In this document: positions 1 to 64,000 of the stretch, piece after piece
How the letters are laid out: every line of letters starts with the position of its first letter
Position numbering within the stretch: position 1 is the stretch's first letter
Source: Sphingobium aromaticiconvertens
Lineage (GTDB): Bacteria > Pseudomonadota > Alphaproteobacteria > Sphingomonadales > Sphingomonadaceae
Assembly (NCBI RefSeq): GCF_037154075.1
Contig: NZ_JBANRJ010000001.1
Location: forward strand, 1,979,501-2,043,500
Direction: 5' to 3'
DNA length: 64,000 bases
Translations under genes and position numbers: made by a program
Notes under the pieces: generated by a model
Seen by the model: the letters and a program-made list of their open reading frames with translations, nothing else
Told to the model about the DNA's origin: nothing
Database searches by the model: none

Positions 1-23
1 AAAATCAGATGCAGTTTTTGCAA

Positions 24-602
24 CTATATTACCCAATTCGATACACGTGCGTTATAATCTGGTCGAGGACGCTCCTCCAGTGAGCGAGACGGTGTGCCGA
101 TGAAGACGAATCCGGCGATGCGTTCCTCCGCCGATCCGAAGGCATCGCGGACTGTCGCATTATAGCTGGGCCATCCGGTGAGCCATCCGCCTGCAAAGCC
201 CGTTGCATGGACTGCGTGCAGCAGGTTCATGATCGCTGCGCCGGCCGACAATTCCTGCTCCCAGGCCGGAATCTTGCTGCCCGGCACGGGACTGGACAGG
301 GCCACCACCAGCGTCGGCGCTTGATGAGCGAACTGGTGCATGGAATCGATTTCCAACCGACCCGCATCTGGCTTTTCAGCGCGATAGGCGCGTTCCAGCA
401 GTTCGGCGAGCGCGGCGCGCTGATCGTCAGCGACGATGACGAAGCGCCAGGGCGCGAGCTTGCCATGATCGGGCGTGCGTAGAGCGATTTCCAGCATGGC
501 GTGTAGCTGGCCGTCATCCGGGCCGGGTGCAACAAGGTCGCGCGGCTTGCCCGAACGGCGGGTGGATAGCAGGGTGAGCGGGGTGGAGGCGTCGTTGAAC
601 AT
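24..602 (-). CDS. Nitroreductase family protein (YdjA-like)
   Basis: About 192 residues, the size of short YdjA-type FMN nitroreductases. The N-terminal RRSGKPRDL stretch and the following TPDHGKLAPWRF segment match the flavin/NAD(P)H-binding start of this family; a glycine-rich GGWLTGW segment sits in the C-terminal half. Such enzymes reduce nitro groups, quinones or enones with NAD(P)H in the cytosol; the real substrate cannot be told from sequence. I chose the internal ATG at 602 (MFNDAS) because the 22 residues upstream do not resemble the family. The gene is divergent from the peptide transporter at 725, so the 122 bases between them probably hold both promoters. Confidence 0.85.
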   Translation of the reverse strand: MFNDASTPLTLLSTRRSGKPRDLVAPGPDDGQLHAMLEIALRTPDHGKLAPWRFVIVADDQRAALAELLERAYRAEKPDAGRLEIDSMHQFAHQAPTLVVALSSPVPGSKIPAWEQELSAGAAIMNLLHAVHATGFAGGWLTGWPSYNATVRDAFGSAEERIAGFVFIGTPSRSLEERPRPDYNARVSNWVI

Positions 603-724
603 CGTGATCCAGATGGCGCTGACATGGCCCCGACGCAAGAGCGACCGTGCTTTTTGACAGATGCGCAATTTCCTTTAGGCTAGCCCCATTCCCCATAGAT
701 GGTTGCCGTCCGGCGCCCTCCAGC

Positions 725-2308
725 ATGATGCGAGACACCGCCCAGATGGCAACCCCGCAGCAGATGTCGTCCCGTATCGCGGCCGAATCGGCAAAGACCT
801 GGCTTGGCCATCCACGCGGCCTGTTCCTGTTGTTTTTCGCAGAGATGTGGGAGCGTTTTTCCTATTACGGGATGCGCGCGATCCTGATTTTCTACCTCAC
901 CAAACATTTCCTGTTCGCAGAGGATCGCGCCTATCTGCTCTACGGCGCCTATACGTCGCTGGTCTATATCACGCCGGTCATTGGCGGTTATCTGGCCGAC
1001 CGCTTCCTGGGCGCGCGTAAGGCGGTGCTGGCGGGGGGCGTATTCATCGCCATCGGCCATTTCCTGATCGCGGTCACGGAAGGGCCGGGCGGGCAGGACG
1101 GTTTTTTCCTCAATGGCTTCTATTTGGCGCTGGCGTCGATCATCATCGGCACCGGCTTCCTGAAGGCCAATATTTCGGTACTCGTGGGGGAACTCTACCC
1201 GCGCGACGATGCGCGCCGCGATCCGGCCTTCTCGATCTTCTACATGGGGATCAACATGGGAGGGATGCTGGGGCCGATCGTCTGCGGCCTGCTGGGCGAG
1301 ACGGTGGGCTGGTCCTGGGGCTTTGGCGCGGCGGGCGTGGGGATGCTGCTGGGGCTGGTCGTGTTCGTGCTGTGCAAGCCCTGGCTGCTGGGGCAGGGCG
1401 AGCCGCCCGTGCCCGAACAGTTGCGTCGTCCCGTCGCCGCAGGAGTGTCGCAGGAATGGATGATTTATCTGGGCGCGGTGCTGGGGGTGATCGCGGTCTG
1501 GGGCCTCATCCGCTATGCCGAATTGCTGGGCTTTGCGCTATTGGCCTTCTCTGGCATCACGCTGGTCTATATCCTGTTCAGGGCGGTGTTCACGCTGCCG
1601 AAGGTCGATCGCGACCGGATACTGGCAGCGCTGTTCCTGATCGCGCTCAATCCGCTCTTCTGGGGGCTGTTCGAGCAGACAGGATCGTCGCTCAATATCT
1701 TCACGGACCGCAATGTCGATCGGAGCATGTTGGGGGTGGAGGTGCCGGCTTCACTCTTTCAGTCGGTCAATTCGGTCTTCATCATCCTGCTCGCGCCGCT
1801 GTTCGCCGTGCTGTGGACTTTTCTCGACAAGCGGCGGCTGGAGCCATCCTCTCCGGCCAAGTTCGGCGTGGGGCTGATGCTGTGCGGCGCGGGATTTCTG
1901 GTGCTGGTGGGGGGCGCTGCGGCGGCGGGCGAGAATCTGACGCCGGTGATCTTCGTCTTCCTCATCTACCTGCTGCACACGATGGCGGAGCTGTGCTTCT
2001 CCCCCGTCGGGCTGTCGGCGATGACGCGGCTATCGGTCGCCAGCATGGTGGGCCTGATCATGGGCACATGGTTTCTGGCGATGGCGGCGGGCAATTTCAT
2101 CGCGGGCCTGATCGCGCGGGCGACCGGCGGTGGCGAAGGGGCGGGGGTTAGTCAGGTATTGGACATCTACAGCCGGATCGGCTGGTTTGCGGTGGCGATC
2201 GGGGTGGTCGTGCTGCTGGTTTCGCCGTTCATAAAGCGGCTGATGCACCTCGACACGATTGGTTCAGCCGACCATCAGGACAATGATAAAAAGGGGAATA
2301 TCGCATGA
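725..2308 (+). CDS. POT/PTR2 family proton-coupled oligopeptide transporter
   Basis: An inner-membrane major-facilitator protein of about 527 residues with many hydrophobic segments. The FAEMWERFSYYGMRA segment in the first helix is the POT-family ExxER proton-coupling motif, and the conserved GGYLADRFLGARKAV and GTGFLKANISVLVGELY segments follow. Di- and tripeptide uptake driven by protons is the family role. Start is uncertain: ATGs at 725, 728 and 746 are all possible and none has a strong ribosome binding site. The stop overlaps the next start by four bases (ATGA), coupling it to two exported amidohydrolases; the context suggests uptake of products released or modified by those enzymes. 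Confidence 0.9.
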   Translation: MMRDTAQMATPQQMSSRIAAESAKTWLGHPRGLFLLFFAEMWERFSYYGMRAILIFYLTKHFLFAEDRAYLLYGAYTSLVYITPVIGGYLADRFLGARKAVLAGGVFIAIGHFLIAVTEGPGGQDGFFLNGFYLALASIIIGTGFLKANISVLVGELYPRDDARRDPAFSIFYMGINMGGMLGPIVCGLLGETVGWSWGFGAAGVGMLLGLVVFVLCKPWLLGQGEPPVPEQLRRPVAAGVSQEWMIYLGAVLGVIAVWGLIRYAELLGFALLAFSGITLVYILFRAVFTLPKVDRDRILAALFLIALNPLFWGLFEQTGSSLNIFTDRNVDRSMLGVEVPASLFQSVNSVFIILLAPLFAVLWTFLDKRRLEPSSPAKFGVGLMLCGAGFLVLVGGAAAAGENLTPVIFVFLIYLLHTMAELCFSPVGLSAMTRLSVASMVGLIMGTWFLAMAAGNFIAGLIARATGGGEGAGVSQVLDIYSRIGWFAVAIGVVVLLVSPFIKRLMHLDTIGSADHQDNDKKGNIA

Positions 2309-3693
2309 AGGGCCGTTCGATCGCGTTGGCCATTGCGCTGGTGGCCTGTGCCAGCGGCACAATGGCGGCGAAGAAGAATGAGGATGCGCCCAGAAGCAAT
2401 CCGTCGGCGGAACCGGAAAACCCCTATCCTTCGACTTACCAGCCCTATCCCGGTGTCGCGACGGCCATTCGCGGCGCGACCATCTTCGACGGTGAGGGCG
2501 GTCGGATCGACAATGGCATAGTCTTTCTGTCGGGTGGCAAGATCGTGTCGGTGGGAGGGCCGGATACGCCGATCCCCGCTGACATCGCGATATTCGACGG
2601 CACTGGCAAGTTCGTGACGCCCGGCGTCATCGACATTCACAGCCATCTTGGCGACTATCCCTCACCCAGCGTCGCCGCGCTGTCGGACGGGAATGAGGCG
2701 ACCGCACCCGTCACCGCCCATGTATGGGCCGAACATTCGATCTGGCCGCAGGATGCGGGCTTTGGCCGGGCGCTGGCCAATGGCGGGGTGACGTCGCTCC
2801 AGATTTTACCCGGTTCGGCGAACCTGTTTGGCGGGCGCGGCGTGACGTTGAAGAATGTGCCCGCGCGCACGATGCAGGGGATGAAGTTCCCCGGCGCGCC
2901 CTCCAGCCTGAAGATGGCCTGCGGCGAAAACCCCAAGCGCGTCTATGGTGCCAGGAACCGGGAGCCAGCCACTCGCATGGGCAATATGGCGGTCAACCGT
3001 CAAACCTGGATCAAGGCGCGGGAATATCAGAAGAAGCGCGCCGCCGCGCAGCCGCAGACCCGCGATCTGGGGCTTGAGACTCTGGCCGACGTGCTGGAGG
3101 GCAAGATTCTCGTCCACAATCACTGCTATCGCGCGGACGAGATGGCCAATGTGATCGATATGGGCAAGGGGTTCGGCTATAAGGTCACGGCGTTCCATCA
3201 TGCCGTCGAAAGCTACAAAATCGCCGACCTGCTGAAAGAAAACGGCATTTGTTCGGCGATGTGGGGCGACTGGTATGGTTTCAAAATGGAAGCCTATGAC
3301 GGGATCAAGGAAAACCTGCCGCTGGTCCATAATGCGGGCGCTTGCGCGATAGTCCATAGCGATGATGAGAACGGCATTCAGCGGTTGAATCAGGAGGCAG
3401 CCAAAGCGATTGGCGCGGGCCGCCGCATGGGCATCAACATTCTCGACGAGATCGCCTGGACATGGCTGGCGATCAATCCCGCCAGGGCCATGGGTATAGC
3501 CGAACAGACCGGCAGCCTGAAGGTCGGCAAGATGGCTGATGTCGTCCTGTGGAACGGCAATCCCTTCAGCACCTACACCCGGCCCGAAAAAGTGTGGATC
3601 GACGGCGCACTGCTCTACGACGCCAATGATCCCAGGCGGCGGCCCGTCAGCGATTTTGAACTGGGCCAGATCGGCGCGGGAGACGTGAAATGA
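2305..3693 (+). CDS. Exported amidohydrolase, metal site intact
   Basis: 462 residues, beginning with a cleavable-looking signal peptide (MKGRSIALAIALVACASGTMAA). It belongs to the imidazolonepropionase/prolidase-like branch of the amidohydrolase superfamily. Metal ligands are all visible: HxH at residues 112-114 (IDIHSHLGD), a candidate carboxylated lysine near 203, histidines at 271/273 and 298/299 (TAFHHAVESY), and aspartates at 353-354 (IVHSDDENG). The C-terminal SLKVGKMADVVLWNGNPF segment closes the small beta-sandwich domain. Probably periplasmic; relatives cleave peptide or cyclic amide bonds. It starts inside the transporter stop and its own stop overlaps the next gene, so the three are likely made together. 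Substrate unknown. Confidence 0.9.
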   Translation: MKGRSIALAIALVACASGTMAAKKNEDAPRSNPSAEPENPYPSTYQPYPGVATAIRGATIFDGEGGRIDNGIVFLSGGKIVSVGGPDTPIPADIAIFDGTGKFVTPGVIDIHSHLGDYPSPSVAALSDGNEATAPVTAHVWAEHSIWPQDAGFGRALANGGVTSLQILPGSANLFGGRGVTLKNVPARTMQGMKFPGAPSSLKMACGENPKRVYGARNREPATRMGNMAVNRQTWIKAREYQKKRAAAQPQTRDLGLETLADVLEGKILVHNHCYRADEMANVIDMGKGFGYKVTAFHHAVESYKIADLLKENGICSAMWGDWYGFKMEAYDGIKENLPLVHNAGACAIVHSDDENGIQRLNQEAAKAIGAGRRMGINILDEIAWTWLAINPARAMGIAEQTGSLKVGKMADVVLWNGNPFSTYTRPEKVWIDGALLYDANDPRRRPVSDFELGQIGAGDVK

Positions 3694-5081
3694 GGATTGT
3701 TCTCAACGCCCCCATTCTCACCCCCCGTTCGCTTCGAGCGAAGTCGAGAAGCCTATGCACGAAGGTATCTCGACTGCGCTCGACACGAACGGCCCTTGGG
3801 GCTTTGAGCATGATGCTCTGGGTTCCGGCCTTTTCCCAAACCATTGCCATCACCGGCGCCACGTTGGCGATCGGCGACGGATCGGAGCCGGTGCGGAATG
3901 GCACCGTCGTCATCGCCGCTGGCAAGGTGGTCGCAGCGGGTCCGGGCGTTGCCGTGCCAGCCGGTGCCAAGACGATCGACGCGAGCGGAAAATGGGTGAC
4001 GCCGGGCCTTGTCTCCGGCTTCTCGCGCGTTGGGCTGGTCGAGGTGCCCGGCGTCACGGAGACGAACGATTCGTCGGCGTCCAAGTCGCCCTTCTCAGCG
4101 GCGATCGACATTGAACCTGCGATCAATCCGCTCGCCAATCCCGTGGCGATCAGTCGCACGGCGGGTGTGACGCGGGCGGTGGTGGTGCCTGCGGCCTCGG
4201 GCAATATCTTTGCGGGGCAGGGCGCCATCGTTGATCTGGGCGCGGATATGAACCCGATCACAAAGGCGCGCGCCTTCCAGTTTGTCGAGATGGGCGAGGA
4301 TGGCGCGAGCAAGGCGGGGGGGAGCCGCCCGGCCGCCTATCTGCTGTTCAAAGCGATGCTACGCGAGGCGCAGGACTATGCGCGTGCGCCCGCCAGCTAT
4401 GACGGGCGGTCGAAGGATGCGTTGTTGATGCGCGCCGATGCGCAGGCATTGGGTCCGGTCGTGAACGGTCAGATGCCGCTGATGGTTCATGTGGAATCGG
4501 GGCGCGACATCCTGTCCGTGCTGGCGCTGAAAAAGGACTTTCCGGCGCTGCGCCTGATCCTGGCGGGCGCTACCGAGGGCTGGATGGTCGCTGCCCAGAT
4601 CGCCGCCGCCAAGGTGCCTGTGATCGCGGGCGGGCTGGATGACTTGCCGTCGAGCTTCGAGAAACTGGCGGCGACGCAAAGCAATGTCGGGCGGATGGTA
4701 AAGGCGGGCGTGCCCGTGTCGATGGGCCTGATGGATCGGGACGAGGGGCTGCAACTGCGCCTCGCTACCCAACAGGCGGGCAATATGGTGGCGCTGAACA
4801 AAGTGCCGGGCGCGACCGGCCTTAGCTGGGGGCAGGCGCTGCGGACCATCACCTCCGCGCCCGCCGAAGCGATGGGGCTGGGCGACCGGATCGGATCGCT
4901 CAAGGCCGGCAAGGCAGGCGATGTTGTGATATGGGACGGCGATCCGCTGGAAATGGAATCCGCCCCGGTCGCGGTGTGGATCGACGGGGTGCAACAGCCA
5001 CTCGACAACCGGCAGACGAAGCTGCGCGATCGCTATGCGACGCCTGTGCCGGGGGCGCTGCCCAAGGCGTATGAGTGGTAA
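3690..5081 (+). CDS. Exported amidohydrolase-like protein lacking the HxH metal motif
   Basis: 463 residues, same superfamily as the previous gene and coupled to it by an ATGA overlap. The fold is kept (IAITGATLAIGDGSEPVRNG at the start, IGSLKAGKAGDVVIWDGDPL at the end), but the usual HxH after TPG is replaced by TPGLVSGFS (residues 104-112), and the FHHA motif by LAGA (291-294); only one equivalent histidine (H267, MVHVES) remains. It is therefore probably catalytically dead or works without the usual metals, perhaps as the partner of the upstream enzyme. Residues 13-34 are encoded by a 68-bp palindromic repeat that pushes the hydrophobic signal core (TALGALSMMLWVPAFSQ) away from the start, giving a very basic extended n-region. 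An ATG at 3810 would miss most of that core. Confidence 0.85.
   Translation: MRIVLNAPILTPRSLRAKSRSLCTKVSRLRSTRTALGALSMMLWVPAFSQTIAITGATLAIGDGSEPVRNGTVVIAAGKVVAAGPGVAVPAGAKTIDASGKWVTPGLVSGFSRVGLVEVPGVTETNDSSASKSPFSAAIDIEPAINPLANPVAISRTAGVTRAVVVPAASGNIFAGQGAIVDLGADMNPITKARAFQFVEMGEDGASKAGGSRPAAYLLFKAMLREAQDYARAPASYDGRSKDALLMRADAQALGPVVNGQMPLMVHVESGRDILSVLALKKDFPALRLILAGATEGWMVAAQIAAAKVPVIAGGLDDLPSSFEKLAATQSNVGRMVKAGVPVSMGLMDRDEGLQLRLATQQAGNMVALNKVPGATGLSWGQALRTITSAPAEAMGLGDRIGSLKAGKAGDVVIWDGDPLEMESAPVAVWIDGVQQPLDNRQTKLRDRYATPVPGALPKAYEW
3725..3792. repeat. REP-like palindrome inside a coding sequence
   Basis: Two 25-base arms beginning CCGTTCG and ending CGAACGG flank a short loop; arm against arm reverse complement shows about three mismatches. 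It is the same element as that at 54234-54300 (shared core TCGAGCGAAGTCGAGA). Its length and frame let it be read straight through as residues 13-34 of the second amidohydrolase. Confidence 0.85.
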
Positions 5082-5227
5082 GGGGATGGGCCAACTTCGG
5101 CTCCAGGAGAGACCGCTATGCTTGGTCTGGGGCGGGCCGCTTTGAACGCACCTAATGTCTTTTAACTCTGCCGTGTAGGCCAATATTTATCCTCCACCTT
5201 TAGGCGTGAGCCTATGGGGGAATCATA

Positions 5228-5932
5228 ATGACACGCAGATTTACAATTCGCTGGCTTATTGCCCTCGCCGGGCTGTCGATATTTAGTGTGCTATTCCCCT
5301 ATTTACTCCCTCCACTGGTCCGTGCCACTGGATGCGCGCATGTCGGAGGGGCATGTGGTGCAGTGGCCTTGGTTCTCGCTATCTATCTACGTCTACCGGT
5401 CATAATCGGTGTCGGCATTTACCTTGTCATTTTGACTTCGAAACAATCGCGCATTGTTGGTGCCCAACCTTGGGCATCTTTGTTCATCCTCCTGACCTAC
5501 ATAGCAGCATTTCCGTTTCTATTTGCGTTTGGCAATTTTGGGGCTGCGAATTTCGCCCTTGGCATTGTCTACATCAATGGGCCGTTAGCAGTTTTAACTA
5601 TGCTGCTGGCTACTTTGATCGGACTAAGCTGCCTGCCTGAGGAAAGTAAGACGCGGCACAGCGGAGCGCGCCTCGCCACGTTAACCACTGGCGGAATTGC
5701 CCTACTTCTCACCTCCAACTTATGGCTAACAAGTTTAACCCTGATTCCAGTAGTCGGGAGCATATTGCGACTTATTACTGGCCCGATCCACATGATGGCA
5801 GGGTCGATCTTGCGCCTTGGCGGCGCTTATGGGTTGCTGATCGTAATGGCTCTTTTTATTGCATCACTGGCTTGGTGGGTCATTACTGCGCGACGCACGA
5901 GCTATCTAAATGTGTCGATCAGCCCAAGCTGA
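5228..5932 (+). CDS. Orphan multi-pass membrane protein, AT-richer than its neighbours
   Basis: 234 residues that I do not recognise. Six or so hydrophobic stretches are visible (for example LIALAGLSIFSVLFPYLL near the start and GLLIVMALFIASLAWWVI near the end), so it is very likely an inner-membrane protein. The start is supported by a purine-rich GGGGGAAT site a few bases upstream. Base composition and codon choice (frequent TTA, CTA, ATA, AAT, TTT) differ clearly from the GC-rich genes on both sides, suggesting recent acquisition. It stands alone: convergent with the SDR gene downstream, and with about 145 bases of unremarkable sequence before it. Function unknown. Confidence 0.7.
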   Translation: MTRRFTIRWLIALAGLSIFSVLFPYLLPPLVRATGCAHVGGACGAVALVLAIYLRLPVIIGVGIYLVILTSKQSRIVGAQPWASLFILLTYIAAFPFLFAFGNFGAANFALGIVYINGPLAVLTMLLATLIGLSCLPEESKTRHSGARLATLTTGGIALLLTSNLWLTSLTLIPVVGSILRLITGPIHMMAGSILRLGGAYGLLIVMALFIASLAWWVITARRTSYLNVSISPS

Positions 5933-5968
5933 CTTTCAGCTAGGCTGGTCGCTTCAAGTCGTTCCGCC

Positions 5969-6886
5969 CTACAACCAACCCTTGGCGCGATACGCTTCCG
6001 CTGTTGCCTTCAACCCAGCATCGGTTGTCACCTGCGGCGTCCACAGGCTCGCGGGCACCTTCAACGTCGGCGCGGATATCCAGTCGGGGTGGCAGAAGTA
6101 GCGGACGCGGTCGGGGGTCAGCTTGGCTTTGCGGCCGCGCAGCAGGCTGTCGGCGCGGGCTGCGGCGTTGAGGAGCCATGGGGGCGTCGCATAGGTGCGG
6201 ACCGACGAGCGGCCGACGGCGCGGCCAAGGGCGTGGCCGAAATCCTGATGGTCCCAGCCGCCCTGCGTGCCGTCGTCGACTTCGTAAAGTTGGGTCAGGC
6301 TCTTTTCGCGTTCTCCTGTCAGCATCAACAGCAGGCGAGCGAGGTCGCTCACCTCGATCACCGACAGGCGGCCGCCGGGTGGCAATAGCATGATGCCGCG
6401 TTTGGCCATACGGAACAGGTCCAGCATCTCGCGGTCGCCGGGGCCGTAGATGGCGGGCGGGCGCACGATCGTCCAGTCGAGGCCGCTGGCCTTCACATGG
6501 CGTTCGGCCAATTCCTTCGACCAGCCATAATCGGACAGGTCCGGCTCCCGCGCGGCGAGGGAGGAGACGTGGATCAGGCGGCGCACGCCCTGCCGTCGCA
6601 TCGCGTCGATGACGGCGACGGTGCCCAATGCATTGCCAGCTTCGAATCCCGCGCGATCGGGCGCGTTGACGACGCCCGCGATGTGGATCACCGCATCGGC
6701 ATCGCGCATCATCTTGTCGAGCGCCTTGGGTTGTTCCAGCGATCCGTGGACCCATTTGAGCTTTGCGCGGGGCGGCTGGGCGGTGCGGGCCAGCGCCTTG
6801 ACGCTGTGGCCAGCACCAAGCGCGCGGTCGAGGGTTTCGGCGCCGACGAAACCCGTCGCGCCTGTCATTGCAATGTTCATCGTCAT
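5969..6886 (-). CDS. NAD(P)-binding atypical SDR / epimerase family protein
   Basis: About 305 residues. The N-terminus carries the Rossmann signature MTGATGFVGAE used for NAD(P) binding, and a YGWSKELAE segment gives the YxxxK catalytic pair typical of extended SDRs; a RPPAIYGPGDREMLDLF segment follows. This is the epimerase/NDUFA9-like group often annotated as NAD(P)H-binding proteins. Substrate unknown. The ATG at 6886 lies four bases after the proB stop, so it is the last gene of the obgE-proB operon; the longer reading frame upstream only overlaps proB. Confidence 0.85.
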   Translation of the reverse strand: MTMNIAMTGATGFVGAETLDRALGAGHSVKALARTAQPPRAKLKWVHGSLEQPKALDKMMRDADAVIHIAGVVNAPDRAGFEAGNALGTVAVIDAMRRQGVRRLIHVSSLAAREPDLSDYGWSKELAERHVKASGLDWTIVRPPAIYGPGDREMLDLFRMAKRGIMLLPPGGRLSVIEVSDLARLLLMLTGEREKSLTQLYEVDDGTQGGWDHQDFGHALGRAVGRSSVRTYATPPWLLNAAARADSLLRGRKAKLTPDRVRYFCHPDWISAPTLKVPASLWTPQVTTDAGLKATAEAYRAKGWL

Positions 6887-6890
6887 GGGT

Positions 6891-8054
6891 TCAGACCAGC
6901 GCCATATGATCGCGATGGACCAGCACGGAGCGGGGCATGGTGCCGAGCAGGGCGGCAATATCCTCGCTGCGGCGGCCCGCGATCTTGGCTGCATCAGTGC
7001 TGTCATATTCGGAAAGGCCGCGCGCTATCACGCGGCCATCAGGGGCGAGGATGTCGACCACATCGCCCCGCGCAAAGACACCATCCACCTGCGCGACGCC
7101 AGCGGGAAGAAGGCTGTTGCCTTTGCTCAACGCGCGTTCGGCGCCCGCGTCCACGGTGATGCGGCCGCGCACGGTGAGCCGTCCGGCCAGCCAGCCCTTG
7201 CGCGCGCGCCTGACCGGGGCGGCAAGGAAGATGGAGCCGCGTCCACCCTGTTCCCAGTGGGAAAGCGGCGCGTCGATCTTGCCCGAAATGATGGCGAGGT
7301 GGGTGCCCGCGCCGGTGGCGATCTTCGCCGCCTCGATCTTAGACGTCATGCCGCCCGACCCCATGCCGGAGGCTGATCCGCCGTCTGCCATCGCCATGAT
7401 GCGCGCGTCGATTGTCTCGATCCTCTCGATGAACATCGCGTTCGCATCGACGTGCGGGTTGGCACTGTAAAGCCCGTCCACGTCGGACAGCAGCACCACT
7501 GCGTCAGCCCGAGCGGCCTGCCCGATACGGGCGGCCAGCCGGTCATTGTCGCCGAAACGGATTTCCGCCGTCGCAACGCTGTCATTCTCATTCACCACCG
7601 GCACGACGTCGAGCGCCATCAACCGGTCGAGCGTGGCCGAGGCGTTGAGGTAACGGCGGCGATGCTCAAGGTCGTCGAGCGTCACCAGCATTTGCGCGGC
7701 GGTGATGCCCTGCGCATGGAGCAGGCTGGCCCAGCATTGCGACAGGGCGATCTGGCCGGTCGCGGCGGCCGCCTGCGCATCCTCCAGACTGCCGCGTCCG
7801 CCCTTGGGCAGGTTCAGGCGGCGCGCGCCCAGCGCAATCGCGCCGGACGACACGATGATGATCTGCTGCCCCGCCGCCTTGCGCGCGGCGATGTCGGCGA
7901 CCAACGTGCGCAACCAGTCCTCCCGCACCTGACCCGCCGGATCGACGAGCAGGGCGGAGCCGATCTTGATGACCAGTCGGCGGATCTGGGGCGGCGGGAA
8001 TCCGGGCAGGGGGTGGGTCACGGGAATATATGTCCAAACATCGTCATCCGGCAT
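6891..8054 (-). CDS. proB: Glutamate 5-kinase
   Basis: Catalyses ATP-dependent phosphorylation of glutamate, the first step of proline synthesis in the cytosol. The 387 residues show the amino-acid kinase domain (RRLVIKIGSALLVDP, IIVSSGAIALGARRL, VPVVNENDSVATAEIRFGDND, MGSGGMTSKIEAAKIA) followed by a C-terminal PUA domain (VDAGAERALSKGNSLLPAGV... VDILAPDGRVIARGLSEYDS). Full length. The ATG at 8054 is used here, but a GTG at 8021 just before THPLPGF is a reasonable alternative. Lies 42 bases after obgE, a common alphaproteobacterial pairing, and is followed by the SDR gene. Confidence 0.97.
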   Translation of the reverse strand: MPDDDVWTYIPVTHPLPGFPPPQIRRLVIKIGSALLVDPAGQVREDWLRTLVADIAARKAAGQQIIIVSSGAIALGARRLNLPKGGRGSLEDAQAAAATGQIALSQCWASLLHAQGITAAQMLVTLDDLEHRRRYLNASATLDRLMALDVVPVVNENDSVATAEIRFGDNDRLAARIGQAARADAVVLLSDVDGLYSANPHVDANAMFIERIETIDARIMAMADGGSASGMGSGGMTSKIEAAKIATGAGTHLAIISGKIDAPLSHWEQGGRGSIFLAAPVRRARKGWLAGRLTVRGRITVDAGAERALSKGNSLLPAGVAQVDGVFARGDVVDILAPDGRVIARGLSEYDSTDAAKIAGRRSEDIAALLGTMPRSVLVHRDHMALV

Positions 8055-8096
8055 GACGATTCTAAAATGAACCGGCCTATAATAGCTCGAAAATAA

Positions 8097-9194
8097 TCAG
8101 ATCGGGGACCAGGTGGATTCGCCGTCTTCGCCGTCCGCCTCCCCCTTTTCCGCTGCCTTGGCTTCGCCCAGAATCGGGATGATCGTGTCGAGCAGGCGTT
8201 CCATGCCCGCGCCGGTCGCGCCGGAGATGATGTAGATGTCCTCCGCACCCGCTTCACGCAACTGTGCGGCGATGTCTTCCATCAGTTCCTGGCCCAGCAG
8301 GTCACCCTTGTTGAGCGCCACGATTTGCGGTTTTTCATCCAGCCCTTCGCCATAGGCGGCCAGTTCGTCCTGAACGATGCGCCAGGCGTCGACCGGATCG
8401 TCACCGGTCGCATCGATCAGATGCAGCAGCACGCGGCAGCGCTCGATATGCCCCAGGAAGCGATCGCCAATGCCTACGCCCTCGGCGGCCCCTGCGATCA
8501 GGCCGGGAATGTCGGCCAGCACGAATTCGCGGTTCTTGTGCAGGACCACGCCAAGCTGCGGCTTGGTAGTGGTGAAGGCATAGGCGCCCACCTTCGCCTT
8601 TGTATTCGTGATCTGGTTGATGAGCGTCGACTTGCCCGCATTCGGCATGCCGACCAGGCCAACGTCAGCGAGCAGCTTCAGCCGCAGCCAGACCCAGCGT
8701 TCCTCGCCCGGCCAGCCGGTGCCATGCTGACGCGGGGCGCGATTGGTGCTGGTCTTGTAGGACATGTTGCCCCGGCCACCATCGCCGCCGCGCAGGAACA
8801 CCATGCGCTGTCCGACTTCGGTGAAATCGGCGAGGATTTCCTGATCCTCATAGTCTGGGATGCCGTCTTCATCCTCGGTGCCGTCTATGGGCTGAGGGTC
8901 GGACAATATCTGTGTGCCGACCGGCACCTTGATGACCATATCCGCGCCGCCCGCGCCATAGCGGTTCTTGCCCATGCCGGGTGTGCCACGCTGCGCCTTG
9001 AAATGTTGGGTATAGCGGAAGTCGATGAGGGTGTTGAGGCCGGGAACGGCTTCAAAGATGATGTCGCCGCCCTTGCCGCCGTTGCCGCCGTCCGGGCCGC
9101 CATATTCCTCATATTTTTCACGACGAAAACTGACCGCGCCGGGGCCGCCCCAGCCGGATTTAAGGAAGACTTTTGCTTGATCGAGGAAATGCAT
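8097..9194 (-). CDS. obgE: Obg family GTPase (ribosome assembly / cell-cycle)
   Basis: 365 residues with the glycine-rich Obg fold at the N-terminus (MHFLDQAKVFLKSGWGGPG, then GGPDGGNGGKGGD), followed by a P-loop GTPase domain: G1 GMPNAGKST, switch region FTTTKPQLG, G3 DIPGLI, G4 NKGD. Obg binds the 50S subunit late in assembly and links GTP levels to growth. The loop after the Obg domain (GTEDEDGIPDYEDQE) is an acidic insertion relative to E. coli. The short acidic tail (EKGEADGEDGES) is usual. First gene of the obgE-proB-SDR operon. Confidence 0.97.
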   Translation of the reverse strand: MHFLDQAKVFLKSGWGGPGAVSFRREKYEEYGGPDGGNGGKGGDIIFEAVPGLNTLIDFRYTQHFKAQRGTPGMGKNRYGAGGADMVIKVPVGTQILSDPQPIDGTEDEDGIPDYEDQEILADFTEVGQRMVFLRGGDGGRGNMSYKTSTNRAPRQHGTGWPGEERWVWLRLKLLADVGLVGMPNAGKSTLINQITNTKAKVGAYAFTTTKPQLGVVLHKNREFVLADIPGLIAGAAEGVGIGDRFLGHIERCRVLLHLIDATGDDPVDAWRIVQDELAAYGEGLDEKPQIVALNKGDLLGQELMEDIAAQLREAGAEDIYIISGATGAGMERLLDTIIPILGEAKAAEKGEADGEDGESTWSPI

Positions 9195-9224
9195 GGGCGG
9201 CCCATAGCCGCATATGCGGGGAAA

Positions 9225-9854
9225 TTAAACCTTCGTGGTGACTGCCTGCCCCTGACCCTTGATGGAAAGTTCCGCGATCAGGGATGCCGTCAGACTGCGC
9301 GCGGCCATTTCACGCGCTCTTTCCCGCGGCACGGCGAGTGCGGCGGCCATCGGCGCGCCCATCTGCGAATCGCCCAATGCCAGCAGGACGAGCATCAGCG
9401 TGTTGTCGCGGATCGTTTCTGCAAGGCCGGGGGAGAGGGCGGTGGCGACCAGTTGGTCGACCAGCGCATGGATCGCCTCCACTACCGGATCGAGCGCATC
9501 TTCATTCCCCGACAGCAGCATCCAGCTAGCGAGCGCCCCTGCGCCATCGCGATCGAACGCGTCGAAAGTCAGGTCGACGATCGCGCGTGGGGCTACCTCA
9601 CCCCGGCGGGCGGCCTCCACCGCTTGGCCGATCGTGGCGGTGATCCCTTCGGCCAGATAGGCGGCCAGCGCTTTTTGAAGGCCGGATGCGGACCCGAAAT
9701 GGTGGAGCAGATTGGCGTGGGTACGCCCGACGCGCGCGGCCACGGCCTTGAGCGTGACGGCTTGTGGTCCGGTCTCGATCAGCAATGCGCGGGCTGCTTC
9801 CAGCGCGGCGGACCGGCTCTCGTCGGGGCTGAGGCGTGTGCGCTTTATTGACAT
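9225..9854 (-). CDS. TetR/AcrR family transcriptional regulator
   Basis: 209 residues. An N-terminal helix-turn-helix is clear (ALLIETGPQAVTLKAVAARVGRTHANLLHHFGSASGLQKAL), followed by an all-helical ligand domain, as in TetR repressors. It is divergent from the metal-dependent hydrolase gene, and the short intergenic region carries two copies of ATGTAAGTAA, a likely operator, so it probably represses that gene and itself. The inducer cannot be predicted. Confidence 0.9.
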   Translation of the reverse strand: MSIKRTRLSPDESRSAALEAARALLIETGPQAVTLKAVAARVGRTHANLLHHFGSASGLQKALAAYLAEGITATIGQAVEAARRGEVAPRAIVDLTFDAFDRDGAGALASWMLLSGNEDALDPVVEAIHALVDQLVATALSPGLAETIRDNTLMLVLLALGDSQMGAPMAAALAVPRERAREMAARSLTASLIAELSIKGQGQAVTTKV

Positions 9855-9856
9855 TG

Positions 9857-9891
9857 ATGTAAGTAAACCTTATTAACAATTATGTAAGTAA
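9857..9891. promoter_or_regulatory. Candidate TetR operator: two direct ATGTAAGTAA repeats
   Basis: Identical 10-base repeats at 9857-9866 and 9882-9891 (25 bases centre to centre) fill the very AT-rich 44-base gap between the divergent TetR and hydrolase genes. The position is what an autoregulated repressor would use. Confidence 0.5.
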
Positions 9892-9913
9892 CGCAATAAT
9901 GAGGCTTGTTGCA

Positions 9914-10774
9914 ATGCAGACGCCCGACGATCTTTCCATCACGCCGCGCGACCGCCGGTTTAGCCGTAGCGGCACAGACCGGCACTGGGTAGGGGGCGAT
10001 CCGGTCGCGACCGCCTTCTTCAACGCGCTATCGATTACCTTTCCCCGTGGAGAGGCCTATTTCATCGAGAGCGTGCGGGCGTTTCGGGACGGTGCGCCTC
10101 CTCGGCTGGCTACCGAGATTGCAGCCTTCATAAAGCAGGAAGTGGTGCATAGCCGCGAACATCTGGCCTTCAACCGGCAGGTGATGGAGCAGGGCTATGA
10201 CGTGACCCTGCTGGACGGGGATGTGACGCGGCTGCTCGACCTTGCACGGGCGCGGACACCGATCGTCAGTCTGGCCGCGACGATGGCGCTGGAGCATTTT
10301 ACCGCGATCCTTGCTCATCAGTTGTTGCGCGACCCGCGCCATCTGGACGGCGCGGATCCGGAGGCTGCAGGGCTGTGGCGCTGGCATGCGATCGAGGAGA
10401 TCGAGCATAAGGGCGTGGCCTATGACACATGGCTGCATGCCACGAGTGGCTGGAGTCGTTTCAGACGCTGGCGGCTCAAGTCGCTGATGATGCTGATCGT
10501 CACCCGGCATTTCCTCCGTCATCGGGCGCGCGGGATGATCGAGCTGCTGCGGCAGGACGGCGTTACGGGGATGCAGGCTTGGCGTGGCCTGCTGGCCTAT
10601 GCCTTCGTTCGGCCGGGTATCGTGCGATCGATTCTGCGCGCGTGGTGCGCCTATTTCCTGCCGGGTTTTCATCCATGGAATGAGGATGACCGGCATCTGA
10701 TCGCCCGTTATGAGAGTGACTATGCTGCGGCTCGCATGCCGGGCGCGGGCAAAGGTACCGCCATCACGGCTTGA
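9914..10774 (+). CDS. Predicted metal-dependent hydrolase (COG3687 type)
   Basis: About 286 residues of the all-helical family with scattered Glu/His ligands: KQEVVHSREHLAFN, ALEHFTAILAH and WHAIEEIEHKGVAYD are the conserved metal-binding segments, which resemble di-iron ferritin-like helices. The reaction is not established for the family. I start at the ATG at 9914, where GAGG lies nine bases upstream; an ATG at 9899 is in frame but has no site. Divergent from a TetR regulator that probably controls it. Confidence 0.8.
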   Translation: MQTPDDLSITPRDRRFSRSGTDRHWVGGDPVATAFFNALSITFPRGEAYFIESVRAFRDGAPPRLATEIAAFIKQEVVHSREHLAFNRQVMEQGYDVTLLDGDVTRLLDLARARTPIVSLAATMALEHFTAILAHQLLRDPRHLDGADPEAAGLWRWHAIEEIEHKGVAYDTWLHATSGWSRFRRWRLKSLMMLIVTRHFLRHRARGMIELLRQDGVTGMQAWRGLLAYAFVRPGIVRSILRAWCAYFLPGFHPWNEDDRHLIARYESDYAAARMPGAGKGTAITA

Positions 10775-10805
10775 CCGGGCGAGGGCGCTGACCTCTTATC
10801 AGGCG

Positions 10806-11366
10806 ATGAGCGAACCGCCCGTTCCCCCGCCATCAATTCCCTTACCGCCTGTCCTGTACACGGAACGCCTGCTGCTGCGTCCGCATCGGTCATCCGATTT
10901 CGACACCTGTTGCGCCCTGTGGGGTGATGCCAAGGTTGTCCGCCATATTGGTGGCGCGGTGCAGGAGAGTCAGGCCGTCTGGTTCCGCATCCTGCGCTAT
11001 GCGGGCATGTGGTCGTTGCTGGGCTTTGGCATGTGGGTATTGGAGGAGCGGGGTACCGGTGCCTTTCTGGGCGAGGCGGGATTACTCAGTACCTGTCGCG
11101 GCCTGCCGGAACTGGATGGCATGCCTGAAGCTGGATGGGTGCTTGGTCCTGACGCCTGGGGTCGCGGCTTCGCCAGCGAGGCGATGGGCGCGATCCTTGG
11201 CTGGGCGGATGTCGATCTGGCCGTGCCGTCGATTCGATGCATCATCGAGGATGGCAATGATGCATCAGTCCGGGTTGCGGAAAAGCTGGGATTTCGGAAG
11301 TTCCTGGATACCGTGCTTCACGGTGCGCCGATCGGGGTGTTCGATCGTGCATCGGGCGCGACCTGA
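10806..11366 (+). CDS. GNAT family N-acetyltransferase (RimJ/RimL type)
   Basis: About 186 residues. The N-terminal LYTERLLLRPHRSSDFD is the usual RimJ/RimL opening, and GWVLGPDAWGRGFASEAM is the acetyl-CoA binding loop (motif A); the NDASVRVAEKLGFRK segment gives motif B. Such enzymes transfer acetyl from acetyl-CoA to ribosomal proteins, amino acids or antibiotics; the acceptor here is unknown. The longer in-frame upstream stretch overlaps the previous gene and looks non-native, so the ATG at 10806 is preferred. Starts 31 bases after the hydrolase gene on the same strand. Confidence 0.85.
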   Translation: MSEPPVPPPSIPLPPVLYTERLLLRPHRSSDFDTCCALWGDAKVVRHIGGAVQESQAVWFRILRYAGMWSLLGFGMWVLEERGTGAFLGEAGLLSTCRGLPELDGMPEAGWVLGPDAWGRGFASEAMGAILGWADVDLAVPSIRCIIEDGNDASVRVAEKLGFRKFLDTVLHGAPIGVFDRASGAT

Positions 11367-11415
11367 CGCCGCGCCCGATTTCCCTGCTATTTGCGGGTGA
11401 CTTTATTTTCGGGCG

Positions 11416-12003
11416 TTAGGCCGCGAGCGCCTGACGCTCTTGCGGCATGGCGTCGGCATAGAGTTCATAGGCCGCGTCATTGGCTATTCGATCCTCCTCT
11501 CCCTGCTCGAACAGCAGGCAATCGGCTTCTGCCCGGCGGCCCACGCTGTAGCGCCGTTCGCTCTGCCCGGTGAAGCGGAAGCCAATCTTGCGGAGCACAT
11601 TACCTGACGCCGGGTTATCGGCGAAATGGCTTGCGCGCAATGGAGGGAGGCCAGTGGCTCTGGCGATACCCATGACCGCACGAGCAGCCTCCGTGGCGAA
11701 GCCCAGACCCCAATAGGGACGGGCGATCCAGTAGCCCAGATCCAGCGCACCGTCCGCATTGCGATGGATGCCGCAGCCGCCGATCAGGCGCGGAGCGCCC
11801 AGCGTGCGGGCGAAGGCCAGCAGGCGAGGCAGGGATTCGTCCTGAGGCTGGCCCAGAAAAGCCTCTGCATCGACGAGCGTATAGGGGGCCGGTGCGCGGG
11901 CCAGGTTGCGAAGCACGGCATCATGGCCGATCGCATCGGTCAGCGCACGGGCGTCTTCGGACCAGCCTGGCCGCAATACCAGGCGGTGGGTTCTGGCGAA
12001 CAT
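11416..12003 (-). CDS. GNAT family N-acetyltransferase
   Basis: About 195 residues: opening THRLVLRPGWSEDA, then DLGYWIARPYWGLGFATEAARAV as the acetyl-CoA loop and FADNPASGNVLRKIGFRFTG as motif B. Same broad family as the gene at 10806 but clearly different in sequence, so the two are not a recent duplication. The ATG at 12003 has a good ribosome binding site (GAGGAG) upstream. Convergent with the first GNAT gene and downstream of the L27 terminator. Acceptor unknown. Confidence 0.85.
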   Translation of the reverse strand: MFARTHRLVLRPGWSEDARALTDAIGHDAVLRNLARAPAPYTLVDAEAFLGQPQDESLPRLLAFARTLGAPRLIGGCGIHRNADGALDLGYWIARPYWGLGFATEAARAVMGIARATGLPPLRASHFADNPASGNVLRKIGFRFTGQSERRYSVGRRAEADCLLFEQGEEDRIANDAAYELYADAMPQERQALAA

Positions 12004-12153
12004 GGTGATAACTCCTCTCAAGCGTTGCCATGGCCGTTTTTTGTGACGGCCCGGCGACATTGATCCTATGGATTGTTCCTGCCCGTGTGACGCATGGGGA
12101 TAGGCAACAGTTCCAGGGGCTTAGCGAGAAAATCAATCAGCCTGGCGCATATG

Positions 12154-12189
12154 AAAAAAGGGACGCTCCCGGCTGGGGGCGTCCCTTTT
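12154..12189 (-). terminator. Rho-independent terminator of rplU-rpmA
   Basis: A GC-rich stem (GGGACGC pairing with GCGTCCC) is flanked by A6 on the left and T4 on the right, so on the minus strand the L27 transcript ends with a long U tract. Confidence 0.85.
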
Positions 12190-12277
12190 CCCTTGAACCC
12201 TTTGGGCCTGCCGACAGGCGGCTGGCCTTCGATGGATCGGATCGCCCACTTAGGGACGATCCGTCATCGATCGTCCT

Positions 12278-12547
12278 TTATTCTGCGGCTGCCGCCATCA
12301 TGTCGACCGACACATATTTGCGGCCGAGCTTGCCATCGTGGAATACCACGCGGCCTTCGATGAGCGCGAACAGCGTGTGGTCCTTGCCCATGCCGACATT
12401 ACGGCCGGGATAGACGCGGGTGCCGCGCTGACGAATGATAATGTTGCCGCCGATCACTTCCTGACCGCCGAACTTCTTGACGCCAAGGCGACGCCCGGCC
12501 GAATCACGACCGTTGCGCGACGAACCGCCTGCTTTCTTATGTGCCAT
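12278..12547 (-). CDS. rpmA: 50S ribosomal protein L27
   Basis: 89 residues: [28 protein letters not shown] is the hallmark L27 start, whose N-terminal tail reaches the peptidyl-transferase centre. It follows rplU by about 30 bases and ends before a strong terminator. In sequence it is full length with no oddities; the C-terminus (VDMMAAAAE) is a short alanine tail. Confidence 0.98.
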
Positions 12548-12579
12548 TGTCTAAACTCCTCGAATCCAGTGCGAAGCTA

Positions 12580-12960
12580 TCAGGCTTCGGCGGTCGCTGC
12601 GGTTGGGGCAGGCGCCGCGTCTTCAGTCTTGGCGGCGGCCTTCTTGGGCGCCTTCTTCTCTTCATTGCCGACAGCGAGGATCCGCAGGATCGTATGACGC
12701 TGGCGATGGCCGTTCTTGCGGCGATAATTGTGGCGGCGGCGCTTCTTGAAGACGATGACCTTCTCGCCCTTTGCCTGCGCGATGATCTCGGCAGCAACGG
12801 TCAGGCCCGCGGTGTCCTTAAGATCGCCGTTTTCACCGGCCAGCAGGACGTCGTCCAGCATGATCTTGTCACCAGCTTCGCCAGCGATCTTTTCAATGAC
12901 GATCTTGTCTCCGGCGGCTACGCGATACTGCTTGCCGCCTGTGCGCACGATAGCGAACAT
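12580..12960 (-). CDS. rplU: 50S ribosomal protein L21
   Basis: 126 residues. The core ([25 protein letters not shown]... [23 protein letters not shown]) is standard L21, which binds 23S rRNA together with L20. After about residue 103 there is a low-complexity Ala/Lys/Pro tail ([20 protein letters not shown]), a usual extension in sphingomonads. First gene of the rplU-rpmA operon; the promoter should lie in the 180 bases upstream. Confidence 0.98.
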
Positions 12961-13140
12961 GGCTTTTTCTTCTCTCGTTCAAATCTGCTTTACGCAGTTC
13001 CAAGGACGAGATGTCCTGCAGACCCGCGCGGGAATGTGGCCCGTTAGTGTAATGTCTTCAGACTGTCAACCGATAGGGCCGGTTTATCGTCCAGAAACGG
13101 CTGACTTTGCGCCCAATGAGGATTGGGTTACCATGTCCCC

Positions 13141-13536
13141 ATGATGCATCGCCGCGACAGAAGCAAGCAGGGGAACGGCGCTACGCCGGTTGCCGCGATG
13201 CTGTGGCTGACAATCCTCGTTGCGCTCTGGTCTGCGCTGGTGCCGCTGGGACCGCCAGCCAGCCGGGCGATCGGGTCCGCCTTCAGCCCTGCAACGACGA
13301 CTGTGGCCCTGAAGGCGCGGGCGAGTCAGCCGGTTGAAGTGAAGATCAAGGTGTTGACGCCTGATCTGGGTGGCAGCGCGGGGGATGCCGTGGCGATCGC
13401 GGCCTTCTATCTTTTCATCGCGCGCGTCGCGCTGTCGGCTCATGCTCTGTGGCCTATGGTGCCGGCCTCGATACGCCCGTTTGACCCCGCCTCCTTCCGC
13501 CACGCACGCGCGCCGCCCGCCCTCCCGCATCACTGA
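13141..13536 (+). CDS. Small hypothetical protein with one N-terminal membrane segment
   Basis: 131 residues from the ATG at 13141. A basic start (MMHRRDRSKQ) precedes a hydrophobic stretch (VAAMLWLTILVALWSALVPL), so the N-terminus is a signal anchor or signal peptide; a second hydrophobic segment (VAIAAFYLFIARVAL) follows. No family recognised. Third-position GC is high throughout, which supports real coding. It is divergent from rplU and followed by a 37-residue membrane peptide gene. Confidence 0.55.
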   Translation: MMHRRDRSKQGNGATPVAAMLWLTILVALWSALVPLGPPASRAIGSAFSPATTTVALKARASQPVEVKIKVLTPDLGGSAGDAVAIAAFYLFIARVALSAHALWPMVPASIRPFDPASFRHARAPPALPHH

Positions 13537-13597
13537 TCACCCCGTTGATAAAGGTCCGCGCGCTCGTGTGTGCGAACCGTTGGCAGAGGAGTGTTCC

Positions 13598-13711
13598 ATG
13601 CGGAAAAGAAGCACGCGACGGCGACCGCCCTGGTGGTTCATGCCTGTCGTCATGGCCGGGATGGGGGGTGTTGCCCTGATGTCGGCCTGGCTGCTGGAAA
13701 GCAGTCTGTAG
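13598..13711 (+). CDS. 37-residue single-pass membrane peptide
   Basis: Too short for most gene finders but well supported: GCAGAGGAG lies at good spacing before the ATG. The peptide has a highly basic start (MRKRSTRRRPPWW) and one hydrophobic helix (FMPVVMAGMGGVALMSAWLL). The longer frame reading into it from upstream is out of frame with the gene at 13141 and is ignored. Function unknown; it precedes the YbaL/KefB-like antiporter by 99 bases. Confidence 0.55.
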   Translation: MRKRSTRRRPPWWFMPVVMAGMGGVALMSAWLLESSL

Positions 13712-13810
13712 CCTTCCGTTCTTACCCGTCTTGCTGGCTGCGGATCCGGCAAGACGGAACGGAACCCTGATGGATGCGTCTTCGCCCTGTTCGAAGAAGA
13801 GAATGCCTAT

Positions 13811-15442
13811 ATGCCCCACCACACCCCCCTGATCGGCACTATCGTCGCCGGTCTGGTCGTTGCCTTCGTCATGGGCGCGATCGCCCATCGGCTGAAATTG
13901 TCACCGCTGGTTGGCTATCTGATCGCGGGGATCATGGTCGGTCCCTTCACGCCGGGGTTCGTGGCCAATGCAAGTCTGGCCAATGAACTGGCGGAGATCG
14001 GCGTCATCCTGCTGATGTTCGGTGTGGGCCTGCACTTTTCGCTCAAGGACCTGCTGGCGGTGAAGGCTATCGCCGTGCCCGGCGCGCTGGTGCAGATCGC
14101 GGTGGCGACGCTGCTGGGCATGGCGCTGGCCTATGGGATGGGCTGGCCGCTGATGGGCGGGCTGGTCTTTGGTTTGGCCCTGTCGGTGGCGAGTACGGTC
14201 GTGTTGCTGCGCGCGTTACAAGGGCATGATCTGGTCGATACGAAGCGGGGGCAGATCGCGGTTGGCTGGCTGATCGTTGAGGATCTGGTGATGGTGCTGG
14301 CGCTGGTGCTTCTGCCCGCGCTTGCCGGGGTCATGAACAATGCGGACGGCGGCGGCGGGGCTGGTGCGTTACTGGCGCCGTTGCTGGGCACGTTGCTCAA
14401 GGTGACGGGCTTTGTGGCGCTGATGCTGGTCGTGGGCCGCCGCCTGATCCCCTGGGCGCTTCACTGGGTGGTGCATACCGGATCGCGGGAGCTGTTCCGG
14501 CTGGCGGTGCTGGCGATCGCTCTGGGGGTGGCTTTCGGGGCGGCGGTCGCATTCGATGTGTCCTTTGCGCTGGGTGCCTTCTTCGCGGGCATGATATTGG
14601 GCGAAACGCCGCTCAGCCGCCGCGCGACCGAAGAGACGTTGCCATTGCGGGATGCCTTTGCGGTGTTGTTCTTCGTATCGGTGGGGATGTTGTTCAATCC
14701 GCGCGTGCTGGTGGAGCAGCCCTTGCCTCTGCTGGCGACGGTGGCGATCATCATCGTGGGCAAGTCGATTGCCGCGTTTTTGATCGTCCGCGCCTTTCGC
14801 CATCCGGGCGATACGGCGCTGACCATTGCCGCCAGTCTCGCCCAGATCGGTGAATTTTCCTTCATCCTCGCGTCGCTTGGCACGGGGCTGGGCGTATTAC
14901 CTGCGGAGGGGCGCGACCTGATATTGGCGGGGGCGATCGTCTCGATCTTCCTCAACCCGTTCCTCTTCAACATGGCCGTGCGATATGACCGGCGTGATGA
15001 GGTGGATCAGGAACCACAGATGCCCGCCAGTGCGCGGGCGGGTCATGTCATCCTGATCGGCTATGGCCGGGTAGGGAAGCTGATTGCAGGTGACCTGATG
15101 GCGCGCCACATAGCGGTGGTGGTGATGGAGGCGAATAGCGACCGAGCGGACGAGGCTGAGGAGGCCGGTCTGGAGGTCGTGCGGGGTAACGCGCTGGAAG
15201 ACCGCTATCTGGTCGCGGCGGGCGTGGATCAGGCGGGACGCCTGCTGATCGCGGTGCCCGAGGGTTTTGAGGGCGGTGCGATCCATCAGCGTGCGCGTGC
15301 GCTAAACCCCAAGATTCAGGTGATTGCCCGCGCCCATTCCGATGCGGAGGTCGCGCATCTGGAGGGGCTGGGCGTGCCCCACATCGTCATGGGCGAGCGG
15401 GAGCTGGCCTCGCGGATGCTGATGCTGTGTGGCGGTAAATAG
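13811..15442 (+). CDS. YbaL/KefB-type cation:proton antiporter with TrkA-N domain
   Basis: 543 residues. The first 400 form the Na+/H+ exchanger membrane domain with about 12 hydrophobic helices (LSPLVGYLIAGIMVGPFTPGF, EIGVILLMFGVGLHFS, SLAQIGEFSFILASLG). A cytoplasmic TrkA-N Rossmann domain begins near residue 410 (GHVILIGYGRVGKLIAGDLMARHIAV) and binds NAD(H) or another nucleotide. The length, and absence of a long C-terminal extension, fit the YbaL (CPA2) group, which exports K+ or Na+ in exchange for protons. Convergent with rplA across a bidirectional terminator. Confidence 0.92.
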   Translation: MPHHTPLIGTIVAGLVVAFVMGAIAHRLKLSPLVGYLIAGIMVGPFTPGFVANASLANELAEIGVILLMFGVGLHFSLKDLLAVKAIAVPGALVQIAVATLLGMALAYGMGWPLMGGLVFGLALSVASTVVLLRALQGHDLVDTKRGQIAVGWLIVEDLVMVLALVLLPALAGVMNNADGGGGAGALLAPLLGTLLKVTGFVALMLVVGRRLIPWALHWVVHTGSRELFRLAVLAIALGVAFGAAVAFDVSFALGAFFAGMILGETPLSRRATEETLPLRDAFAVLFFVSVGMLFNPRVLVEQPLPLLATVAIIIVGKSIAAFLIVRAFRHPGDTALTIAASLAQIGEFSFILASLGTGLGVLPAEGRDLILAGAIVSIFLNPFLFNMAVRYDRRDEVDQEPQMPASARAGHVILIGYGRVGKLIAGDLMARHIAVVVMEANSDRADEAEEAGLEVVRGNALEDRYLVAAGVDQAGRLLIAVPEGFEGGAIHQRARALNPKIQVIARAHSDAEVAHLEGLGVPHIVMGERELASRMLMLCGGK

Positions 15443-15465
15443 GGCCGAGACAAGCCTGGGCAACG

Positions 15466-15501
15466 AAAAAGGCCCGCCCTGTTGCCAGGGTGGGCCTTTT
15501 T
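15466..15501. terminator. Bidirectional terminator between antiporter and rplA
   Basis: A near-perfect stem (GGCCCGCCCTG with CAGGGTGGGCC) is flanked by A5 and T5, so it can end both the antiporter transcript and the rplK-rplA transcript. Confidence 0.9.
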
Positions 15502-15518
15502 CTATTCGGATGAAGGGA

Positions 15519-16217
15519 TCAGGCGCCGGCGACTTCGGCGACGTCAACCTTCACGCCCGGACCCATCGAGGACGACAGGGCGATCTTGCGGACATACTTG
15601 CCCTTCGAGCCGGTCGGCTTCGCCTTGACGATGGCGTCGACGAAGGCGTCGAAATTCTTGCGAAGATCGTCGGCCGAGAAGCTCGCCTTGCCCAGACCGG
15701 CGTGGATGATGCCTGCCTTTTCGACGCGGAATTCGATCTGGCCACCCTTGGCGGCCTTCACGGCTTCGGCGACGTTCGGCGTCACGGTACCCAGCTTCGG
15801 GTTCGGCATCAGGCCCTTGGGACCCAGAACCTTACCCAGACGACCCACCAGACCCATCATGTCAGGGGTGGCGATGACGCGCTGGAAGTCGATGTTGCCT
15901 GCCTGGATGCTGTCGAGCAGATCCTCGGCGCCCACGATGTCGGCGCCAGCGGCGGTTGCGGCTTCAGCCTTGTCGCCACGGGCGAACACGGCGACGCGAA
16001 CGTCCTTGCCGGTGCCTGCGGGCAGGGTGACAACGCCACGGACCATCTGGTCGGCGTGACGGGGATCGACGCCCAGATTGATCGCGATCTCGACGCTTTC
16101 GTCGAACTTCGCGGTCGCATGGGTCTTGATCAGCGCCAGCGCGTCATCGACGCCGTGCAGCTTTTCACGATCAACGGCGGTGGCGAGTGCCTTTGCTTTC
16201 TTGGTCAGCTTTGCCAT
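15519..16217 (-). CDS. rplA: 50S ribosomal protein L1
   Basis: 232 residues ([30 protein letters not shown] at the start; [35 protein letters not shown] in the RNA-binding part). L1 binds 23S rRNA at the mobile stalk and commonly represses its own operon by binding the mRNA leader. It follows rplK by four bases. A terminator lies immediately downstream, so rplJ-rplL-rpoBC are not part of this transcript. Confidence 0.98.
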
Positions 16218-16221
16218 GATC

Positions 16222-16653
16222 TTAGCCCTCCACCACTTCGAGGCCCATCGCGCGAGCGGAGCCTTCGATGATCTTCGTTGCCGCGTCGATATCGTTCGCG
16301 TTCAGGTCTGCCATCTTCGCCTGAGCGATTTCGGCGAGCTGCGAGCGCTTGATCTGGCCAGCGACGATCTTGCCGGGCTCCTTGGAACCCGACTTCAGGT
16401 TCATCGCCTTCTTGATGAGGAAGGTTGCAGGCGGCTGCTTGGTCGTGAAGGAAAAGCTGCGGTCGGCATAGACGGTGATGATGGTGGGAAGGGGCGTGCC
16501 CTTGTCCACCTTGTCCGTCGACGCGTTGAACGCCTTGCAGAATTCCATGATGTTCACGCCGCGCTGACCCAGTGCAGGGCCGATCGGCGGCGAGGGGTTG
16601 GCGGCTCCAGCGGGCACCTGGAGCTTGATATAGCCCGTAATCTTCTTGGCCAT
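16222..16653 (-). CDS. rplK: 50S ribosomal protein L11
   Basis: 143 residues with the two-domain L11 layout: the proline-rich N-terminal domain ([36 protein letters not shown]) that contacts EF-G and RelA, and the rRNA-binding C-terminal domain. Starts 117 bases after nusG across a leader with hairpins, and overlaps nothing. It is the substrate of PrmA, whose gene is also in this window (25863-26882). Confidence 0.98.
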
Positions 16654-16672
16654 CTTTACTCACTCTATTGCT

Positions 16673-16763
16673 GGGCGATCCATGAGGAACGCCCGGTTCA
16701 AGTTTAGCGGTTCAAACGGGTTTCCGAAGAACCCCTCCCGCATGCATTCCGGGCTGAAGCCCG
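16673..16763 (-). promoter_or_regulatory. Structured rplK-rplA mRNA leader, candidate L1 autoregulation site
   Basis: In the nusG-rplK gap I see three short hairpins: GGGCG/CGCCC (16673-16694), GGGTT/AACCC (16718-16734) and CGGGC/GCCCG (16750-16763). None has a U tract, so they are not simple terminators. L1 is known to bind the leader of its own operon in many bacteria; the link here is inference from position. Confidence 0.4.
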
Positions 16764-16770
16764 AGAATAT

Positions 16771-17307
16771 TTACTTCGACAGTTCGACCTGTTCGAAATC
16801 CAGTTCGACCGGGGTGGCGCGACCAAAGATCGACACCGACACCTTGACCCGGTTCTTTTCGAAATCCAGTTCCTCGACCACGCCGTTGAAGCTGGCGAAG
16901 GGGCCGTCCAGCACCTTGACCGCGTCACCGATTTCGTAGTCGATGTTGATCTTGTGCTTGGGTGCGGCGGCGGCTTCCTCCTTGGTGTTGAGGATGCGCG
17001 CGGCTTCGGCCTCGCTGATCGCCTGCGGCTTGCCCATCGACCCCAGGAAGCCCGTTACCTTGGGCGTGTTCTTCACCAGGTGATAAACGTCGTCGTTCAT
17101 GGCCAGCTTGGCAAGGACGTAGCCGGGGAAGAATTTCCGCTCCGACTGCACCTTCTTGCCGCGCCGCACCTCGGTCACGGTCTCGACCGGGACCTCGACT
17201 GATTCGACGAGTTGCGACAGGCCCATGCGCTCGGCCTCGGCCACGATCGAATCGCGTACCTTGTTCTCGAAGCCCGAATAGGCGTGGATTATGTACCAGC
17301 GCGCCAT
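16771..17307 (-). CDS. nusG: Transcription termination/antitermination factor NusG
   Basis: 178 residues: the NGN domain (MARWYIIHAYSGFENKVRDSI, KFFPGYVLAKLAMNDD) that rides on RNA polymerase, a short linker rich in alanine, and the C-terminal KOW domain (IGDAVKVLDGPFASFNGVVEELDFEKNRVKVSVSIFGR). NusG couples transcription to translation and to Rho. Lies 27 bases downstream of secE, the standard order. Confidence 0.98.
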   Translation of the reverse strand: MARWYIIHAYSGFENKVRDSIVAEAERMGLSQLVESVEVPVETVTEVRRGKKVQSERKFFPGYVLAKLAMNDDVYHLVKNTPKVTGFLGSMGKPQAISEAEAARILNTKEEAAAAPKHKINIDYEIGDAVKVLDGPFASFNGVVEELDFEKNRVKVSVSIFGRATPVELDFEQVELSK

Positions 17308-17334
17308 GTTACCGTCTCAAACTCCCCAGAATAT

Positions 17335-17541
17335 TCAGGCTTGCCCAGCCGCGAAGCTGAGCAGCCACCGGACGACCGCGCCGAAAAAAGTGTCGATGCC
17401 GAAGAAGAAGATGCCCAGCAGCGACGTCATCAGCACGACCATAACGGCGGTCATCAGTGTTTCGCGGCGCGAAGGCCACACGATCTTTGAGGCTTCCGTC
17501 TTTACCTGATTGACGAATTCGCCAGGGGATGTCTTGGCCAT
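17335..17541 (-). CDS. secE: Preprotein translocase subunit SecE
   Basis: 68 residues, a short single-helix SecE as in most non-enteric bacteria: an amphipathic start (MAKTSPGEFVNQVKTEASKIVWPSR) containing the conserved KIVWPSR motif, then one membrane helix (AVMVVLMTSLLGIFFFGIDTFF). It clamps SecY in the translocon. The ATG at 17541 is chosen because the 37 residues upstream are not conserved. Directly downstream of tRNA-Trp. Confidence 0.97.
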   Translation of the reverse strand: MAKTSPGEFVNQVKTEASKIVWPSRRETLMTAVMVVLMTSLLGIFFFGIDTFFGAVVRWLLSFAAGQA

Positions 17542-17713
17542 CTTTTCGCTGCTCAACCCAATAAAAACAAACGCCAAACCGCGAAGCAACAGTCCGCCCT
17601 CCGGGTCCCGCCCTGTCAGCGTCCCGGGGTGCGGCCGCCACTTCGCGACCAATTCTTCACAAGCCCCATAGTCCCTAGCCCAGATCGGAGCAAGTCCGGC
17701 AGGGGCAGGATAA

Positions 17714-17789
17714 TGGCAGGAGTGGAGGGACTCGAACCCACGGCATTCGGTTTTGGAGACCGACGCTCTACCAACTGAGCTACACTCCT
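17714..17789 (-). tRNA. tRNA-Trp (anticodon CCA)
   Basis: On the minus strand the acceptor arm AGGAGTG pairs with CACTCCT, the D arm contains AGTTGGTAGAGC, the anticodon loop is CTCCAAA (anticodon CCA), and the T loop is TTCGAGT; CCA is encoded at the 3' end. The tRNA-Trp-secE-nusG order is conserved in alphaproteobacteria. Confidence 0.98.
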
Positions 17790-18002
17790 GTGCCTCGGTT
17801 CGGACGCATGGTCCTTGCCGACGAAGGAGGGCGCTTTAGCGTGGGCCGCAGGGGAGGGCAAGGCCCTAAGTGTATGGCATCACACATCCTTGGGGGAGGC
17901 CGTGATTTCCGGGTTCGCGCTGATCTGTCCGCATCGGCATCAGGAACATTTCCCTTCTGCAACGATTGATGACGCAATGAAGCAGACGAGGAGGATGTCG
18001 AC

Positions 18003-18242
18003 ATGGCGAATGATCAGGAGCAGCCGACCCACAGCACGACAATCATCGAAAAGCGCAGAGGTGGGGGTACGACCCTGATACTGCTGCTGCTGGTGATTGT
18101 CGTGGGCGTGGCCGCTTACTTTCTTGTCACCAATGAAAATCGCGAGACGAACGCGGTGACGGGGGCGGCCGAACAGGTCGGCGCGGCGGCGAAGGATGTC
18201 GGTGATGCCGCGAGCGATGCAGTCAGGAACGCCGGCAACTAG
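18003..18242 (+). CDS. Small single-pass membrane protein
   Basis: 79 residues, no family recognised. A polar start (MANDQEQPTHSTTIIEKRR) is followed by one strong helix (TLILLLLVIVVGVAAYFLV) and an Ala/Val-rich amphipathic tail (AAEQVGAAAKDVGDAASDAV) with 3-4 residue periodicity, suggesting a helix lying on a membrane or pairing with another. A strong GAGGAGG site precedes the ATG. The TAG stop falls in a CTAGAGCGG repeat end. Convergent with carD across a terminator. Confidence 0.75.
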   Translation: MANDQEQPTHSTTIIEKRRGGGTTLILLLLVIVVGVAAYFLVTNENRETNAVTGAAEQVGAAAKDVGDAASDAVRNAGN

Positions 18243-18275
18243 AGCGGTTTCGAATCTGCTGATCCGGAAAGCGGG
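18239..18275. repeat. Degenerate CTAGAGC palindromic repeat at a stop codon
   Basis: Begins with CTAGAGCGGTTTC and contains imperfectly mirrored arms (CGGTTTCGAATC and GATCCGGAAAGCGG). It supplies the TAG stop of the gene at 18003. Confidence 0.5.
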
Positions 18276-18279
18276 TTAC

Positions 18280-18313
18280 AAAAAAAAGGGCGCCCCGTGC
18301 AGGGCGCCCTTTT
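18280..18313. terminator. Bidirectional terminator between the small membrane protein and carD
   Basis: Perfect GGGCGCCC/GGGCGCCC stem with A8 on the left and T4 on the right. Confidence 0.9.
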
Positions 18314-18339
18314 CCTGGTCCGCAGAGCGGAAAGCCCGA

Positions 18340-18867
18340 TCAGGCTTCGGCTTTGTTATATTTCGGCGCAGCCTCATTGAGGATGTGCAGGATCTTCTTG
18401 AGCGCGGTCGGCTCGTCCGTCTCTTCCATCGCCGCGAGTTCGCGGGCAAGGCGGCTGGACGCCGCTTCAAAGATCTGGCGTTCCGAATAGCTCTGCTCGG
18501 GCTGGTCATCGGCACGGAACAGGTCGCGGGTCACTTCGGCGATCGACACCAGGTCGCCCGAATTGATCTTCGCTTCATATTCCTGAGCGCGGCGCGACCA
18601 CATGGTCCGCTTGACCTTGGGCTTGCCCTTCAGGGTTTCCATGGATTCTTCGAGCGTCTTGTTGGACGACAGCTTTCGCATGCCGACGCCTTCAGCCTTG
18701 TTGGTAGGTACGCGGAGCGTCATGCGCTCCTTTTCGAAACGCAGGACATAGAGTTCCAACTCCATGCCCGCGATCTGCTCTTTCTGAAGCTCGACCACAC
18801 GGCCAACGCCGTGCTTGGGGTAGACAACATAATCGCCAACGTCAAAGGACAGCGCCTTGGCAGCCAT
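18340..18867 (-). CDS. CarD family transcriptional regulator
   Basis: 175 residues. The N-terminal Tudor-like RNA-polymerase-interacting domain is clear (FDVGDYVVYPKHGVGRVVELQKEQIAGMELELYVLRFEKERMTLRVP), followed by the all-helical DNA-binding part (WSRRAQEYEAKINSGDLVSIAEVTRDLFR). CarD binds the RNA polymerase beta subunit and stabilises open complexes, mainly at stable-RNA and ribosomal promoters. The ATG at 18867 is used with a GGAAAGG site upstream. Next to fdxA, as in other sphingomonads. Confidence 0.95.
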   Translation of the reverse strand: MAAKALSFDVGDYVVYPKHGVGRVVELQKEQIAGMELELYVLRFEKERMTLRVPTNKAEGVGMRKLSSNKTLEESMETLKGKPKVKRTMWSRRAQEYEAKINSGDLVSIAEVTRDLFRADDQPEQSYSERQIFEAASSRLARELAAMEETDEPTALKKILHILNEAAPKYNKAEA

Positions 18868-19086
18868 TTGATACCTTTCCAATTCAACCGGGGGACGGGG
18901 TTGTCGCGGTGCACATGCGAAGGGACACATGCCGGGATAACCGCGGCGTCACCGTCATTTCATGAAACGAAACCTCCAGGACGGGCGAAAAAGCCGTCCG
19001 TTGGAGCCTCTATAGCAGATTCGTAACAAAATTGCCACCCCCGGACACAATCGCCCGAGGATGGACCGGTTTCCCCCGCAGAAACG

Positions 19087-19102
19087 GCGCCCCACAGGGC
19101 GC
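19087..19102 (-). terminator. Weak hairpin after fdxA
   Basis: A GCGCCC/GGGCGC stem lies just beyond the fdxA stop on the minus strand; the following tract (GTTTC) is poor, so termination would be weak. Confidence 0.35.
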
Positions 19103-19107
19103 GGGCG

Positions 19108-19446
19108 TCAGTCGCCCGTGCCAGGTTCGGCGGAGAAGAATTTTTCGAATTTGTCCTCGACGTCCTTCATGGCGTCCGCATCGGCAGGCGCCTCGCCTTT
19201 CACGGTTATATTGGGCCATTCGGCCGAATATTTCGTGTTCAGCTCCAGCCATTTTTCCAGACCGTTCTCGGTGTCGGGCAGGATCGCCTCGGCCGGGCAT
19301 TCGGGTTCACATACGCCACAGTCGATGCACTCGCTGGGGTTGATGACCAGCATATTCTTACCCTCGTAGAAACAATCCACGGGGCAAACTTCGACGCAGT
19401 CCATATATTTGCAACGGATGCAGGCGTCGGTGACGACGTAGGTCAT
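19108..19446 (-). CDS. fdxA: 7Fe ferredoxin FdxA
   Basis: 112 residues. The N-terminal cysteine pattern ([18 protein letters not shown], then [12 protein letters not shown]) gives one [3Fe-4S] and one [4Fe-4S] cluster as in seven-iron ferredoxins; the C-terminal half ([20 protein letters not shown]) is the usual long extension. A soluble low-potential electron carrier. Starts 142 bases downstream of the S4 gene on the same strand. Confidence 0.96.
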
Positions 19447-19588
19447 TATGCGGCACTCTTCGAGATGGGGACTAGCGGCGCTCCTGCTATGCAAGGGGGT
19501 CGCCAAGGTCAATGAGGATATTGTTGGTCGGCCCCAAGCAATTGCAAGTCGGCCATTTGGTTGATGAGTCGGGAAGTGGGTTTGCGCT

Positions 19589-19882
19589 CTAATATCGACC
19601 GACCTGAAGATCCTCATAGCAGGCCCGCGCCTCGGGTGTTGGTCCACGCCGGGCAGGAAGGGTGATGACACGCACGACCCGAACCTGCGTCCCCTGTGGG
19701 AAGGTGATGAGGTCGCCGATTCGGACCACGGCATGGGCGCGATCGATACGGCGACCGTTCAGGCGAATATGTCCATCTTCCGCCACTTTCTGCGCCAGCG
19801 AGCGGCTTTTGGCGAGATGGGTGAACCAGAGGAACTTGTCGATACGCAAGGTTGGCCCCACGCCGGGGATGCTGTCAGCCAT
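19589..19882 (-). CDS. S4-domain RNA-binding protein (HslR-like)
   Basis: 97 residues: [39 protein letters not shown] is the S4 RNA-binding fold, and a short basic C-terminus follows. E. coli HslR uses this fold to bind stalled 50S subunits carrying peptidyl-tRNA, so ribosome rescue is a possible role. Its start overlaps the end of the helicase gene by eight bases, so both RNA-acting proteins come from one transcript. Confidence 0.9.
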
Positions 19883-22499
19883 TGCCGCTCAAAAGGTCGG
19901 CCAGGCCCGCAAAGGGGCTGTCGGCGCGCGGCGTGCGGTTGGCGGCGGGCGCTGTCGCCGGGCGTTCGGCGGTGTTATGCGGACCACGTTTCGGGGTTGC
20001 GGTCGGGCGAGGGCGGGTTTTTTGCCGGCCGCGAAAAGCCCAGTTGGGCGCGCCCTCTTCGGCCGCCTCGACGGGCCGGAAGCCGGAGAGGCGCATCAGC
20101 TCAAGAAAGGCGGGTTCATGCAGGCCTAGCGAGACGATCTGGGGGCTAAGGGCCGTAAAGGCCTCTCTCTTGGCGATCGCTTCATGTGCGGCGCGGGCCA
20201 TGCGTTCGGCCATGTCGACGCGCAGCATCTGCGGCCCAAATCCACGGAAGCCCGCTGCGCGTGCGCCCATCTGTTCGATCCGGTCTTCCGTGCCAAGCAA
20301 GGTGATGCCGGGCGTGGGCAGAGGCAGGCAGGGCTTGCCAAGACGCGCCGCGATCAGGGCCGCGCGCCATTTCGCGCCGCCGGGCTTCAACAGGCCGGGA
20401 TGATAGATGTCGAGCACGCCGATATCGAGGCCCGCACGGCGTAGCAGATGGCGCTGATCCTTATCGAGATGGCCCAATGCCGAATCGAGATCGGTGCGCG
20501 CGACCACGCCACCGGCGTCGGCCAGTTGCGCGAAAACGGCGCGGACGACGGCCGGCACCTGCGCGTCCTGCGACGCCTCCGCCATCTTGAGCAGCGGTGT
20601 CAGGTGCCGCAATTTTTGCGCGTCGAACCAGGCGATGAGCCGCGAGGATATCTGCTTCTGAACATCCGGTCCCAGCGCGACAAGCGCACGATCAAGCCGT
20701 ATTTCGGGCGTCAGCAGGCCGGGGCCAGCCAGCAGCGCGGCGACAATATCGCCTTTCCAGCTGATCCCCGGCATCTCTCCGGCCGCGTCGGTCAGCGCGA
20801 AGTCGCTATCCGGTGCGTTCAGCAATTCGTCGGCCTTCACCCGCAATATCCTTCCAAGTCTTCGTTCGGCGGCGGCCAGCAACAGCTTGCGATCCCGCGC
20901 CCGCGCTTCCGGATCGACCGAGAAACGAAATCCGTCAAGTCGTCCAATCGTCTCGCCATCTACCGTAACTTCGCCTGATGGTTCAACGGCGACCGGCAAC
21001 GCCTCGATATTCTGGCCAATGTCGCGCAGCAGCACCGATGTGCGCCGATCGACGAACCGTTGGGTGAGCGCGGCGTGCAGCGCGTCCGACAGCTTCTCTT
21101 CCAGCACGCGGGTGCGCTCCGCCATTTCTGCCGGGAAGGCCAGCCAGTCGGGGCGGTGGGCGATATAGGCCCAGGTTCGCGCGGCTGCGATCCGGCCGGA
21201 TAGTGTGTCGATGTCGCCCTGAACCGAATCGAGGCGGGCGATCTGGGTGGCGAACCAGTCGCGTGGGATGTGGCCGTCGCCTTCGGACAGGAAGCGCCAG
21301 ATGCGCTGGACCATACGGGCATGATGGTCCGCGCCCAGCTTCTGGAAATCGGGGAGGCCGCAAGCGGCCCAAAGGCGCGTCACCTGCCGCTTGCCGCGCA
21401 CGCGCTCGATCACCAGCGGATCATCGGCCAGTTTACGCAGTACGGCGAGGTCCACCGCTTCCGGCGCGGCGCGCAGTTCAGGGCGGTCGGGGCGCTCCTG
21501 AAGGTCCGAAATCAACAGGTCGAGACTGTCGCAGCGCGGCTCGCCATCGCGCCAGTAGAAATGCTCAAGGCGGGGGAATCGGTGTTCCTCGATCGCCTCG
21601 ATCTCCTCGGGCGTGAAGGCGGCGTCGCCATCTTCGCTACCCAGGCTGCCGAAGGTGCCGTCCTTGTGGTGGCGTCCGGCGCGGCCCGCGATTTGCGCCA
21701 TTTCAGCCACCGTCAGGCGGCGCGTGCGGTGGCCATCGAACTTACGGAGCGAGGCGAAGGCTACATGGGCGACGTCCAGGTTCAGCCCCATGCCGATCGC
21801 GTCGGTGGCGACCAGATAATCGACGTCGCCATTCAGGAACATCTGCACCTGCGCGTTGCGGGTGCTGGGCGAGAGCGCGCCCATGACCACCGCCGCGCCG
21901 CCGCGAAAACGCCGCAGCATTTCGGCGACGGCATAAACCTCCTCCGCTGAGAAGGCGACGATGGCGGAACGGCGGGGAAGGCGGGAAAGCTTTTTTGCGC
22001 CCGCGTAAGAAAGCGTCGAAAAGCGCGGGCGGCCGATAATTTCGACCTCGGGAACCAGCGCCTTGACCAATCGGGCGATACTGGCGGAGCCAAGGATCAT
22101 CGTTTCTTCGCGCCCGCGCGCGCGGAGCAGCCGGTCGGTGAAGATATGGCCACGCTCCGGGTCGGCGCCGATCTGCGCCTCGTCCAGCCCTACGAACGCA
22201 TAGTCCCGCAGGCCTGCGGTTCCAGCCTCCCGGCTTTCGCCCAAAGGCATGGATTCCGCCGTGCAGAGGAAATAGCGCGCATTGGGTGGAGAGATTTTCT
22301 CCTCGCCGGTGATCAGCGCGACCTGTTCCCTGCCCTTGATCGCGACGACCCGATCATAGACTTCGCGCGCCAACAGGCGCAGCGGAAAGCCCATCATGCC
22401 GCTGCTGTGGCCGCACATGCGCTCAACTGCCAGATGGGTTTTGCCAGTGTTGGTAGGTCCGAGCACGGCGGTAATGGGGGAGCGGGCGAACTGGACCAT
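19875..22499 (-). CDS. Suv3-like DExH RNA helicase
   Basis: About 874 residues. Helicase domain 1 starts at once with the Walker A AVLGPTNTGKTHLAVERM, then VGLDEAQIG (DEAQ, motif II) and LGSASIARL (motif III); domain 2 has ATDAIGMGLNLDVAHVAF and AQIAGRAGRHHKDGTFG (motif VI). The order matches mitochondrial/alphaproteobacterial Suv3, which unwinds RNA for a degrading exonuclease. Downstream of about residue 330 the sequence is helical; the last 60 residues are basic and disordered (RPRPTATPKRGPHN). The ATG at 22499, right before the Walker A strand, is preferred over 22589. Confidence 0.92.
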   Translation of the reverse strand: MVQFARSPITAVLGPTNTGKTHLAVERMCGHSSGMMGFPLRLLAREVYDRVVAIKGREQVALITGEEKISPPNARYFLCTAESMPLGESREAGTAGLRDYAFVGLDEAQIGADPERGHIFTDRLLRARGREETMILGSASIARLVKALVPEVEIIGRPRFSTLSYAGAKKLSRLPRRSAIVAFSAEEVYAVAEMLRRFRGGAAVVMGALSPSTRNAQVQMFLNGDVDYLVATDAIGMGLNLDVAHVAFASLRKFDGHRTRRLTVAEMAQIAGRAGRHHKDGTFGSLGSEDGDAAFTPEEIEAIEEHRFPRLEHFYWRDGEPRCDSLDLLISDLQERPDRPELRAAPEAVDLAVLRKLADDPLVIERVRGKRQVTRLWAACGLPDFQKLGADHHARMVQRIWRFLSEGDGHIPRDWFATQIARLDSVQGDIDTLSGRIAAARTWAYIAHRPDWLAFPAEMAERTRVLEEKLSDALHAALTQRFVDRRTSVLLRDIGQNIEALPVAVEPSGEVTVDGETIGRLDGFRFSVDPEARARDRKLLLAAAERRLGRILRVKADELLNAPDSDFALTDAAGEMPGISWKGDIVAALLAGPGLLTPEIRLDRALVALGPDVQKQISSRLIAWFDAQKLRHLTPLLKMAEASQDAQVPAVVRAVFAQLADAGGVVARTDLDSALGHLDKDQRHLLRRAGLDIGVLDIYHPGLLKPGGAKWRAALIAARLGKPCLPLPTPGITLLGTEDRIEQMGARAAGFRGFGPQMLRVDMAERMARAAHEAIAKREAFTALSPQIVSLGLHEPAFLELMRLSGFRPVEAAEEGAPNWAFRGRQKTRPRPTATPKRGPHNTAERPATAPAANRTPRADSPFAGLADLLSGNG

Positions 22500-22708
22500 G
22501 CCCCCTATGTCGGGGAAGCCCTGCCGCCTTGCAAGGGCGATATGGGTTCGCGCTGCCTGTCCCTCGACTCCCACGCTTTGCCGCATCATAGGACGTTGAA
22601 GGGGCGCATTAAATTGACTTTAACCCTGTTCGTCCACAGTCCAGTTGCCTGATGCATGGCGCGGGGGCCGTGGGTTAAGCGCACGAAAAGAAGTGATTTC
22701 CCCGGGGG

Positions 22709-24244
22709 ATGCGGGCCTTGTTTCAGGAAAGCCAGTTTGGATCACAGCAGGGCGGCGCGTCCGTTTCCCTGTGGATGACCGATTCGCTGCGGAACCCGCC
22801 TGCTTCCCAGCCGCTGAACTGGCGGCAGCGGATAGAGGATTGGGCGCAGGAGATCGACCTGGTCCCGGACCTTGGCCAGCGAGTCGGCAGCGCTATATGG
22901 TTTCGTGGGTTAGCCACCTGCTTCGGCCTTTGCGCTGCTGCCCTTTATCTTGCGCCCGGTTTCAAGGCTGTGCCCGGCACGCCGACATCCTTGCTAGCTA
23001 CCGCGCAATATGACGAGATTCGCAGCCAGATGGTTACGCCGCTGGCACTGGGTGCGAATAGCGGACGGCGGATGGGACCGACCGATGCCGTCCAGCCGCT
23101 GCGCGAAACGCCCGAACGTCCGCAGATCGCACTCAATGCCCAGATCGGCAGCAGCGACAGCCTGTCGCGGGCGCTGTCCCGTGCGGGCGTGTCTGGCGCT
23201 GACGTGTCGGCCGTGACCGGGATGGTTGCGCGCGACATTGGCGGGGGCATGCTGAAACCGGGCACGCGGCTCGACATCATGCTTGGTCGCCGTGTCAGTC
23301 GTGACCGTCCCCGGCCGCTCGACAAGCTGGCGTTCCGCGCGCGGCTGGACCTGTCGCTTGAAATCAGTCGGGCAGGCGGGCAGTTGCAGGTAAAGCGCAT
23401 CCCTATTCGCGTCGACAACACTCCGCTGCGTATTCAGGGCGTGGTGGGCGACAGCATCTATCGTTCTGCGCGTGCAGCAGGCGCACCGCCCAAGGCGATC
23501 CAGTCCTTTCTGCGCGTCATTACCCAACAGGTCGACCTGGGGTCTGTCGGGGCGGGCGACCGCTATGACATCGTCACCGAATATCGTCGCGCCGAAACGG
23601 GCGATGTCGAGGTGGGTGACCTGCTGTTTGCCGGTCTCCGCCGGAGAAACGGCAAGGCCGTCGACATGCTGAAATGGACGACCGGCGGACGGACCGAATG
23701 GTTCGAGGCGTCGGGCGTGGGGGAACGCCGCGGTGTCCTGTCGGCGCCGGTTAATGGCCGCCGGTCTTCGGGCTACGGAATGCGTCGTCACCCGATTTTG
23801 GGTTATACGCGGATGCATGCGGGCATTGATTTTGCTGCGCGCTATGGATCGCCCATTTATGCCGCGACCGATGGCACGATCGCCTTTGCCGGGCGGCATG
23901 GCGGGCATGGCAACTATGTGCGCATCCAGCATGGCGGTGGCCTTGCCACCGGCTATGCGCATATGAGCCGGATTGCTGCCTCTGTCGGGCAGCGGGTGCG
24001 GCGCGGGCAAGTGATCGGCTATGTCGGGTCCACGGGCCTGTCGACTGGTCCTCATCTCCATTATGAGCTGTATCGTAACGGGCGGACGATCGACCCCAAT
24101 TCGGTGCGCTTTACCGTGACCGCGCAACTGGCTGGTCGTGATCTGGCTGCGTTCCGTGCCCGGCTGGCGCAGTTGAGGGGGCTGGCAGTGGGGCGGCGGG
24201 TCGAGGTGGCGCAAAGTGCCGATGCGGCCCAGGGAACTCAGTAA
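22709..24244 (+). CDS. M23 family metallopeptidase (cell-wall endopeptidase)
   Basis: 511 residues. A membrane segment near residues 69-85 (LATCFGLCAAALYLAPGF) anchors the protein; a middle region with opacity-associated-like repeats (GSSDSLSRALSRAGVSG and GDSIYRSARAAGAPP) precedes the C-terminal LytM domain. Zinc ligands are visible in MHAGIDFAA (HxxxD) and GPHLHYELY (HLH). Such proteins cut peptide crosslinks in peptidoglycan or activate amidases. The zinc site is complete, so an active enzyme is expected. Start is uncertain: an internal ATG (WMTDSL, 22775) is equally good. Alone on the plus strand next to the helicase. Confidence 0.9.
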   Translation: MRALFQESQFGSQQGGASVSLWMTDSLRNPPASQPLNWRQRIEDWAQEIDLVPDLGQRVGSAIWFRGLATCFGLCAAALYLAPGFKAVPGTPTSLLATAQYDEIRSQMVTPLALGANSGRRMGPTDAVQPLRETPERPQIALNAQIGSSDSLSRALSRAGVSGADVSAVTGMVARDIGGGMLKPGTRLDIMLGRRVSRDRPRPLDKLAFRARLDLSLEISRAGGQLQVKRIPIRVDNTPLRIQGVVGDSIYRSARAAGAPPKAIQSFLRVITQQVDLGSVGAGDRYDIVTEYRRAETGDVEVGDLLFAGLRRRNGKAVDMLKWTTGGRTEWFEASGVGERRGVLSAPVNGRRSSGYGMRRHPILGYTRMHAGIDFAARYGSPIYAATDGTIAFAGRHGGHGNYVRIQHGGGLATGYAHMSRIAASVGQRVRRGQVIGYVGSTGLSTGPHLHYELYRNGRTIDPNSVRFTVTAQLAGRDLAAFRARLAQLRGLAVGRRVEVAQSADAAQGTQ

Positions 24245-24285
24245 AGCCGCTTTCGCACCATCGCTGCCCGCGCTAACGGGCGGAA

Positions 24286-25086
24286 ATGAATAATAACGCT
24301 TCGCATCCCGGCATCACCGCGATCCTGCTGGCGGGCAGTCGCCCCGGCGTCGATCCGCTTGCGGCGGCGGCTGGGGTCATCCTCAAGACGCTGATCCCTG
24401 TCGCGGGTCAAGCGATGATCAACCGTCCCGCGCGCGCGCTGATCGACCATCCCGCGATCGACCGACTCGTGATCCTGACGCAATCGCCACAGCCCTTTCT
24501 GAACGACCCCGCCACGCGATGGCTGGGGGATCATCCCAAGATACGGTTTGAGGCGAGCGGACGGGGCATTGCCTCGTCATTGCTGCCGTTACTGGAGCGG
24601 GCCGACATTGGCTTGCCCTTGCTGGTGACGACCGCCGATCATGTGCTGCTGGACATGGCCATGCTCGATCAGTTCGTGGCGCAAGCGCGGGGACAGGATA
24701 TTGCTGTGGCGATGGTCGAGCGCACGACCTTGCTGGCGCGTTATCCGCACTCGCGGCGGACCTGGCTCAAATTTCGCGACGGTTGGTGGTCGGGGGCGAA
24801 CCTCTTCTGGTTCGGCAGTGCCAAGGCTGCGCGGATCGTTGGTCTGTGGCAGGAGGTTGAGCAGGATCGCAAGAAGGGATGGAAGATCATCGCTGCGTTC
24901 GGGCCGGTTGCGCTGCTGGGGGCGGTGACGCGGATCAGTTCCCTGAGCGGCGGGATCGCGCGGGTGGGCAAGCGCTTTGGCCTTGCTGCCCGATTGGTCG
25001 CGATGGACCAGCCGGAGGCGTGCATCGACGCCGACAAGCCCGATGACATAGTGCTGATCGAAGAAATATTGGCGAAGCGGGGTTAG
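24286..25086 (+). CDS. MobA-like NTP transferase family protein
   Basis: 266 residues. The N-terminal ITAILLAGSRPGVDPLAAAAGVILKTLIPVAGQAMINR resembles the GG(A)GxGTR...K nucleotide-binding loop of sugar or molybdopterin nucleotidyltransferases, and LLVTTADHVLLDMAML supplies the metal-binding aspartate. It could transfer a nucleotide to a sugar, polyol phosphate or cofactor; nothing nearby decides which. Encoded 41 bases after the M23 gene, so possibly co-transcribed. Its stop codon overlaps that of the dienelactone hydrolase by four bases on the opposite strand. Confidence 0.8.
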   Translation: MNNNASHPGITAILLAGSRPGVDPLAAAAGVILKTLIPVAGQAMINRPARALIDHPAIDRLVILTQSPQPFLNDPATRWLGDHPKIRFEASGRGIASSLLPLLERADIGLPLLVTTADHVLLDMAMLDQFVAQARGQDIAVAMVERTTLLARYPHSRRTWLKFRDGWWSGANLFWFGSAKAARIVGLWQEVEQDRKKGWKIIAAFGPVALLGAVTRISSLSGGIARVGKRFGLAARLVAMDQPEACIDADKPDDIVLIEEILAKRG

Positions 25087-25805
25087 CCGAACAATTCCGC
25101 CAGAAAATCCACGGTTGCCTTCCAGCTTCGGCGGTCCGCGTCGGGGCTGTAGGCCAGCCCCTTTTCCGGCATATTCACGCCTTCATCCGTAAAGGCGTGG
25201 CCGGTGTGGCCGTAGGCGTGGATCTGCCAGTCGCAACCCATGGCGGTAAGTTCGCGGGCGAGGGCAACGGTCGCCTCGGGTGGGGCGATGGGGTCGTCCC
25301 AGCCATGAGCGACCAGCAGCTTGCCGGTAAAGGAGTCGCCAGTCAGGCCTTCGGGCGGATCGTAAACGCCATGATAGCTCACCCCCCCGGCGATGTCGGC
25401 GCCCGCACGAGCCATATCCAGCACGCATTTGCCGCCGAAGCAGAAACCCATCGCCGCCGTTCGGGCGGGATCGACTTCGGGCAACGCTTTTAATGCGGCA
25501 TGGGCCACGAGCAGGCGATCGCGCATCATGGCGCGGTCGGCATTCATTTCATTCATGTAGCGACCGGCATCGGGATCGGCGCGGGTGGTGCGCTTGCCTT
25601 GACCGAAAACGTCGGCGACGAGCACGGCATAGCCAAGGGCCGCGACCTGCTCTGCTTTCTCGAAATCAGCTTCCTTGGTGCCCAGCACATTGGGGAAAAG
25701 GAGAATACCGGGGCACGCTGTCCCGATAGCGTCATCGACAACGGCCATATGCTCAAACAGGCCGCCCGGCCCGTCATTGAGGACGATGCGGCGGGAAAGC
25801 GTCAT
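25083..25805 (-). CDS. Dienelactone hydrolase family protein
   Basis: 240 residues of the alpha/beta-hydrolase fold with a cysteine nucleophile: AMGFCFGGKCVLDMAR (GxCxGG), the acid in AHGWDDPIAP and the histidine in YGHTGHAFTDEGVN complete the Cys-Asp-His triad of DLH. Classical members open dienelactones in chloroaromatic degradation; without other aromatic genes here, a general esterase role is as likely. Co-directional with prmA 58 bases upstream. Confidence 0.9.
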   Translation of the reverse strand: MTLSRRIVLNDGPGGLFEHMAVVDDAIGTACPGILLFPNVLGTKEADFEKAEQVAALGYAVLVADVFGQGKRTTRADPDAGRYMNEMNADRAMMRDRLLVAHAALKALPEVDPARTAAMGFCFGGKCVLDMARAGADIAGGVSYHGVYDPPEGLTGDSFTGKLLVAHGWDDPIAPPEATVALARELTAMGCDWQIHAYGHTGHAFTDEGVNMPEKGLAYSPDADRRSWKATVDFLAELFG

Positions 25806-25862
25806 GGTTTAGTCCTTTCATGGGAGGGCTTGTCGACAGGAGGTGGGTCGTTGGAGCGGCGT

Positions 25863-26882
25863 CTACAGGCTACCGTAACCGGGCGCTTCTCCACGCGCGT
25901 CGGCGGACCAGCGACGAGGGCGTTTCCAGCCGATCGCCGGGCGTTTTCGCAGGCGCAGCGTCGGCCAGTCGGCATTGTCGATCCGGTCGGCAAGGCGCAT
26001 GCCCTGCGCGCGATAGGCCGCAAGGACAGCGTCGGCCTGTCCGTGGAGCAGCCCCGCGAGGATGATCGTACCGCCATCCTCGACACTGGCGCAGAGCGAC
26101 GGGGCGAGTTCGATCAGTGGCCCGGCGAGAATGTTGGCGATAAGAAGGTCATAGGGCGCGCGCCGGGCAATGCCGGGATGGCCGACACCGGCGGCCTCGA
26201 ACAGCGTGAGGCGGCCTGGACCCATGCCCAGCGCAACGCCGTTAATGCCCGCTTCGCGCGCTGTCACTTCCACCGACACCGGATCGATGTCCGACGCGGT
26301 GGCATAGGCACGGGGCCACAGATGCATGGCGGCAAAGGCAAGCAGCCCGGTACCGGTGCCGATGTCGGCGATATTGCCAAAGCGCATGCCCAGCGTCCGC
26401 ATCCGGTCGAGCATGGTGAGGCAGCCATGAGTGGTCTGATGCTGGCCGGTGCCAAAGGCCTGACCCGCCGCGATCAGGAAGCTCTTATGTCCCGCAGGCA
26501 CAGGATCGCTGTCCAGGTTGCGGACATGGAATCTCCCCGCGGTGACGGGTTCCAGTCCCTGCTGGCTCATCGTCACCCAGTCTTCGTCGGGCAAATTCTC
26601 CACGATCGGCTTGGCATTCTTCGCGCTTGGTACCAGCGCGCGCAGCAGGCGCAGGGCGGCGGCGCTTGGCTTGCCTTCGAAATAGGCGTCGAGTTGCCAG
26701 GCGTCCTCATTGTCCGGTTCCGCTTCGCTCGTCATCAGGACTGGTGGCTGGTCGAGCAGGGCGAAAGCGGCGATGTCGCCATCCAGCGCCTCTGCTTCTG
26801 CGCGCGTGCAGGGCAGCGTCACTTTCCAGCTCTGGCCGGGCCAGTTTTGGGCCGACGTTTCGGAAGGGGCATCCAATGTCAT
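25863..26882 (-). CDS. prmA: Ribosomal protein L11 methyltransferase
   Basis: 339 residues. The SAM-binding Rossmann domain shows ADIGTGTGLLAFAAMHLWPRA (motif I), ATASDIDPVSVEVTAREAGIN (acidic ribose ligand) and DLLIANILAGPLIELAPSL (NILA motif IV), which is diagnostic for PrmA; the N-terminal ~130 residues form the L11-recognition domain. PrmA trimethylates several sites of L11. The basic C-terminal tail (KRPRRWSADARGE) is slightly longer than usual. Confidence 0.93.
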   Translation of the reverse strand: MTLDAPSETSAQNWPGQSWKVTLPCTRAEAEALDGDIAAFALLDQPPVLMTSEAEPDNEDAWQLDAYFEGKPSAAALRLLRALVPSAKNAKPIVENLPDEDWVTMSQQGLEPVTAGRFHVRNLDSDPVPAGHKSFLIAAGQAFGTGQHQTTHGCLTMLDRMRTLGMRFGNIADIGTGTGLLAFAAMHLWPRAYATASDIDPVSVEVTAREAGINGVALGMGPGRLTLFEAAGVGHPGIARRAPYDLLIANILAGPLIELAPSLCASVEDGGTIILAGLLHGQADAVLAAYRAQGMRLADRIDNADWPTLRLRKRPAIGWKRPRRWSADARGEAPGYGSL

Positions 26883-26970
26883 GGCGTCCCTGTAGCGGAG
26901 GGCGATGGCCGGGGGAAGCGGGCAGGGGATGAGCGGAGGGCGGGGCCGGGCAAAAATGGCCTGGAGCAGA

Positions 26971-26988
26971 TTGACATAAAAATGTCAT
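26971..26988 (+). promoter_or_regulatory. Pho-box-like site upstream of the porin
   Basis: TTGACAT-AAAA-ATGTCAT: two seven-base half-sites separated by four A residues, close to the CTGTCAT-N4-CTGTCAT PhoB consensus, 119 bases before the porin start. The first half-site could instead act as a -35 box. Confidence 0.45.
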
Positions 26989-27106
26989 CAAAACTCCGCG
27001 AGTTTGAAACAAAACAGACATATTTGCCCGGCCGGAGAGATGCTGGGCCTAAAAAATAATGAGCCTGAGCGGTGAATGGCCTGAAAGCCGAAAGGGATGT
27101 GACGAC

Positions 27107-28546
27107 ATGAAGAGCCTGTCGAAATTGGCGGCTGGGACCGCGATGTTGCTATGCCTCATGCCCGCCACGGCCATGGCACAGGCGATCAGCGCGGCGGAAG
27201 CAGCCGAATTGCGAGCGCAGATTGCTGCGTTGAAGGCGCAGGTCGAGCGATTGGCGTCACGGCTGGACGGCGCGCCGACCCCGGCAGCGCAAGCGGCGGT
27301 ACAGGCTGGTGCTCCGGCGGCGATCCCCCCATCGGGCAGCGCGCCAACGCCGGTCGTAACCGCAAGCGCGGCGACCAAGCCCGCCAAGACGGCGCCGGAA
27401 ACCGGCATAAGCTGGAAGGGCAGCCCGGTTTTCAGCAGCGGATCGGCAAGCTTCAAGGTGAAGGGCCGCATCCAGTATGATGCGGGCGTGCTGTTTGCGC
27501 CTGCGAGCGTGGAGGACGGAGCCACGGGCTATTCCAACGAATTGCGCCGGCTGCGGTTGGGTGGCGAAGGACAGTTGGGCAGCGGCTTCGGCTATAAGCT
27601 GGAAACCGAGCTGTCGGATAATCAGGTCGATCTGGTCGACACCTATATCACCTATGAAAAGGGCAAGTGGCTGCTGACATTTGGCAACCAGAATGAGTTT
27701 CAGTCGCTGGATGAACTGATTGGCGACACCACCGGATCAGTGATGGAGCGCGCGGCCTTTACCGATGCCTTCGGGTTCGAGCGGCGGTTGGGGCTATCGG
27801 CGCAATATCGCTCCGGCATCCTGCTGGCGCAGGCAGGGATATTCTCAGATAGCGCCGATTCGCTGATGAATGCGTCGGACGGCGCCAATGGCGGGGACGA
27901 AAATAACAGCTATGGCGTCGATGGGCGTGTCGTGCTGGCGCCCAAGGTCGGCAAGATGCAGTTGCATTTCGGCGCGTCGGCGCACTGGCGCGATTTCAAT
28001 CGGCTGTCCTCCGTTGCGCAGCGCTATCGTCAGCGGCCCTATCTGCACAGCGTCAACAGCCGTTTTCTGGCGACTCCGGGCGTCGCCGCCGATGGCGAGA
28101 GCCATTATGGCATCGAACTGGCGGGTACGCGCGGGCCATTGCATTGGGCGGGCGAGGCGCACTGGCTAAGACCCTCACAACCCGGTGTCGCCGACGCGAC
28201 CTTCTTTGGCGGCTATGGCGAGGTCGGCTTTTTCCTGACCGGCGAGACACGCGCGTACAAGAACGGCATCTTCGGCAGCACCAAGCCGTTGCGGCCCGTG
28301 GGCAGCGGTGGAATGGGATCGTGGCAGGTGACGCTGCGCTATGACTATCTGGATATGAACAGCAAAGGCATCGTCGGCGGCAAGCAAAATGGCGTGATTG
28401 CCGCGCTGGTGTGGACGCCGATCGAATATCTGCGGTTCAACGTCAACTACGAGCATCTGGCCTATCAGGACGCAGCAATCCTGGCGGGGACGCGGAGCGA
28501 TTATGATGTGAACGTTGTTGGCTGGCGCGCGGAGCTGGACTTCTAA
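27107..28546 (+). CDS. Outer-membrane porin, phosphate-selective OprO/OprP type
   Basis: 479 residues. Signal peptide MKSLSKLAAGTAMLLCLMPATAMAQ, then a heptad-like helix (AAELRAQIAALKAQVERLASRL) that forms a periplasmic coiled coil in this family, a Pro/Ala linker, and a beta-barrel beginning at GRIQYDAGVLF and ending with the aromatic WRAELDF. The barrel matches the phosphate/polyphosphate-selective porin family. The ATG at 27107 is chosen because it starts the signal peptide. The Pho-box-like site upstream fits induction on phosphate starvation. Specificity-determining lysines were not assessed. Confidence 0.88.
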   Translation: MKSLSKLAAGTAMLLCLMPATAMAQAISAAEAAELRAQIAALKAQVERLASRLDGAPTPAAQAAVQAGAPAAIPPSGSAPTPVVTASAATKPAKTAPETGISWKGSPVFSSGSASFKVKGRIQYDAGVLFAPASVEDGATGYSNELRRLRLGGEGQLGSGFGYKLETELSDNQVDLVDTYITYEKGKWLLTFGNQNEFQSLDELIGDTTGSVMERAAFTDAFGFERRLGLSAQYRSGILLAQAGIFSDSADSLMNASDGANGGDENNSYGVDGRVVLAPKVGKMQLHFGASAHWRDFNRLSSVAQRYRQRPYLHSVNSRFLATPGVAADGESHYGIELAGTRGPLHWAGEAHWLRPSQPGVADATFFGGYGEVGFFLTGETRAYKNGIFGSTKPLRPVGSGGMGSWQVTLRYDYLDMNSKGIVGGKQNGVIAALVWTPIEYLRFNVNYEHLAYQDAAILAGTRSDYDVNVVGWRAELDF

Positions 28547-28642
28547 AAGGCAGGGCGAACAGACGCCATCCGGTACGGTATCGAAAGGATTTACCTTTTC
28601 GCCATTGTCCCGCAAACTGTTCCTACCAACGGGAGAGGTGTA

Positions 28643-29071
28643 ATGACCATGCGCGCCGGACTATTCTTGTCGTTCATAGCCCTGTTGCCGGGTTGCACGG
28701 CGACCGATGGGGGTAAGCCTGCCGCGCAAGCCTCGACAGCCAGTGTCGCCTTGACCGGTACCGTCGCCTATCGGCAGCGGATCGCGCTGCCGCCTGATGC
28801 GCGGGTGAAGGTCATGCTGTCCGACGTCGGTCGCATGGACGCGCCGGCCCCGGTGCTTGCCGAGACTGAATTTGGCGCGGATGGCCGACAGGTGCCGCTC
28901 CCGTTCACACTCAACTATGATCCTGCGCGTATCGCGCCGAACGGCAGTTATGCCGTGTCGGCGCGGATCATCGATGTATCGGGACGCCTGATGTGGATCA
29001 CCGATACACGCGTTTCCCTGCCGCCGCCGGGAACCCCGGCAACGCTTTGGCTGGTGCAGGTGCGGAACTGA
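28643..29071 (+). CDS. YbaY-family lipoprotein
   Basis: 142 residues: a lipoprotein signal (FLSFIALLPGC, lipobox LPGC) is followed by one immunoglobulin-like YbaY domain (VALTGTVAYRQRIALPPDARVKVMLSDVGRMD... YDPARIAPNGSYAVSARI). The family is often annotated 'type III secretion chaperone' with no real evidence; its role is unknown and it probably sits on the periplasmic side of a membrane. Followed 11 bases later by another lipoprotein gene. Confidence 0.85.
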   Translation: MTMRAGLFLSFIALLPGCTATDGGKPAAQASTASVALTGTVAYRQRIALPPDARVKVMLSDVGRMDAPAPVLAETEFGADGRQVPLPFTLNYDPARIAPNGSYAVSARIIDVSGRLMWITDTRVSLPPPGTPATLWLVQVRN

Positions 29072-29082
29072 AGCCCTATAAA

Positions 29083-29511
29083 ATGGTGCGGCGGATTCTT
29101 CTTCCCCTTGCGTGGATCGCAACTTTGACGGGGTGCATGCACATGACCGAAGATGCCAGTCCGCTGCCGACCGGTGCCGTCTGGCTGGTCGAGGATGTGG
29201 GCGGAGGCGGCATTATCGACAGTAGCCACATCTCGCTATTCCTTGATGGCAAGGGCAGGGCGAGCGGCAGCGGTGGCTGCAATCGTTATATGGGGCAATA
29301 TCATCTGTCAGGGGATCGGCTATCCTTCGATCAGATTGCCGGAACGAAGATGGCCTGCGCTCAGGCACTCATGCTTCAGGAGCAGCGGTTTCTGAAAGCT
29401 CTGGCAGAAGTCAGCATCTGGAGGATCGACCCAACCGGCGCGCTTCTACTGACCGGATCTGGCGGTGCGTCATTGCGCCTTTTTCCAGAAGGTCCGGCAC
29501 CCAGGGAATGA
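29083..29511 (+). CDS. META/HslJ-domain lipoprotein
   Basis: 142 residues. The signal peptide ends in a lipobox (IATLTGC), and the META domain is recognised by SGSGGCNRYMGQYHLSGDRLSFDQIAGTKMACAQALMLQEQRFLKAL, where GGCNRYxGxY and TxMAC are the family signatures. HslJ in E. coli is heat-induced and affects novobiocin resistance. I start at the ATG at 29083 because the upstream extension overlaps the YbaY gene in another frame. Likely operon partner of the YbaY-family gene. Confidence 0.88.
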   Translation: MVRRILLPLAWIATLTGCMHMTEDASPLPTGAVWLVEDVGGGGIIDSSHISLFLDGKGRASGSGGCNRYMGQYHLSGDRLSFDQIAGTKMACAQALMLQEQRFLKALAEVSIWRIDPTGALLLTGSGGASLRLFPEGPAPRE

Positions 29512-29544
29512 ATTTCCAGGACGGACAGGAATCGCCTTTTCTCG

Positions 29545-30879
29545 TCAGGCGACCTGCCGACCGAAATCCTGCGAGGCGGCGCGCAGTGAGCCGAGCTTGC
29601 CTTCCACGCTCATGAAGCCGCGTTCGAGCTGGTCGATTTCCGAGGCGACGACCTCCGTGTCCTGACGGATGGCCGAGATGGTGGTCGACATGGAGTCGGC
29701 GGCCAGCGCGGTTTCGTCGACCGCAGCGGTGATCATCGTCACCGTCTGCGCCTGCGCGTCCATGGCGTGGCGGATGCGTTCGGCGCTTTGCTGCACTTCG
29801 CCCACCGTGTTGCGGATGCGTTCGTTGGTTTCGACTGAAAGGCGGGTCGAGGCCTGGATATCGGCGATCTTGCCCGCTATCTCGTCCGTGGCGCGTGCGG
29901 TCTGGTTGGCAAGGCTTTTTACTTCCTGCGCGACGACGGCAAAGCCGCGTCCGGCGTCGCCCGCACGGGCTGCCTCGATCGTGGCATTGAGGGCGAGGAG
30001 GTTGGTCTGACCGGCGATGTCGCGGATCAGGCCGAGAATCGATTCGATCGACTTGGCATGGTCGGACAGGGTGGCGGACATGGTGACGGCGTCGCCGGAC
30101 TGCTGCGCGGCGCGATGGGCTACATCAGCTGCCCCCTCGACTTCGGTACGGGCGTCCTCGATCGCGCGGATCAGGCCGGCGGAGGTGCGGGCGGCTTCGC
30201 GCATGGCGAGGGCGGATTGTTCGGCGGCGGCGGCGACTTCGGATGCCTTGCCTAACATTCCGCGCGTGGCGGCGGATGCATCCTTGGCCTGTTCGCGCAG
30301 TGATTCGCCCAGTTGGGAAGCGCCGTCGATCTCACCTACGATTCGCTGTTCGAACAAGGTGCCATAACGCTGGCGTTCGTTGCGCTCCTCATCGGCCAGG
30401 TCGGTGGCCAGGACATTGCTGATCAGGCCCGCATCGATCATCGAGACGCGCATCATCGTGCGGCCAAGGCGGCGGGATTTTTCTTGGTCATCCGCGCATT
30501 GTTCCCAGATGATGTCGGTCAGCTTTTCATTGGCGGCGGACATGGCGGCCAATACGCTTTGTACCGGAACGCCTTGTTTGCGCGCATGGCGGACACATTG
30601 GGCGGCGGACTGCGCCCAGTCCCCGCGTCCGTAATTCTGCAATTTCTGTCGCACATAGCGCAGCGATTCGCTTTCGATCGCAGCGACTGCGCTGTCGCTA
30701 AGCTTTCCGCGCAAACTGGTGTGACGCATATAAGCGGCGAAGAAGGCGCGGGCCGCCGCGTCGCCGCCATCGGGCAACATCTCGTAAATTTCACGCGTTT
30801 CCGGCGCCAGGGTGTTGCTGACATCCAGTTCCAGCAATTGGTCCAGCATCGCGTGTCCGGGGGTCGCGGAGGAAGTCAT
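29545..30879 (-). CDS. Soluble methyl-accepting chemotaxis protein with globin-like sensor
   Basis: 444 residues without any membrane helix. The N-terminal ~170 residues are helical and resemble the protoglobin sensor of globin-coupled chemoreceptors, with a candidate proximal haem ligand at H98 ([17 protein letters not shown]). The C-terminal half is a standard MCP signalling domain with the hairpin tip ([35 protein letters not shown]). Soluble globin-coupled receptors sense oxygen. Haem binding is inferred from one histidine and the general pattern. No che or flagellar genes are in this window. Confidence 0.85.
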
Positions 30880-31067
30880 AGGAGGGAATGCCCTTGCTGC
30901 TGCGTGCGTGTCTTGCCTTTCCTGATAGCGCCGCTTGGTTAATCAGTTCTTATCCGCCTGATCGAAAGGCCAGACTTGCCGCGCTTGGCCTCTTGCCGCG
31001 CTTGCCCTGTTGAAGTTTCGCTCTTAAGGGGACTGGCATCGCAAGAAGACGCAGGGACGGGAACATA

Positions 31068-31463
31068 ATGGCGCGATCCAACAGCCGGCCACTTTCGCCG
31101 CATTTGACGATCTGGAAATGGGGACCAGCAATGGCGATCTCCATCCTCCACCGCGTAACCGGCAACGGGCTGGCCACGGCAGGCGCCGTCGGTCTGGTCT
31201 GGTGGTTACTGGCGGCGGCGAGCGGGCCGGAAGCCTATGCACGCTTCGTCGCCTGCGCGACGTCCATTCCCGGCTATATCGTTATGATCGGCCTTAGCTG
31301 GTTCTTTTTCCAGCATCTCTTTTCCGGGCTGCGCCATTTCGTGATGGACATGGGCGCGGGCTATGAGTTGCAGGCGAACAAGAAATGGTCGCTGGCCATT
31401 CCGGTCCTGTCGACGATCGTGACGCTGCTGATGTGGGCCTATATTGTCGGGGGGACGCTCTGA
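31068..31463 (+). CDS. sdhC: Succinate dehydrogenase cytochrome b556 subunit
   Basis: 131 residues with three membrane helices; the RPLSPHLTIWKW start is the conserved quinone-site segment and SILHRVTGNGLA contains the haem-contacting region, with a second histidine in FSGLRHFVMDMG. It anchors SdhAB and passes electrons to ubiquinone (complex II, TCA cycle). Its TGA overlaps the sdhD ATG by one base. Confidence 0.95.
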   Translation: MARSNSRPLSPHLTIWKWGPAMAISILHRVTGNGLATAGAVGLVWWLLAAASGPEAYARFVACATSIPGYIVMIGLSWFFFQHLFSGLRHFVMDMGAGYELQANKKWSLAIPVLSTIVTLLMWAYIVGGTL

Positions 31464-31852
31464 TGGGCAACGGAACAGGTATCGGTCGTGTCCGCGGCCT
31501 TGGCTCCGTCAAGCATGGCGCCCAGCACTGGCTGGTGCAGCGCTACACCGCCGTCGGGAACCTGCTTTTGGTGTTGTGGCTGCTCTTCAGCCTGCTCGCC
31601 CTGCCGGGCCTAGATTATGAGAGCGTCACAGGCTGGATCGCGCAGCCGCTGGTCGCCGTGCCGATGATGCTGATGATTGCCAGCATTTTCTGGCACTTGC
31701 GTCTGGGCATGCAGGTCATGCTGGAGGATTATGTCCACGACAAGGGGCTGGCCTTTCTGTCCATGCTGCTTTTGAACTTCTACGCCATCGGCGGCGCGGC
31801 CGTCGGTATCTTTGCCATCGCGAAGATCGCATTCATGGGGGCCGCTGCCTGA
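31463..31852 (+). CDS. sdhD: Succinate dehydrogenase hydrophobic anchor subunit
   Basis: 129 residues with three membrane helices; [20 protein letters not shown] opens it and [18 protein letters not shown] carries the conserved haem histidine and quinone-site tyrosine/aspartate region. Coupled to sdhC (TGATG) and to sdhA (TGATG). The start at 31463 is set by that overlap. Confidence 0.95.
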
Positions 31853-33657
31853 TGTCGACCGAAAGCTACAAGATCATCGACCACGTCTATGACACGGTGG
31901 TCGTGGGTGCGGGCGGATCGGGCCTGCGCGCGACGATGGGCAGCGCCGAGGCGGGCCTGAAGACCGCGTGCATTACCAAGGTGTTCCCGACCCGCAGCCA
32001 CACGGTCGCGGCGCAGGGCGGCATCGCCGCCTCGTTGGGCAACAACTCGCCGGATCACTGGACCTGGCATATGTATGACACCGTCAAGGGGTCCGACTGG
32101 CTGGGCGATCAGGACGCGATCGAATATATGGTGCGCGAAGCACCCGCCGCCGTGTACGAGCTGGAACATGCCGGTGTGCCGTTCAGCCGTAATCCGGAAG
32201 GCACGATCTATCAGCGGCCCTTCGGCGGCCACATGCAGAATATGGGCGCTGGCCCGCCGGTGCAGCGCACCTGCGCCGCCGCCGACCGTACCGGCCACGC
32301 CATGCTGCACGCTCTGTATCAGCAGTCGCTGAAATATGACGCGGACTTCTACATCGAATATTTCGCCATCGACCTGATCATGGAAGATGGAGAGTGCCGG
32401 GGCGTTATCGCGCTTTGCATGGAGGATGGCTCCATCCACCGCTTCCGCAGCCACGCCGTGGTGCTGGCGACGGGCGGCTATGGCCGGTCCTATTTCTCCG
32501 CGACGTCGGCCCACACCTGCACCGGCGATGGTGGCGGCATGGTGCTGCGCGCTGGCCTGCCGCTTCAGGATCTGGAGTTTGTTCAGTTCCATCCGACCGG
32601 CATCTATGGCGCGGGCGTCCTCATTACCGAGGGTGCGCGCGGCGAGGGCGGCTACCTCACCAACTCCGAGGGCGAGCGCTTCATGGAGCGCTATGCCCCG
32701 TCGGCGAAGGATCTGGCGTCGCGTGACGTCGTGTCCCGCTCGATGGCTATGGAAATGCGCGAAGGGCGCGGCGTGGGCGAGCACAAGGATCATATCTTCC
32801 TGCACCTCGACCATATCGACCCCAAGGTGCTGGCCGAGCGCCTGCCGGGCATCACCGAGAGCGGCAAGATTTTTGCCGGTGTCGACCTGACCCGCCAGCC
32901 GCTGCCGGTCACGCCGACCGTCCATTACAATATGGGTGGCATCCCCTGTAACTATCATGGGCAGGTGGTGACGAAGGTTGGCGACGATCCCGAAGTGATC
33001 GTGCGTGGCCTCTATGCCGTTGGCGAAGCGGCCTGCGTGTCGGTGCATGGCGCCAACCGTCTGGGTTCCAACTCGCTGATCGATCTGGTCGTGTTCGGTC
33101 GGGCCACCGGCCTGTTCCTTAAGGACAATCTTAAACCTAACACTCCGCATAAGGCCTTGCCCAAGGATTCCACTGACCTGGCGCTGGGCCGCCTTGACCA
33201 TTTCCGCAACGCGAAGGGCGGCACGCCGACGGCGGAAATTCGCTTGGATATGCAGCGTACGATGCAGAAGCATGCCGCCGTGTTCCGCGACAGCGCGCTG
33301 CTGGCCGAGGGCGTCCAGCAGATGCAGAAGGTCAACAAGCGGTTGCAGGACGTGTCCGTCACCGACAAGTCGCTGATCTGGAACACTGACCTCATCGAGA
33401 CGCTGGAACTCGACAATCTGATGAGTCAGGCCATCTGCACGATGGAAGGTGCCGAAGCGCGCAAGGAATCGCGCGGCGCTCATGCGCATGAGGATTTCCC
33501 CAATCGCGACGACGAAAACTGGATGAAGCACACCATCAGTTGGTTTGAAGGCTGGGGTGGATCGGGCGGCAAGGTAACGCTCGATTACCGTCCGGTGCAT
33601 GACTACACGATGACGGACGAAGCGGAGTATATCAAGCCGAAGGCGCGCGTTTACTAA
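31852..33657 (+). CDS. sdhA: Succinate dehydrogenase flavoprotein subunit
   Basis: 601 residues. The FAD fold begins with [41 protein letters not shown] is the covalent FAD attachment region, and [24 protein letters not shown] with GGI(P)CNYHG supplies the active site. Oxidises succinate to fumarate at the cytoplasmic face. Full length. The iron-sulfur subunit sdhB is not downstream: a terminator and an unrelated transporter gene follow. It must be elsewhere in the genome. Confidence 0.98.
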
Positions 33658-33682
33658 GCGCTGCTTACAGGCAGTAACAGGG

Positions 33683-33711
33683 AAAGGGCGGGCCGCAGGG
33701 TTCGCCCTTTT
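33683..33711 (+). terminator. Terminator after sdhA
   Basis: AAAGGGCG pairs with CGCCCTTT, followed by further T; it closes the sdhCDA transcript. Confidence 0.8.
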
Positions 33712-33863
33712 CGTTTGGGCATGGCACACCGAGCGCCTGTTCTGGATTGGAAGGCGCTGAATTGCATTGGAAAATGGTGGCAGGGTCTGCTTAACTCCGG
33801 GCAGGGGGACGAGATGGATTCGACAATTTCCGATCGGCAGAGCGTTGGCTCGGGGCGGGCATC

Positions 33864-34571
33864 ATGACTGTGACCGTTCCCGTTCCCCATCACGCCGTCC
33901 ATTATGTAAACCGCATCGGCTGGCTGCGAGCTGCGGTGCTGGGGGCCAATGACGGGATCGTATCGACCGCCAGCCTTGTTGTAGGCATTGCGGCGTCGCG
34001 GGCGGATCATGCGACGATCCTGCTGTCCGGGGTTGCGGCGTTATTTGCCGGCGCAATGTCGATGGCTGCGGGCGAATATGTGTCGGTCAGCGCTCAGGCC
34101 GATACCGAAAATGCAGATCTGGCCAAGGAAAGCGCGGCGCTCGCGACCCAGCCACAGACGGAACTGGAAGAGTTGCGGGACATCTATGTCGAGCGCGGTC
34201 TTGATCCGGCGTTGGCGGTGCAAGTGGCTGAGCAATTGACAGCGGCGGATGCGCTGGCCGCGCATGCGCGTGATGAACTGGGTTTGTCAGAGGTTAGCAC
34301 GGCGCGGCCGGTGCAGGCGGCTTTGACATCCGCGGCGACTTTTTCGGCTGGGGCGGCGGCGCCCTTGGTGGCCGCAGCGATCAGCCCGGCAGAGGCGCTG
34401 ATCCCGATAGTGGCGGTCGCTTCGCTGCTGTTCCTTGCGTTGCTTGGCTATCTGGGCGCGAAGGCGGGCGGCGGGCGGCGGTTGCAGTCGGTCGTGCGCG
34501 TGACCTTCTGGGGGGCGCTGGCAATGGCGGTCACGGCGGGGGCCGGCAGCCTGTTTGGCGCTGTCTTATAG
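33864..34571 (+). CDS. VIT1/CCC1 family (Fe/Mn) membrane transporter
   Basis: 235 residues: GWLRAAVLGANDGIVSTASLVVGIAAS and GAMSMAAGEYVSVSAQADTENADL are the diagnostic first and second segments of VIT-type iron/manganese exporters, and four or five membrane helices are visible overall. A short acidic cytoplasmic loop (ELEELRDIYVERGLDPALAVQVAEQL) is the metal-binding stalk, shorter than in plant VIT1. Expected to move Fe2+ or Mn2+ out of the cytosol. Alone between sdhA and gpx. Confidence 0.9.
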   Translation: MTVTVPVPHHAVHYVNRIGWLRAAVLGANDGIVSTASLVVGIAASRADHATILLSGVAALFAGAMSMAAGEYVSVSAQADTENADLAKESAALATQPQTELEELRDIYVERGLDPALAVQVAEQLTAADALAAHARDELGLSEVSTARPVQAALTSAATFSAGAAAPLVAAAISPAEALIPIVAVASLLFLALLGYLGAKAGGGRRLQSVVRVTFWGALAMAVTAGAGSLFGAVL

Positions 34572-34641
34572 CAACGTCGATTGCGTCCCGCGCCGGGCAT
34601 CGATAGCATCCCGCCAGCGTGCCTTTCCAATGGAGATTCCC

Positions 34642-35190
34642 ATGACCACAGCCGTTCAATCCGTGTCTCTGAAGACCATCAAGGGCGACGACGCCAGCCT
34701 TGCCGACTATGCTGGCAAGGTAGTGCTGGCGGTCAATGTCGCATCGAAATGCGGCCTGACCCCGCAATATGAGGGGCTGGAGAAGCTCTACGCCGATTAT
34801 AAAGACAAGGGATTGGTGGTCGCTGGTTTCCCGGCCAATGATTTCGGGGCGCAGGAGCCGGGCAGCAATGATGAGATCGCGTCCTTCTGCACCACCAATT
34901 TCGGCGTCGACTTCCCGATGTTCGAGAAGATCGTGGTGACGGGACCGGACAAGCATCCGCTTTATGCCGCGCTGACGAGCGAAATGCCCAAGGCGCAGGG
35001 AGACGGCGACACGTTCCGCGAGAAGCTGAAAGGCTATGGCATGACGCCCAATCCCGAACCTGAATTGTTGTGGAATTTTGAGAAGTTCCTGATTGCCAAG
35101 GACGGCACGGTCGCGGCGCGCTTTGCGCCAACCACTGCGCCCGACGATGCGGCCCTGGTTGCGGCGATCGAGGCGGAACTCGCCAAGTGA
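34642..35190 (+). CDS. Glutathione peroxidase (cysteine type)
   Basis: 182 residues. The active-site segment NVASKCGLTPQY has cysteine where animal enzymes have selenocysteine; GFPANDFGAQEPGSNDEI gives the conserved glutamine region and LWNFEKFLIAKDG the tryptophan/asparagine part. Reduces peroxides using thioredoxin or glutathione. The ATG at 34642 follows GGAG; the longer frame overlaps the VIT gene. The stop overlaps the next gene by four bases (GTGA). Confidence 0.95.
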   Translation: MTTAVQSVSLKTIKGDDASLADYAGKVVLAVNVASKCGLTPQYEGLEKLYADYKDKGLVVAGFPANDFGAQEPGSNDEIASFCTTNFGVDFPMFEKIVVTGPDKHPLYAALTSEMPKAQGDGDTFREKLKGYGMTPNPEPELLWNFEKFLIAKDGTVAARFAPTTAPDDAALVAAIEAELAK

Positions 35191-36497
35191 GGCCAGCGAT
35201 TCTTTTCGCACCATTGCCGTTGATGTTGGCCAGCACTCCGGTGCTGGCCACGCTGTCGCCGCGGGAACAGGCGATGGCGGCGAGCATCGAGGCGGATTAC
35301 GAGCCGACCATCGCGCTGCTGGAGCGGTTGGTGAACCAGAATAGCGGCTCGATGAATATCGAGGGTGTGAAGAAAGTGGCCGACATGGTGCGGCCCGAAC
35401 TGGAAGCGTTGGGCTTTGTCGTAAAGTGGCAGCCGATGGACGCCGCCAGGCGCGCCGGGCACATCATTGCCACGCACAAGGGTAAGGCGGGCACGACCCG
35501 GATGCTCCTGATCGGGCATCTGGACACGGTGTTCGAGGTGGATTCGCCCTTTCAGACTTTCAAGCGGGAAGGGGATATGGCGTCCGGACCGGGTGTCGCC
35601 GACGACAAGGGCGGCGTGGCGGTGATGCTGACGGCGCTCAAGGCCATGAAGGCAGCAGGCACGTTGAAGGGCGCCAATATCGAGATCGTCCTGACCGGGG
35701 ACGAGGAAGATGTAGGCGAGCCGAAAGCAGTGGCGCGGGCGGACCTGATCGCAGCGGGCAAGCGTGCGGACGTGGCGCTGGATTTCGAAGGACTGGCGCA
35801 GCAGGACGGAAAGGATATGGGGTCGATTGCGCGGCGCTCCTCCAATAGCTGGACACTGACGGCGACCGGCAAGTCGGGGCATAGTTCGGGCATCTTTTCG
35901 CCTGCTGCCGGGGACGGGGCCGTCTATGAACTGGCGCGGATCGTGACTGCCTTTCGCAAGGAGTTGCCCGAGCAGAACCTGACCTTCAACGCCGGTTTGA
36001 TCGGCGGTGGGCAGAGCGCGGATGTCGACAAGGACGGCGTAAGGATCGCGGTGACGGGCAAGACCAACATCATCCCGCCCATCGCGGTCGCCAAGGGTGA
36101 TTTCCGTACCCTGAGCCAGGAGCAGACCGACCGGGTAATGGCGAAGATGAAGGCGATCGTGGAAAGCGGTCATCTGAACGGCACGTCGGCGACGATCGAT
36201 TTCGATCAGGGCTATCCGGCGATGGCGCCGACGCAGGGGAATAGGGCGCTGCTCGGCAAGCTGAATGCGGTCAATGCGGACCTTGGCCTTGTGGCCATGC
36301 CGGAACTGAATCCGTTGAAGCGCGGTGCGGGCGACATTGCCTTCGTCGCCAACGATACGGACGGGCTGGTCGGGCTGGGCGTGACCAGCAGCGGCGATCA
36401 TTCGCCGGCTGAGGTTGCCGACCTGTCCAGCATCAAGCGGCAGGGCAAGCGCGCGGCGATATTGATGAGCCGGCTGGCCCGCGAGAAGGCGCGGTAG
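35187..36497 (+). CDS. Exported M20-family metallopeptidase (carboxypeptidase G2-like)
   Basis: 436 residues starting with GTG inside the gpx stop codon. The start (MRPAILFAPLPLMLASTPVLATLSPREQ) is a signal peptide. Di-zinc ligands are visible in LLIGHLDTVFE, GVADDKGGVAVMLTALKAMK and VLTGDEEDVG; TGKSGHSSGIFS opens the dimerisation domain. The family removes C-terminal residues such as glutamate from folates or peptides, or splits dipeptides. Co-translated with gpx, although the two functions have no obvious link. Confidence 0.9.
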   Translation: MRPAILFAPLPLMLASTPVLATLSPREQAMAASIEADYEPTIALLERLVNQNSGSMNIEGVKKVADMVRPELEALGFVVKWQPMDAARRAGHIIATHKGKAGTTRMLLIGHLDTVFEVDSPFQTFKREGDMASGPGVADDKGGVAVMLTALKAMKAAGTLKGANIEIVLTGDEEDVGEPKAVARADLIAAGKRADVALDFEGLAQQDGKDMGSIARRSSNSWTLTATGKSGHSSGIFSPAAGDGAVYELARIVTAFRKELPEQNLTFNAGLIGGGQSADVDKDGVRIAVTGKTNIIPPIAVAKGDFRTLSQEQTDRVMAKMKAIVESGHLNGTSATIDFDQGYPAMAPTQGNRALLGKLNAVNADLGLVAMPELNPLKRGAGDIAFVANDTDGLVGLGVTSSGDHSPAEVADLSSIKRQGKRAAILMSRLAREKAR

Positions 36498-36516
36498 AGA
36501 GCATGCGCGGGCGGCC

Positions 36517-37176
36517 ATGACATTTCCAACGCCCGCAATCATTCCGCACATTGGTATGGTGCTTGAGGTACTGACGATCGTCGGAACCTTTGTTTTCGCC
36601 GCGTCGGGTGCGCTGGCCGCCGCGCGGTTGCAACAGACGATCGTCACCTTCTGCTTCTTTGCACTGGTAACGGGGGTTGGCGGGGGCACGGTGCGCGACC
36701 TGCTGATCGGGGCGCCGGTTTTCTGGGTGGTGGACCCGGTGCCTGCGATTACCTGTGTCGGCGCGGCGATCATCGTCTGGCTAACACCGCGCCGCCTGTG
36801 GAGCGACCATGCGCTTGACTGGCTGGATGCCATAGGTCTTGCAGCGTTCGCGGTGTTCGGCGCGGCCAAGGCGATGACCTTCGGGATCAACCCGTTCGTC
36901 GCGGGGATGATGGGCGTGGTGACGGGCTGTGTCGGCGGCATCATGCGTGACCTGCTGGCCGGAGAGCCATCAATCCTGTTGCGCCCCGAACTTTATGTGA
37001 CAGCGGCGGCGGTGGCGGCGGGGCTGTTCGTGCTGCTATATTCTGCGGGTATGCCCTTGCCGGTCGCGGCGGTGTTGGCAGCGATCACGGGTTTCGTCTT
37101 GCGCGCGATCGCTATTGCGCGCGGTCTTGGTCTGCCGGGCTATTCCGGGCATGGGACGCGGCGCGACGAGCGCTAG
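36517..37176 (+). CDS. TRIC family cation channel (YicG-like)
   Basis: 219 residues with seven membrane helices in two glycine-rich repeats, as in prokaryotic TRIC channels: GVGGGTVRDLLIGAPVFWV in the first repeat and GVVTGCVGGIMRDLLAGEPSILL in the second, both with the GxGGG/G kink motif. Forms trimeric K+/Na+ channels in the inner membrane. An internal ATG (MVLEVL, 36556) is another possible start. Starts 19 bases after the M20 peptidase gene. Confidence 0.92.
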   Translation: MTFPTPAIIPHIGMVLEVLTIVGTFVFAASGALAAARLQQTIVTFCFFALVTGVGGGTVRDLLIGAPVFWVVDPVPAITCVGAAIIVWLTPRRLWSDHALDWLDAIGLAAFAVFGAAKAMTFGINPFVAGMMGVVTGCVGGIMRDLLAGEPSILLRPELYVTAAAVAAGLFVLLYSAGMPLPVAAVLAAITGFVLRAIAIARGLGLPGYSGHGTRRDER

Positions 37177-37184
37177 GCCGGTCG

Positions 37185-37376
37185 TCAGCGGGTGTCGTCG
37201 GGCAGGGCGGTTGCCATCACCACCATGCGCTTCAACAGGATTGGCCGATCAAGTCCGATTATGACGGGTATGGATGTCGCTGCTGCTGCGGTGGAGGCCG
37301 CAGTCATGCGCTCAACCGCCATCAAGGGGGCGGTGGTTGCGGTGATCGCCGCCAATGCGATGAAAATCCGTGTCAT
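37185..37376 (-). CDS. Small exported hypothetical protein
   Basis: 63 residues: a signal peptide (MTRIFIALAAITATTAPLMAVE) followed by a short mature part ending KRMVVMATALPDDTR. The ATG at 37376 has a GAAGG site upstream; the longer frame before it is rejected. No family recognised. Convergent with the TRIC gene, stops nine bases apart. Confidence 0.45.
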   Translation of the reverse strand: MTRIFIALAAITATTAPLMAVERMTAASTAAAATSIPVIIGLDRPILLKRMVVMATALPDDTR

Positions 37377-37570
37377 GATGCTGCCTTCGCCATGCTGTAT
37401 GACAACAGATATCGACGATCTGTCGCAGGGATGTACCCGGCGGATGGTAGAAATGTCGGAAAATGTAACGGCTTCGCCCCGGCCATCAGGGATGCTCGAC
37501 CTGATTTCGATCAATGACGATGGCATGGGCTGATGCTAGATTATGCCCTCAGACTCAGGAGTAGGATCAT

Positions 37571-37813
37571 ATGGCTATGACGAATGATGCCGCCTATCTG
37601 CTCCGCCGTGCGCGCGATGAAGCGCGCAAGGCGCTTGAAGCCGCCGAGCGCGGCGATGACGCTGCGGCGATTGCCGCGCACCGGGAAATGGCGATCCGTT
37701 ACAAGGTCAGGGCATTGTCCCAGTCCAGCGGTGCCGTACCTTGCATTGATGGCACGGACATAGTGGGTGGCATGTCCACCACCCGCATCGCAGGTAACAC
37801 AGCGGCGCAATAG
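37571..37813 (+). CDS. Small helical hypothetical protein
   Basis: 80 residues. MTNDAAYLLRRARDEARKALEAAERGDDAAAIAAHREMAIRYKVRAL forms one or two amphipathic helices with an Arg/Glu pattern; the C-terminal third is disordered. Sphingomonads carry many such short helical proteins of unknown role. A good AGGAG site precedes the ATG. It is followed by a palindromic repeat and the convergent sppA gene. Confidence 0.65.
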   Translation: MAMTNDAAYLLRRARDEARKALEAAERGDDAAAIAAHREMAIRYKVRALSQSSGAVPCIDGTDIVGGMSTTRIAGNTAAQ

Positions 37814-37835
37814 CAGCAGTCTGCGGCCTTCCGGT

Positions 37836-37940
37836 TAGAGCGATTTCCAATCAGATGGAATCATCTGATGGCCAGAAATCGTGTCAAATCAAAAGCCTAG
37901 AGCAGTCGGTCCGATGCAGTCGGATCATATTCTGCTCTAG
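37836..37940. repeat. Two-module palindromic intergenic repeat (CTAGAGC type)
   Basis: Module one: CGATTTC (37841) mirrored by GAAATCG (37881) around an inner CAGATGGAATCATCTG. Module two: CTAGAGCAG (37897) mirrored by CTGCTCTAG (37940) around TCCGA/TCGGA. The outer CTAG of module two supplies the sppA stop codon. Confidence 0.75.
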
Positions 37941-39835
37941 CGCCAGACGGTCGCCAGCAAAGCGAGCAATCCCCGGTCGTCCATACCACCGACCGGCCGG
38001 GCAGGGGTTGCGCGCGGGCCACCTACACCGCGACATTCCAGGCAGTCGGCGCGGATGCCGCCGCCCATGACCATGGCGCGCGCATCGGCCACGGCCTGAA
38101 GTGCCCATTGGCGCTGGAGCAGGGATTGGCGGGCGAGGAGATCGCGCGGCATGGATGCCTGCTTCTGGTCGCCTTCCATCAAGTTTTGGATGAAGGCAGT
38201 GATCTTGTCCGGCGCCTTCTCGATTATGTAGGGGCGGGCCTTTGCGGGGTCGAGTTTCGCCAGCTTCGCCGCTTCGGCGATTGCCTCGTCCAGCCCGCCG
38301 AAACGGTCGATCAGTCCATTCTGACGCGCGTTGCCGCCATCCCAGACGCGGCCCTGCGCGATCGTGTCGATCTGCTGCGGTGACTTTTTACGTGATTGGG
38401 CAACGATGCCGACGAAGCGGCGGTAAATATCCTCGACCCCCATCTGCATCACCGCGTCGAATTGCGGCGTGGTGCCGCCGATGATGTCGGGCTGGCCCGA
38501 TAGCGGCGTGGTGGTGACACCATCGGTCGTGACGCCGATCTTTGCCAGCGTCCCTTCGAAACTGGGAAGGATGCCGAAGACACCGATGGAACCGGTAATC
38601 GTGTCCGGCTCCGCAAAGATGACGTTGGCGGGGGTGGAAACCCAATAGCCGCCGCTGGCCGCGACATTGCCCATGGAGACGACGATCGGCAGGCCGTCCG
38701 CCTTGGCGGACAGGATGGCGCTGCGGATCTTTTCCGACGCCATGACCGAACCACCGGGGGAATCTACGCGCACGACCAGCGCCTTGAGTTTCTTTTCGGC
38801 AAGCGCGGTGTAGAGCAGGTCGGAAATAGTGTCGCCCGCCGCCGTACCGGGGCCAGCCTCTCCATCGACAATGTCGCCCGCGATCGTCAGCACGCCGATC
38901 TGGCCGTCATTGGCGGGACGTCGCGCCTTTACATAGGCGGCAAGGTCGATGGTGGCGAAGTCGCCATCCTTGTCCTGCGCGGGCTGGCCGGCGATTTCCG
39001 CCACACGCTCGCCAAACTGGGCCTCGTCACCCAGCCGGTCGAGCAGGCCTGCGGACTGTGCGGCCTTGGCGAGATTGCCATCGGTCGCACGGACGGCGGC
39101 GGCGATGTCGCCGATATAGGGGGCCAGCTTTGCCTTGGGCCGCGCTTTGGCTACATCCTGCTGCCAGCTTTCCCACAGGGCGCTGGTCAGCGCGACATCA
39201 GCCTGCTTTGCTTCGGGGGACTGTTCGGTGCGGATATAGGGTTCGACGAAACTCTTATAGGTGCCGACACGGTAGACATGGGTATTGACGCCCAGCTTGT
39301 CGATCAGCCCCTTATAATAGAGGCGCGATCCACCCGGCCCGACGATAGCGACGCCGCCAAGGGAATCGCCCCAGATTTCACTGGCATGGGCCGCCAGTTG
39401 ATAGCTGTCATCGGTATAGATGGTGGAGAAGGCAAGTACGGGCTTTTTCGCGGCGCGCACGCCGTCGAGCGCCTTGCCTACCCGAGCCAGTGCAACCTGC
39501 CCACCGCCCATGAAGCCGTCGAGGTTCAGCACTACGGCCTTGACCTTGGAATCGGTCCGGGCGGCATCAAGTGCCGTGATGAGGTCACTGAGCCGATATT
39601 CGCGCGTCTGCTCCCCTTGTGAAGACAGGAGCGAGAGGGGATCGACCTCGGCAGGCTGTTCGACGATCGTGCCGTCTAGGTCGAGCAACAGCGCGCCGCT
39701 GGAAATGGCGGCGACCGGACGGGGACTGAAGGACAGGGCAGCATAGAGCAGGCCGAAGAAGAGCAGCAGGAAGAGAAGGACCAGCCCGTCCTTGATGGCG
39801 ACCAATATCCGCCAGATGCCCTTCACAAATGCCAC
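37937..39835 (-). CDS. sppA: Signal peptide peptidase SppA, 67K type
   Basis: 632 residues, the length of the double-domain E. coli-type enzyme, which degrades cleaved signal peptides in the inner membrane. One N-terminal membrane helix ([18 protein letters not shown]) precedes two S49 domains; the catalytic lysine sits in [11 protein letters not shown] of the first and the serine in [10 protein letters not shown] of the second. I place the start at a GTG (39835) with GGAAGGAG nine bases upstream; no good ATG exists there. The TAG stop lies inside a repeat. The last 40 residues are an extension beyond the family core. Confidence 0.93.
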
Positions 39836-39987
39836 GCGTACAGCTCCTTCCGTGTGTTCCGTCCATCGGGCTAACCGATCGCGGGATGCGCCGCAATGCG
39901 AAGGCTTCACCATGCCCCGATCTCTTGCACCGTCGCTATGAGCCGCTATGGGGAGGCGCAACACCCGGTTCAAGGAGACGCATAGTC

Positions 39988-40674
39988 ATGCCCACGCTCG
40001 TCCTCATCCGTCACGGCCAGTCCAGCTGGAATCTGGAAAATCGCTTTACCGGCTGGTGGGATGTGGATGTGACCGAAAAGGGCGCGGAAGAAGCGCGTGC
40101 GGCAGGACGGCTGATGAAAGAGAAGGGGCTGGATTTCGATAGCTGCTTCACCAGCGTCCAGACCCGCGCGATCAAGACGCTCAATCTGGCGCTGGAGGAA
40201 ATGGGGCGGCTGTGGCTGCCGGTCGAAAAGGACTGGCACCTCAATGAGCGGCATTATGGCGGCCTGACAGGTCTCAACAAGGCAGAGACAGCGGCCAGGC
40301 ATGGCGACGCTCAAGTCAAGATATGGCGTCGCAGCTTCGACATTCCGCCGCCGGTGCTGGAAGCGGGCAGCGCGTTTGATCTGTCGGCCGATCGCCGCTA
40401 TGCGGGCATCCCGATCCCGTCGACCGAATCGCTGAAGGACACGATTGCGCGCGTGCTGCCCTATTGGGAAAGCCGGATCGTGCCGGAACTGAAGGCAGGC
40501 AAGCGCGTGCTGATCTCTGCCCATGGCAATTCGCTGCGTGCGCTGGTCAAGCATCTGTCGAACATTCCCGACGACGAGATCACCGAACTGGAGATCCCGA
40601 CCGGGCAGCCGATCGTTTATGATCTGGCCGACGATCTGACCGCGCTGGATCGCTATTATCTGTCGGAGCGGTAG
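39988..40674 (+). CDS. gpmA: 2,3-bisphosphoglycerate-dependent phosphoglycerate mutase
   Basis: 228 residues. [30 protein letters not shown] carries the phosphohistidine (RHG), [17 protein letters not shown] is the substrate loop, and [15 protein letters not shown] has the second active-site histidine. Interconverts 3- and 2-phosphoglycerate in glycolysis. Start set by an AAGGAG site. Upstream of purE-purK, a neighbourhood also seen in other alphaproteobacteria. Confidence 0.97.
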
Positions 40675-40782
40675 CGCCCTGTTGGGTTATTTGGGCCTCT
40701 TGCGGGATTGCCCCCGGACCCCCAGCCGACTAAGGGGCTGTGCTTCCGGGCGGCGACAGGCTGCTTCCTTGAGGGATAGGGC

Positions 40783-41268
40783 ATGAGCGAAGGCATCGCG
40801 GTCGGCATCATCATGGGCAGCCGGTCTGACTGGGAAACGATGCGCCATGCGTCGGAAACGCTGGACGCGCTGGGCGTTCCCCATGAGTGCAAGGTCGTGT
40901 CCGCGCATCGCACGCCGCAGCGGCTTTATGATTATGCGACCGGCGCGGTCGGTCGTGGGTTGAAGGCGATTATCGCGGGAGCGGGCGGCGCCGCGCATCT
41001 GCCGGGCATGGCCGCGTCGATGACGCGCCTGCCGGTGCTGGGCGTACCGGTGGAATCGAAGGCGTTGAGCGGCATGGATTCGCTGCTGTCCATCGTGCAG
41101 ATGCCCGCTGGCATCCCGGTGGGCACGCTGGCGATTGGCCGGGCGGGTGCGGTGAATGCGGCGCTGCTGGCGGCGGCGATGCTAGCGACTAGCGATGACG
41201 CACTGGCCGAGCGGCTGGACGCCTGGCGGGCGAAGCAGACGCAGGACGTGGCCGAAACGCCGGAGTGA
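40783..41268 (+). CDS. purE: N5-carboxyaminoimidazole ribonucleotide mutase, class I
   Basis: 161 residues: [26 protein letters not shown] and [14 protein letters not shown] give the phosphate and substrate loops, [18 protein letters not shown] the active-site histidine region, and [33 protein letters not shown] the rest. Works with PurK in purine synthesis. The 108 bases upstream hold GC-rich inverted segments but no recognisable riboswitch. Confidence 0.97.
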
Positions 41269-41278
41269 AATCAGACTG

Positions 41279-42846
<1,568 letters not shown>

Positions 42847-42928
42847 TGAAGCGAGGCTGGCAGTCTGCGGAAGCATGCGATCAAGCGTCCGATTGCGCCG
42901 ACGCGCTGCCGTCCCTATAGCCGCGCGC

Positions 42929-43870
42929 ATGGAGCGACTGGAGAGCAACGCCCCGACGCCCGCACACCTGCGCGGTGCGATCGTGGCGCTCGGCAATTTC
43001 GATGGGTTTCACCGGGGGCACCAGGCGGTGGTTCGCCGAGCGATCGAGTGCGCGCGAGCCGAGGGGCGCCCTGCGATCATCGCGACCTTTGATCCGCATC
43101 CGGTGCGGCTGTTCCGACCTGACACGCCGCCCTTTCGGTTGACGACGCTGGACCAGCGCGAGGCGTTGTTCGCGCGCGCCGGGGCGGACGCCATGCTGGT
43201 CTTTCACTTCACGGCGCAGATGGCGGCGATGAGTGCGGAGCAGTTCGCTGCCTTTCTGGTCGATCATATTGGGGCTGCCCATGTCGTTACGGGACAGGAT
43301 TTCACCTTTGGCAAGGGGAAGAGCGGGTCGGTCGCGACCCTGACCGAATTGGGTCGCGCGCTCGGAATGGTCGCTGAGGCTGTGCCCGCCGTCGCGGATG
43401 CCGGGGGTGAGATCATCTCCTCCAGCCGCATCCGCGAGGCGCTGGTCGCGGGCGATTGCGCGACCGCGACGCGCTTGTTGACGCGGCCCTTCGCGATTCA
43501 GGGGCGGGTGCAGCATGGCGACAAGCTGGGACGGACGATCGGCTACCCCACCGCCAATATCGACATGGGCAATTATCTGCGGCCCGCTTACGGCATCTAT
43601 GCGGTGCGGGGGCTGCTGCCAGACGGGCGAGTGCTGGACGGGGCGGCGAATCTGGGCATCCGGCCGACCTTCGACCCACCCAAGGAATTGCTGGAACCGC
43701 ATTTTTTCGACTTTTCCGAAAGCCTGTACGATCAAATAATCGAGGTGCAGTTGATCGAGCGGCTGCGGGGCGAGGCAAAGTTCGACAGCCTTGACGCGCT
43801 GATCGCGCAGATGGACGCCGATTGCGCCCGTGCGCGGCAAATCCTTGCGGGAACGCCTTACGTCGCGTAG
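42929..43870 (+). CDS. ribF: Bifunctional riboflavin kinase / FAD synthetase
   Basis: 313 residues. N-terminal nucleotidyltransferase part: GAIVALGNFDGFHRGHQAVV (HxGH-type loop) and IATFDPHPVR; the ISSSRIREAL motif closes it. C-terminal kinase part: GRVQHGDKLGRTIGYPTANI and GIYAVRG...GAANLGIRPTF, followed by FDFSESLYDQIIEVQLIERLRGEAKF. Makes FMN then FAD. I start at the ATG at 42929 (MERLESN); upstream residues look non-conserved. Followed 38 bases later by ileS, the usual ribF-ileS-lspA order. Confidence 0.96.
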   Translation: MERLESNAPTPAHLRGAIVALGNFDGFHRGHQAVVRRAIECARAEGRPAIIATFDPHPVRLFRPDTPPFRLTTLDQREALFARAGADAMLVFHFTAQMAAMSAEQFAAFLVDHIGAAHVVTGQDFTFGKGKSGSVATLTELGRALGMVAEAVPAVADAGGEIISSSRIREALVAGDCATATRLLTRPFAIQGRVQHGDKLGRTIGYPTANIDMGNYLRPAYGIYAVRGLLPDGRVLDGAANLGIRPTFDPPKELLEPHFFDFSESLYDQIIEVQLIERLRGEAKFDSLDALIAQMDADCARARQILAGTPYVA

Positions 43871-43908
43871 TGCCGCCAGCTTATCTCACCGATATATTTG
43901 CGGACCGC

Positions 43909-46809
43909 ATGACCGATCAGCCAGACTATAAAGCCACCGTATTCCTCCCCGTCACCGACTTCCCCATGAAGGCGGGGCTGGCCCAGAAGGAGCCGGCGAT
44001 TGCCGCGCGCTGGGCGGCGATGGACCTGTATGGCAAGCTGCGCGAACGCCGCGCGGGGCGTGAGCGTTTCATCCTGCATGATGGCCCGCCCTATGCCAAT
44101 GGCGACATCCATATGGGCCATGCGATGAACAAGGTGCTGAAAGACATCATCGTCCGCAGCCAGTCGTTGTTGGGTAAGGACGCGCCCTATGTGCCCGGAT
44201 GGGATTGCCACGGCCTGCCGATCGAATGGAAGATCGAGGAAGAATATCGCAAGAAGAAGCTGAACAAGGACGAGGTTCCGCCGCAGGAGTTTCGCGCCCA
44301 GTGCCGCGCCTATGCCGATAAATGGGTGGACGTGCAGAAGGAGCAGTTCAAGCGTCTGGGCGTAATGGGCGATTGGGCCGATCCCTACCTGACCATGAAG
44401 TTCGACGCCGAGGCGACGATCGTCGGCGAACTGCTGAAATTCGCGGAAAGCGGCCAGCTCTATCGCGGCGCCAAGCCCGTCATGTGGTCCCCGGTCGAAA
44501 AGACCGCGCTGGCCGAGGCCGAGGTCGAATATGAGGATGTCGTGTCGACCCAGATCGACCTGGCGTTCGAGATCATGAAAGCACCGAATGCGCCAGAACT
44601 GGTCGGCGCCCATGCGGTGATCTGGACGACGACCCCATGGACGATCCCTGTGAACCAGGCGATCGCTTATGGGGAGGGGGTTGAATATGAACTTGTAAAA
44701 TGGGTTGATAGCAACAATCAGACTGTGGCGGGTCCGTTCCTGATTGCTGTCGATCTCGTCGATCCGTTTCTGGCGCGTGTTGGGCATAACAGTATTTCGC
44801 GCTTCATAGGCGATGAGTTACCTAGCGGCGCGCTTCTAAATCTTAGTGGCAAGCGGATTGTCGGCTCTCAACTCGCAGGCGCTATCGCCCGCCACCCAAT
44901 GCACAAGCTCGGTGGCTTTTTCGCCAAGCCTCGCCCATTCCTCGCAGCCGACCATGTCACCACCGACGCGGGCACCGGCCTTGTCCACATGTCCCCCGAC
45001 CATGGCGAGGAGGATTTCATCGTCTGCAAGAAGCTGGGCATCGACCCGGTCTTCGCGGTGGACGATGGCGGCTTCTACCGCAATGACTGGGAATGGCTCC
45101 CCGGACAGGGCAGCGTCATCAACACCAAGTTCAACGGTCCTGATGGCCCGATCTGCACCGATCTGCGCGAAGCGGGGGCGTTGCTGTCCTCGGGTGAGTT
45201 CAAGCATAGCTATCCCCATAGCTGGCGATCGAAGGCGCGGATCATCTATCGCTGCACCCCGCAATGGTTCATCCCGATGGACAAGCCGCAGGGCGACGGA
45301 AGTTTTGTCGATGTCGATGGCGGCGTCCTGCCGACCCCGATCATCGCCTCCAACGGCCCGACCCTGCGCGAAGTCGCGCTCGACGCGATCGAGCAGACGC
45401 GTTGGGTGCCGGAGCGGTCGACCAACCGTATCCGATCGATGGTGGAGGGTCGCCCGGACTGGGTGATCAGCCGCCAGCGCGCCTGGGGCGTGCCGATTGC
45501 GCTCTATGTCCATCGCAAGAGTGGCCAGTATCTTGTTGATCCATTGGTGAATGATCGGATCGTTGCGGCGTTCAAGGCGGGCGGAGCAGATGCCTGGTTC
45601 GGCGCGGATCATCAGGCGCTTCTGGGGTCGGATTACGACCTTAACGACTATGAAGTCGTCAACGACATTCTCGACGTGTGGTTCGACAGCGGCTCAACGC
45701 ACAGCTTCGTGGTCGAGGCGCGCTATGGTCCTGATGCCCGCGCGGACCTCTATATCGAAGGATCGGACCAGCATCGCGGCTGGTTCCAGTCTTCGCTGCT
45801 GGAAAGCTGTGGCACACGCGGTCAGGCGCCTTTTGGCGCGGTACTGACGCATGGCTTCGCGCTGGACGGCAATGGCCGCAAAATGTCCAAGAGCCTTGGC
45901 AATGTCGTCGATCCGCTCAAGATCATGGGCGAAAGCGGCGCGGACATATTGCGCGTCTGGGTCGCCAGCACCGATTATTTTGATGATGTGCGGATCGGCA
46001 AGGAAGTGCTGGCCGGGTCGTCCGACGCCTATCGCAAGCTGCGCAATAGCTTCCGCTACATGCTGGGCGCGCTGTCGGATTATGACGAAAGCGAAGCGGT
46101 CTCCTATGACGACATGCCGGAACTGGAGCGCTACATGCTCCACCGTCTGGCGGAACTGGATGCGGAACTGCGCGCTGTGGTGGACAAGGCGGCGGGCAGC
46201 GACAACTGGCTGGAATTCAGCCGCTATACTCGCGCGCTGTTCGACTTTGCCAACAGCGACCTCAGCGCCTTCTTCTTCGATATTCGCAAGGATCGCCTCT
46301 ATTGCGATGCAAAGAGCGACCCCAAGCGGCGCGCCTATCGCACTGTGCTGGACACGCTGTTCCATGCGCTGGTCCGTTACGCCGCGCCGATCATCCCCTT
46401 CACCGCTGAGGAAGTGTGGCAGAGCCGCTTCCCAAGTGACGAGGATAGCGTTCATTTCCTGGAGTGGCCGGACGTCGATCATCACTGGATCAACCGTCAT
46501 CTGGACGACAAATGGACCGCATTGCGCAGCCAACGCGAACAGGTGAATGAAGCGATAGAGCCGCTGCGGCGTGAGAAGATCGTGCGCTCCAGCCTGGAAG
46601 CGGACGTGACCATGGGCGAGCTGCTGCCGGTGGGCGATGTCGATTTCGCCGAGGTGGCGATCGTCGCCCGCGTGACCATGGGCGTGGGCGATGGCATCAT
46701 CGTGGAGCCGTCCGACTGGCACAAATGCGGCCGCTGCTGGCGGTTGCTGCCCGAAGTCACGCAGGACGGCGCCTTGTGCGACCGTTGTGACGATGTGCTG
46801 AAGGACTGA
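43909..46809 (+). CDS. ileS: Isoleucine--tRNA ligase
   Basis: 966 residues. Class I features: HIGH-type motif in [24 protein letters not shown] in [14 protein letters not shown], and the C-terminal zinc finger [22 protein letters not shown]. The CP1 editing domain runs roughly from residue 190 to 390; within it about 250 bases (44685-44935) use many TTA, CTA, ATA, CTT and GTA codons and read unlike the flanks. The editing-site segment [20 protein letters not shown] after it is normal, so the enzyme is expected to be active. The downstream lspA starts nine bases later. Confidence 0.97.
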
Positions 46810-46817
46810 GCGGACCC

Positions 46818-47327
46818 ATGAACTCCAATCACCGCCCGCTGGGCCTGACCGTCGCGATCGGCGCCCTGTTGCTGGACCAGCTCATCAAATATACCGTCAC
46901 CTATCCGCTGGCGCTGAAATCGCGGGCGGATGTGGGCATTGATCTGCTGCCGTTCTTCCGTCTGCGCTGGCTGGAAAATCGGGGCGTTTCTATGGGCTTT
47001 TTCCATGCGTCCAGCAACGGCGCCCGCTGGGCGCTGGTGGCGATGACGATGGTGATCGCCACCTTCGTTGCCGTTTGGATGTGGCGCGAACGGGCACGGC
47101 AGGATGTGGCGGCGCTGGGCCTGGTGCTGGGTGGCGCGATCGGCAATATCATTGATCGCGTGCGGCTGGGCTATGTCATCGATTATGCCGACCTGCATAT
47201 CGGCGAATGGCGACCCTTCCTGATTTTCAACCTGGCCGACGCAGCGATCACCATCGGCGTGCTGATCCTGCTTGCGCGCGCGCTGTTGCTGCGCGAAAAG
47301 AGTCCAAAGACGGAGACATTACGATAA
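46818..47327 (+). CDS. lspA: Lipoprotein signal peptidase II
   Basis: 169 residues, four membrane helices. The catalytic aspartates are in [19 protein letters not shown] and [25 protein letters not shown], and the [13 protein letters not shown] segment is the conserved NxG(A/V)(A/S) motif. Cleaves prolipoprotein signal peptides. The TAA stop overlaps the ATG of the lipoprotein gene that follows (TAATG). Confidence 0.96.
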
Positions 47328-47746
47328 TGCGCAAGTTGTTCCTCGCTGCTGGCCTGCTAACTGGCCTTACGGCTCTTTCGGGCTGCGGCTCCACCGGCCT
47401 GTTCGACCGTGAGCGGCCCGACGAGTTCGCCGTTTCGCGGCAGGCGCCGTTGGTGATTCCGCCTGATTTCGCGCTGGTGCCGCCTGCGCCGGGTGCGCCC
47501 TCGTCCAATAACGTGGATTCGGGCCGTGCCGCGATGGAGGCCATGTTCGGTGGTCCTGCGCCGCGTAGTTCGACCGAGACCACCGCGTTGACCGCGGCTG
47601 GCCGCGCCAGTGCCGCACCGGGCATTCGCTCGGCTGCTGGTGATCCTGCGACCGAAGTGGTGGACAAGGGCGCCGCCACGCGTGAGATCATCGCCGCGCC
47701 GGAAGGTGATGGGCAGGATGCCCGGGCTTCGGTGCCGAAGCAATGA
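47327..47746 (+). CDS. DUF3035 lipoprotein
   Basis: 139 residues. A lipobox (GLTALSGCGS) marks a lipid-anchored protein, and RERPDEFAVSRQAPLVIPPDFALVPPAPG is the conserved DUF3035 motif; the rest is low-complexity Ala/Ser/Pro-rich. Some alphaproteobacterial relatives are called BamF and attach to the outer-membrane assembly complex, but I cannot tell if that holds here. Coupled to lspA, whose product would cut its own signal peptide. Confidence 0.8.
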   Translation: MRKLFLAAGLLTGLTALSGCGSTGLFDRERPDEFAVSRQAPLVIPPDFALVPPAPGAPSSNNVDSGRAAMEAMFGGPAPRSSTETTALTAAGRASAAPGIRSAAGDPATEVVDKGAATREIIAAPEGDGQDARASVPKQ

Positions 47747-47779
47747 TCTCAGCGGGGTACTGATGGCCCCGATGGTCTG

Positions 47780-47819
47780 AAAAAAAGGTCCGGCGCCATT
47801 GTTGGTGCCGGACCTTTTT
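47780..47819. terminator. Strong bidirectional terminator
   Basis: A long stem (GGTCCGGC.CC with GG.GCCGGACC) flanked by A7 and T5; it ends the purE-to-DUF3035 run on one strand and the ArsR gene on the other. Confidence 0.93.
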
Positions 47820-48155
47820 CTATGCCTGTTCCACCAGCGCCTTGAGCCGGGAGAGCGTGTCGTCCCACTGGGCATTGATCCGGTCGAGCCAGCTACGGGC
47901 ATCCTCGATGGCCTGTCGGCGTAGCGCAACATGGACCTCTCGCCCGCTTTTGTGCCGGTCGATCAGACCTGCCTGATGCAGAACGTGGAGATGTTTGGTG
48001 ACGGCCTGGCGAGTCATTGGCAGCGCCTCGCCAATTCGGGCGATTGACTGTGGTGCTCCGTCGCCGAGGCGCGCGATCAGTTGGAGGCGCGTGGGATCGC
48101 CCAGCGCCGCGAACAGGATCGCCGGGTTGGCTGGTGCAGGTTCAATCCTCGACAT
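47820..48155 (-). CDS. ArsR-family transcriptional regulator
   Basis: About 111 residues. Winged-helix: AILFAALGDPTRLQLIARLGDGAPQSIARIGEALPMTRQAVTKHLHVLHQAGLIDRHKSGREVHVAL. No metal-binding cysteines are apparent, so it is not a metal sensor of the classical type; this ArsR subgroup is commonly paired with an AHSA1/SRPBCC gene, as here. The start (MSRIEPAP) overlaps the end of that gene by 14 bases. Confidence 0.9.
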   Translation of the reverse strand: MSRIEPAPANPAILFAALGDPTRLQLIARLGDGAPQSIARIGEALPMTRQAVTKHLHVLHQAGLIDRHKSGREVHVALRRQAIEDARSWLDRINAQWDDTLSRLKALVEQA

Positions 48156-48597
48156 AGGTTTTGATATTCTGCACCTGTTCGGCCCAGCCGCCATCATTGC
48201 TGCGCATGACATTCGTGCGGCGCGGTTCCGGCACCGCATCGAAACCGCTTTCGGTGACGGTGAGGTGGGTGCCGGTTTCGGTCGGTTTCAGCACGAATTC
48301 CACCAGCGTCCATTCGGGCACGGGAACGCCGCTCTCCATCAGGGCCTTGTCACCGCCCGTCGCGGGCCATTCATAGGCGAAGCGGGTCATGGGTTCGATC
48401 GCGACGATCCGCGCCTCCCACCGATATTCTTCATAGCCGGGATAGGTCATATGGCCGGTCGAGGATTGGTCGATGGCAAAAGGCTGGTCGAGCGCGACGC
48501 GGAACCAGCTACCGAATTTTTCATGATCGATCAGCGCGTCCCAGACTTTTTCCACCGGGGCGGCGATGTCGACGGTCTTGATGATAGAATTGGGCAT
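48142..48597 (-). CDS. SRPBCC / AHSA1-domain protein
   Basis: 151 residues of the START-like helix-grip fold: SIIKTVDIAAPVEKVWDALIDHEKFGSWFRV at the start, MTYPGYEEYRWEARIVAIEPMTRFAYEWPA in the middle, and EFVLKPTETGTHLTVTESGFDAVP near the end. The hydrophobic cavity could bind a small lipid-like ligand; no known reaction. Upstream partner of the ArsR regulator on one transcript. Confidence 0.88.
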   Translation of the reverse strand: MPNSIIKTVDIAAPVEKVWDALIDHEKFGSWFRVALDQPFAIDQSSTGHMTYPGYEEYRWEARIVAIEPMTRFAYEWPATGGDKALMESGVPVPEWTLVEFVLKPTETGTHLTVTESGFDAVPEPRRTNVMRSNDGGWAEQVQNIKTYVED

Positions 48598-48658
48598 AAG
48601 GCAACCTCCTGGTTGCGCTTATAGGGCGGTGTGAAGGTTTATGCAACCAAATGATTGC

Positions 48659-49039
48659 CTAATGCCCTGCTATGTCCTTTGTTACCATTGTCAGATAGTC
48701 GGCGCGGTCCGCGATCACCTTGGCGCGGCAGCTTGGGTAGGAGATCACCTGACCCTCCCGACCCCAATCGCCATTGGCGCGCCACAGGCAACTTCTGTCC
48801 TTATAGGCGATCCACGCCCGTTGCTCGGTCAGAAGGTCGCGTTTACTGGCGGCGGACAGTCTGGAATAGAGGGATTTCCAGCGTGCATTGAGCCGCGCTT
48901 CCTCCCGTGCGATCCAGGCTGAGCCGCAATCGTTGAAGTCCACATTACTGACGGCCTTGTTCATGCAGGCGTCGTAACGTGTGTCGGCCTGAACGGGGAC
49001 CGAAACCAGCAAAGCCAGTGCGGCCAGCCCATATCGCAT
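48659..49039 (-). CDS. Lysozyme-inhibitor LprI-like (DUF1311) protein
   Basis: About 126 residues. Signal peptide (MRYGLAALALLVSVPVQAD), then DUF1311 with conserved cysteines (CMNKAVSNVDFNDCGSAWIAREEARLNARWKSLYSRLSA, CLWRANGDWGREG, SYPSC). Relatives inhibit lysozyme or act in envelope stress. A TTG at 49048, overlapping the dxs stop by four bases, is an equally placed start; I use the ATG at 49039. Co-directional with dxs. Confidence 0.85.
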   Translation of the reverse strand: MRYGLAALALLVSVPVQADTRYDACMNKAVSNVDFNDCGSAWIAREEARLNARWKSLYSRLSAASKRDLLTEQRAWIAYKDRSCLWRANGDWGREGQVISYPSCRAKVIADRADYLTMVTKDIAGH

Positions 49040-49044
49040 GAGAC

Positions 49045-50970
49045 TCAAGCCCGCGCACCCGCGTCAAGGCCAGCACTATTATGGCGCAGCGCGGTCAGCA
49101 CGGTATCGACAATGGCGTCGGCATCGAGCCGCGCATCGGCATATTGTTTTTCGGGCTTGTCCTGATCCTGAAAAATGTCGGGCAGGCGCATGGTGCGGAG
49201 CTTGAGGCCCGCGTCGGTGAGGCCCAGATCGCTGGCATAAGTAAGGACATGGGCGCCAAGGCCGCCGATGGCGCCTTCCTCCACAGTCACGGCGACTTCG
49301 TGAGTGCTGAGCAGCTTGCGGATCATCGCTTCGTCCAGCGGCTTGGCAAAGCGCAGGTCGGCGACGGTGGTGGAAAGCCCTTTGGCCTCCAGCGCCTCGG
49401 CGGCCTTCACGGCTTCTTCAAGCCGTGTACCCAGCGAGAGGATGGCGACCTGACGCCCTTCCTTTATGATGCGGCCCTTGCCGATTTCCAGTCGCTCGGG
49501 GACGGCAGGAAGCTCTATGCCGGTGCCGTTGCCGCGCGGATAGCGCACCGCGATCGGGCCGTCGTCATGCATCGCGCAGGTGTGGACCATGTGGACCAGT
49601 TCGGCCTCGTCAGCCGCGGCCATGACCACGAAATTGGGCAGGGAGGCGAGATAAGTGACGTCGAAGCTGCCCGCATGGGTGCTGCCGTCAGCGCCGACCA
49701 GTCCGGCACGGTCGATGGCGAAACGGACGGGCAGGTTCTGGATCGCCACGTCATGCACGACCTGATCATAGGCGCGCTGGAGGAAGGTCGAGTAGATGGC
49801 GCAGAAGGGCCGCATTCCCTGCGCGGCGAGGCCCGCCGCAAAAGTGACGGCATGTTGTTCGGCGATGCCGACGTCGAAGATGCGATCGGGGAAGACGGTC
49901 TGGAATTTGTCGAGACCAGTGCCCGAGGGCATGGCGGCGGTGATGGCGCAGACCGATGGATCGCGCCGGGCCTCGGCGATCAGCGCCTGGGCGAAGATGT
50001 TGGTGTAGCTCGGCGGTCCGGGCGGGGCCTTTGCCTGCGTGCCGGTGACGACGTCGAATTTCTGGACGCCATGATATTTGTCGGCCGCGTTTTCGGCGGG
50101 GCCATAGCCCTTGCCCTTTTGCGTGACGACATGGATCAGGCACGGCCCTTCGGCCGCGTCCCGGACATTTTCGAGGACCGGGATAAGCTGGTCGAGATTG
50201 TGACCGTCGATCGGGCCGACATAATAGAAGCCCAACTCTTCGAATAGCGTGCCGCCCATCGCCATGCCGCGCGCAAATTCATCGGTCTTGCGCGCCGCCT
50301 TGTGCAGCGGGCCGGGCAGTTTGCGGGCCAGGCGCTTGAACGTGTCACGCACCGACAGAAATTCGCGGCTGGAGACGATTCGCGCGAGATAGGCGGACAG
50401 GCCACCGACCGGTGGCGCGATCGACATATCATTGTCGTTGAGGATGACGACGAGGCGGTTTCCGGCCTCTCGCGCGTTATTCATCGCCTCATAGGCCATG
50501 CCCGCCGACATCGCGCCGTCACCGATGACCGCGATGGCTTTGCCGGGCTGGCCCTTCATCTTGTTGGCGACGGCAAAGCCCAGCGCGGCGCTGATCGAGG
50601 TGGAACTGTGCGCCGCGCCGAACGGATCATAGTCGCTTTCGGCGCGCTTGGTGAAGCCGGACAGACCACCGCTCTGACGCAGCGTGCGGATACGGTCACG
50701 GCGGCCGGTCAGGATCTTGTGCGGATAGCATTGGTGGCCGACATCCCAGATCAACCGGTCGGTGGGCGTGTCGAACGCATAATGGATGGCGGTCGTGAGT
50801 TCGACCACGCCAAGGCCGGAGCCCAGATGGCCGCCCGTGACGCCGACCGCGGAAATCACTTCCTGCCGCAGTTCATCCGCAAGCTGGCGCAGGTCTTCGG
50901 GCGCGAGCTTGCGAAGATCGGCGGGGACGTCGACGCGGTCGAGCATCGGGGTAAGGGGGCGGTCGGTCAT
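49045..50970 (-). CDS. dxs: 1-deoxy-D-xylulose-5-phosphate synthase
   Basis: 641 residues. [36 protein letters not shown] (thiamine diphosphate GDG motif) and [14 protein letters not shown] form the N-terminal domain; [62 protein letters not shown] is the pyrimidine-binding part. Makes DXP from pyruvate and glyceraldehyde-3-phosphate, the entry to the MEP isoprenoid pathway and to the carotenoids typical of sphingomonads. Confidence 0.98.
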
Positions 50971-51028
50971 TATTCTGGTAATCTCCCAAGACCGCTCTGC
51001 CCGTGCCGGGCGCAGCGATCAAGTCGCG

Positions 51029-51496
51029 TCACGCGATGCACTTCGCGCAGGTGCCCAATATCTCGATTACCGGGCGTTCTGCGGTGAACCCGGCATGCGT
51101 GGCAACGGCGCGCACGTCGTTGGTCACCGTGTCATCATCGACATGGGTTGCTTCCTTGCAGGTGCGGCAGACCAGGAAGATGCAGTCGTGGCGGCAGCCG
51201 GGATGGGCGTTGGCGATATAGGCGTTGGCGCTTTCCACGCGCATGGCGATGTTGTTCGACACGAACAGATCAAGGATGCGGTATACACTGTTGGGGGCAA
51301 CCCGCTTTCCACGCGCCTTCGATACATTGTCGGCAATGTCATAGGCGGATGCGGGCTTGTCCTGTGCGGCGAGCGCATCGAAGATGGCGGCGCGCATCGG
51401 CGTCCATTGTTCGCTTTTCGCTTCCAATGTCGCTTGCGCCGCGTCGGCCAGACTAGGCCCGGTCGGTTCGTGATGGTGATGATGGTCGTGCGCCAT
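51029..51496 (-). CDS. Fur-family regulator, Zur-like
   Basis: 155 residues. A His-rich start (MAHDHHHHHEPTG) precedes the winged helix (WTPMRAAIFDALAAQDKPASAYDIADNVSKARGKRVAPNSVYRILDLFVSNNI) and the dimer/zinc domain with CRTC and CAKC motifs and HDCIFLVC. The two CxxC pairs are the structural zinc site; metal type (zinc versus iron) is inferred from the Zur-like layout. The His tract could store metal. Divergent from the scaffold gene at 51622. Confidence 0.9.
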   Translation of the reverse strand: MAHDHHHHHEPTGPSLADAAQATLEAKSEQWTPMRAAIFDALAAQDKPASAYDIADNVSKARGKRVAPNSVYRILDLFVSNNIAMRVESANAYIANAHPGCRHDCIFLVCRTCKEATHVDDDTVTNDVRAVATHAGFTAERPVIEILGTCAKCIA

Positions 51497-51621
51497 CCTG
51501 CCTATCTAGGCGGCTGTGCCACGCGGAGCAAGTGGCGGGGGTGCAGATCGGGCGGCAGATAAAGCGCATGTGCGTGCGCCAAGCGGCTTCTAACCTGCGT
51601 GCATCCGTCCTACATGGGGGC

Positions 51622-52044
51622 ATGAACGCGCCGCTATACAATAAAGACATTCTTCGCCTTGCCGCCTCTATTCCCCATCATCGGCGCCTGACCGACCCGC
51701 AGGCGAGTGTGGAGAAGCGATCGCCTACCTGCGGCTCGCGTGTCACCGCCGATGTGCGGATGGCGGACGGGCGAGTGGCTGAGATCGGGCTGGAGGTGCG
51801 CGCTTGCGCGCTGGGGCAGGCATCCACCGCATTGATGGCGGCGCAGGCGATCGGCATGAGTGCCGAGGAACTGGCCGACGCGCGCGACAGGCTTGCCGCC
51901 TATCTTGCCGGTGAGAGTGACGAGCTGGACTTCTGGCCCGGCCTTGCCGTGCTGGCCCCCGCGCGGGCCTATCCGGCGCGCCATGCCTCTATCCGGCTGG
52001 GCTTCGAGGCGATCGCCGAAGCTGCACGGATGGCGGACGCATGA
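51622..52044 (+). CDS. NifU/IscU-like iron-sulfur scaffold, third cysteine missing
   Basis: 140 residues. The IscU-like pattern is kept at TCGSRVTADVRMADGRV (C37) and LEVRACALGQASTALMA (C62), but where the third cluster cysteine is expected the sequence reads AYPARHASIR (residues 116-125), without Cys. It may bind a cluster with other ligands, or only carry iron. The ATG at 51622 is chosen over upstream in-frame ATGs, since it begins the family (MNAPLYNKDILRLAASI). Its stop is coupled (ATGA) to a KefB/C-type antiporter, an unusual pairing. Confidence 0.75.
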   Translation: MNAPLYNKDILRLAASIPHHRRLTDPQASVEKRSPTCGSRVTADVRMADGRVAEIGLEVRACALGQASTALMAAQAIGMSAEELADARDRLAAYLAGESDELDFWPGLAVLAPARAYPARHASIRLGFEAIAEAARMADA

Positions 52045-53870
52045 TCCTGAACATTGCTGCGGCAGCCGCGACCAAGGCCAGCGATGGCCCAAGCGCCACC
52101 GATATATTGCTGACCGAAGGCGTGGTGCTGCTGGGTGCAGCGGTATTGTTCGTCCTGCTGTTCCGCCGTTTCGGGCTGGGTGCAGTGCTGGGCTATCTGG
52201 TCGCGGGCGCGCTGGTCGGGCCGCAGGGGCTGGGGCTGGTCGGTGGCGCCGAATCGAAGCTGGCGATTGCGGAGATCGGCATCGTCCTGCTGCTGTTCCT
52301 GGTGGGGCTGGAGCTTAATCCGGCGCGATTATGGCGGTTGAAACGGGATATTTTCGCGCTGGGGCTGGCACAGGTGGTCCTGTGCGGACTGGCGCTGATG
52401 ACGATTATATTCTTCACCACCGGCTTTACCTGGGGCGCGGCCATCGCGCTGGGCCTGCCGCTGGCGCTGTCGTCCACCGCACAGGTCTTACCGGCTCTCA
52501 AGAGCAGCGGACGGATCAACTCGCCTTTTGGTGAGAAGGCCTTTTCGATCCTGCTATTCCAGGACCTGTCGATCGTTCCGCTAATCACCATCATCGCCGC
52601 TTTATCGCGCAATCCGACCGACGCCGCTGGTCCGCCGGGGCTGTTGCTGGCTGGCTATACGATCGCGGCGATTGCGGGGCTGGTGCTGGCCGGGCGCTTC
52701 ATCCTGCGGCCCTTGTTGCGGCTGGTGGGCGGCCTTGGCGAGCGCGAACTGTTCGTGGTCGTGGGCCTTTTTACCGTGCTGGCGGCGGCTGCGCTCATGC
52801 ATTCGCTGCATCTGTCGACAGCGCTGGGCGCGTTCGTCGCGGGTGTCATGCTGGCCGATTCGCCCTACCGGCATGAAATTGAATCAGATGTGGAGCCGTT
52901 CCGTTCGATCCTGCTCGGCCTCTTCTTCCTGGCGGTCGGCATGGTGCTGGATCTGCGCGCGGTGGCGGCGAACCCGATCTTCGTCATCGGCATGGCTGCG
53001 ATACTGGTTGCGACCAAGGCGGGGATCGTGGCGCTACTGGCACGGTTGTTCGGGATGGAATGGAAACAGGCGATCGGTATCGGCCTGCTGCTGAGTCAGG
53101 GCGGTGAGTTCGGCTTCGTTCTGTTCGCACAGGCGCAGAATGCCTATCTGATTGCGCCGCAGGCCGGGTCGCTGTTCAGCGCCATCGTCACCGTCTCCAT
53201 GGCGACGACGCCGTTCCTGATGCTGTTCGCGCGGCGGCTGGAATTCGCGCCGTCGAAGGACGGTTCGGACCTGCCCGGACCCGACGAAGCGCCGCGCGGC
53301 AACGCCATCATCGTGGGCTATGGCCGGTTCGGCCAGACCGTCGCGCAAATGTTGATGGGCCATGGCTTTGGTGTCACGCTGATCGACAAGAAGCCGACGC
53401 AGATCGAACTGTCCAGCAAGTTCGACATGAACGTCTCTTATGGCGATGGCACGCGGATAGACCTGCTGCGACGGGCCGGCGGTGATGAGGCGAAATTGAT
53501 CGCCTTCTGCATCGACGATCCTTCGCTGGACGCAAAGCTGCTCCAACCGATAGCGGAGGCTTTCCCGCAGGCGGCGCTGTTCGTGCGGGCGTTCGACCGG
53601 CGGCAGGTGTTGGCACTGGCGGACATGGATCTGGCGGGCGTGGTGCGGGAGGTGTTCGAATCAGCGGTGTGCATGGGCGTGCAGGCCATGGAAGCGCTGG
53701 GCGTGCCAGAGGCGGAGGTCGCGGAGGTGGAACGGCAATATCGCGAGAGTGATGGTCGCCGCTTCGATCTTCAGCTTGAACATGGCAATCTTGTCGCGGC
53801 CAAGGAACTGATGTTCAGGCCGGGCAAAGGGATGCGGCTGCTCAGTCGCGGAGATGGGGAAGAGACATGA
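52041..53870 (+). CDS. KefB/KefC-type cation:proton antiporter (CPA2)
   Basis: 609 residues. Membrane domain of about 12 helices (LGAVLGYLVAGALVGPQGLGLV, EIGIVLLLFLVGLELNP, LSQGGEFGFVLFAQAQNAYL) then a cytoplasmic TrkA-N domain (NAIIVGYGRFGQTVAQMLMGHGFGVTLIDKK) with the GxGxxG nucleotide motif. Closer to glutathione-gated KefB/C than the shorter antiporter at 13811; KefB/C release K+ when electrophiles are present. Coupled by ATGA to both neighbours. Whether glutathione gates it here is not known. Confidence 0.92.
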   Translation: MILNIAAAAATKASDGPSATDILLTEGVVLLGAAVLFVLLFRRFGLGAVLGYLVAGALVGPQGLGLVGGAESKLAIAEIGIVLLLFLVGLELNPARLWRLKRDIFALGLAQVVLCGLALMTIIFFTTGFTWGAAIALGLPLALSSTAQVLPALKSSGRINSPFGEKAFSILLFQDLSIVPLITIIAALSRNPTDAAGPPGLLLAGYTIAAIAGLVLAGRFILRPLLRLVGGLGERELFVVVGLFTVLAAAALMHSLHLSTALGAFVAGVMLADSPYRHEIESDVEPFRSILLGLFFLAVGMVLDLRAVAANPIFVIGMAAILVATKAGIVALLARLFGMEWKQAIGIGLLLSQGGEFGFVLFAQAQNAYLIAPQAGSLFSAIVTVSMATTPFLMLFARRLEFAPSKDGSDLPGPDEAPRGNAIIVGYGRFGQTVAQMLMGHGFGVTLIDKKPTQIELSSKFDMNVSYGDGTRIDLLRRAGGDEAKLIAFCIDDPSLDAKLLQPIAEAFPQAALFVRAFDRRQVLALADMDLAGVVREVFESAVCMGVQAMEALGVPEAEVAEVERQYRESDGRRFDLQLEHGNLVAAKELMFRPGKGMRLLSRGDGEET

Positions 53871-54193
53871 TTGGTTTGATTGCAGCCATTTCCGCAGCGC
53901 TCGCCGTGGCTGCGGGGGCATTCGGCGCGCATGGCGCGGCTAGCCCACAGGCGGCTGAATGGCTGCGGACCGGGGGCCTATATCAACTGATCCACGCCGT
54001 TGCCGCTCTGGTGCTGATGGGGCAGGCGCGCGGGGCGGCGGTCACGCTGCTGGTCGGCGCGGCGATCTTTGCGCTGACGCTCTATGCGATGGCCTTTGGC
54101 GGGCCGCGCTGGCTGGGTGCGGTGACGCCGATTGGCGGGACGCTGCTGATTGTTGGCTGGCTGTGGGCCGGGTGGAGCTATTGGCGGGGCTGA
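53867..54193 (+). CDS. DUF423 membrane protein
   Basis: 108 residues, four hydrophobic segments: LIAAISAALAVAAGAFGAHGAASPQAAEWLRTGGLYQLIHAVAALVL is the DUF423 start, and FGGPRWLGAVTPIGGTLLIVGWLWAGWS the end. Function of the family unknown. Overlaps the antiporter gene by four bases; third gene of that transcript, which ends before a palindromic repeat. Confidence 0.88.
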   Translation: MIGLIAAISAALAVAAGAFGAHGAASPQAAEWLRTGGLYQLIHAVAALVLMGQARGAAVTLLVGAAIFALTLYAMAFGGPRWLGAVTPIGGTLLIVGWLWAGWSYWRG

Positions 54194-54233
54194 TGCGCTG
54201 GAGCCAGATGGCTTTAAGTTGATCACCCTGTTT

Positions 54234-54300
54234 CCGTTCGTTCCGAGCGAAGTCGAGAAACGCCGCGCATAGGTTTCTCGACTTCGCTCGAAACGAACGG
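54234..54300. repeat. REP-like palindrome between convergent genes
   Basis: Arms CCGTTCGTTCCGAGCGAAGT and the matching TCGACTTCGCTCGAAACGA region differ by one base; the same element as 3725-3792. Here it occupies its normal place between convergent stops and may act as a transcription end. Confidence 0.85.
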
Positions 54301-54322
54301 ATCAAGGTAAGGTCATCCCGCT

Positions 54323-55426
54323 CTAGCCGCGATCTTCGTCCAGAAAAGCCGCCACATCGTCCAGCACGACCTCTTTCGACAGGAAGGTCTGGCCGATGCC
54401 GCGCGCCAGCAGGAAGGGCAGGGTGCCCGCCGCCATCTTCTTGTCATGCAGCATATGGCCGACCAGTTCCTTGCCGCCTGCGGTGACATGCGCGGTTGCG
54501 AGGTCATGGGGCAGGCCTACCGCCTTGAGATGTGCGGTCACGCGTTCTGCATCGGCCTGCGGGCAGATTCCCAAATGCGCGGAATAGCGAAAGGCGAGGG
54601 CCATGCCCGCCGCGACGCCCTCGCCATGGAGAAGCGTATCGGAAAAGCCGGTGTCGGCTTCCAGTGCATGACCGAAGGTGTGTCCAAGGTTGAGAAGGGC
54701 GCGGCGGCCGGAGGTTTCACGCTCGTCATCGGCAACGATCGCGGCCTTGGCCGACACGCTGCGCTGAATGGCGAAGCTGCGGGCGTCGGGGGCGCCAGCG
54801 AGCAGCTTTTCGCCTTCGGACTCGCACCAGGCGAAGAAATCAGGATCGTCGATCAGGCCATATTTGACCACCTCGGCATAGCCCGCGCGGACCTCGCGCG
54901 GGGGGAGCGTATCGAGGGTCGAGGGGTCGACAAGCACGAAGCTGGGCTGGTGGAAGCTGCCGATCAGATTCTTGCCCGCCGCCGCGTTGATGGCCGTCTT
55001 GCCGCCGACAGAACTATCGACCTGAGAGAGCAGCGTGGTGGGAACCTGCACGAACTGACAGCCGCGCTTCAGGATGGACGCGGCAAAGCCGACCAGATCG
55101 CCGATCACGCCGCCGCCCAGCGCCACGACATGATCGCCGCGCTCCACTTCCAGCGCCAGCAGGCGGTCGAGCAGGGTTTCCAGATGCCGCCAGCCCTTGG
55201 TCTTTTCGCCGGGCGGGAGGATGATGGACTCGATGGCGATATTCGCCGCTGTCATGCTGGCGGTCAGGCGGGGCAGTTGCGCCTGCGCCACCCGTTCGTC
55301 GGTGACGACCACCAGCCGTCCGCCGCGCGCATAGCGGGCCAGATGATCGGCAGCGCGGGTCAGCGCGCCCTCTTCGATCAATATGTCGTAGCTGCGCGCG
55401 CCCAGCGCCACGCTTACGATTGCCAT
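54323..55426 (-). CDS. aroB: 3-dehydroquinate synthase
   Basis: 367 residues: VVALGGGVIGDLVGFAASILKRGCQFVQVPTTLLSQVDSSVGGKTAINAAAGKNLIGSFHQP is the NAD- and zinc-binding core, and NLGHTFGHALEADTGFSDTLLHGEGVAAGMALAFRYSAHLG carries the zinc histidines. Second step of the shikimate pathway. Starts inside the end of aroK (13-base overlap). The TAG stop lies in a CTAGAGCGG sequence. Confidence 0.97.
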   Translation of the reverse strand: MAIVSVALGARSYDILIEEGALTRAADHLARYARGGRLVVVTDERVAQAQLPRLTASMTAANIAIESIILPPGEKTKGWRHLETLLDRLLALEVERGDHVVALGGGVIGDLVGFAASILKRGCQFVQVPTTLLSQVDSSVGGKTAINAAAGKNLIGSFHQPSFVLVDPSTLDTLPPREVRAGYAEVVKYGLIDDPDFFAWCESEGEKLLAGAPDARSFAIQRSVSAKAAIVADDERETSGRRALLNLGHTFGHALEADTGFSDTLLHGEGVAAGMALAFRYSAHLGICPQADAERVTAHLKAVGLPHDLATAHVTAGGKELVGHMLHDKKMAAGTLPFLLARGIGQTFLSKEVVLDDVAAFLDEDRG

Positions 55427-55965
55427 AGGCTCAACGCTTCCAATATGTGATCGACGGTGGTTTCGTGGGGCGCGACGGCGCTCTTCACATGGATGGGCGC
55501 GAGCGCGTAAACAGGGTTGCGTCGCTCGGCCAGTTCGGTGAGCACCACGCGCGGGTCGCGGTCTTTCAGCAGCGGTCTGCCTTCGCGGCGGGATACACGG
55601 TCGACCAATATGTCGATGTCGGCGTCCAGCCAGACGGCAGTTGCATGATCGAGAATCAAGGCGCGCGTTTCATCCTGCATGAACGCGCCGCCGCCAGTGG
55701 CGATGATCTTGGGCACGCCGTCCATCAGGCGGGATATGACGCGGCGTTCACCGTCGCGAAAATGCGCTTCGCCATAGCGATCGAACATCTCGGCGATGGT
55801 CATGCCCGCCGCCTTTTCAATCTCTTCATCTGCATCGATGAACGGGGCGCCAAGCCGCGAAGCGAGCCTCCGTCCAACCGTGGACTTGCCCACGCCCATC
55901 ATGCCGACCAGCACGATTGGACCGCGCTTTGCCCATGGAGGGGAGGATTTGCTGTTTCGCTGCAT
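55414..55965 (-). CDS. aroK: Shikimate kinase
   Basis: 183 residues. Walker A LVGMMGVGKSTVGRRLASRLG, substrate segment DADEEIEKAAGMTIAEMFDRYGEAHFRDGERRVI, and IIATGGGAFMQDETR (GGG loop) plus RREGRPLLKDRDPR (lid). Phosphorylates shikimate. Order aroK-aroB is the usual one. The ATG at 55965 (MQRNSKS) removes an upstream stretch without conservation. Confidence 0.96.
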   Translation of the reverse strand: MQRNSKSSPPWAKRGPIVLVGMMGVGKSTVGRRLASRLGAPFIDADEEIEKAAGMTIAEMFDRYGEAHFRDGERRVISRLMDGVPKIIATGGGAFMQDETRALILDHATAVWLDADIDILVDRVSRREGRPLLKDRDPRVVLTELAERRNPVYALAPIHVKSAVAPHETTVDHILEALSLWQS

Positions 55966-56046
55966 GCCGAGCGGGGCTATACAGCCCCCCGTCGAAGAGG
56001 CAAATCGCAAGTTTTAGGCTGGTCATTCCGGCCATATGAAGGGCCC

Positions 56047-56232
56047 ATGAAGAGCAATCGCAGCTTTAGCAATTTCGAAGGCGGCTCGCGCCGTCGCACC
56101 CGTTTGCCGATCATTCCGATCATATTGGTGCTGATTGTCATCGGCCTGCTGGCCCTGTTCTGGTCGAAGGGCGGGGAACAGCCGCAGCAGCGCGTGGAAA
56201 AAGCCATTCCCGCCGAAAAGCTGGGCAAATAG
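56047..56232 (+). CDS. Small membrane-anchored protein
   Basis: 61 residues: basic start (MKSNRSFSNFEGGSRRRTRL), one helix (PIIPIILVLIVIGLLALFWS) and a short charged tail (KGGEQPQQRVEKAIPAEKLGK). Likely inner-membrane, tail in periplasm or cytoplasm unknown. It sits five bases before the 614-residue exported protein on the same strand, suggesting joint function. No family recognised. Confidence 0.7.
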   Translation: MKSNRSFSNFEGGSRRRTRLPIIPIILVLIVIGLLALFWSKGGEQPQQRVEKAIPAEKLGK

Positions 56233-56237
56233 GCTCG

Positions 56238-58082
56238 ATGAGTTTCGCGCGGCGGAACGCCAAATGGATCGTGGGAACGGCTGCGTTGGCGCTGACCTTG
56301 CCTGTGGTCGCGCAGCAAGCGCCCGAATCGCTGCTGCCGCCGGGTTTCGGCGACGCGCCTGAAGCGCCGAAGCAGGCGCCTGCCTCGACGCCTTCGGCCA
56401 GCCCTGCGCCGAATCTCTCCCCTGACGCGCCGCCTGCTGTAGCGCTGACCAATCCACAGCCGCAGTCCAATGCTGCCGATACGCAGGCCAGCGCCGCCGA
56501 AAATGCGATGAGCGAGGAGGAACTGGCGGCGGAAAAGGCGAAGTACGATTTGCCGGACAGCGCTCGCCGGTCGCTCGACAGGATCGGGCCGTTGACACCG
56601 CAATCGCGTGGACTGGCTGCCAATGCCTTTGGATCGCAGTCCGGTCAGTTCCTTGCCACGCTGATGAAGCAGACCCGCGCACCGGTCACGTCGCGCTGGG
56701 CCTCCATTCTGTTGCGTCGTGCATTGCTGTCGGCGACCGACACGCCCGGCGATATCAATGGCGCGGACTGGGCGGCGGAACGCGCCTGGCTGCTGTTGCG
56801 GATGGGGGAAGCGGACAGCGCCCGGATGATGGTGCAGAGCGTCGATCCCGACAAGTTCACACCGCGCCTGTACGCCATCGCCATGCAAACCTATCTGGCG
56901 GCGGCCGATCCGGCGGGCCTGTGTCCATTGGCGGCGGGCGCGCGCAGGGTCAGCAAGGAACCGGCCTGGACGATGAGCGAGCCGATCTGTGCCGCGCTGT
57001 CGGGCGATCAGGGGTCGGCGAGCGGGGCGCTCAATCAGGCGCAGCGCCGTGGCGTAGTGCGCGGCATCGACTATCGGCTGGCCGAGAAGGTTGTCGGCAC
57101 CGGCTTCAACGCGCGTCGCTCGGTCAAGATCGAGTGGGAAGGCGTTGATCGGCTGACGGCCTGGCGCTTCGGCCTCGCCACCGCGCTCAATGTCGAAATT
57201 CCTGATCCGTTGTTCGGTACGGTCGGCGCGCATGTCCGCGCTTGGCAGGGTCGCGCGCCTGCGTTGACGGCGATTCGCCGCCTGCATGGTGCGGAAACGG
57301 CGGCACGGCTGGGTGTCTTTTCCAGCGCAGGGCTTGTGGGTTTCTATAGTCAGTTGAACGCCGAAGGTGATCTGTCGGGTGATACCGCTGATCGTGTCGA
57401 AGCTCTGCGGACGGCCTATTCCGCTGGCACCGTGAGCGGTCGGATCGAGGCGATGCGGACGCTTTGGGCGCCCAGCGAGCAGTCCGGGGATCAAGGCGGT
57501 CAAGGGACCAGCTATATTGGCCTGATCGCCACGGCGCGGGCTGCGGCGGCGCTGCCGGTCGCACAGGCCGATGGTGCTGATGGCGCTCGCCTGATCGCGG
57601 CGATGTTAAGCGCGGGTTATGACCGCAATGCTGCCCAGTGGGCGCGGGCGCTGGGCCAGATGAACGGACCAGGCGCGCAGGATGCCTGGGCGCTGCTGGC
57701 GTTGGGGGCGCCCAGCCCGGTGGTGGAGATCAGCACCGGCAGGGTGTCGACCTATGTCGGTGAAGCGGGGCCAGCCAAGGGGCGGATGCTGATCGCGGGC
57801 CTTGCGGGACTCGCGCGTCTGCCCGCCGATGAAGCGGTCCAGGCCGCGCAGGAGAATGGCTTTGCGCTAGCGGTCAACAGCCGCTGGTCGCGCGCCATCG
57901 GCGCGGCGGCGCAGCGGGGCGAGCAGGGTACGGTCGCGCTGTTGGCTGCCGTCGGTATGCAGACGGCGGACTGGCAAAGGCTGCCGCCGGGGCATCTCTA
58001 TCATATCGTCGCCGCGCTGCATCGCGTCGGTCTCGACCCCGAGGCGCGGATGATCGCGGCAGAGGCGATTGCCCGGCTTTAG
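56238..58082 (+). CDS. Large exported helical protein of unknown function
   Basis: 614 residues. Signal peptide (KWIVGTAALALTLPVVAQQ), then about 60 residues of Pro/Ala/Ser-rich linker (APKQAPASTPSASPAP), then a mostly alpha-helical body with Ala/Leu/Arg-rich segments (RWASILLRRALLSATDTP; LLRMGEADSARMMVQSV; YDRNAAQWARALGQMNG) that look like tetratricopeptide-style solenoid repeats, though without a strict consensus. Probably periplasmic. Between the small membrane protein and xerD; conserved in this position in sphingomonads by my recollection, not verified. Function unknown. Confidence 0.8.
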   Translation: MSFARRNAKWIVGTAALALTLPVVAQQAPESLLPPGFGDAPEAPKQAPASTPSASPAPNLSPDAPPAVALTNPQPQSNAADTQASAAENAMSEEELAAEKAKYDLPDSARRSLDRIGPLTPQSRGLAANAFGSQSGQFLATLMKQTRAPVTSRWASILLRRALLSATDTPGDINGADWAAERAWLLLRMGEADSARMMVQSVDPDKFTPRLYAIAMQTYLAAADPAGLCPLAAGARRVSKEPAWTMSEPICAALSGDQGSASGALNQAQRRGVVRGIDYRLAEKVVGTGFNARRSVKIEWEGVDRLTAWRFGLATALNVEIPDPLFGTVGAHVRAWQGRAPALTAIRRLHGAETAARLGVFSSAGLVGFYSQLNAEGDLSGDTADRVEALRTAYSAGTVSGRIEAMRTLWAPSEQSGDQGGQGTSYIGLIATARAAAALPVAQADGADGARLIAAMLSAGYDRNAAQWARALGQMNGPGAQDAWALLALGAPSPVVEISTGRVSTYVGEAGPAKGRMLIAGLAGLARLPADEAVQAAQENGFALAVNSRWSRAIGAAAQRGEQGTVALLAAVGMQTADWQRLPPGHLYHIVAALHRVGLDPEARMIAAEAIARL

Positions 58083-58093
58083 GGAGTTGCTGC

Positions 58094-58990
58094 ATGGCGG
58101 ATGACGACCGGCTGCTGATCGACCGCTTTCTGGAGATGATGGCGGCGGAGCGTGGAGCGTCGCGCAATACGTTGCTGGCCTATCGCAGCGATCTGGACGG
58201 TGCGCGGCTGATCGCGGGTGGCTTGGCCGATGCGTCGACGGCGATGCTGGAGCGGCTCAGTCCGGCCTGGGTTACGCTGTCCGCCTCAACCGTGGCCCGA
58301 AAAGTGTCTGCCCTGCGCGCGTTCTACGCCTTTCTGGAAGAGGAAGGGCTGCGCGCGGACAATCCATCCGCCATGTTGCCGCGTCCCATAACGCGGCGGC
58401 CGTTGCCCAAGATCCTGTCCGCCGCTGATGTCGATCGGCTGTTCGGGGTGATCGAGGCGCGGCTGGCGGTCGATTCGCCTGTGCCGCATGACCTGCGTCT
58501 CTCCGCGTTCATCGAACTCCTCTACGGGTCCGGGTTGCGCGCGACGGAACTGGTGTCGCTGCCGCGCCGTGCACTTTCGGGCGATCGTCCTTTCCTGATC
58601 TTGCGGGGCAAAGGCGGGCAGGAGCGGCTGGTGCCGATTTCCGATCGGGCGCGTGCGGCCGTTGCCGCATGGGTATCCCATATCCCACCCGACAGCGTCT
58701 GGCTGTTCCCATCGGGCAAAAGCCATATGAGCCGCATTCGCCTCTATCAGTTGGTGAAGGCGCTTGCCGGGGCAGCGGGCATCGACCCGGATAGGGTCAG
58801 CCCGCATGTGTTGCGTCATGCCTTTGCCACGCATTTGCTGGAGGGCGGGGCGGACTTGCGCGCGCTTCAGTCGATGCTGGGTCATGCCGATATCGGCACG
58901 ACCCAAATCTATACCCATGTCGACAGTCGCAGGCTGGTCGAACTGGTCAACAGTCGCCATCCGCTCGCGACCATGAAGGCTGCGCGTTGA
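58094..58990 (+). CDS. xerD: Site-specific tyrosine recombinase XerD
   Basis: 298 residues. The N-terminal SAM-like domain starts [27 protein letters not shown]; the catalytic domain shows [12 protein letters not shown] (Arg), [11 protein letters not shown] (Lys), [15 protein letters not shown] (HxxR) and [15 protein letters not shown] (His, Tyr nucleophile). With XerC it resolves chromosome dimers at dif. Placement next to accA and the exported protein shows no phage or integron context, so this is the housekeeping enzyme. Confidence 0.95.
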
Positions 58991-59022
58991 CGAGCCGCTC
59001 CACGCGCCCTAACGCGAATCCC

Positions 59023-59967
59023 ATGGTTAGCTTTCTGGAATTTGAAAAGCCGGTTGCCGAGTTGGAGGCGCGCATCAATGAACTGCGCGCGACTGCGAGC
59101 GGCGGCGACATCGACATCGACGGCGAGATCGACAAGCTGGAGCAGCGCTCCCGCAAGCTGCTGCTCGACACTTATGCCAAACTGTCCCCGTGGCAGAAGA
59201 CACAGGTGGCCCGCCATCCCGAACGTCCGCATTTCAAGGACTATGTGGCGGGCATGTTCGACAATTTCATGCCGCTGGCGGGCGACCGCGCCTTCGCCGA
59301 CGATCAGGCGATCATCGGCGGGTTTGCGACGCTGGACGAGCAGAAGGTCATGGTCATTGGCCATGAAAAGGGCGACGATACCGCCAGCCGCGTGCGTCAC
59401 AATTTCGGCATGGCCAAGCCGGAAGGCTATCGCAAGGCGATCCGCCTGATGCAGATGGCTGACCGGTTCGGCCTGCCGGTGGTGACGCTGGTCGATACGT
59501 CGGGGGCTTTCCCCGGCATTCAGGCTGAAGAGCGCGGTCAGGCCGAAGCCATCGCCCGGTCAACCGAAGCCTGTCTGGCGCTGGGCGTGCCAATGATCGC
59601 CGCTGTTGTGGGTGAGGGCGGATCGGGTGGCGCGGTTGCGCTCGCGGCTGCCAATCGCGTGCTGATGTTCGAACATGCCGTCTATTCGGTGATCTCACCC
59701 GAAGGCTGCGCCTCCATCCTGTGGCGTACCGCCGATAAGGCGAGCGATGCGGCGACGGCGATGCAGGTGACAGCGCAGCACCTCAAAGGCTTGGGCGTGA
59801 TCGACCGGATCGTGCCAGAGCCGGCCGGCGGCGCCCATCGTGAACCGGTGCAGGCAATCGCTAGCCTGGGGGCTGCCATCGGCGAGGAACTCGCGGCGCT
59901 GGTTGGGCTAAGCCCTGACGCCCTGCGGACGGATCGCGCCGACAAGTTCCTGGCGATTGGCGCCTAG
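59023..59967 (+). CDS. accA: Acetyl-CoA carboxylase carboxyltransferase subunit alpha
   Basis: 314 residues: [22 protein letters not shown] (N-terminal helix), [88 protein letters not shown] (acyl-CoA oxyanion region). Makes malonyl-CoA with AccD and AccBC. The ATG at 59023 is preferred over a TTG at 58987. The TAG stop lies in the first four bases of a CTAGAGC repeat. Confidence 0.97.
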
Positions 59968-60069
59968 AGCATCGTGCGAAAAGTGCGCACCGGTTTTTCG
60001 CAAAAAACGATGCGACAACAAAAAACTGGAGCAAGCGATCTGCGTCAGATTTAATGTAGCTTGCTCTAG
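59964..60069. repeat. CTAGAGC palindromic repeat with nested hairpins
   Basis: Outer arms CTAGAGCA (59964) and TGCTCTAG (60069) enclose an inner pair GCATCGT/ACGATGC around a GCGAAAA/TTTTTCGC arm. Same family as 37897-37940; supplies the accA stop. Confidence 0.75.
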
Positions 60070-60800
60070 GCCGTAGTGACATTTTAGGGATTCACGTTGG
60101 ATTAGATTTTTGCTTCAAGACTGGCTTTTGGAGGCTGGTGTGAAAGGGGATGTTCTCAGAGACGATAAATGGGAGCGACTACGCGAGTTTGTGCCGGGTG
60201 GTCGCAAGGGACGACGTGGCCCGCGTAGCGACACGGGCGGCGCTTTCTTGATGCGTTGCTATGGTTGGCACGTTCGGGCGGACGGTGGCGTGATTTGCCG
60301 GAGAAGTTCGGCCCCTATCAGACGGCCAAACGACGCTATTACCGTTGGGTCGAGCAAGGCGTGATCGACCGGATATTCGAGGCCGTGTCGGATGATCCCG
60401 ACATCGAATGGCTGGCGATCGATGCGACCGTGATCCGCGCTCAGGCCCAGGCGGCCGGGGCACGGGTAAAAAGGGGAGCGCTCAAGCCCAAGCTCTCGGG
60501 CGATCCAGAGGTGGATTCGGCACTAAAATCCATGCCGTAGTCGATGCCCTCGGCTTGCCGATCCGTTTCATTCTGGGTCCCGGCCAGCAAAACGACATGG
60601 CACACGCTTGCGATCTGATCCGGGGCATCCCCGCTGAAAAGATTCTGGCTGATCGCGCCTATCACGCCGCCAGATTGCACGACCTCATCTACAGCCAAGG
60701 CGGCGAGCCGGTCATCCCGCCCCGCCGCCATCGCAAATGCCGGGGCGGTGAGCGCGTCTGCTACTCGCTTCGAAATCCGTTTCCCCGCCTTGCCGGGAAC
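60065..60800 (+). mobile_element. IS427-group insertion sequence remnant
   Basis: Extent is approximate: the transposase remnant at 60140-60737 plus flanks up to the M48 gene promoter region. I could not identify paired terminal inverted repeats or a target duplication; the right end appears deleted. Confidence 0.5.
60140..60737 (+). pseudogene. Decayed IS5-family (IS427-group) transposase
   Basis: Three overlapping frames give pieces of one transposase: DDKWERLREFVPGGRKGRRGPRSD, then ARSGGRWRDLPEKFGPYQTAKRRYYRWVEQGVIDRIFEAV with IDATVIRAQAQAAGARVK, then SAQAQALGRSRGGFGTKIHAVVDALG and ILADRAYHAARL with PVIPPRRHRK. The first two DDE aspartates are present but the glutamate end is missing. A non-programmed frameshift lies near 60235 and a possible programmed -1 shift at an A5G4 run (60467-60476). 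The start is a GTG after GGAG. A 3'-truncated, inactive copy. Confidence 0.85.
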
Positions 60801-60852
60801 GTCTGACCTGCCCTATCGGTTGGACAGTGACGGGAACGGATCGGGAGGACGC

Positions 60853-62334
60853 ATGACAGGCAGGTTTTTGACCGGCAGCGCAGGGGTTGCGCTGGCCGCG
60901 CTTCTGGCGGTGCCATCGGCGACCGGACAGCAACGCCGGATCGAGACGGTCAGCGCCATCAGTGCGCAGGACAAAGCGACGGGCGCCAAGCAACATCCGC
61001 AGCTTTTGCAGGAATTTGGCGGCGCCTATCCGGGGACGCAGGCCAGATATGTCGAAACTGTCGGTCGTCGCATTGCGGTACAGTCGGGCCTGTCCAACGC
61101 GCAGGGTGATTTTACCGTCACGCTGCTCAACTCCCCGGTCAACAACGCCTTCGCCATCCCCGGCGGCTATGTCTATGTCACCCGCGCCCTGATGGCGCTG
61201 ATGAATGACGAGGCGGAACTGGCGGGCGTATTGGGTCATGAAGTCGGTCATGTCGCTGCCCAGCACGGCCAACGACGCCAGCAGGCGGCGCAACGCAATG
61301 CGATCGGCGGAGCATTGTTGCAGGTGTTGACTGGCGCGCTGTTGGGCGATTCGGCGGTTGGTGGATTGTTGCAGAAGGGCATTGGGACCGGCAGCCAATT
61401 GCTGACGCTCAAATTTTCACGCAGCCAGGAATATGAAGCCGATGATCTGGGTATCCGCTATCTGGCGTCCGCTGGTTATGATGCAGGCGCCTTATCCTCC
61501 ATGCTCGCGTCGCTGGCAGCGCAAAGCGCGTTGGATGCCCGAGTCGCGGGCAGTGCGCGGTCGATGCCGGAATGGGCCAGCACCCATCCTGATCCTGCTT
61601 CGCGCGTGAACCGTGCGGCCCGTAATGCGCAGGAAAGTGGGGCGATATCGAAGACTCGTAATCGCGATGCCTTTCTGAACGCGCTTAATGGCACGCTGTA
61701 CGGAGATGATCCCAAACAAGGCGTCATCGACGGCAATCGCTTTCGTCATCCCGACCTTCGCCTGTCCTTTTCGGTGCCGTCAGGCTTCGGCATGGAAAAT
61801 GGCGCGAATGCGGTGTCGGTTACCGGGTCGGGCGGGCAGGCGCAGTTCAGTTCGGTCGCCTATTCGGGCAATCTTGCCGACTATGTAAATGCCGTCTTCG
61901 CAAAGCTGGGCGGGCAGCAGGCGGGCGCTCCCCCCGCAGGTGAGGTGACGCGAACCACGATCAACGGTCTGCCGGCGGCCTATCGCACGCTGCGCGCCAA
62001 CAGTCAGTCGGGGCAGGTGGATGCGACGGTATTCGCTTATGATTTTGGCGGCGGCAAAGCCTATCATTTTCTGCTGCTGACGGCTGCGGGCCAGGGTGTC
62101 GGGCCTTTTGCGCCGATGCTTCAGTCCATGCAGCGCTTGTCCGCTCAGGAGGCGGCGGTGATCAAGCCCCGGCGCGTACAGGTGGTGACGGTCAAGGCGG
62201 GGGATACTATCCAGTCGCTGGCAAAGCGGATGGCCTATACAGACGCCTCGCTGGAGCGTTTCCTGACGATTAATGCGTTGACCGACAATAGCAGTGTTCG
62301 CGCAGGGCAAAGGGTGAAGATCGTTACCTGGTAG
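60853..62334 (+). CDS. M48 family metallopeptidase with C-terminal LysM domain
   Basis: 493 residues. Signal peptide (MTGRFLTGSAGVALAALLAVPSATG), then an M48 protease with ELAGVLGHEVGHVAAQHGQRR (HExxH zinc site) and QEYEADDLGIRYLASAGYD (third ligand ExxxD). The C-terminal KAGDTIQSLAKRMAYTDASLERFLTINALTD is a LysM peptidoglycan-binding domain, so this is a periplasmic protease of BepA/LoiP kind, probably in envelope quality control. Start chosen at the ATG after GGGAGG. Upstream flank is IS debris, which may have reshaped its promoter. Confidence 0.93.
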   Translation: MTGRFLTGSAGVALAALLAVPSATGQQRRIETVSAISAQDKATGAKQHPQLLQEFGGAYPGTQARYVETVGRRIAVQSGLSNAQGDFTVTLLNSPVNNAFAIPGGYVYVTRALMALMNDEAELAGVLGHEVGHVAAQHGQRRQQAAQRNAIGGALLQVLTGALLGDSAVGGLLQKGIGTGSQLLTLKFSRSQEYEADDLGIRYLASAGYDAGALSSMLASLAAQSALDARVAGSARSMPEWASTHPDPASRVNRAARNAQESGAISKTRNRDAFLNALNGTLYGDDPKQGVIDGNRFRHPDLRLSFSVPSGFGMENGANAVSVTGSGGQAQFSSVAYSGNLADYVNAVFAKLGGQQAGAPPAGEVTRTTINGLPAAYRTLRANSQSGQVDATVFAYDFGGGKAYHFLLLTAAGQGVGPFAPMLQSMQRLSAQEAAVIKPRRVQVVTVKAGDTIQSLAKRMAYTDASLERFLTINALTDNSSVRAGQRVKIVTW

Positions 62335-62352
62335 CGATGGAATGCGGACGAG

Positions 62353-62389
62353 AAAAAAGGGCGACGGAATTTCTTCCGCCGCCCTTTTT
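62353..62389. terminator. Bidirectional terminator after the M48 gene
   Basis: GGGCGACGGAA pairs with TTCCGCCGCCC, flanked by A6 and T5; also ends the Flp pilin transcript on the minus strand. Confidence 0.92.
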
Positions 62390-62393
62390 ATTA

Positions 62394-62567
62394 TTATGGA
62401 GTAGGCGTTTTGAGGTTGCCTGACACATTGCTGAAGGTGCCCTTCAGATTGCTGCCCAGGCTCGTCATCGCGCCGATGGCGGCGACGGCGATCAGAGCGG
62501 CGATCAGGCCGTATTCAATAGCGGTGGCGCCCTTTTCGTTCTTCAGCATCTTACGGATGAACTGCAT
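62394..62567 (-). CDS. Flp family type IVb pilin
   Basis: 57 residues. MQFIRKMLKNEKGATAIEYGLIAALIAVAAIGAM: a short basic leader ending in G, then ATAIEYG with the conserved glutamate at +5 and tyrosine of Flp pilins, processed by a TadV-type prepilin peptidase. A good AGGAG site sits before the ATG. No tad/cpa assembly genes are in the window. Confidence 0.93.
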   Translation of the reverse strand: MQFIRKMLKNEKGATAIEYGLIAALIAVAAIGAMTSLGSNLKGTFSNVSGNLKTPTP

Positions 62568-62701
62568 GTTGTATCTCCTACAATGAAACCGTTTAACTAC
62601 CCGGCCGCCCTGTTCGATAGATGAGGTCAGCAACGTAAGATTTAGGGAGTGAGGGTTGATAATTGTTTAAAGGGATTATCGAATCTGTCAGATATTGATG
62701 G

Positions 62702-62887
62702 TTAATGTGCCAGAATTTCTGTTGATACGTGATTCCACATGTCCGTCGTCTTGGTGGCGACACTTTGAAGCGCGGCGAGCATGGCGAGGACGATCATCGC
62801 AAGGATGAGGCCATATTCGACCGCCGTTGCGCCGCGTTCACAGCCTGGAAGCATCGATCGGCGGATCATTTTCAGCATCGCGCGCAT
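62702..62887 (-). CDS. Second Flp family type IVb pilin
   Basis: About 61 residues. A leader (MRAMLKMIRRSMLPGCERG) then ATAVEYGLILAMIVLAMLAALQSV, the same cleavage and EY signature as the neighbour but with a longer leader and different tail (TTDMWNHVSTEILAH), so a diverged paralogue rather than a recent copy. An ATG at 62878 (MLKMIRR) is an alternative start. Whether it is the major or minor pilin cannot be told. Confidence 0.85.
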   Translation of the reverse strand: MRAMLKMIRRSMLPGCERGATAVEYGLILAMIVLAMLAALQSVATKTTDMWNHVSTEILAH

Positions 62888-62963
62888 GGATATCCCGTTG
62901 GTTGCAGTTCGCTGCTGCAACTGTACAAGCGCTGTCGTTAATAAAGCCCTTCGCCGGATCATC

Positions 62964-63371
62964 ATGCCCCAGATACAGCCGCTCCTTGTGGTCGCCGCCG
63001 CGCTTGTCGATGCCGATGGCCGCATTCTTCTGCAACAACGCCCACCCGGCACGTCGATGGCCGGGTTGTGGGAATTTCCCGGCGGCAAGGTTGAAGTCGG
63101 TGAGGCGCCAGAGGCGGCGTTGATACGTGAATTGAACGAGGAATTGGGCATAGCAACCCACGCCAGTTGTCTGGCGCCCGCCGCTTTCGCCAGCGAGCCG
63201 CTTGGCGAGCGTCATCTGTTGCTGCTGCTCTATGTGTGTCGCAAATGGCAGGGTGTGCCGGAGGCACTACACGCCACTGCGCTCAAATGGGTGCGGCCTT
63301 CGCAAATGTATGCGCTGGATATGCCGCCCGCCGATCTGCCGCTGATCGGCCTGCTCGACGCCTTGTTATAA
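62964..63371 (+). CDS. mutT: 8-oxo-dGTP diphosphatase (Nudix, MutT)
   Basis: 135 residues with the complete Nudix box GGKVEVGEAPEAALIRELNEELGI in FPGGKVEVGEAPEAALIREL. Cleans oxidised nucleotides. The longer frame upstream overlaps the pilin gene on the other strand; ATG at 62964 (MPQIQPLLVVAAAL) is the sensible start. Convergent with bfr across a GC-rich hairpin. Confidence 0.93.
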   Translation: MPQIQPLLVVAAALVDADGRILLQQRPPGTSMAGLWEFPGGKVEVGEAPEAALIRELNEELGIATHASCLAPAAFASEPLGERHLLLLLYVCRKWQGVPEALHATALKWVRPSQMYALDMPPADLPLIGLLDALL

Positions 63372-63393
63372 GGGGAACGGGGGCTGTACGGCG

Positions 63394-63416
63394 GGGCGGG
63401 CGCCAAACGCCCGCCC
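63394..63416. other. GC-rich hairpin between mutT and bfr
   Basis: Perfect nine-base stem GGGCGGGCG/CGCCCGCCC with a CCAAA loop in the convergent gap; no T tract, so termination would be weak or Rho-assisted. Confidence 0.6.
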
Positions 63417-63424
63417 GCCCATCG

Positions 63425-63907
63425 TCATTCCTCGCCAGCAGGCTTGCTCTGAAGCTGAACATAATTCTGGATGCCCATGCGCTCGATCATTTCGAACTGG
63501 GTTTCCAGGGTGTCGATATGATCTTCCTCGCTCTCCAATATATATTTGAAGAGGTCGCGGGTCACATAATCGCGGATCGACTCGCAGTAGGCGATGCCAT
63601 CCTTGAGCGCGGGAAGGGCCTCATATTCCAGTTCGAGATCGGACTTGAGTACCTCTTCCACATTCTCGCCGATCTTCAGGCGGCCGAGAAGCTGGAAATT
63701 GGGGAGTCCGTCGAGGAACAGGATGCGCTCCGCCACCTTATCGGCGTGTTTCATCTCGTCGATCGATTCGTCATATTCGAACTTGGCGAGCCGCTTTACG
63801 CCCCAATGGTCGAGCATCCGGTAATGGAGGAAATACTGGTTGATCGCGGTCAGCTCGTTCTTGAGCACCTCGTTCAAATAATCGATGACCTTCTGGTCGC
63901 CCTTCAT
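63425..63907 (-). CDS. bfr: Bacterioferritin
   Basis: 160 residues. Ferroxidase ligands are seen in [35 protein letters not shown] and [26 protein letters not shown], and the haem-axial methionine lies in the IDEMKHAD segment. Stores iron as ferrihydrite and limits Fenton damage. The ATG at 63907 has a GGAG site; five residues upstream are not conserved. An A/T-rich hairpin (63977-63997) lies upstream. Confidence 0.96.
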
Positions 63908-63976
63908 GGCGTGTCGCTCCAACTTGTTTCGCGAGCGATAATAGACGCATGGGGCGGATTTGTTAATCCGAAAAAC

Positions 63977-63997
63977 CGCAGAAATCTGCGCTTTTTT
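63977..63997 (-). terminator. Terminator of a gene beyond the window
   Basis: CGCAG/CTGCG stem flanked by A5 and T6; since bfr is read leftwards it most likely ends a minus-strand transcript entering from outside. Confidence 0.6.
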
Positions 63998-64000
63998 GTA

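Follow-up and report, generated by a model that had tools for sequence, protein, structure and literature searches.

Introduction

REPINs, which go with RAYT transposases, are inverted doublets of short hairpin units. Palindromic repeats that have entered coding sequence are known from Rickettsia, where, in the available portions of two reports, Rickettsia palindromic elements (RPEs) lie in frame in protein genes that can still work (PMC2229807, PMC10969869). The available text of Di Nocera 2013 likewise describes intragenic REPs of the GTAG- and CGTC-tagged kinds, in TruB of S. alaskensis and, elsewhere, in UvrA. It records families of the CGTC kind for S. chlorophenolicum and S. wittichii and suspects many REPs at annotated N-termini of being untranslated (PMC3733652). 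In Yersinia, a mobile repeat of the RU-2 (YPAL) type forms part of the predicted signal peptide of the fusion YPO1552, as set out in the portion available of PMC2229807. A literature search that mostly covered listings recognised no work on a CCGTTCG family in sphingomonads or in signal peptides, and the string 'sphingo' does not occur in the available text of the RepRanger paper (PMC12306157).

Here we describe such a repeat in a window of 64,000 nucleotides from Sphingobium aromaticiconvertens (the window being the whole stretch of DNA that was analysed), where it lies within the predicted signal peptide of an amidohydrolase. A sequence-only reading of the locus had regarded the conversion of a repeat into protein as uncommon; in view of the intragenic REPs already published from Rickettsia and others, it is less unusual than that.

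Results

The element in the window

The second of two overlapping amidohydrolase genes carries the element. The features of the locus, and the second copy of the repeat in the window, are as follows.

2305..3693, + strand: upstream amidohydrolase gene (open reading frame list; Pfam Amidohydro_1/3)
3678..3682, + strand: Shine-Dalgarno-like GGGAG ahead of the start at 3690 (read from the sequence)
3691-3693, + strand: TGA of the upstream amidohydrolase, in a 4-nt overlap with the start of the next gene (ATGA)
3690..5081, + strand: second amidohydrolase, 463 aa, with the element within its signal peptide (open reading frame list; Pfam PF07969/PF01979)
3690..3836, + strand: 49-codon segment for the signal peptide; comparison with orthologues suggests cleavage ahead of Gln50
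3725..3792, + strand: REP-like doublet, two inverted CCGTTCG units with a 13-nt spacer, read as residues 13-34
3725..3752, + strand: left unit, CCGTTCG foot and short stem around GAGCGAAGTCGA (pattern match; stem covariation in the family)
3766..3792, - strand: right unit, inverted (pattern match 3770-3792)
3793..3836, + strand: hydrophobic core and cleavage region, directly after the terminal Arg-Thr of the element (sequence)
54234..54300, + strand: second doublet of the same family, between open frames (sequence, fold, pattern match)

Each unit has the form CCGTTCG-abcY-GAGC-nn(n)-GTCGA-R-c'b'a', and both window copies are inverted doublets of it. The 68-mer at 3725-3792 folded with -42.8 kcal/mol, a stability equalled by 1 of 3197 68-mers sampled from the window. 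Within the window, the pattern CCGTTCGNNNNGAGCN{2,3}GTCGA has four matches, one at either end of each doublet, and it was absent from 100 shuffles. An Rfam search returned only matches far below the gathering scores, and none of the five terminator-like sites found in 2200-5300 was located at the element. The whole codons within the element, residues 13-34 (RSLRAKSRSLCTKVSRLRSTRT), are free of stops; a 24-codon span at this place holds 8 K/R and 0 D/E, and the hydrophobic stretch ALGALSMMLWVPAFS follows directly on the repeat-encoded residues. Sequence, fold and pattern checks agreed with the position, arms and frame first proposed for the element, and the near-twin at 54234-54300, called intergenic in the sequence-only reading, indeed lies between open frames as read from the open reading frames.

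A REP-like family across the genus

In the own genome, an 88-nt query gave 12 matches at 10 places (E 0.01 or better, the query itself included), the best other copy being 94% identical over 69 nt and located about 126 kb from the window element. The unit pattern was present in 90 of 94 genus genomes, at 15 sites in the own genome and at up to 265 in another, while a reversed-pattern control gave 0 or 1 match per strand. The number of sites thus runs from 0 (G027, G049, G050, G076) to 265 (G056) across one genus with no visible mobiliser. Single units exist beside inverted dimers. A rough codon-usage gene finder placed 28 of 30 sampled loci outside predicted genes and 2 inside, the latter in UvrA (L085) and TruB (L094) according to Pfam and NCBIfam; its start for the window gene is 3810, behind the element, so signal-peptide copies would escape it. 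A recheck of the 28 outside loci revealed in three (L087, L101, L107) an open frame that leads from a start across the unit into a long GC3-rich frame, none of them signal-like by eye. For plasmids, the best place per record showed no annotated feature in 10 of 10 and 17 of 18 records, with one record unannotated and an incomplete gene table. The family accordingly has the general properties of REPs, namely a palindromic unit in many copies, mainly extragenic and arranged in inverted dimers.

Peptide searches returned twenty hits with long open frames, among which no convincing gene with the element in its read frame was recognised by eye; the majority seemed to be antisense or intergenic, three were placed immediately ahead of recognisable real genes, and one (L283) is the FlgH locus on the opposite strand.

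A recurrent site in the orthologues

An orthologue of the second amidohydrolase was found in 48 of the 94 genus genomes, leaving out a 38% paralogue (L083), and the N-termini of all 48 were read. In 27 of them the signal-peptide DNA contains a unit with three mismatches at most, a score reached by 0.3% of codon-order shuffles. The best unit in the remaining 21 has at least five mismatches and is within the shuffle range (9.5% of shuffles at five or fewer); L013, L075 and L077, with a best match of five mismatches, may be eroded copies and were counted as element-free. Of the 27, 23 have a recognisable left unit, at an offset of 20, 24, 27 or 35 nt from the start, and the other 4 a recognisable right unit only. 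Three types were assigned by eye from stem and frame: A (RSLRAKSRS, as in the window), B (PFGSSLSRT) and C (PFALSLSKG). Outside the genus, type A is present in Sphingomonas sp. ID1715 (L158). Among 120 homologues listed, a crude regular expression flagged 24; copies that have eroded and entries annotated from a start behind the element escape it.

In the 21 orthologues without a unit, most signals are plain and 20-25 residues long, which upholds the proposal of a repeat turned into signal-peptide sequence and, as with RPEs, places an in-frame insertion beside orthologues that lack it. The sequence-only reading had considered one event. The element itself and its place in the signal peptide stand, but the case is not a lone one: the site is repeatedly filled or swapped, in places by replacement of the entire signal-peptide segment and not by a clean insertion.

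In some copies a nested palindrome was also noted by eye in the loop of a unit, always kept in frame: left units of type C hold a hairpin resembling TTCGAACGAG..CTCGTTCGAA, and right units of type B a core resembling that of type A (L144, L146, L150; L014, L023, L032, L041, L137).

The stems of the family covary: 246 of 266 distinct units, which come from the loci examined and are not independent of each other, pair at all three variable positions, compared to a shuffled mean of 51. Covarying stems imply that every unit is kept as a small palindrome of its own. Together with the position of the window element, 31 nt behind the upstream stop and inside the range of intergenic copies, this could speak for a hairpin retained for a task in DNA or RNA, such as stability of the upstream message or uncoupling of the overlapping genes, with the peptide as a by-product. 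However, the covariation belongs to the family as a whole and is carried mainly by six common stem types in related units. Moreover, several copies at the site have one recognisable unit only (L028, L038, L040, L065, L068, L072), so that the long hairpin is gone and the peptide remains, and the 21 element-free orthologues have no hairpin of this kind to keep. We consider it unlikely that the hairpin is what is being maintained here; a role for it in RNA is possible but not needed, as single and eroded units persist.

Translation probably starts ahead of the element

The in-frame start of the second gene overlaps the upstream TGA by 4 nt in all 102 orthologous loci (93 ATG, 7 GTG, 2 TTG), with the consequence that an element just behind the upstream gene falls inside the second one. 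All 48 genus orthologues have a Shine-Dalgarno-like motif at -16..-4. Starts behind the element, by comparison, leave 17 residues or fewer and no K/R in the 27 element-bearing genus signals, and two of these have no such start at all.

Six public proteins (P0008, P0009, P0013, P0037, P0049, P0050) are annotated from starts behind the element, 11-16 residues ahead of the conserved IAITG motif, which gives signals of about 9-14 residues. Given that the overlapping start and the Shine-Dalgarno-like motif are kept, and that the downstream starts yield short signals devoid of K/R, these public starts are probably wrong. If they were right, the repeat would be a leader-region RNA hairpin that is not translated, a view that gains something from the preference of the gene finder written for this analysis for the start at 3810 and from the untranslated N-terminal REPs argued for P. 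putida, C. koseri and S. maltophilia in the available text of Di Nocera 2013 (PMC3733652). Against it stand the lack of any basic residue in the resulting signals, the two orthologues that offer no such start, the conservation of the overlapping start with its motif, and a bias to acid-poor, stop-free frames for which there is no evident reason if the repeat is not translated. An untranslated repeat is thus quite improbable, and these lines of indirect evidence argue for a repeat that is translated in the signal peptide at a recurrent site.

The frame that is read differs between host genes

The tree set has 28 rows with an element, and frames were compared in 27 of these, L158 among them; L034, which is close to L145, was excluded. 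These 27 are not identical to the 27 genus orthologues above, and their element bounds were set by regular expressions. In the read frame, the 27 elements encode 7 acidic and 136 basic residues and no stop; one of the other two frames has 67 acidic residues with 16 stops, the other 88 with 2. Elements free of both acidic residues and stops numbered 21 in the read frame and 1 and 0 in the others, the remaining 6 holding one or two acidic residues in the read frame.

For FlgH (Pfam PF02107), a second exported gene, 10 of the 30 best loci (L378-L398) carry a unit within the signal peptide, a proportion biased upward because these were the best 30 of 93 genomes for an element-bearing query. As in the second amidohydrolase, its start overlaps the upstream gene by 4 nt, and 8 of the 10 have a left unit whose offset is 30 when counted from a GTG in overlap with the upstream stop; the true start may instead be an ATG three or four codons after this GTG, and that ATG, too, is ahead of the element. 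Over the whole FlgH signal, 10 acidic residues were counted in the read frame, compared to 27 (with stops in every case) and 65 in the others.

The inserts in UvrA (10) and TruB (6) behave in the opposite way. In these 16, which were chosen by eye for the CCGTTCG family and of which L300, L311 and L376 have loose bounds, the read frame holds 68 acidic residues and the others 10 and 51; every insert has at least one acidic residue in the read frame, whereas 6 would have none in the +1 frame. Signal peptides, then, read the acid-poor frame of the repeat and UvrA/TruB loops an acid-rich one, which is the new observation of this work.

The insert sites of UvrA (L298-L327) and TruB (L328-L377) are hypervariable and also contain other repeat-like peptides (PAKAGISG..PASAGVT, GGEDSAACPQGGLAQLGEG, SSPARGGGPP), probably from other palindromic families.

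Orthologue rows are related, so that 27 of 48 does not stand for 27 events, and rows of one type may have inherited their frame. By gene and type, the independent cases number only about five, all of them in the acid-poor frame. Two homologues depart from the charge rule, P0010 reading VRPELVEG and P0052 SEVEG, and the 6 of 27 elements with one or two acidic residues also speak against it.

The mature protein is under purifying selection

In 9 of 9 element-bearing orthologue pairs, dN/dS of the mature part was 0.02-0.13, indicating strong purifying selection. An enlarged n-region that weakens export of a protein heading for loss, for which the lengthening of the signals from 20-36 residues without the element to 32-60 with it might be cited, is very improbable in view of these ratios and of frames open from the start into the mature part in 48 of 48 genus orthologues. 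The suggestion of the sequence-only reading that the gene may now be exported poorly likewise finds no support, as judged from the same ratios and from the 27 of 48 genomes that keep such signals.

Gain, loss and exchange at the site

On a quick-method tree of 74 mature proteins, the four states at the site require at least 15 changes and presence alone 8, with types A, B and C interleaved. Interleaving was rejected as proof of many insertions, as L023 and L133 exchange the whole segment: they bear different types and differ at 2 of 413 residues of the mature part, and their flanks are 96 and 94% identical, compared to 67% in the signal segment. In P0052 and P0060 both flanks are common and the element is not. 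From these two pairs, exchange of the segment and exchange of the element are both seen.

The window copy is 93% identical to a copy elsewhere in its own genome, and 82, 77 and 76% to the same-site type A copies of L140, L022 and L158, respectively; the value against L034 (45%) comes from a stretch that was cut too long. The closest homologues among those listed, P0001 (96%) and P0002 (95%), have as predicted proteins plain signals without the element (MKKSASLMIAAALSGIAMPVLAQ and near-identical), the absence in relatives that an alignment of N-termini had been expected to reveal if the element was inserted. This points to a window element that is probably young or newly exchanged. As both homologues differ from the window protein over the whole signal peptide, segment replacement fits as well as insertion. 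Taken together, the orthologues suggest that the site is a recurrent landing place tolerated by the protein.

Search for a mobiliser

Of the 94 genomes, 1 has a match to the REP transposase model NF047646 that exceeds the cut-off and 10 more have weaker ones, and the loci of the three best such genes (L115, L116, L126) contained no unit. The own genome has a single Y1_Tnp match (G000:C1:4058059-4058412, L084), also with no unit of the element at its locus; the gene there looks IS200-like. A RAYT as mobiliser is not supported by a transposase that is this rare and whose best genes are not flanked by the element, and the search for Y1_Tnp in the own genome and for NF047646 across the 94 genomes identified no enzyme moving it.

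Discussion

With a probability of roughly 0.8, the signal peptide is a functional one that tolerates a mobile REP-like element and filters it by frame. The source would be the short REP-like doublet, widespread in intergenic DNA of the genus, a copy of which would have been placed behind the first amidohydrolase within the distance from gene ends seen in sampled copies. As the second gene starts on the upstream stop, such a copy comes to lie inside its signal peptide, and translation from the overlapping ATG would run through the repeat and produce a long basic n-region, with hydrophobic core and cleavage site intact and the protein presumably still exported. The n-region of Sec signals requires positive charge and little else. 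An acid-poor repeat peptide would therefore be harmless or mildly useful there, and copies would survive mostly in a frame that supplies an acid-poor, positively charged peptide, almost any of which this region may accept. With such tolerance, the site could fill, erode, empty and be swapped between species. Tolerance is the most likely mechanism.

The locus amounts to a natural experiment in the conversion of selfish DNA into protein. The three frames of an element differ in charge, so the frame that survives reports what the site selects; the two exported genes with the overlapping layout are alike, and the two cytosolic genes are opposite. The site also shows the extent to which the n-region of a signal peptide can be stretched and swapped, and translation through the repeat would account for misplaced starts in public entries for the second amidohydrolase. 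This verdict yields a frame rule that can be tested.

A more far-reaching and tentative proposal is that REP doublets serve as an exchangeable n-region for Sec signals, re-recruited at gene overlaps in the basic frame, with cytosolic loops keeping acidic frames and export strength tuned by repeat turnover. If true, one palindrome would have two compartment-specific protein meanings. We think this rather doubtful as a whole.

Compared with the systems described so far, the element resembles RPEs in being a palindromic repeat in frame within a protein gene. RPEs are about 105-150 bp long and reside in an obligate intracellular host, whereas the present element consists of 68-bp CCGTTCG doublets in Sphingobium and its kin and, unlike RPEs, recurs at one signal peptide. 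With the GTAG/CGTC REPs it shares short hairpin units, often in inverted dimers, that are found mostly behind genes and sometimes inside them (TruB, UvrA). The available text of PMC3733652 defines that superfamily by a terminal GTAG or CGTC (TGTC, CCTC) tag, with stems of 8-9 bp and loops of 4-5 for CGTC; the present unit, with a CCGTTCG foot and a stem of about 4 bp around a loop of 11-12 nt, falls outside it. In contrast to the N-terminal cases of Di Nocera, translation and frame choice are supported for the Sphingobium element. The inverted doublets of hairpin units are also those of REPINs, but the transposase model above cut-off in a single genome contrasts with an element in 90 of 94, and the absence of units from the Y1_Tnp locus of the own genome and from the three best transposase loci places the element apart from RAYT-mobilised REPINs. 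YPO1552, finally, is one locus fully conserved in two species, whereas here one site is reused by different elements across a genus. On comparison with the available text of PMC3733652, the signal-peptide site appears as a new form of the intragenic REPs and RPEs already described.
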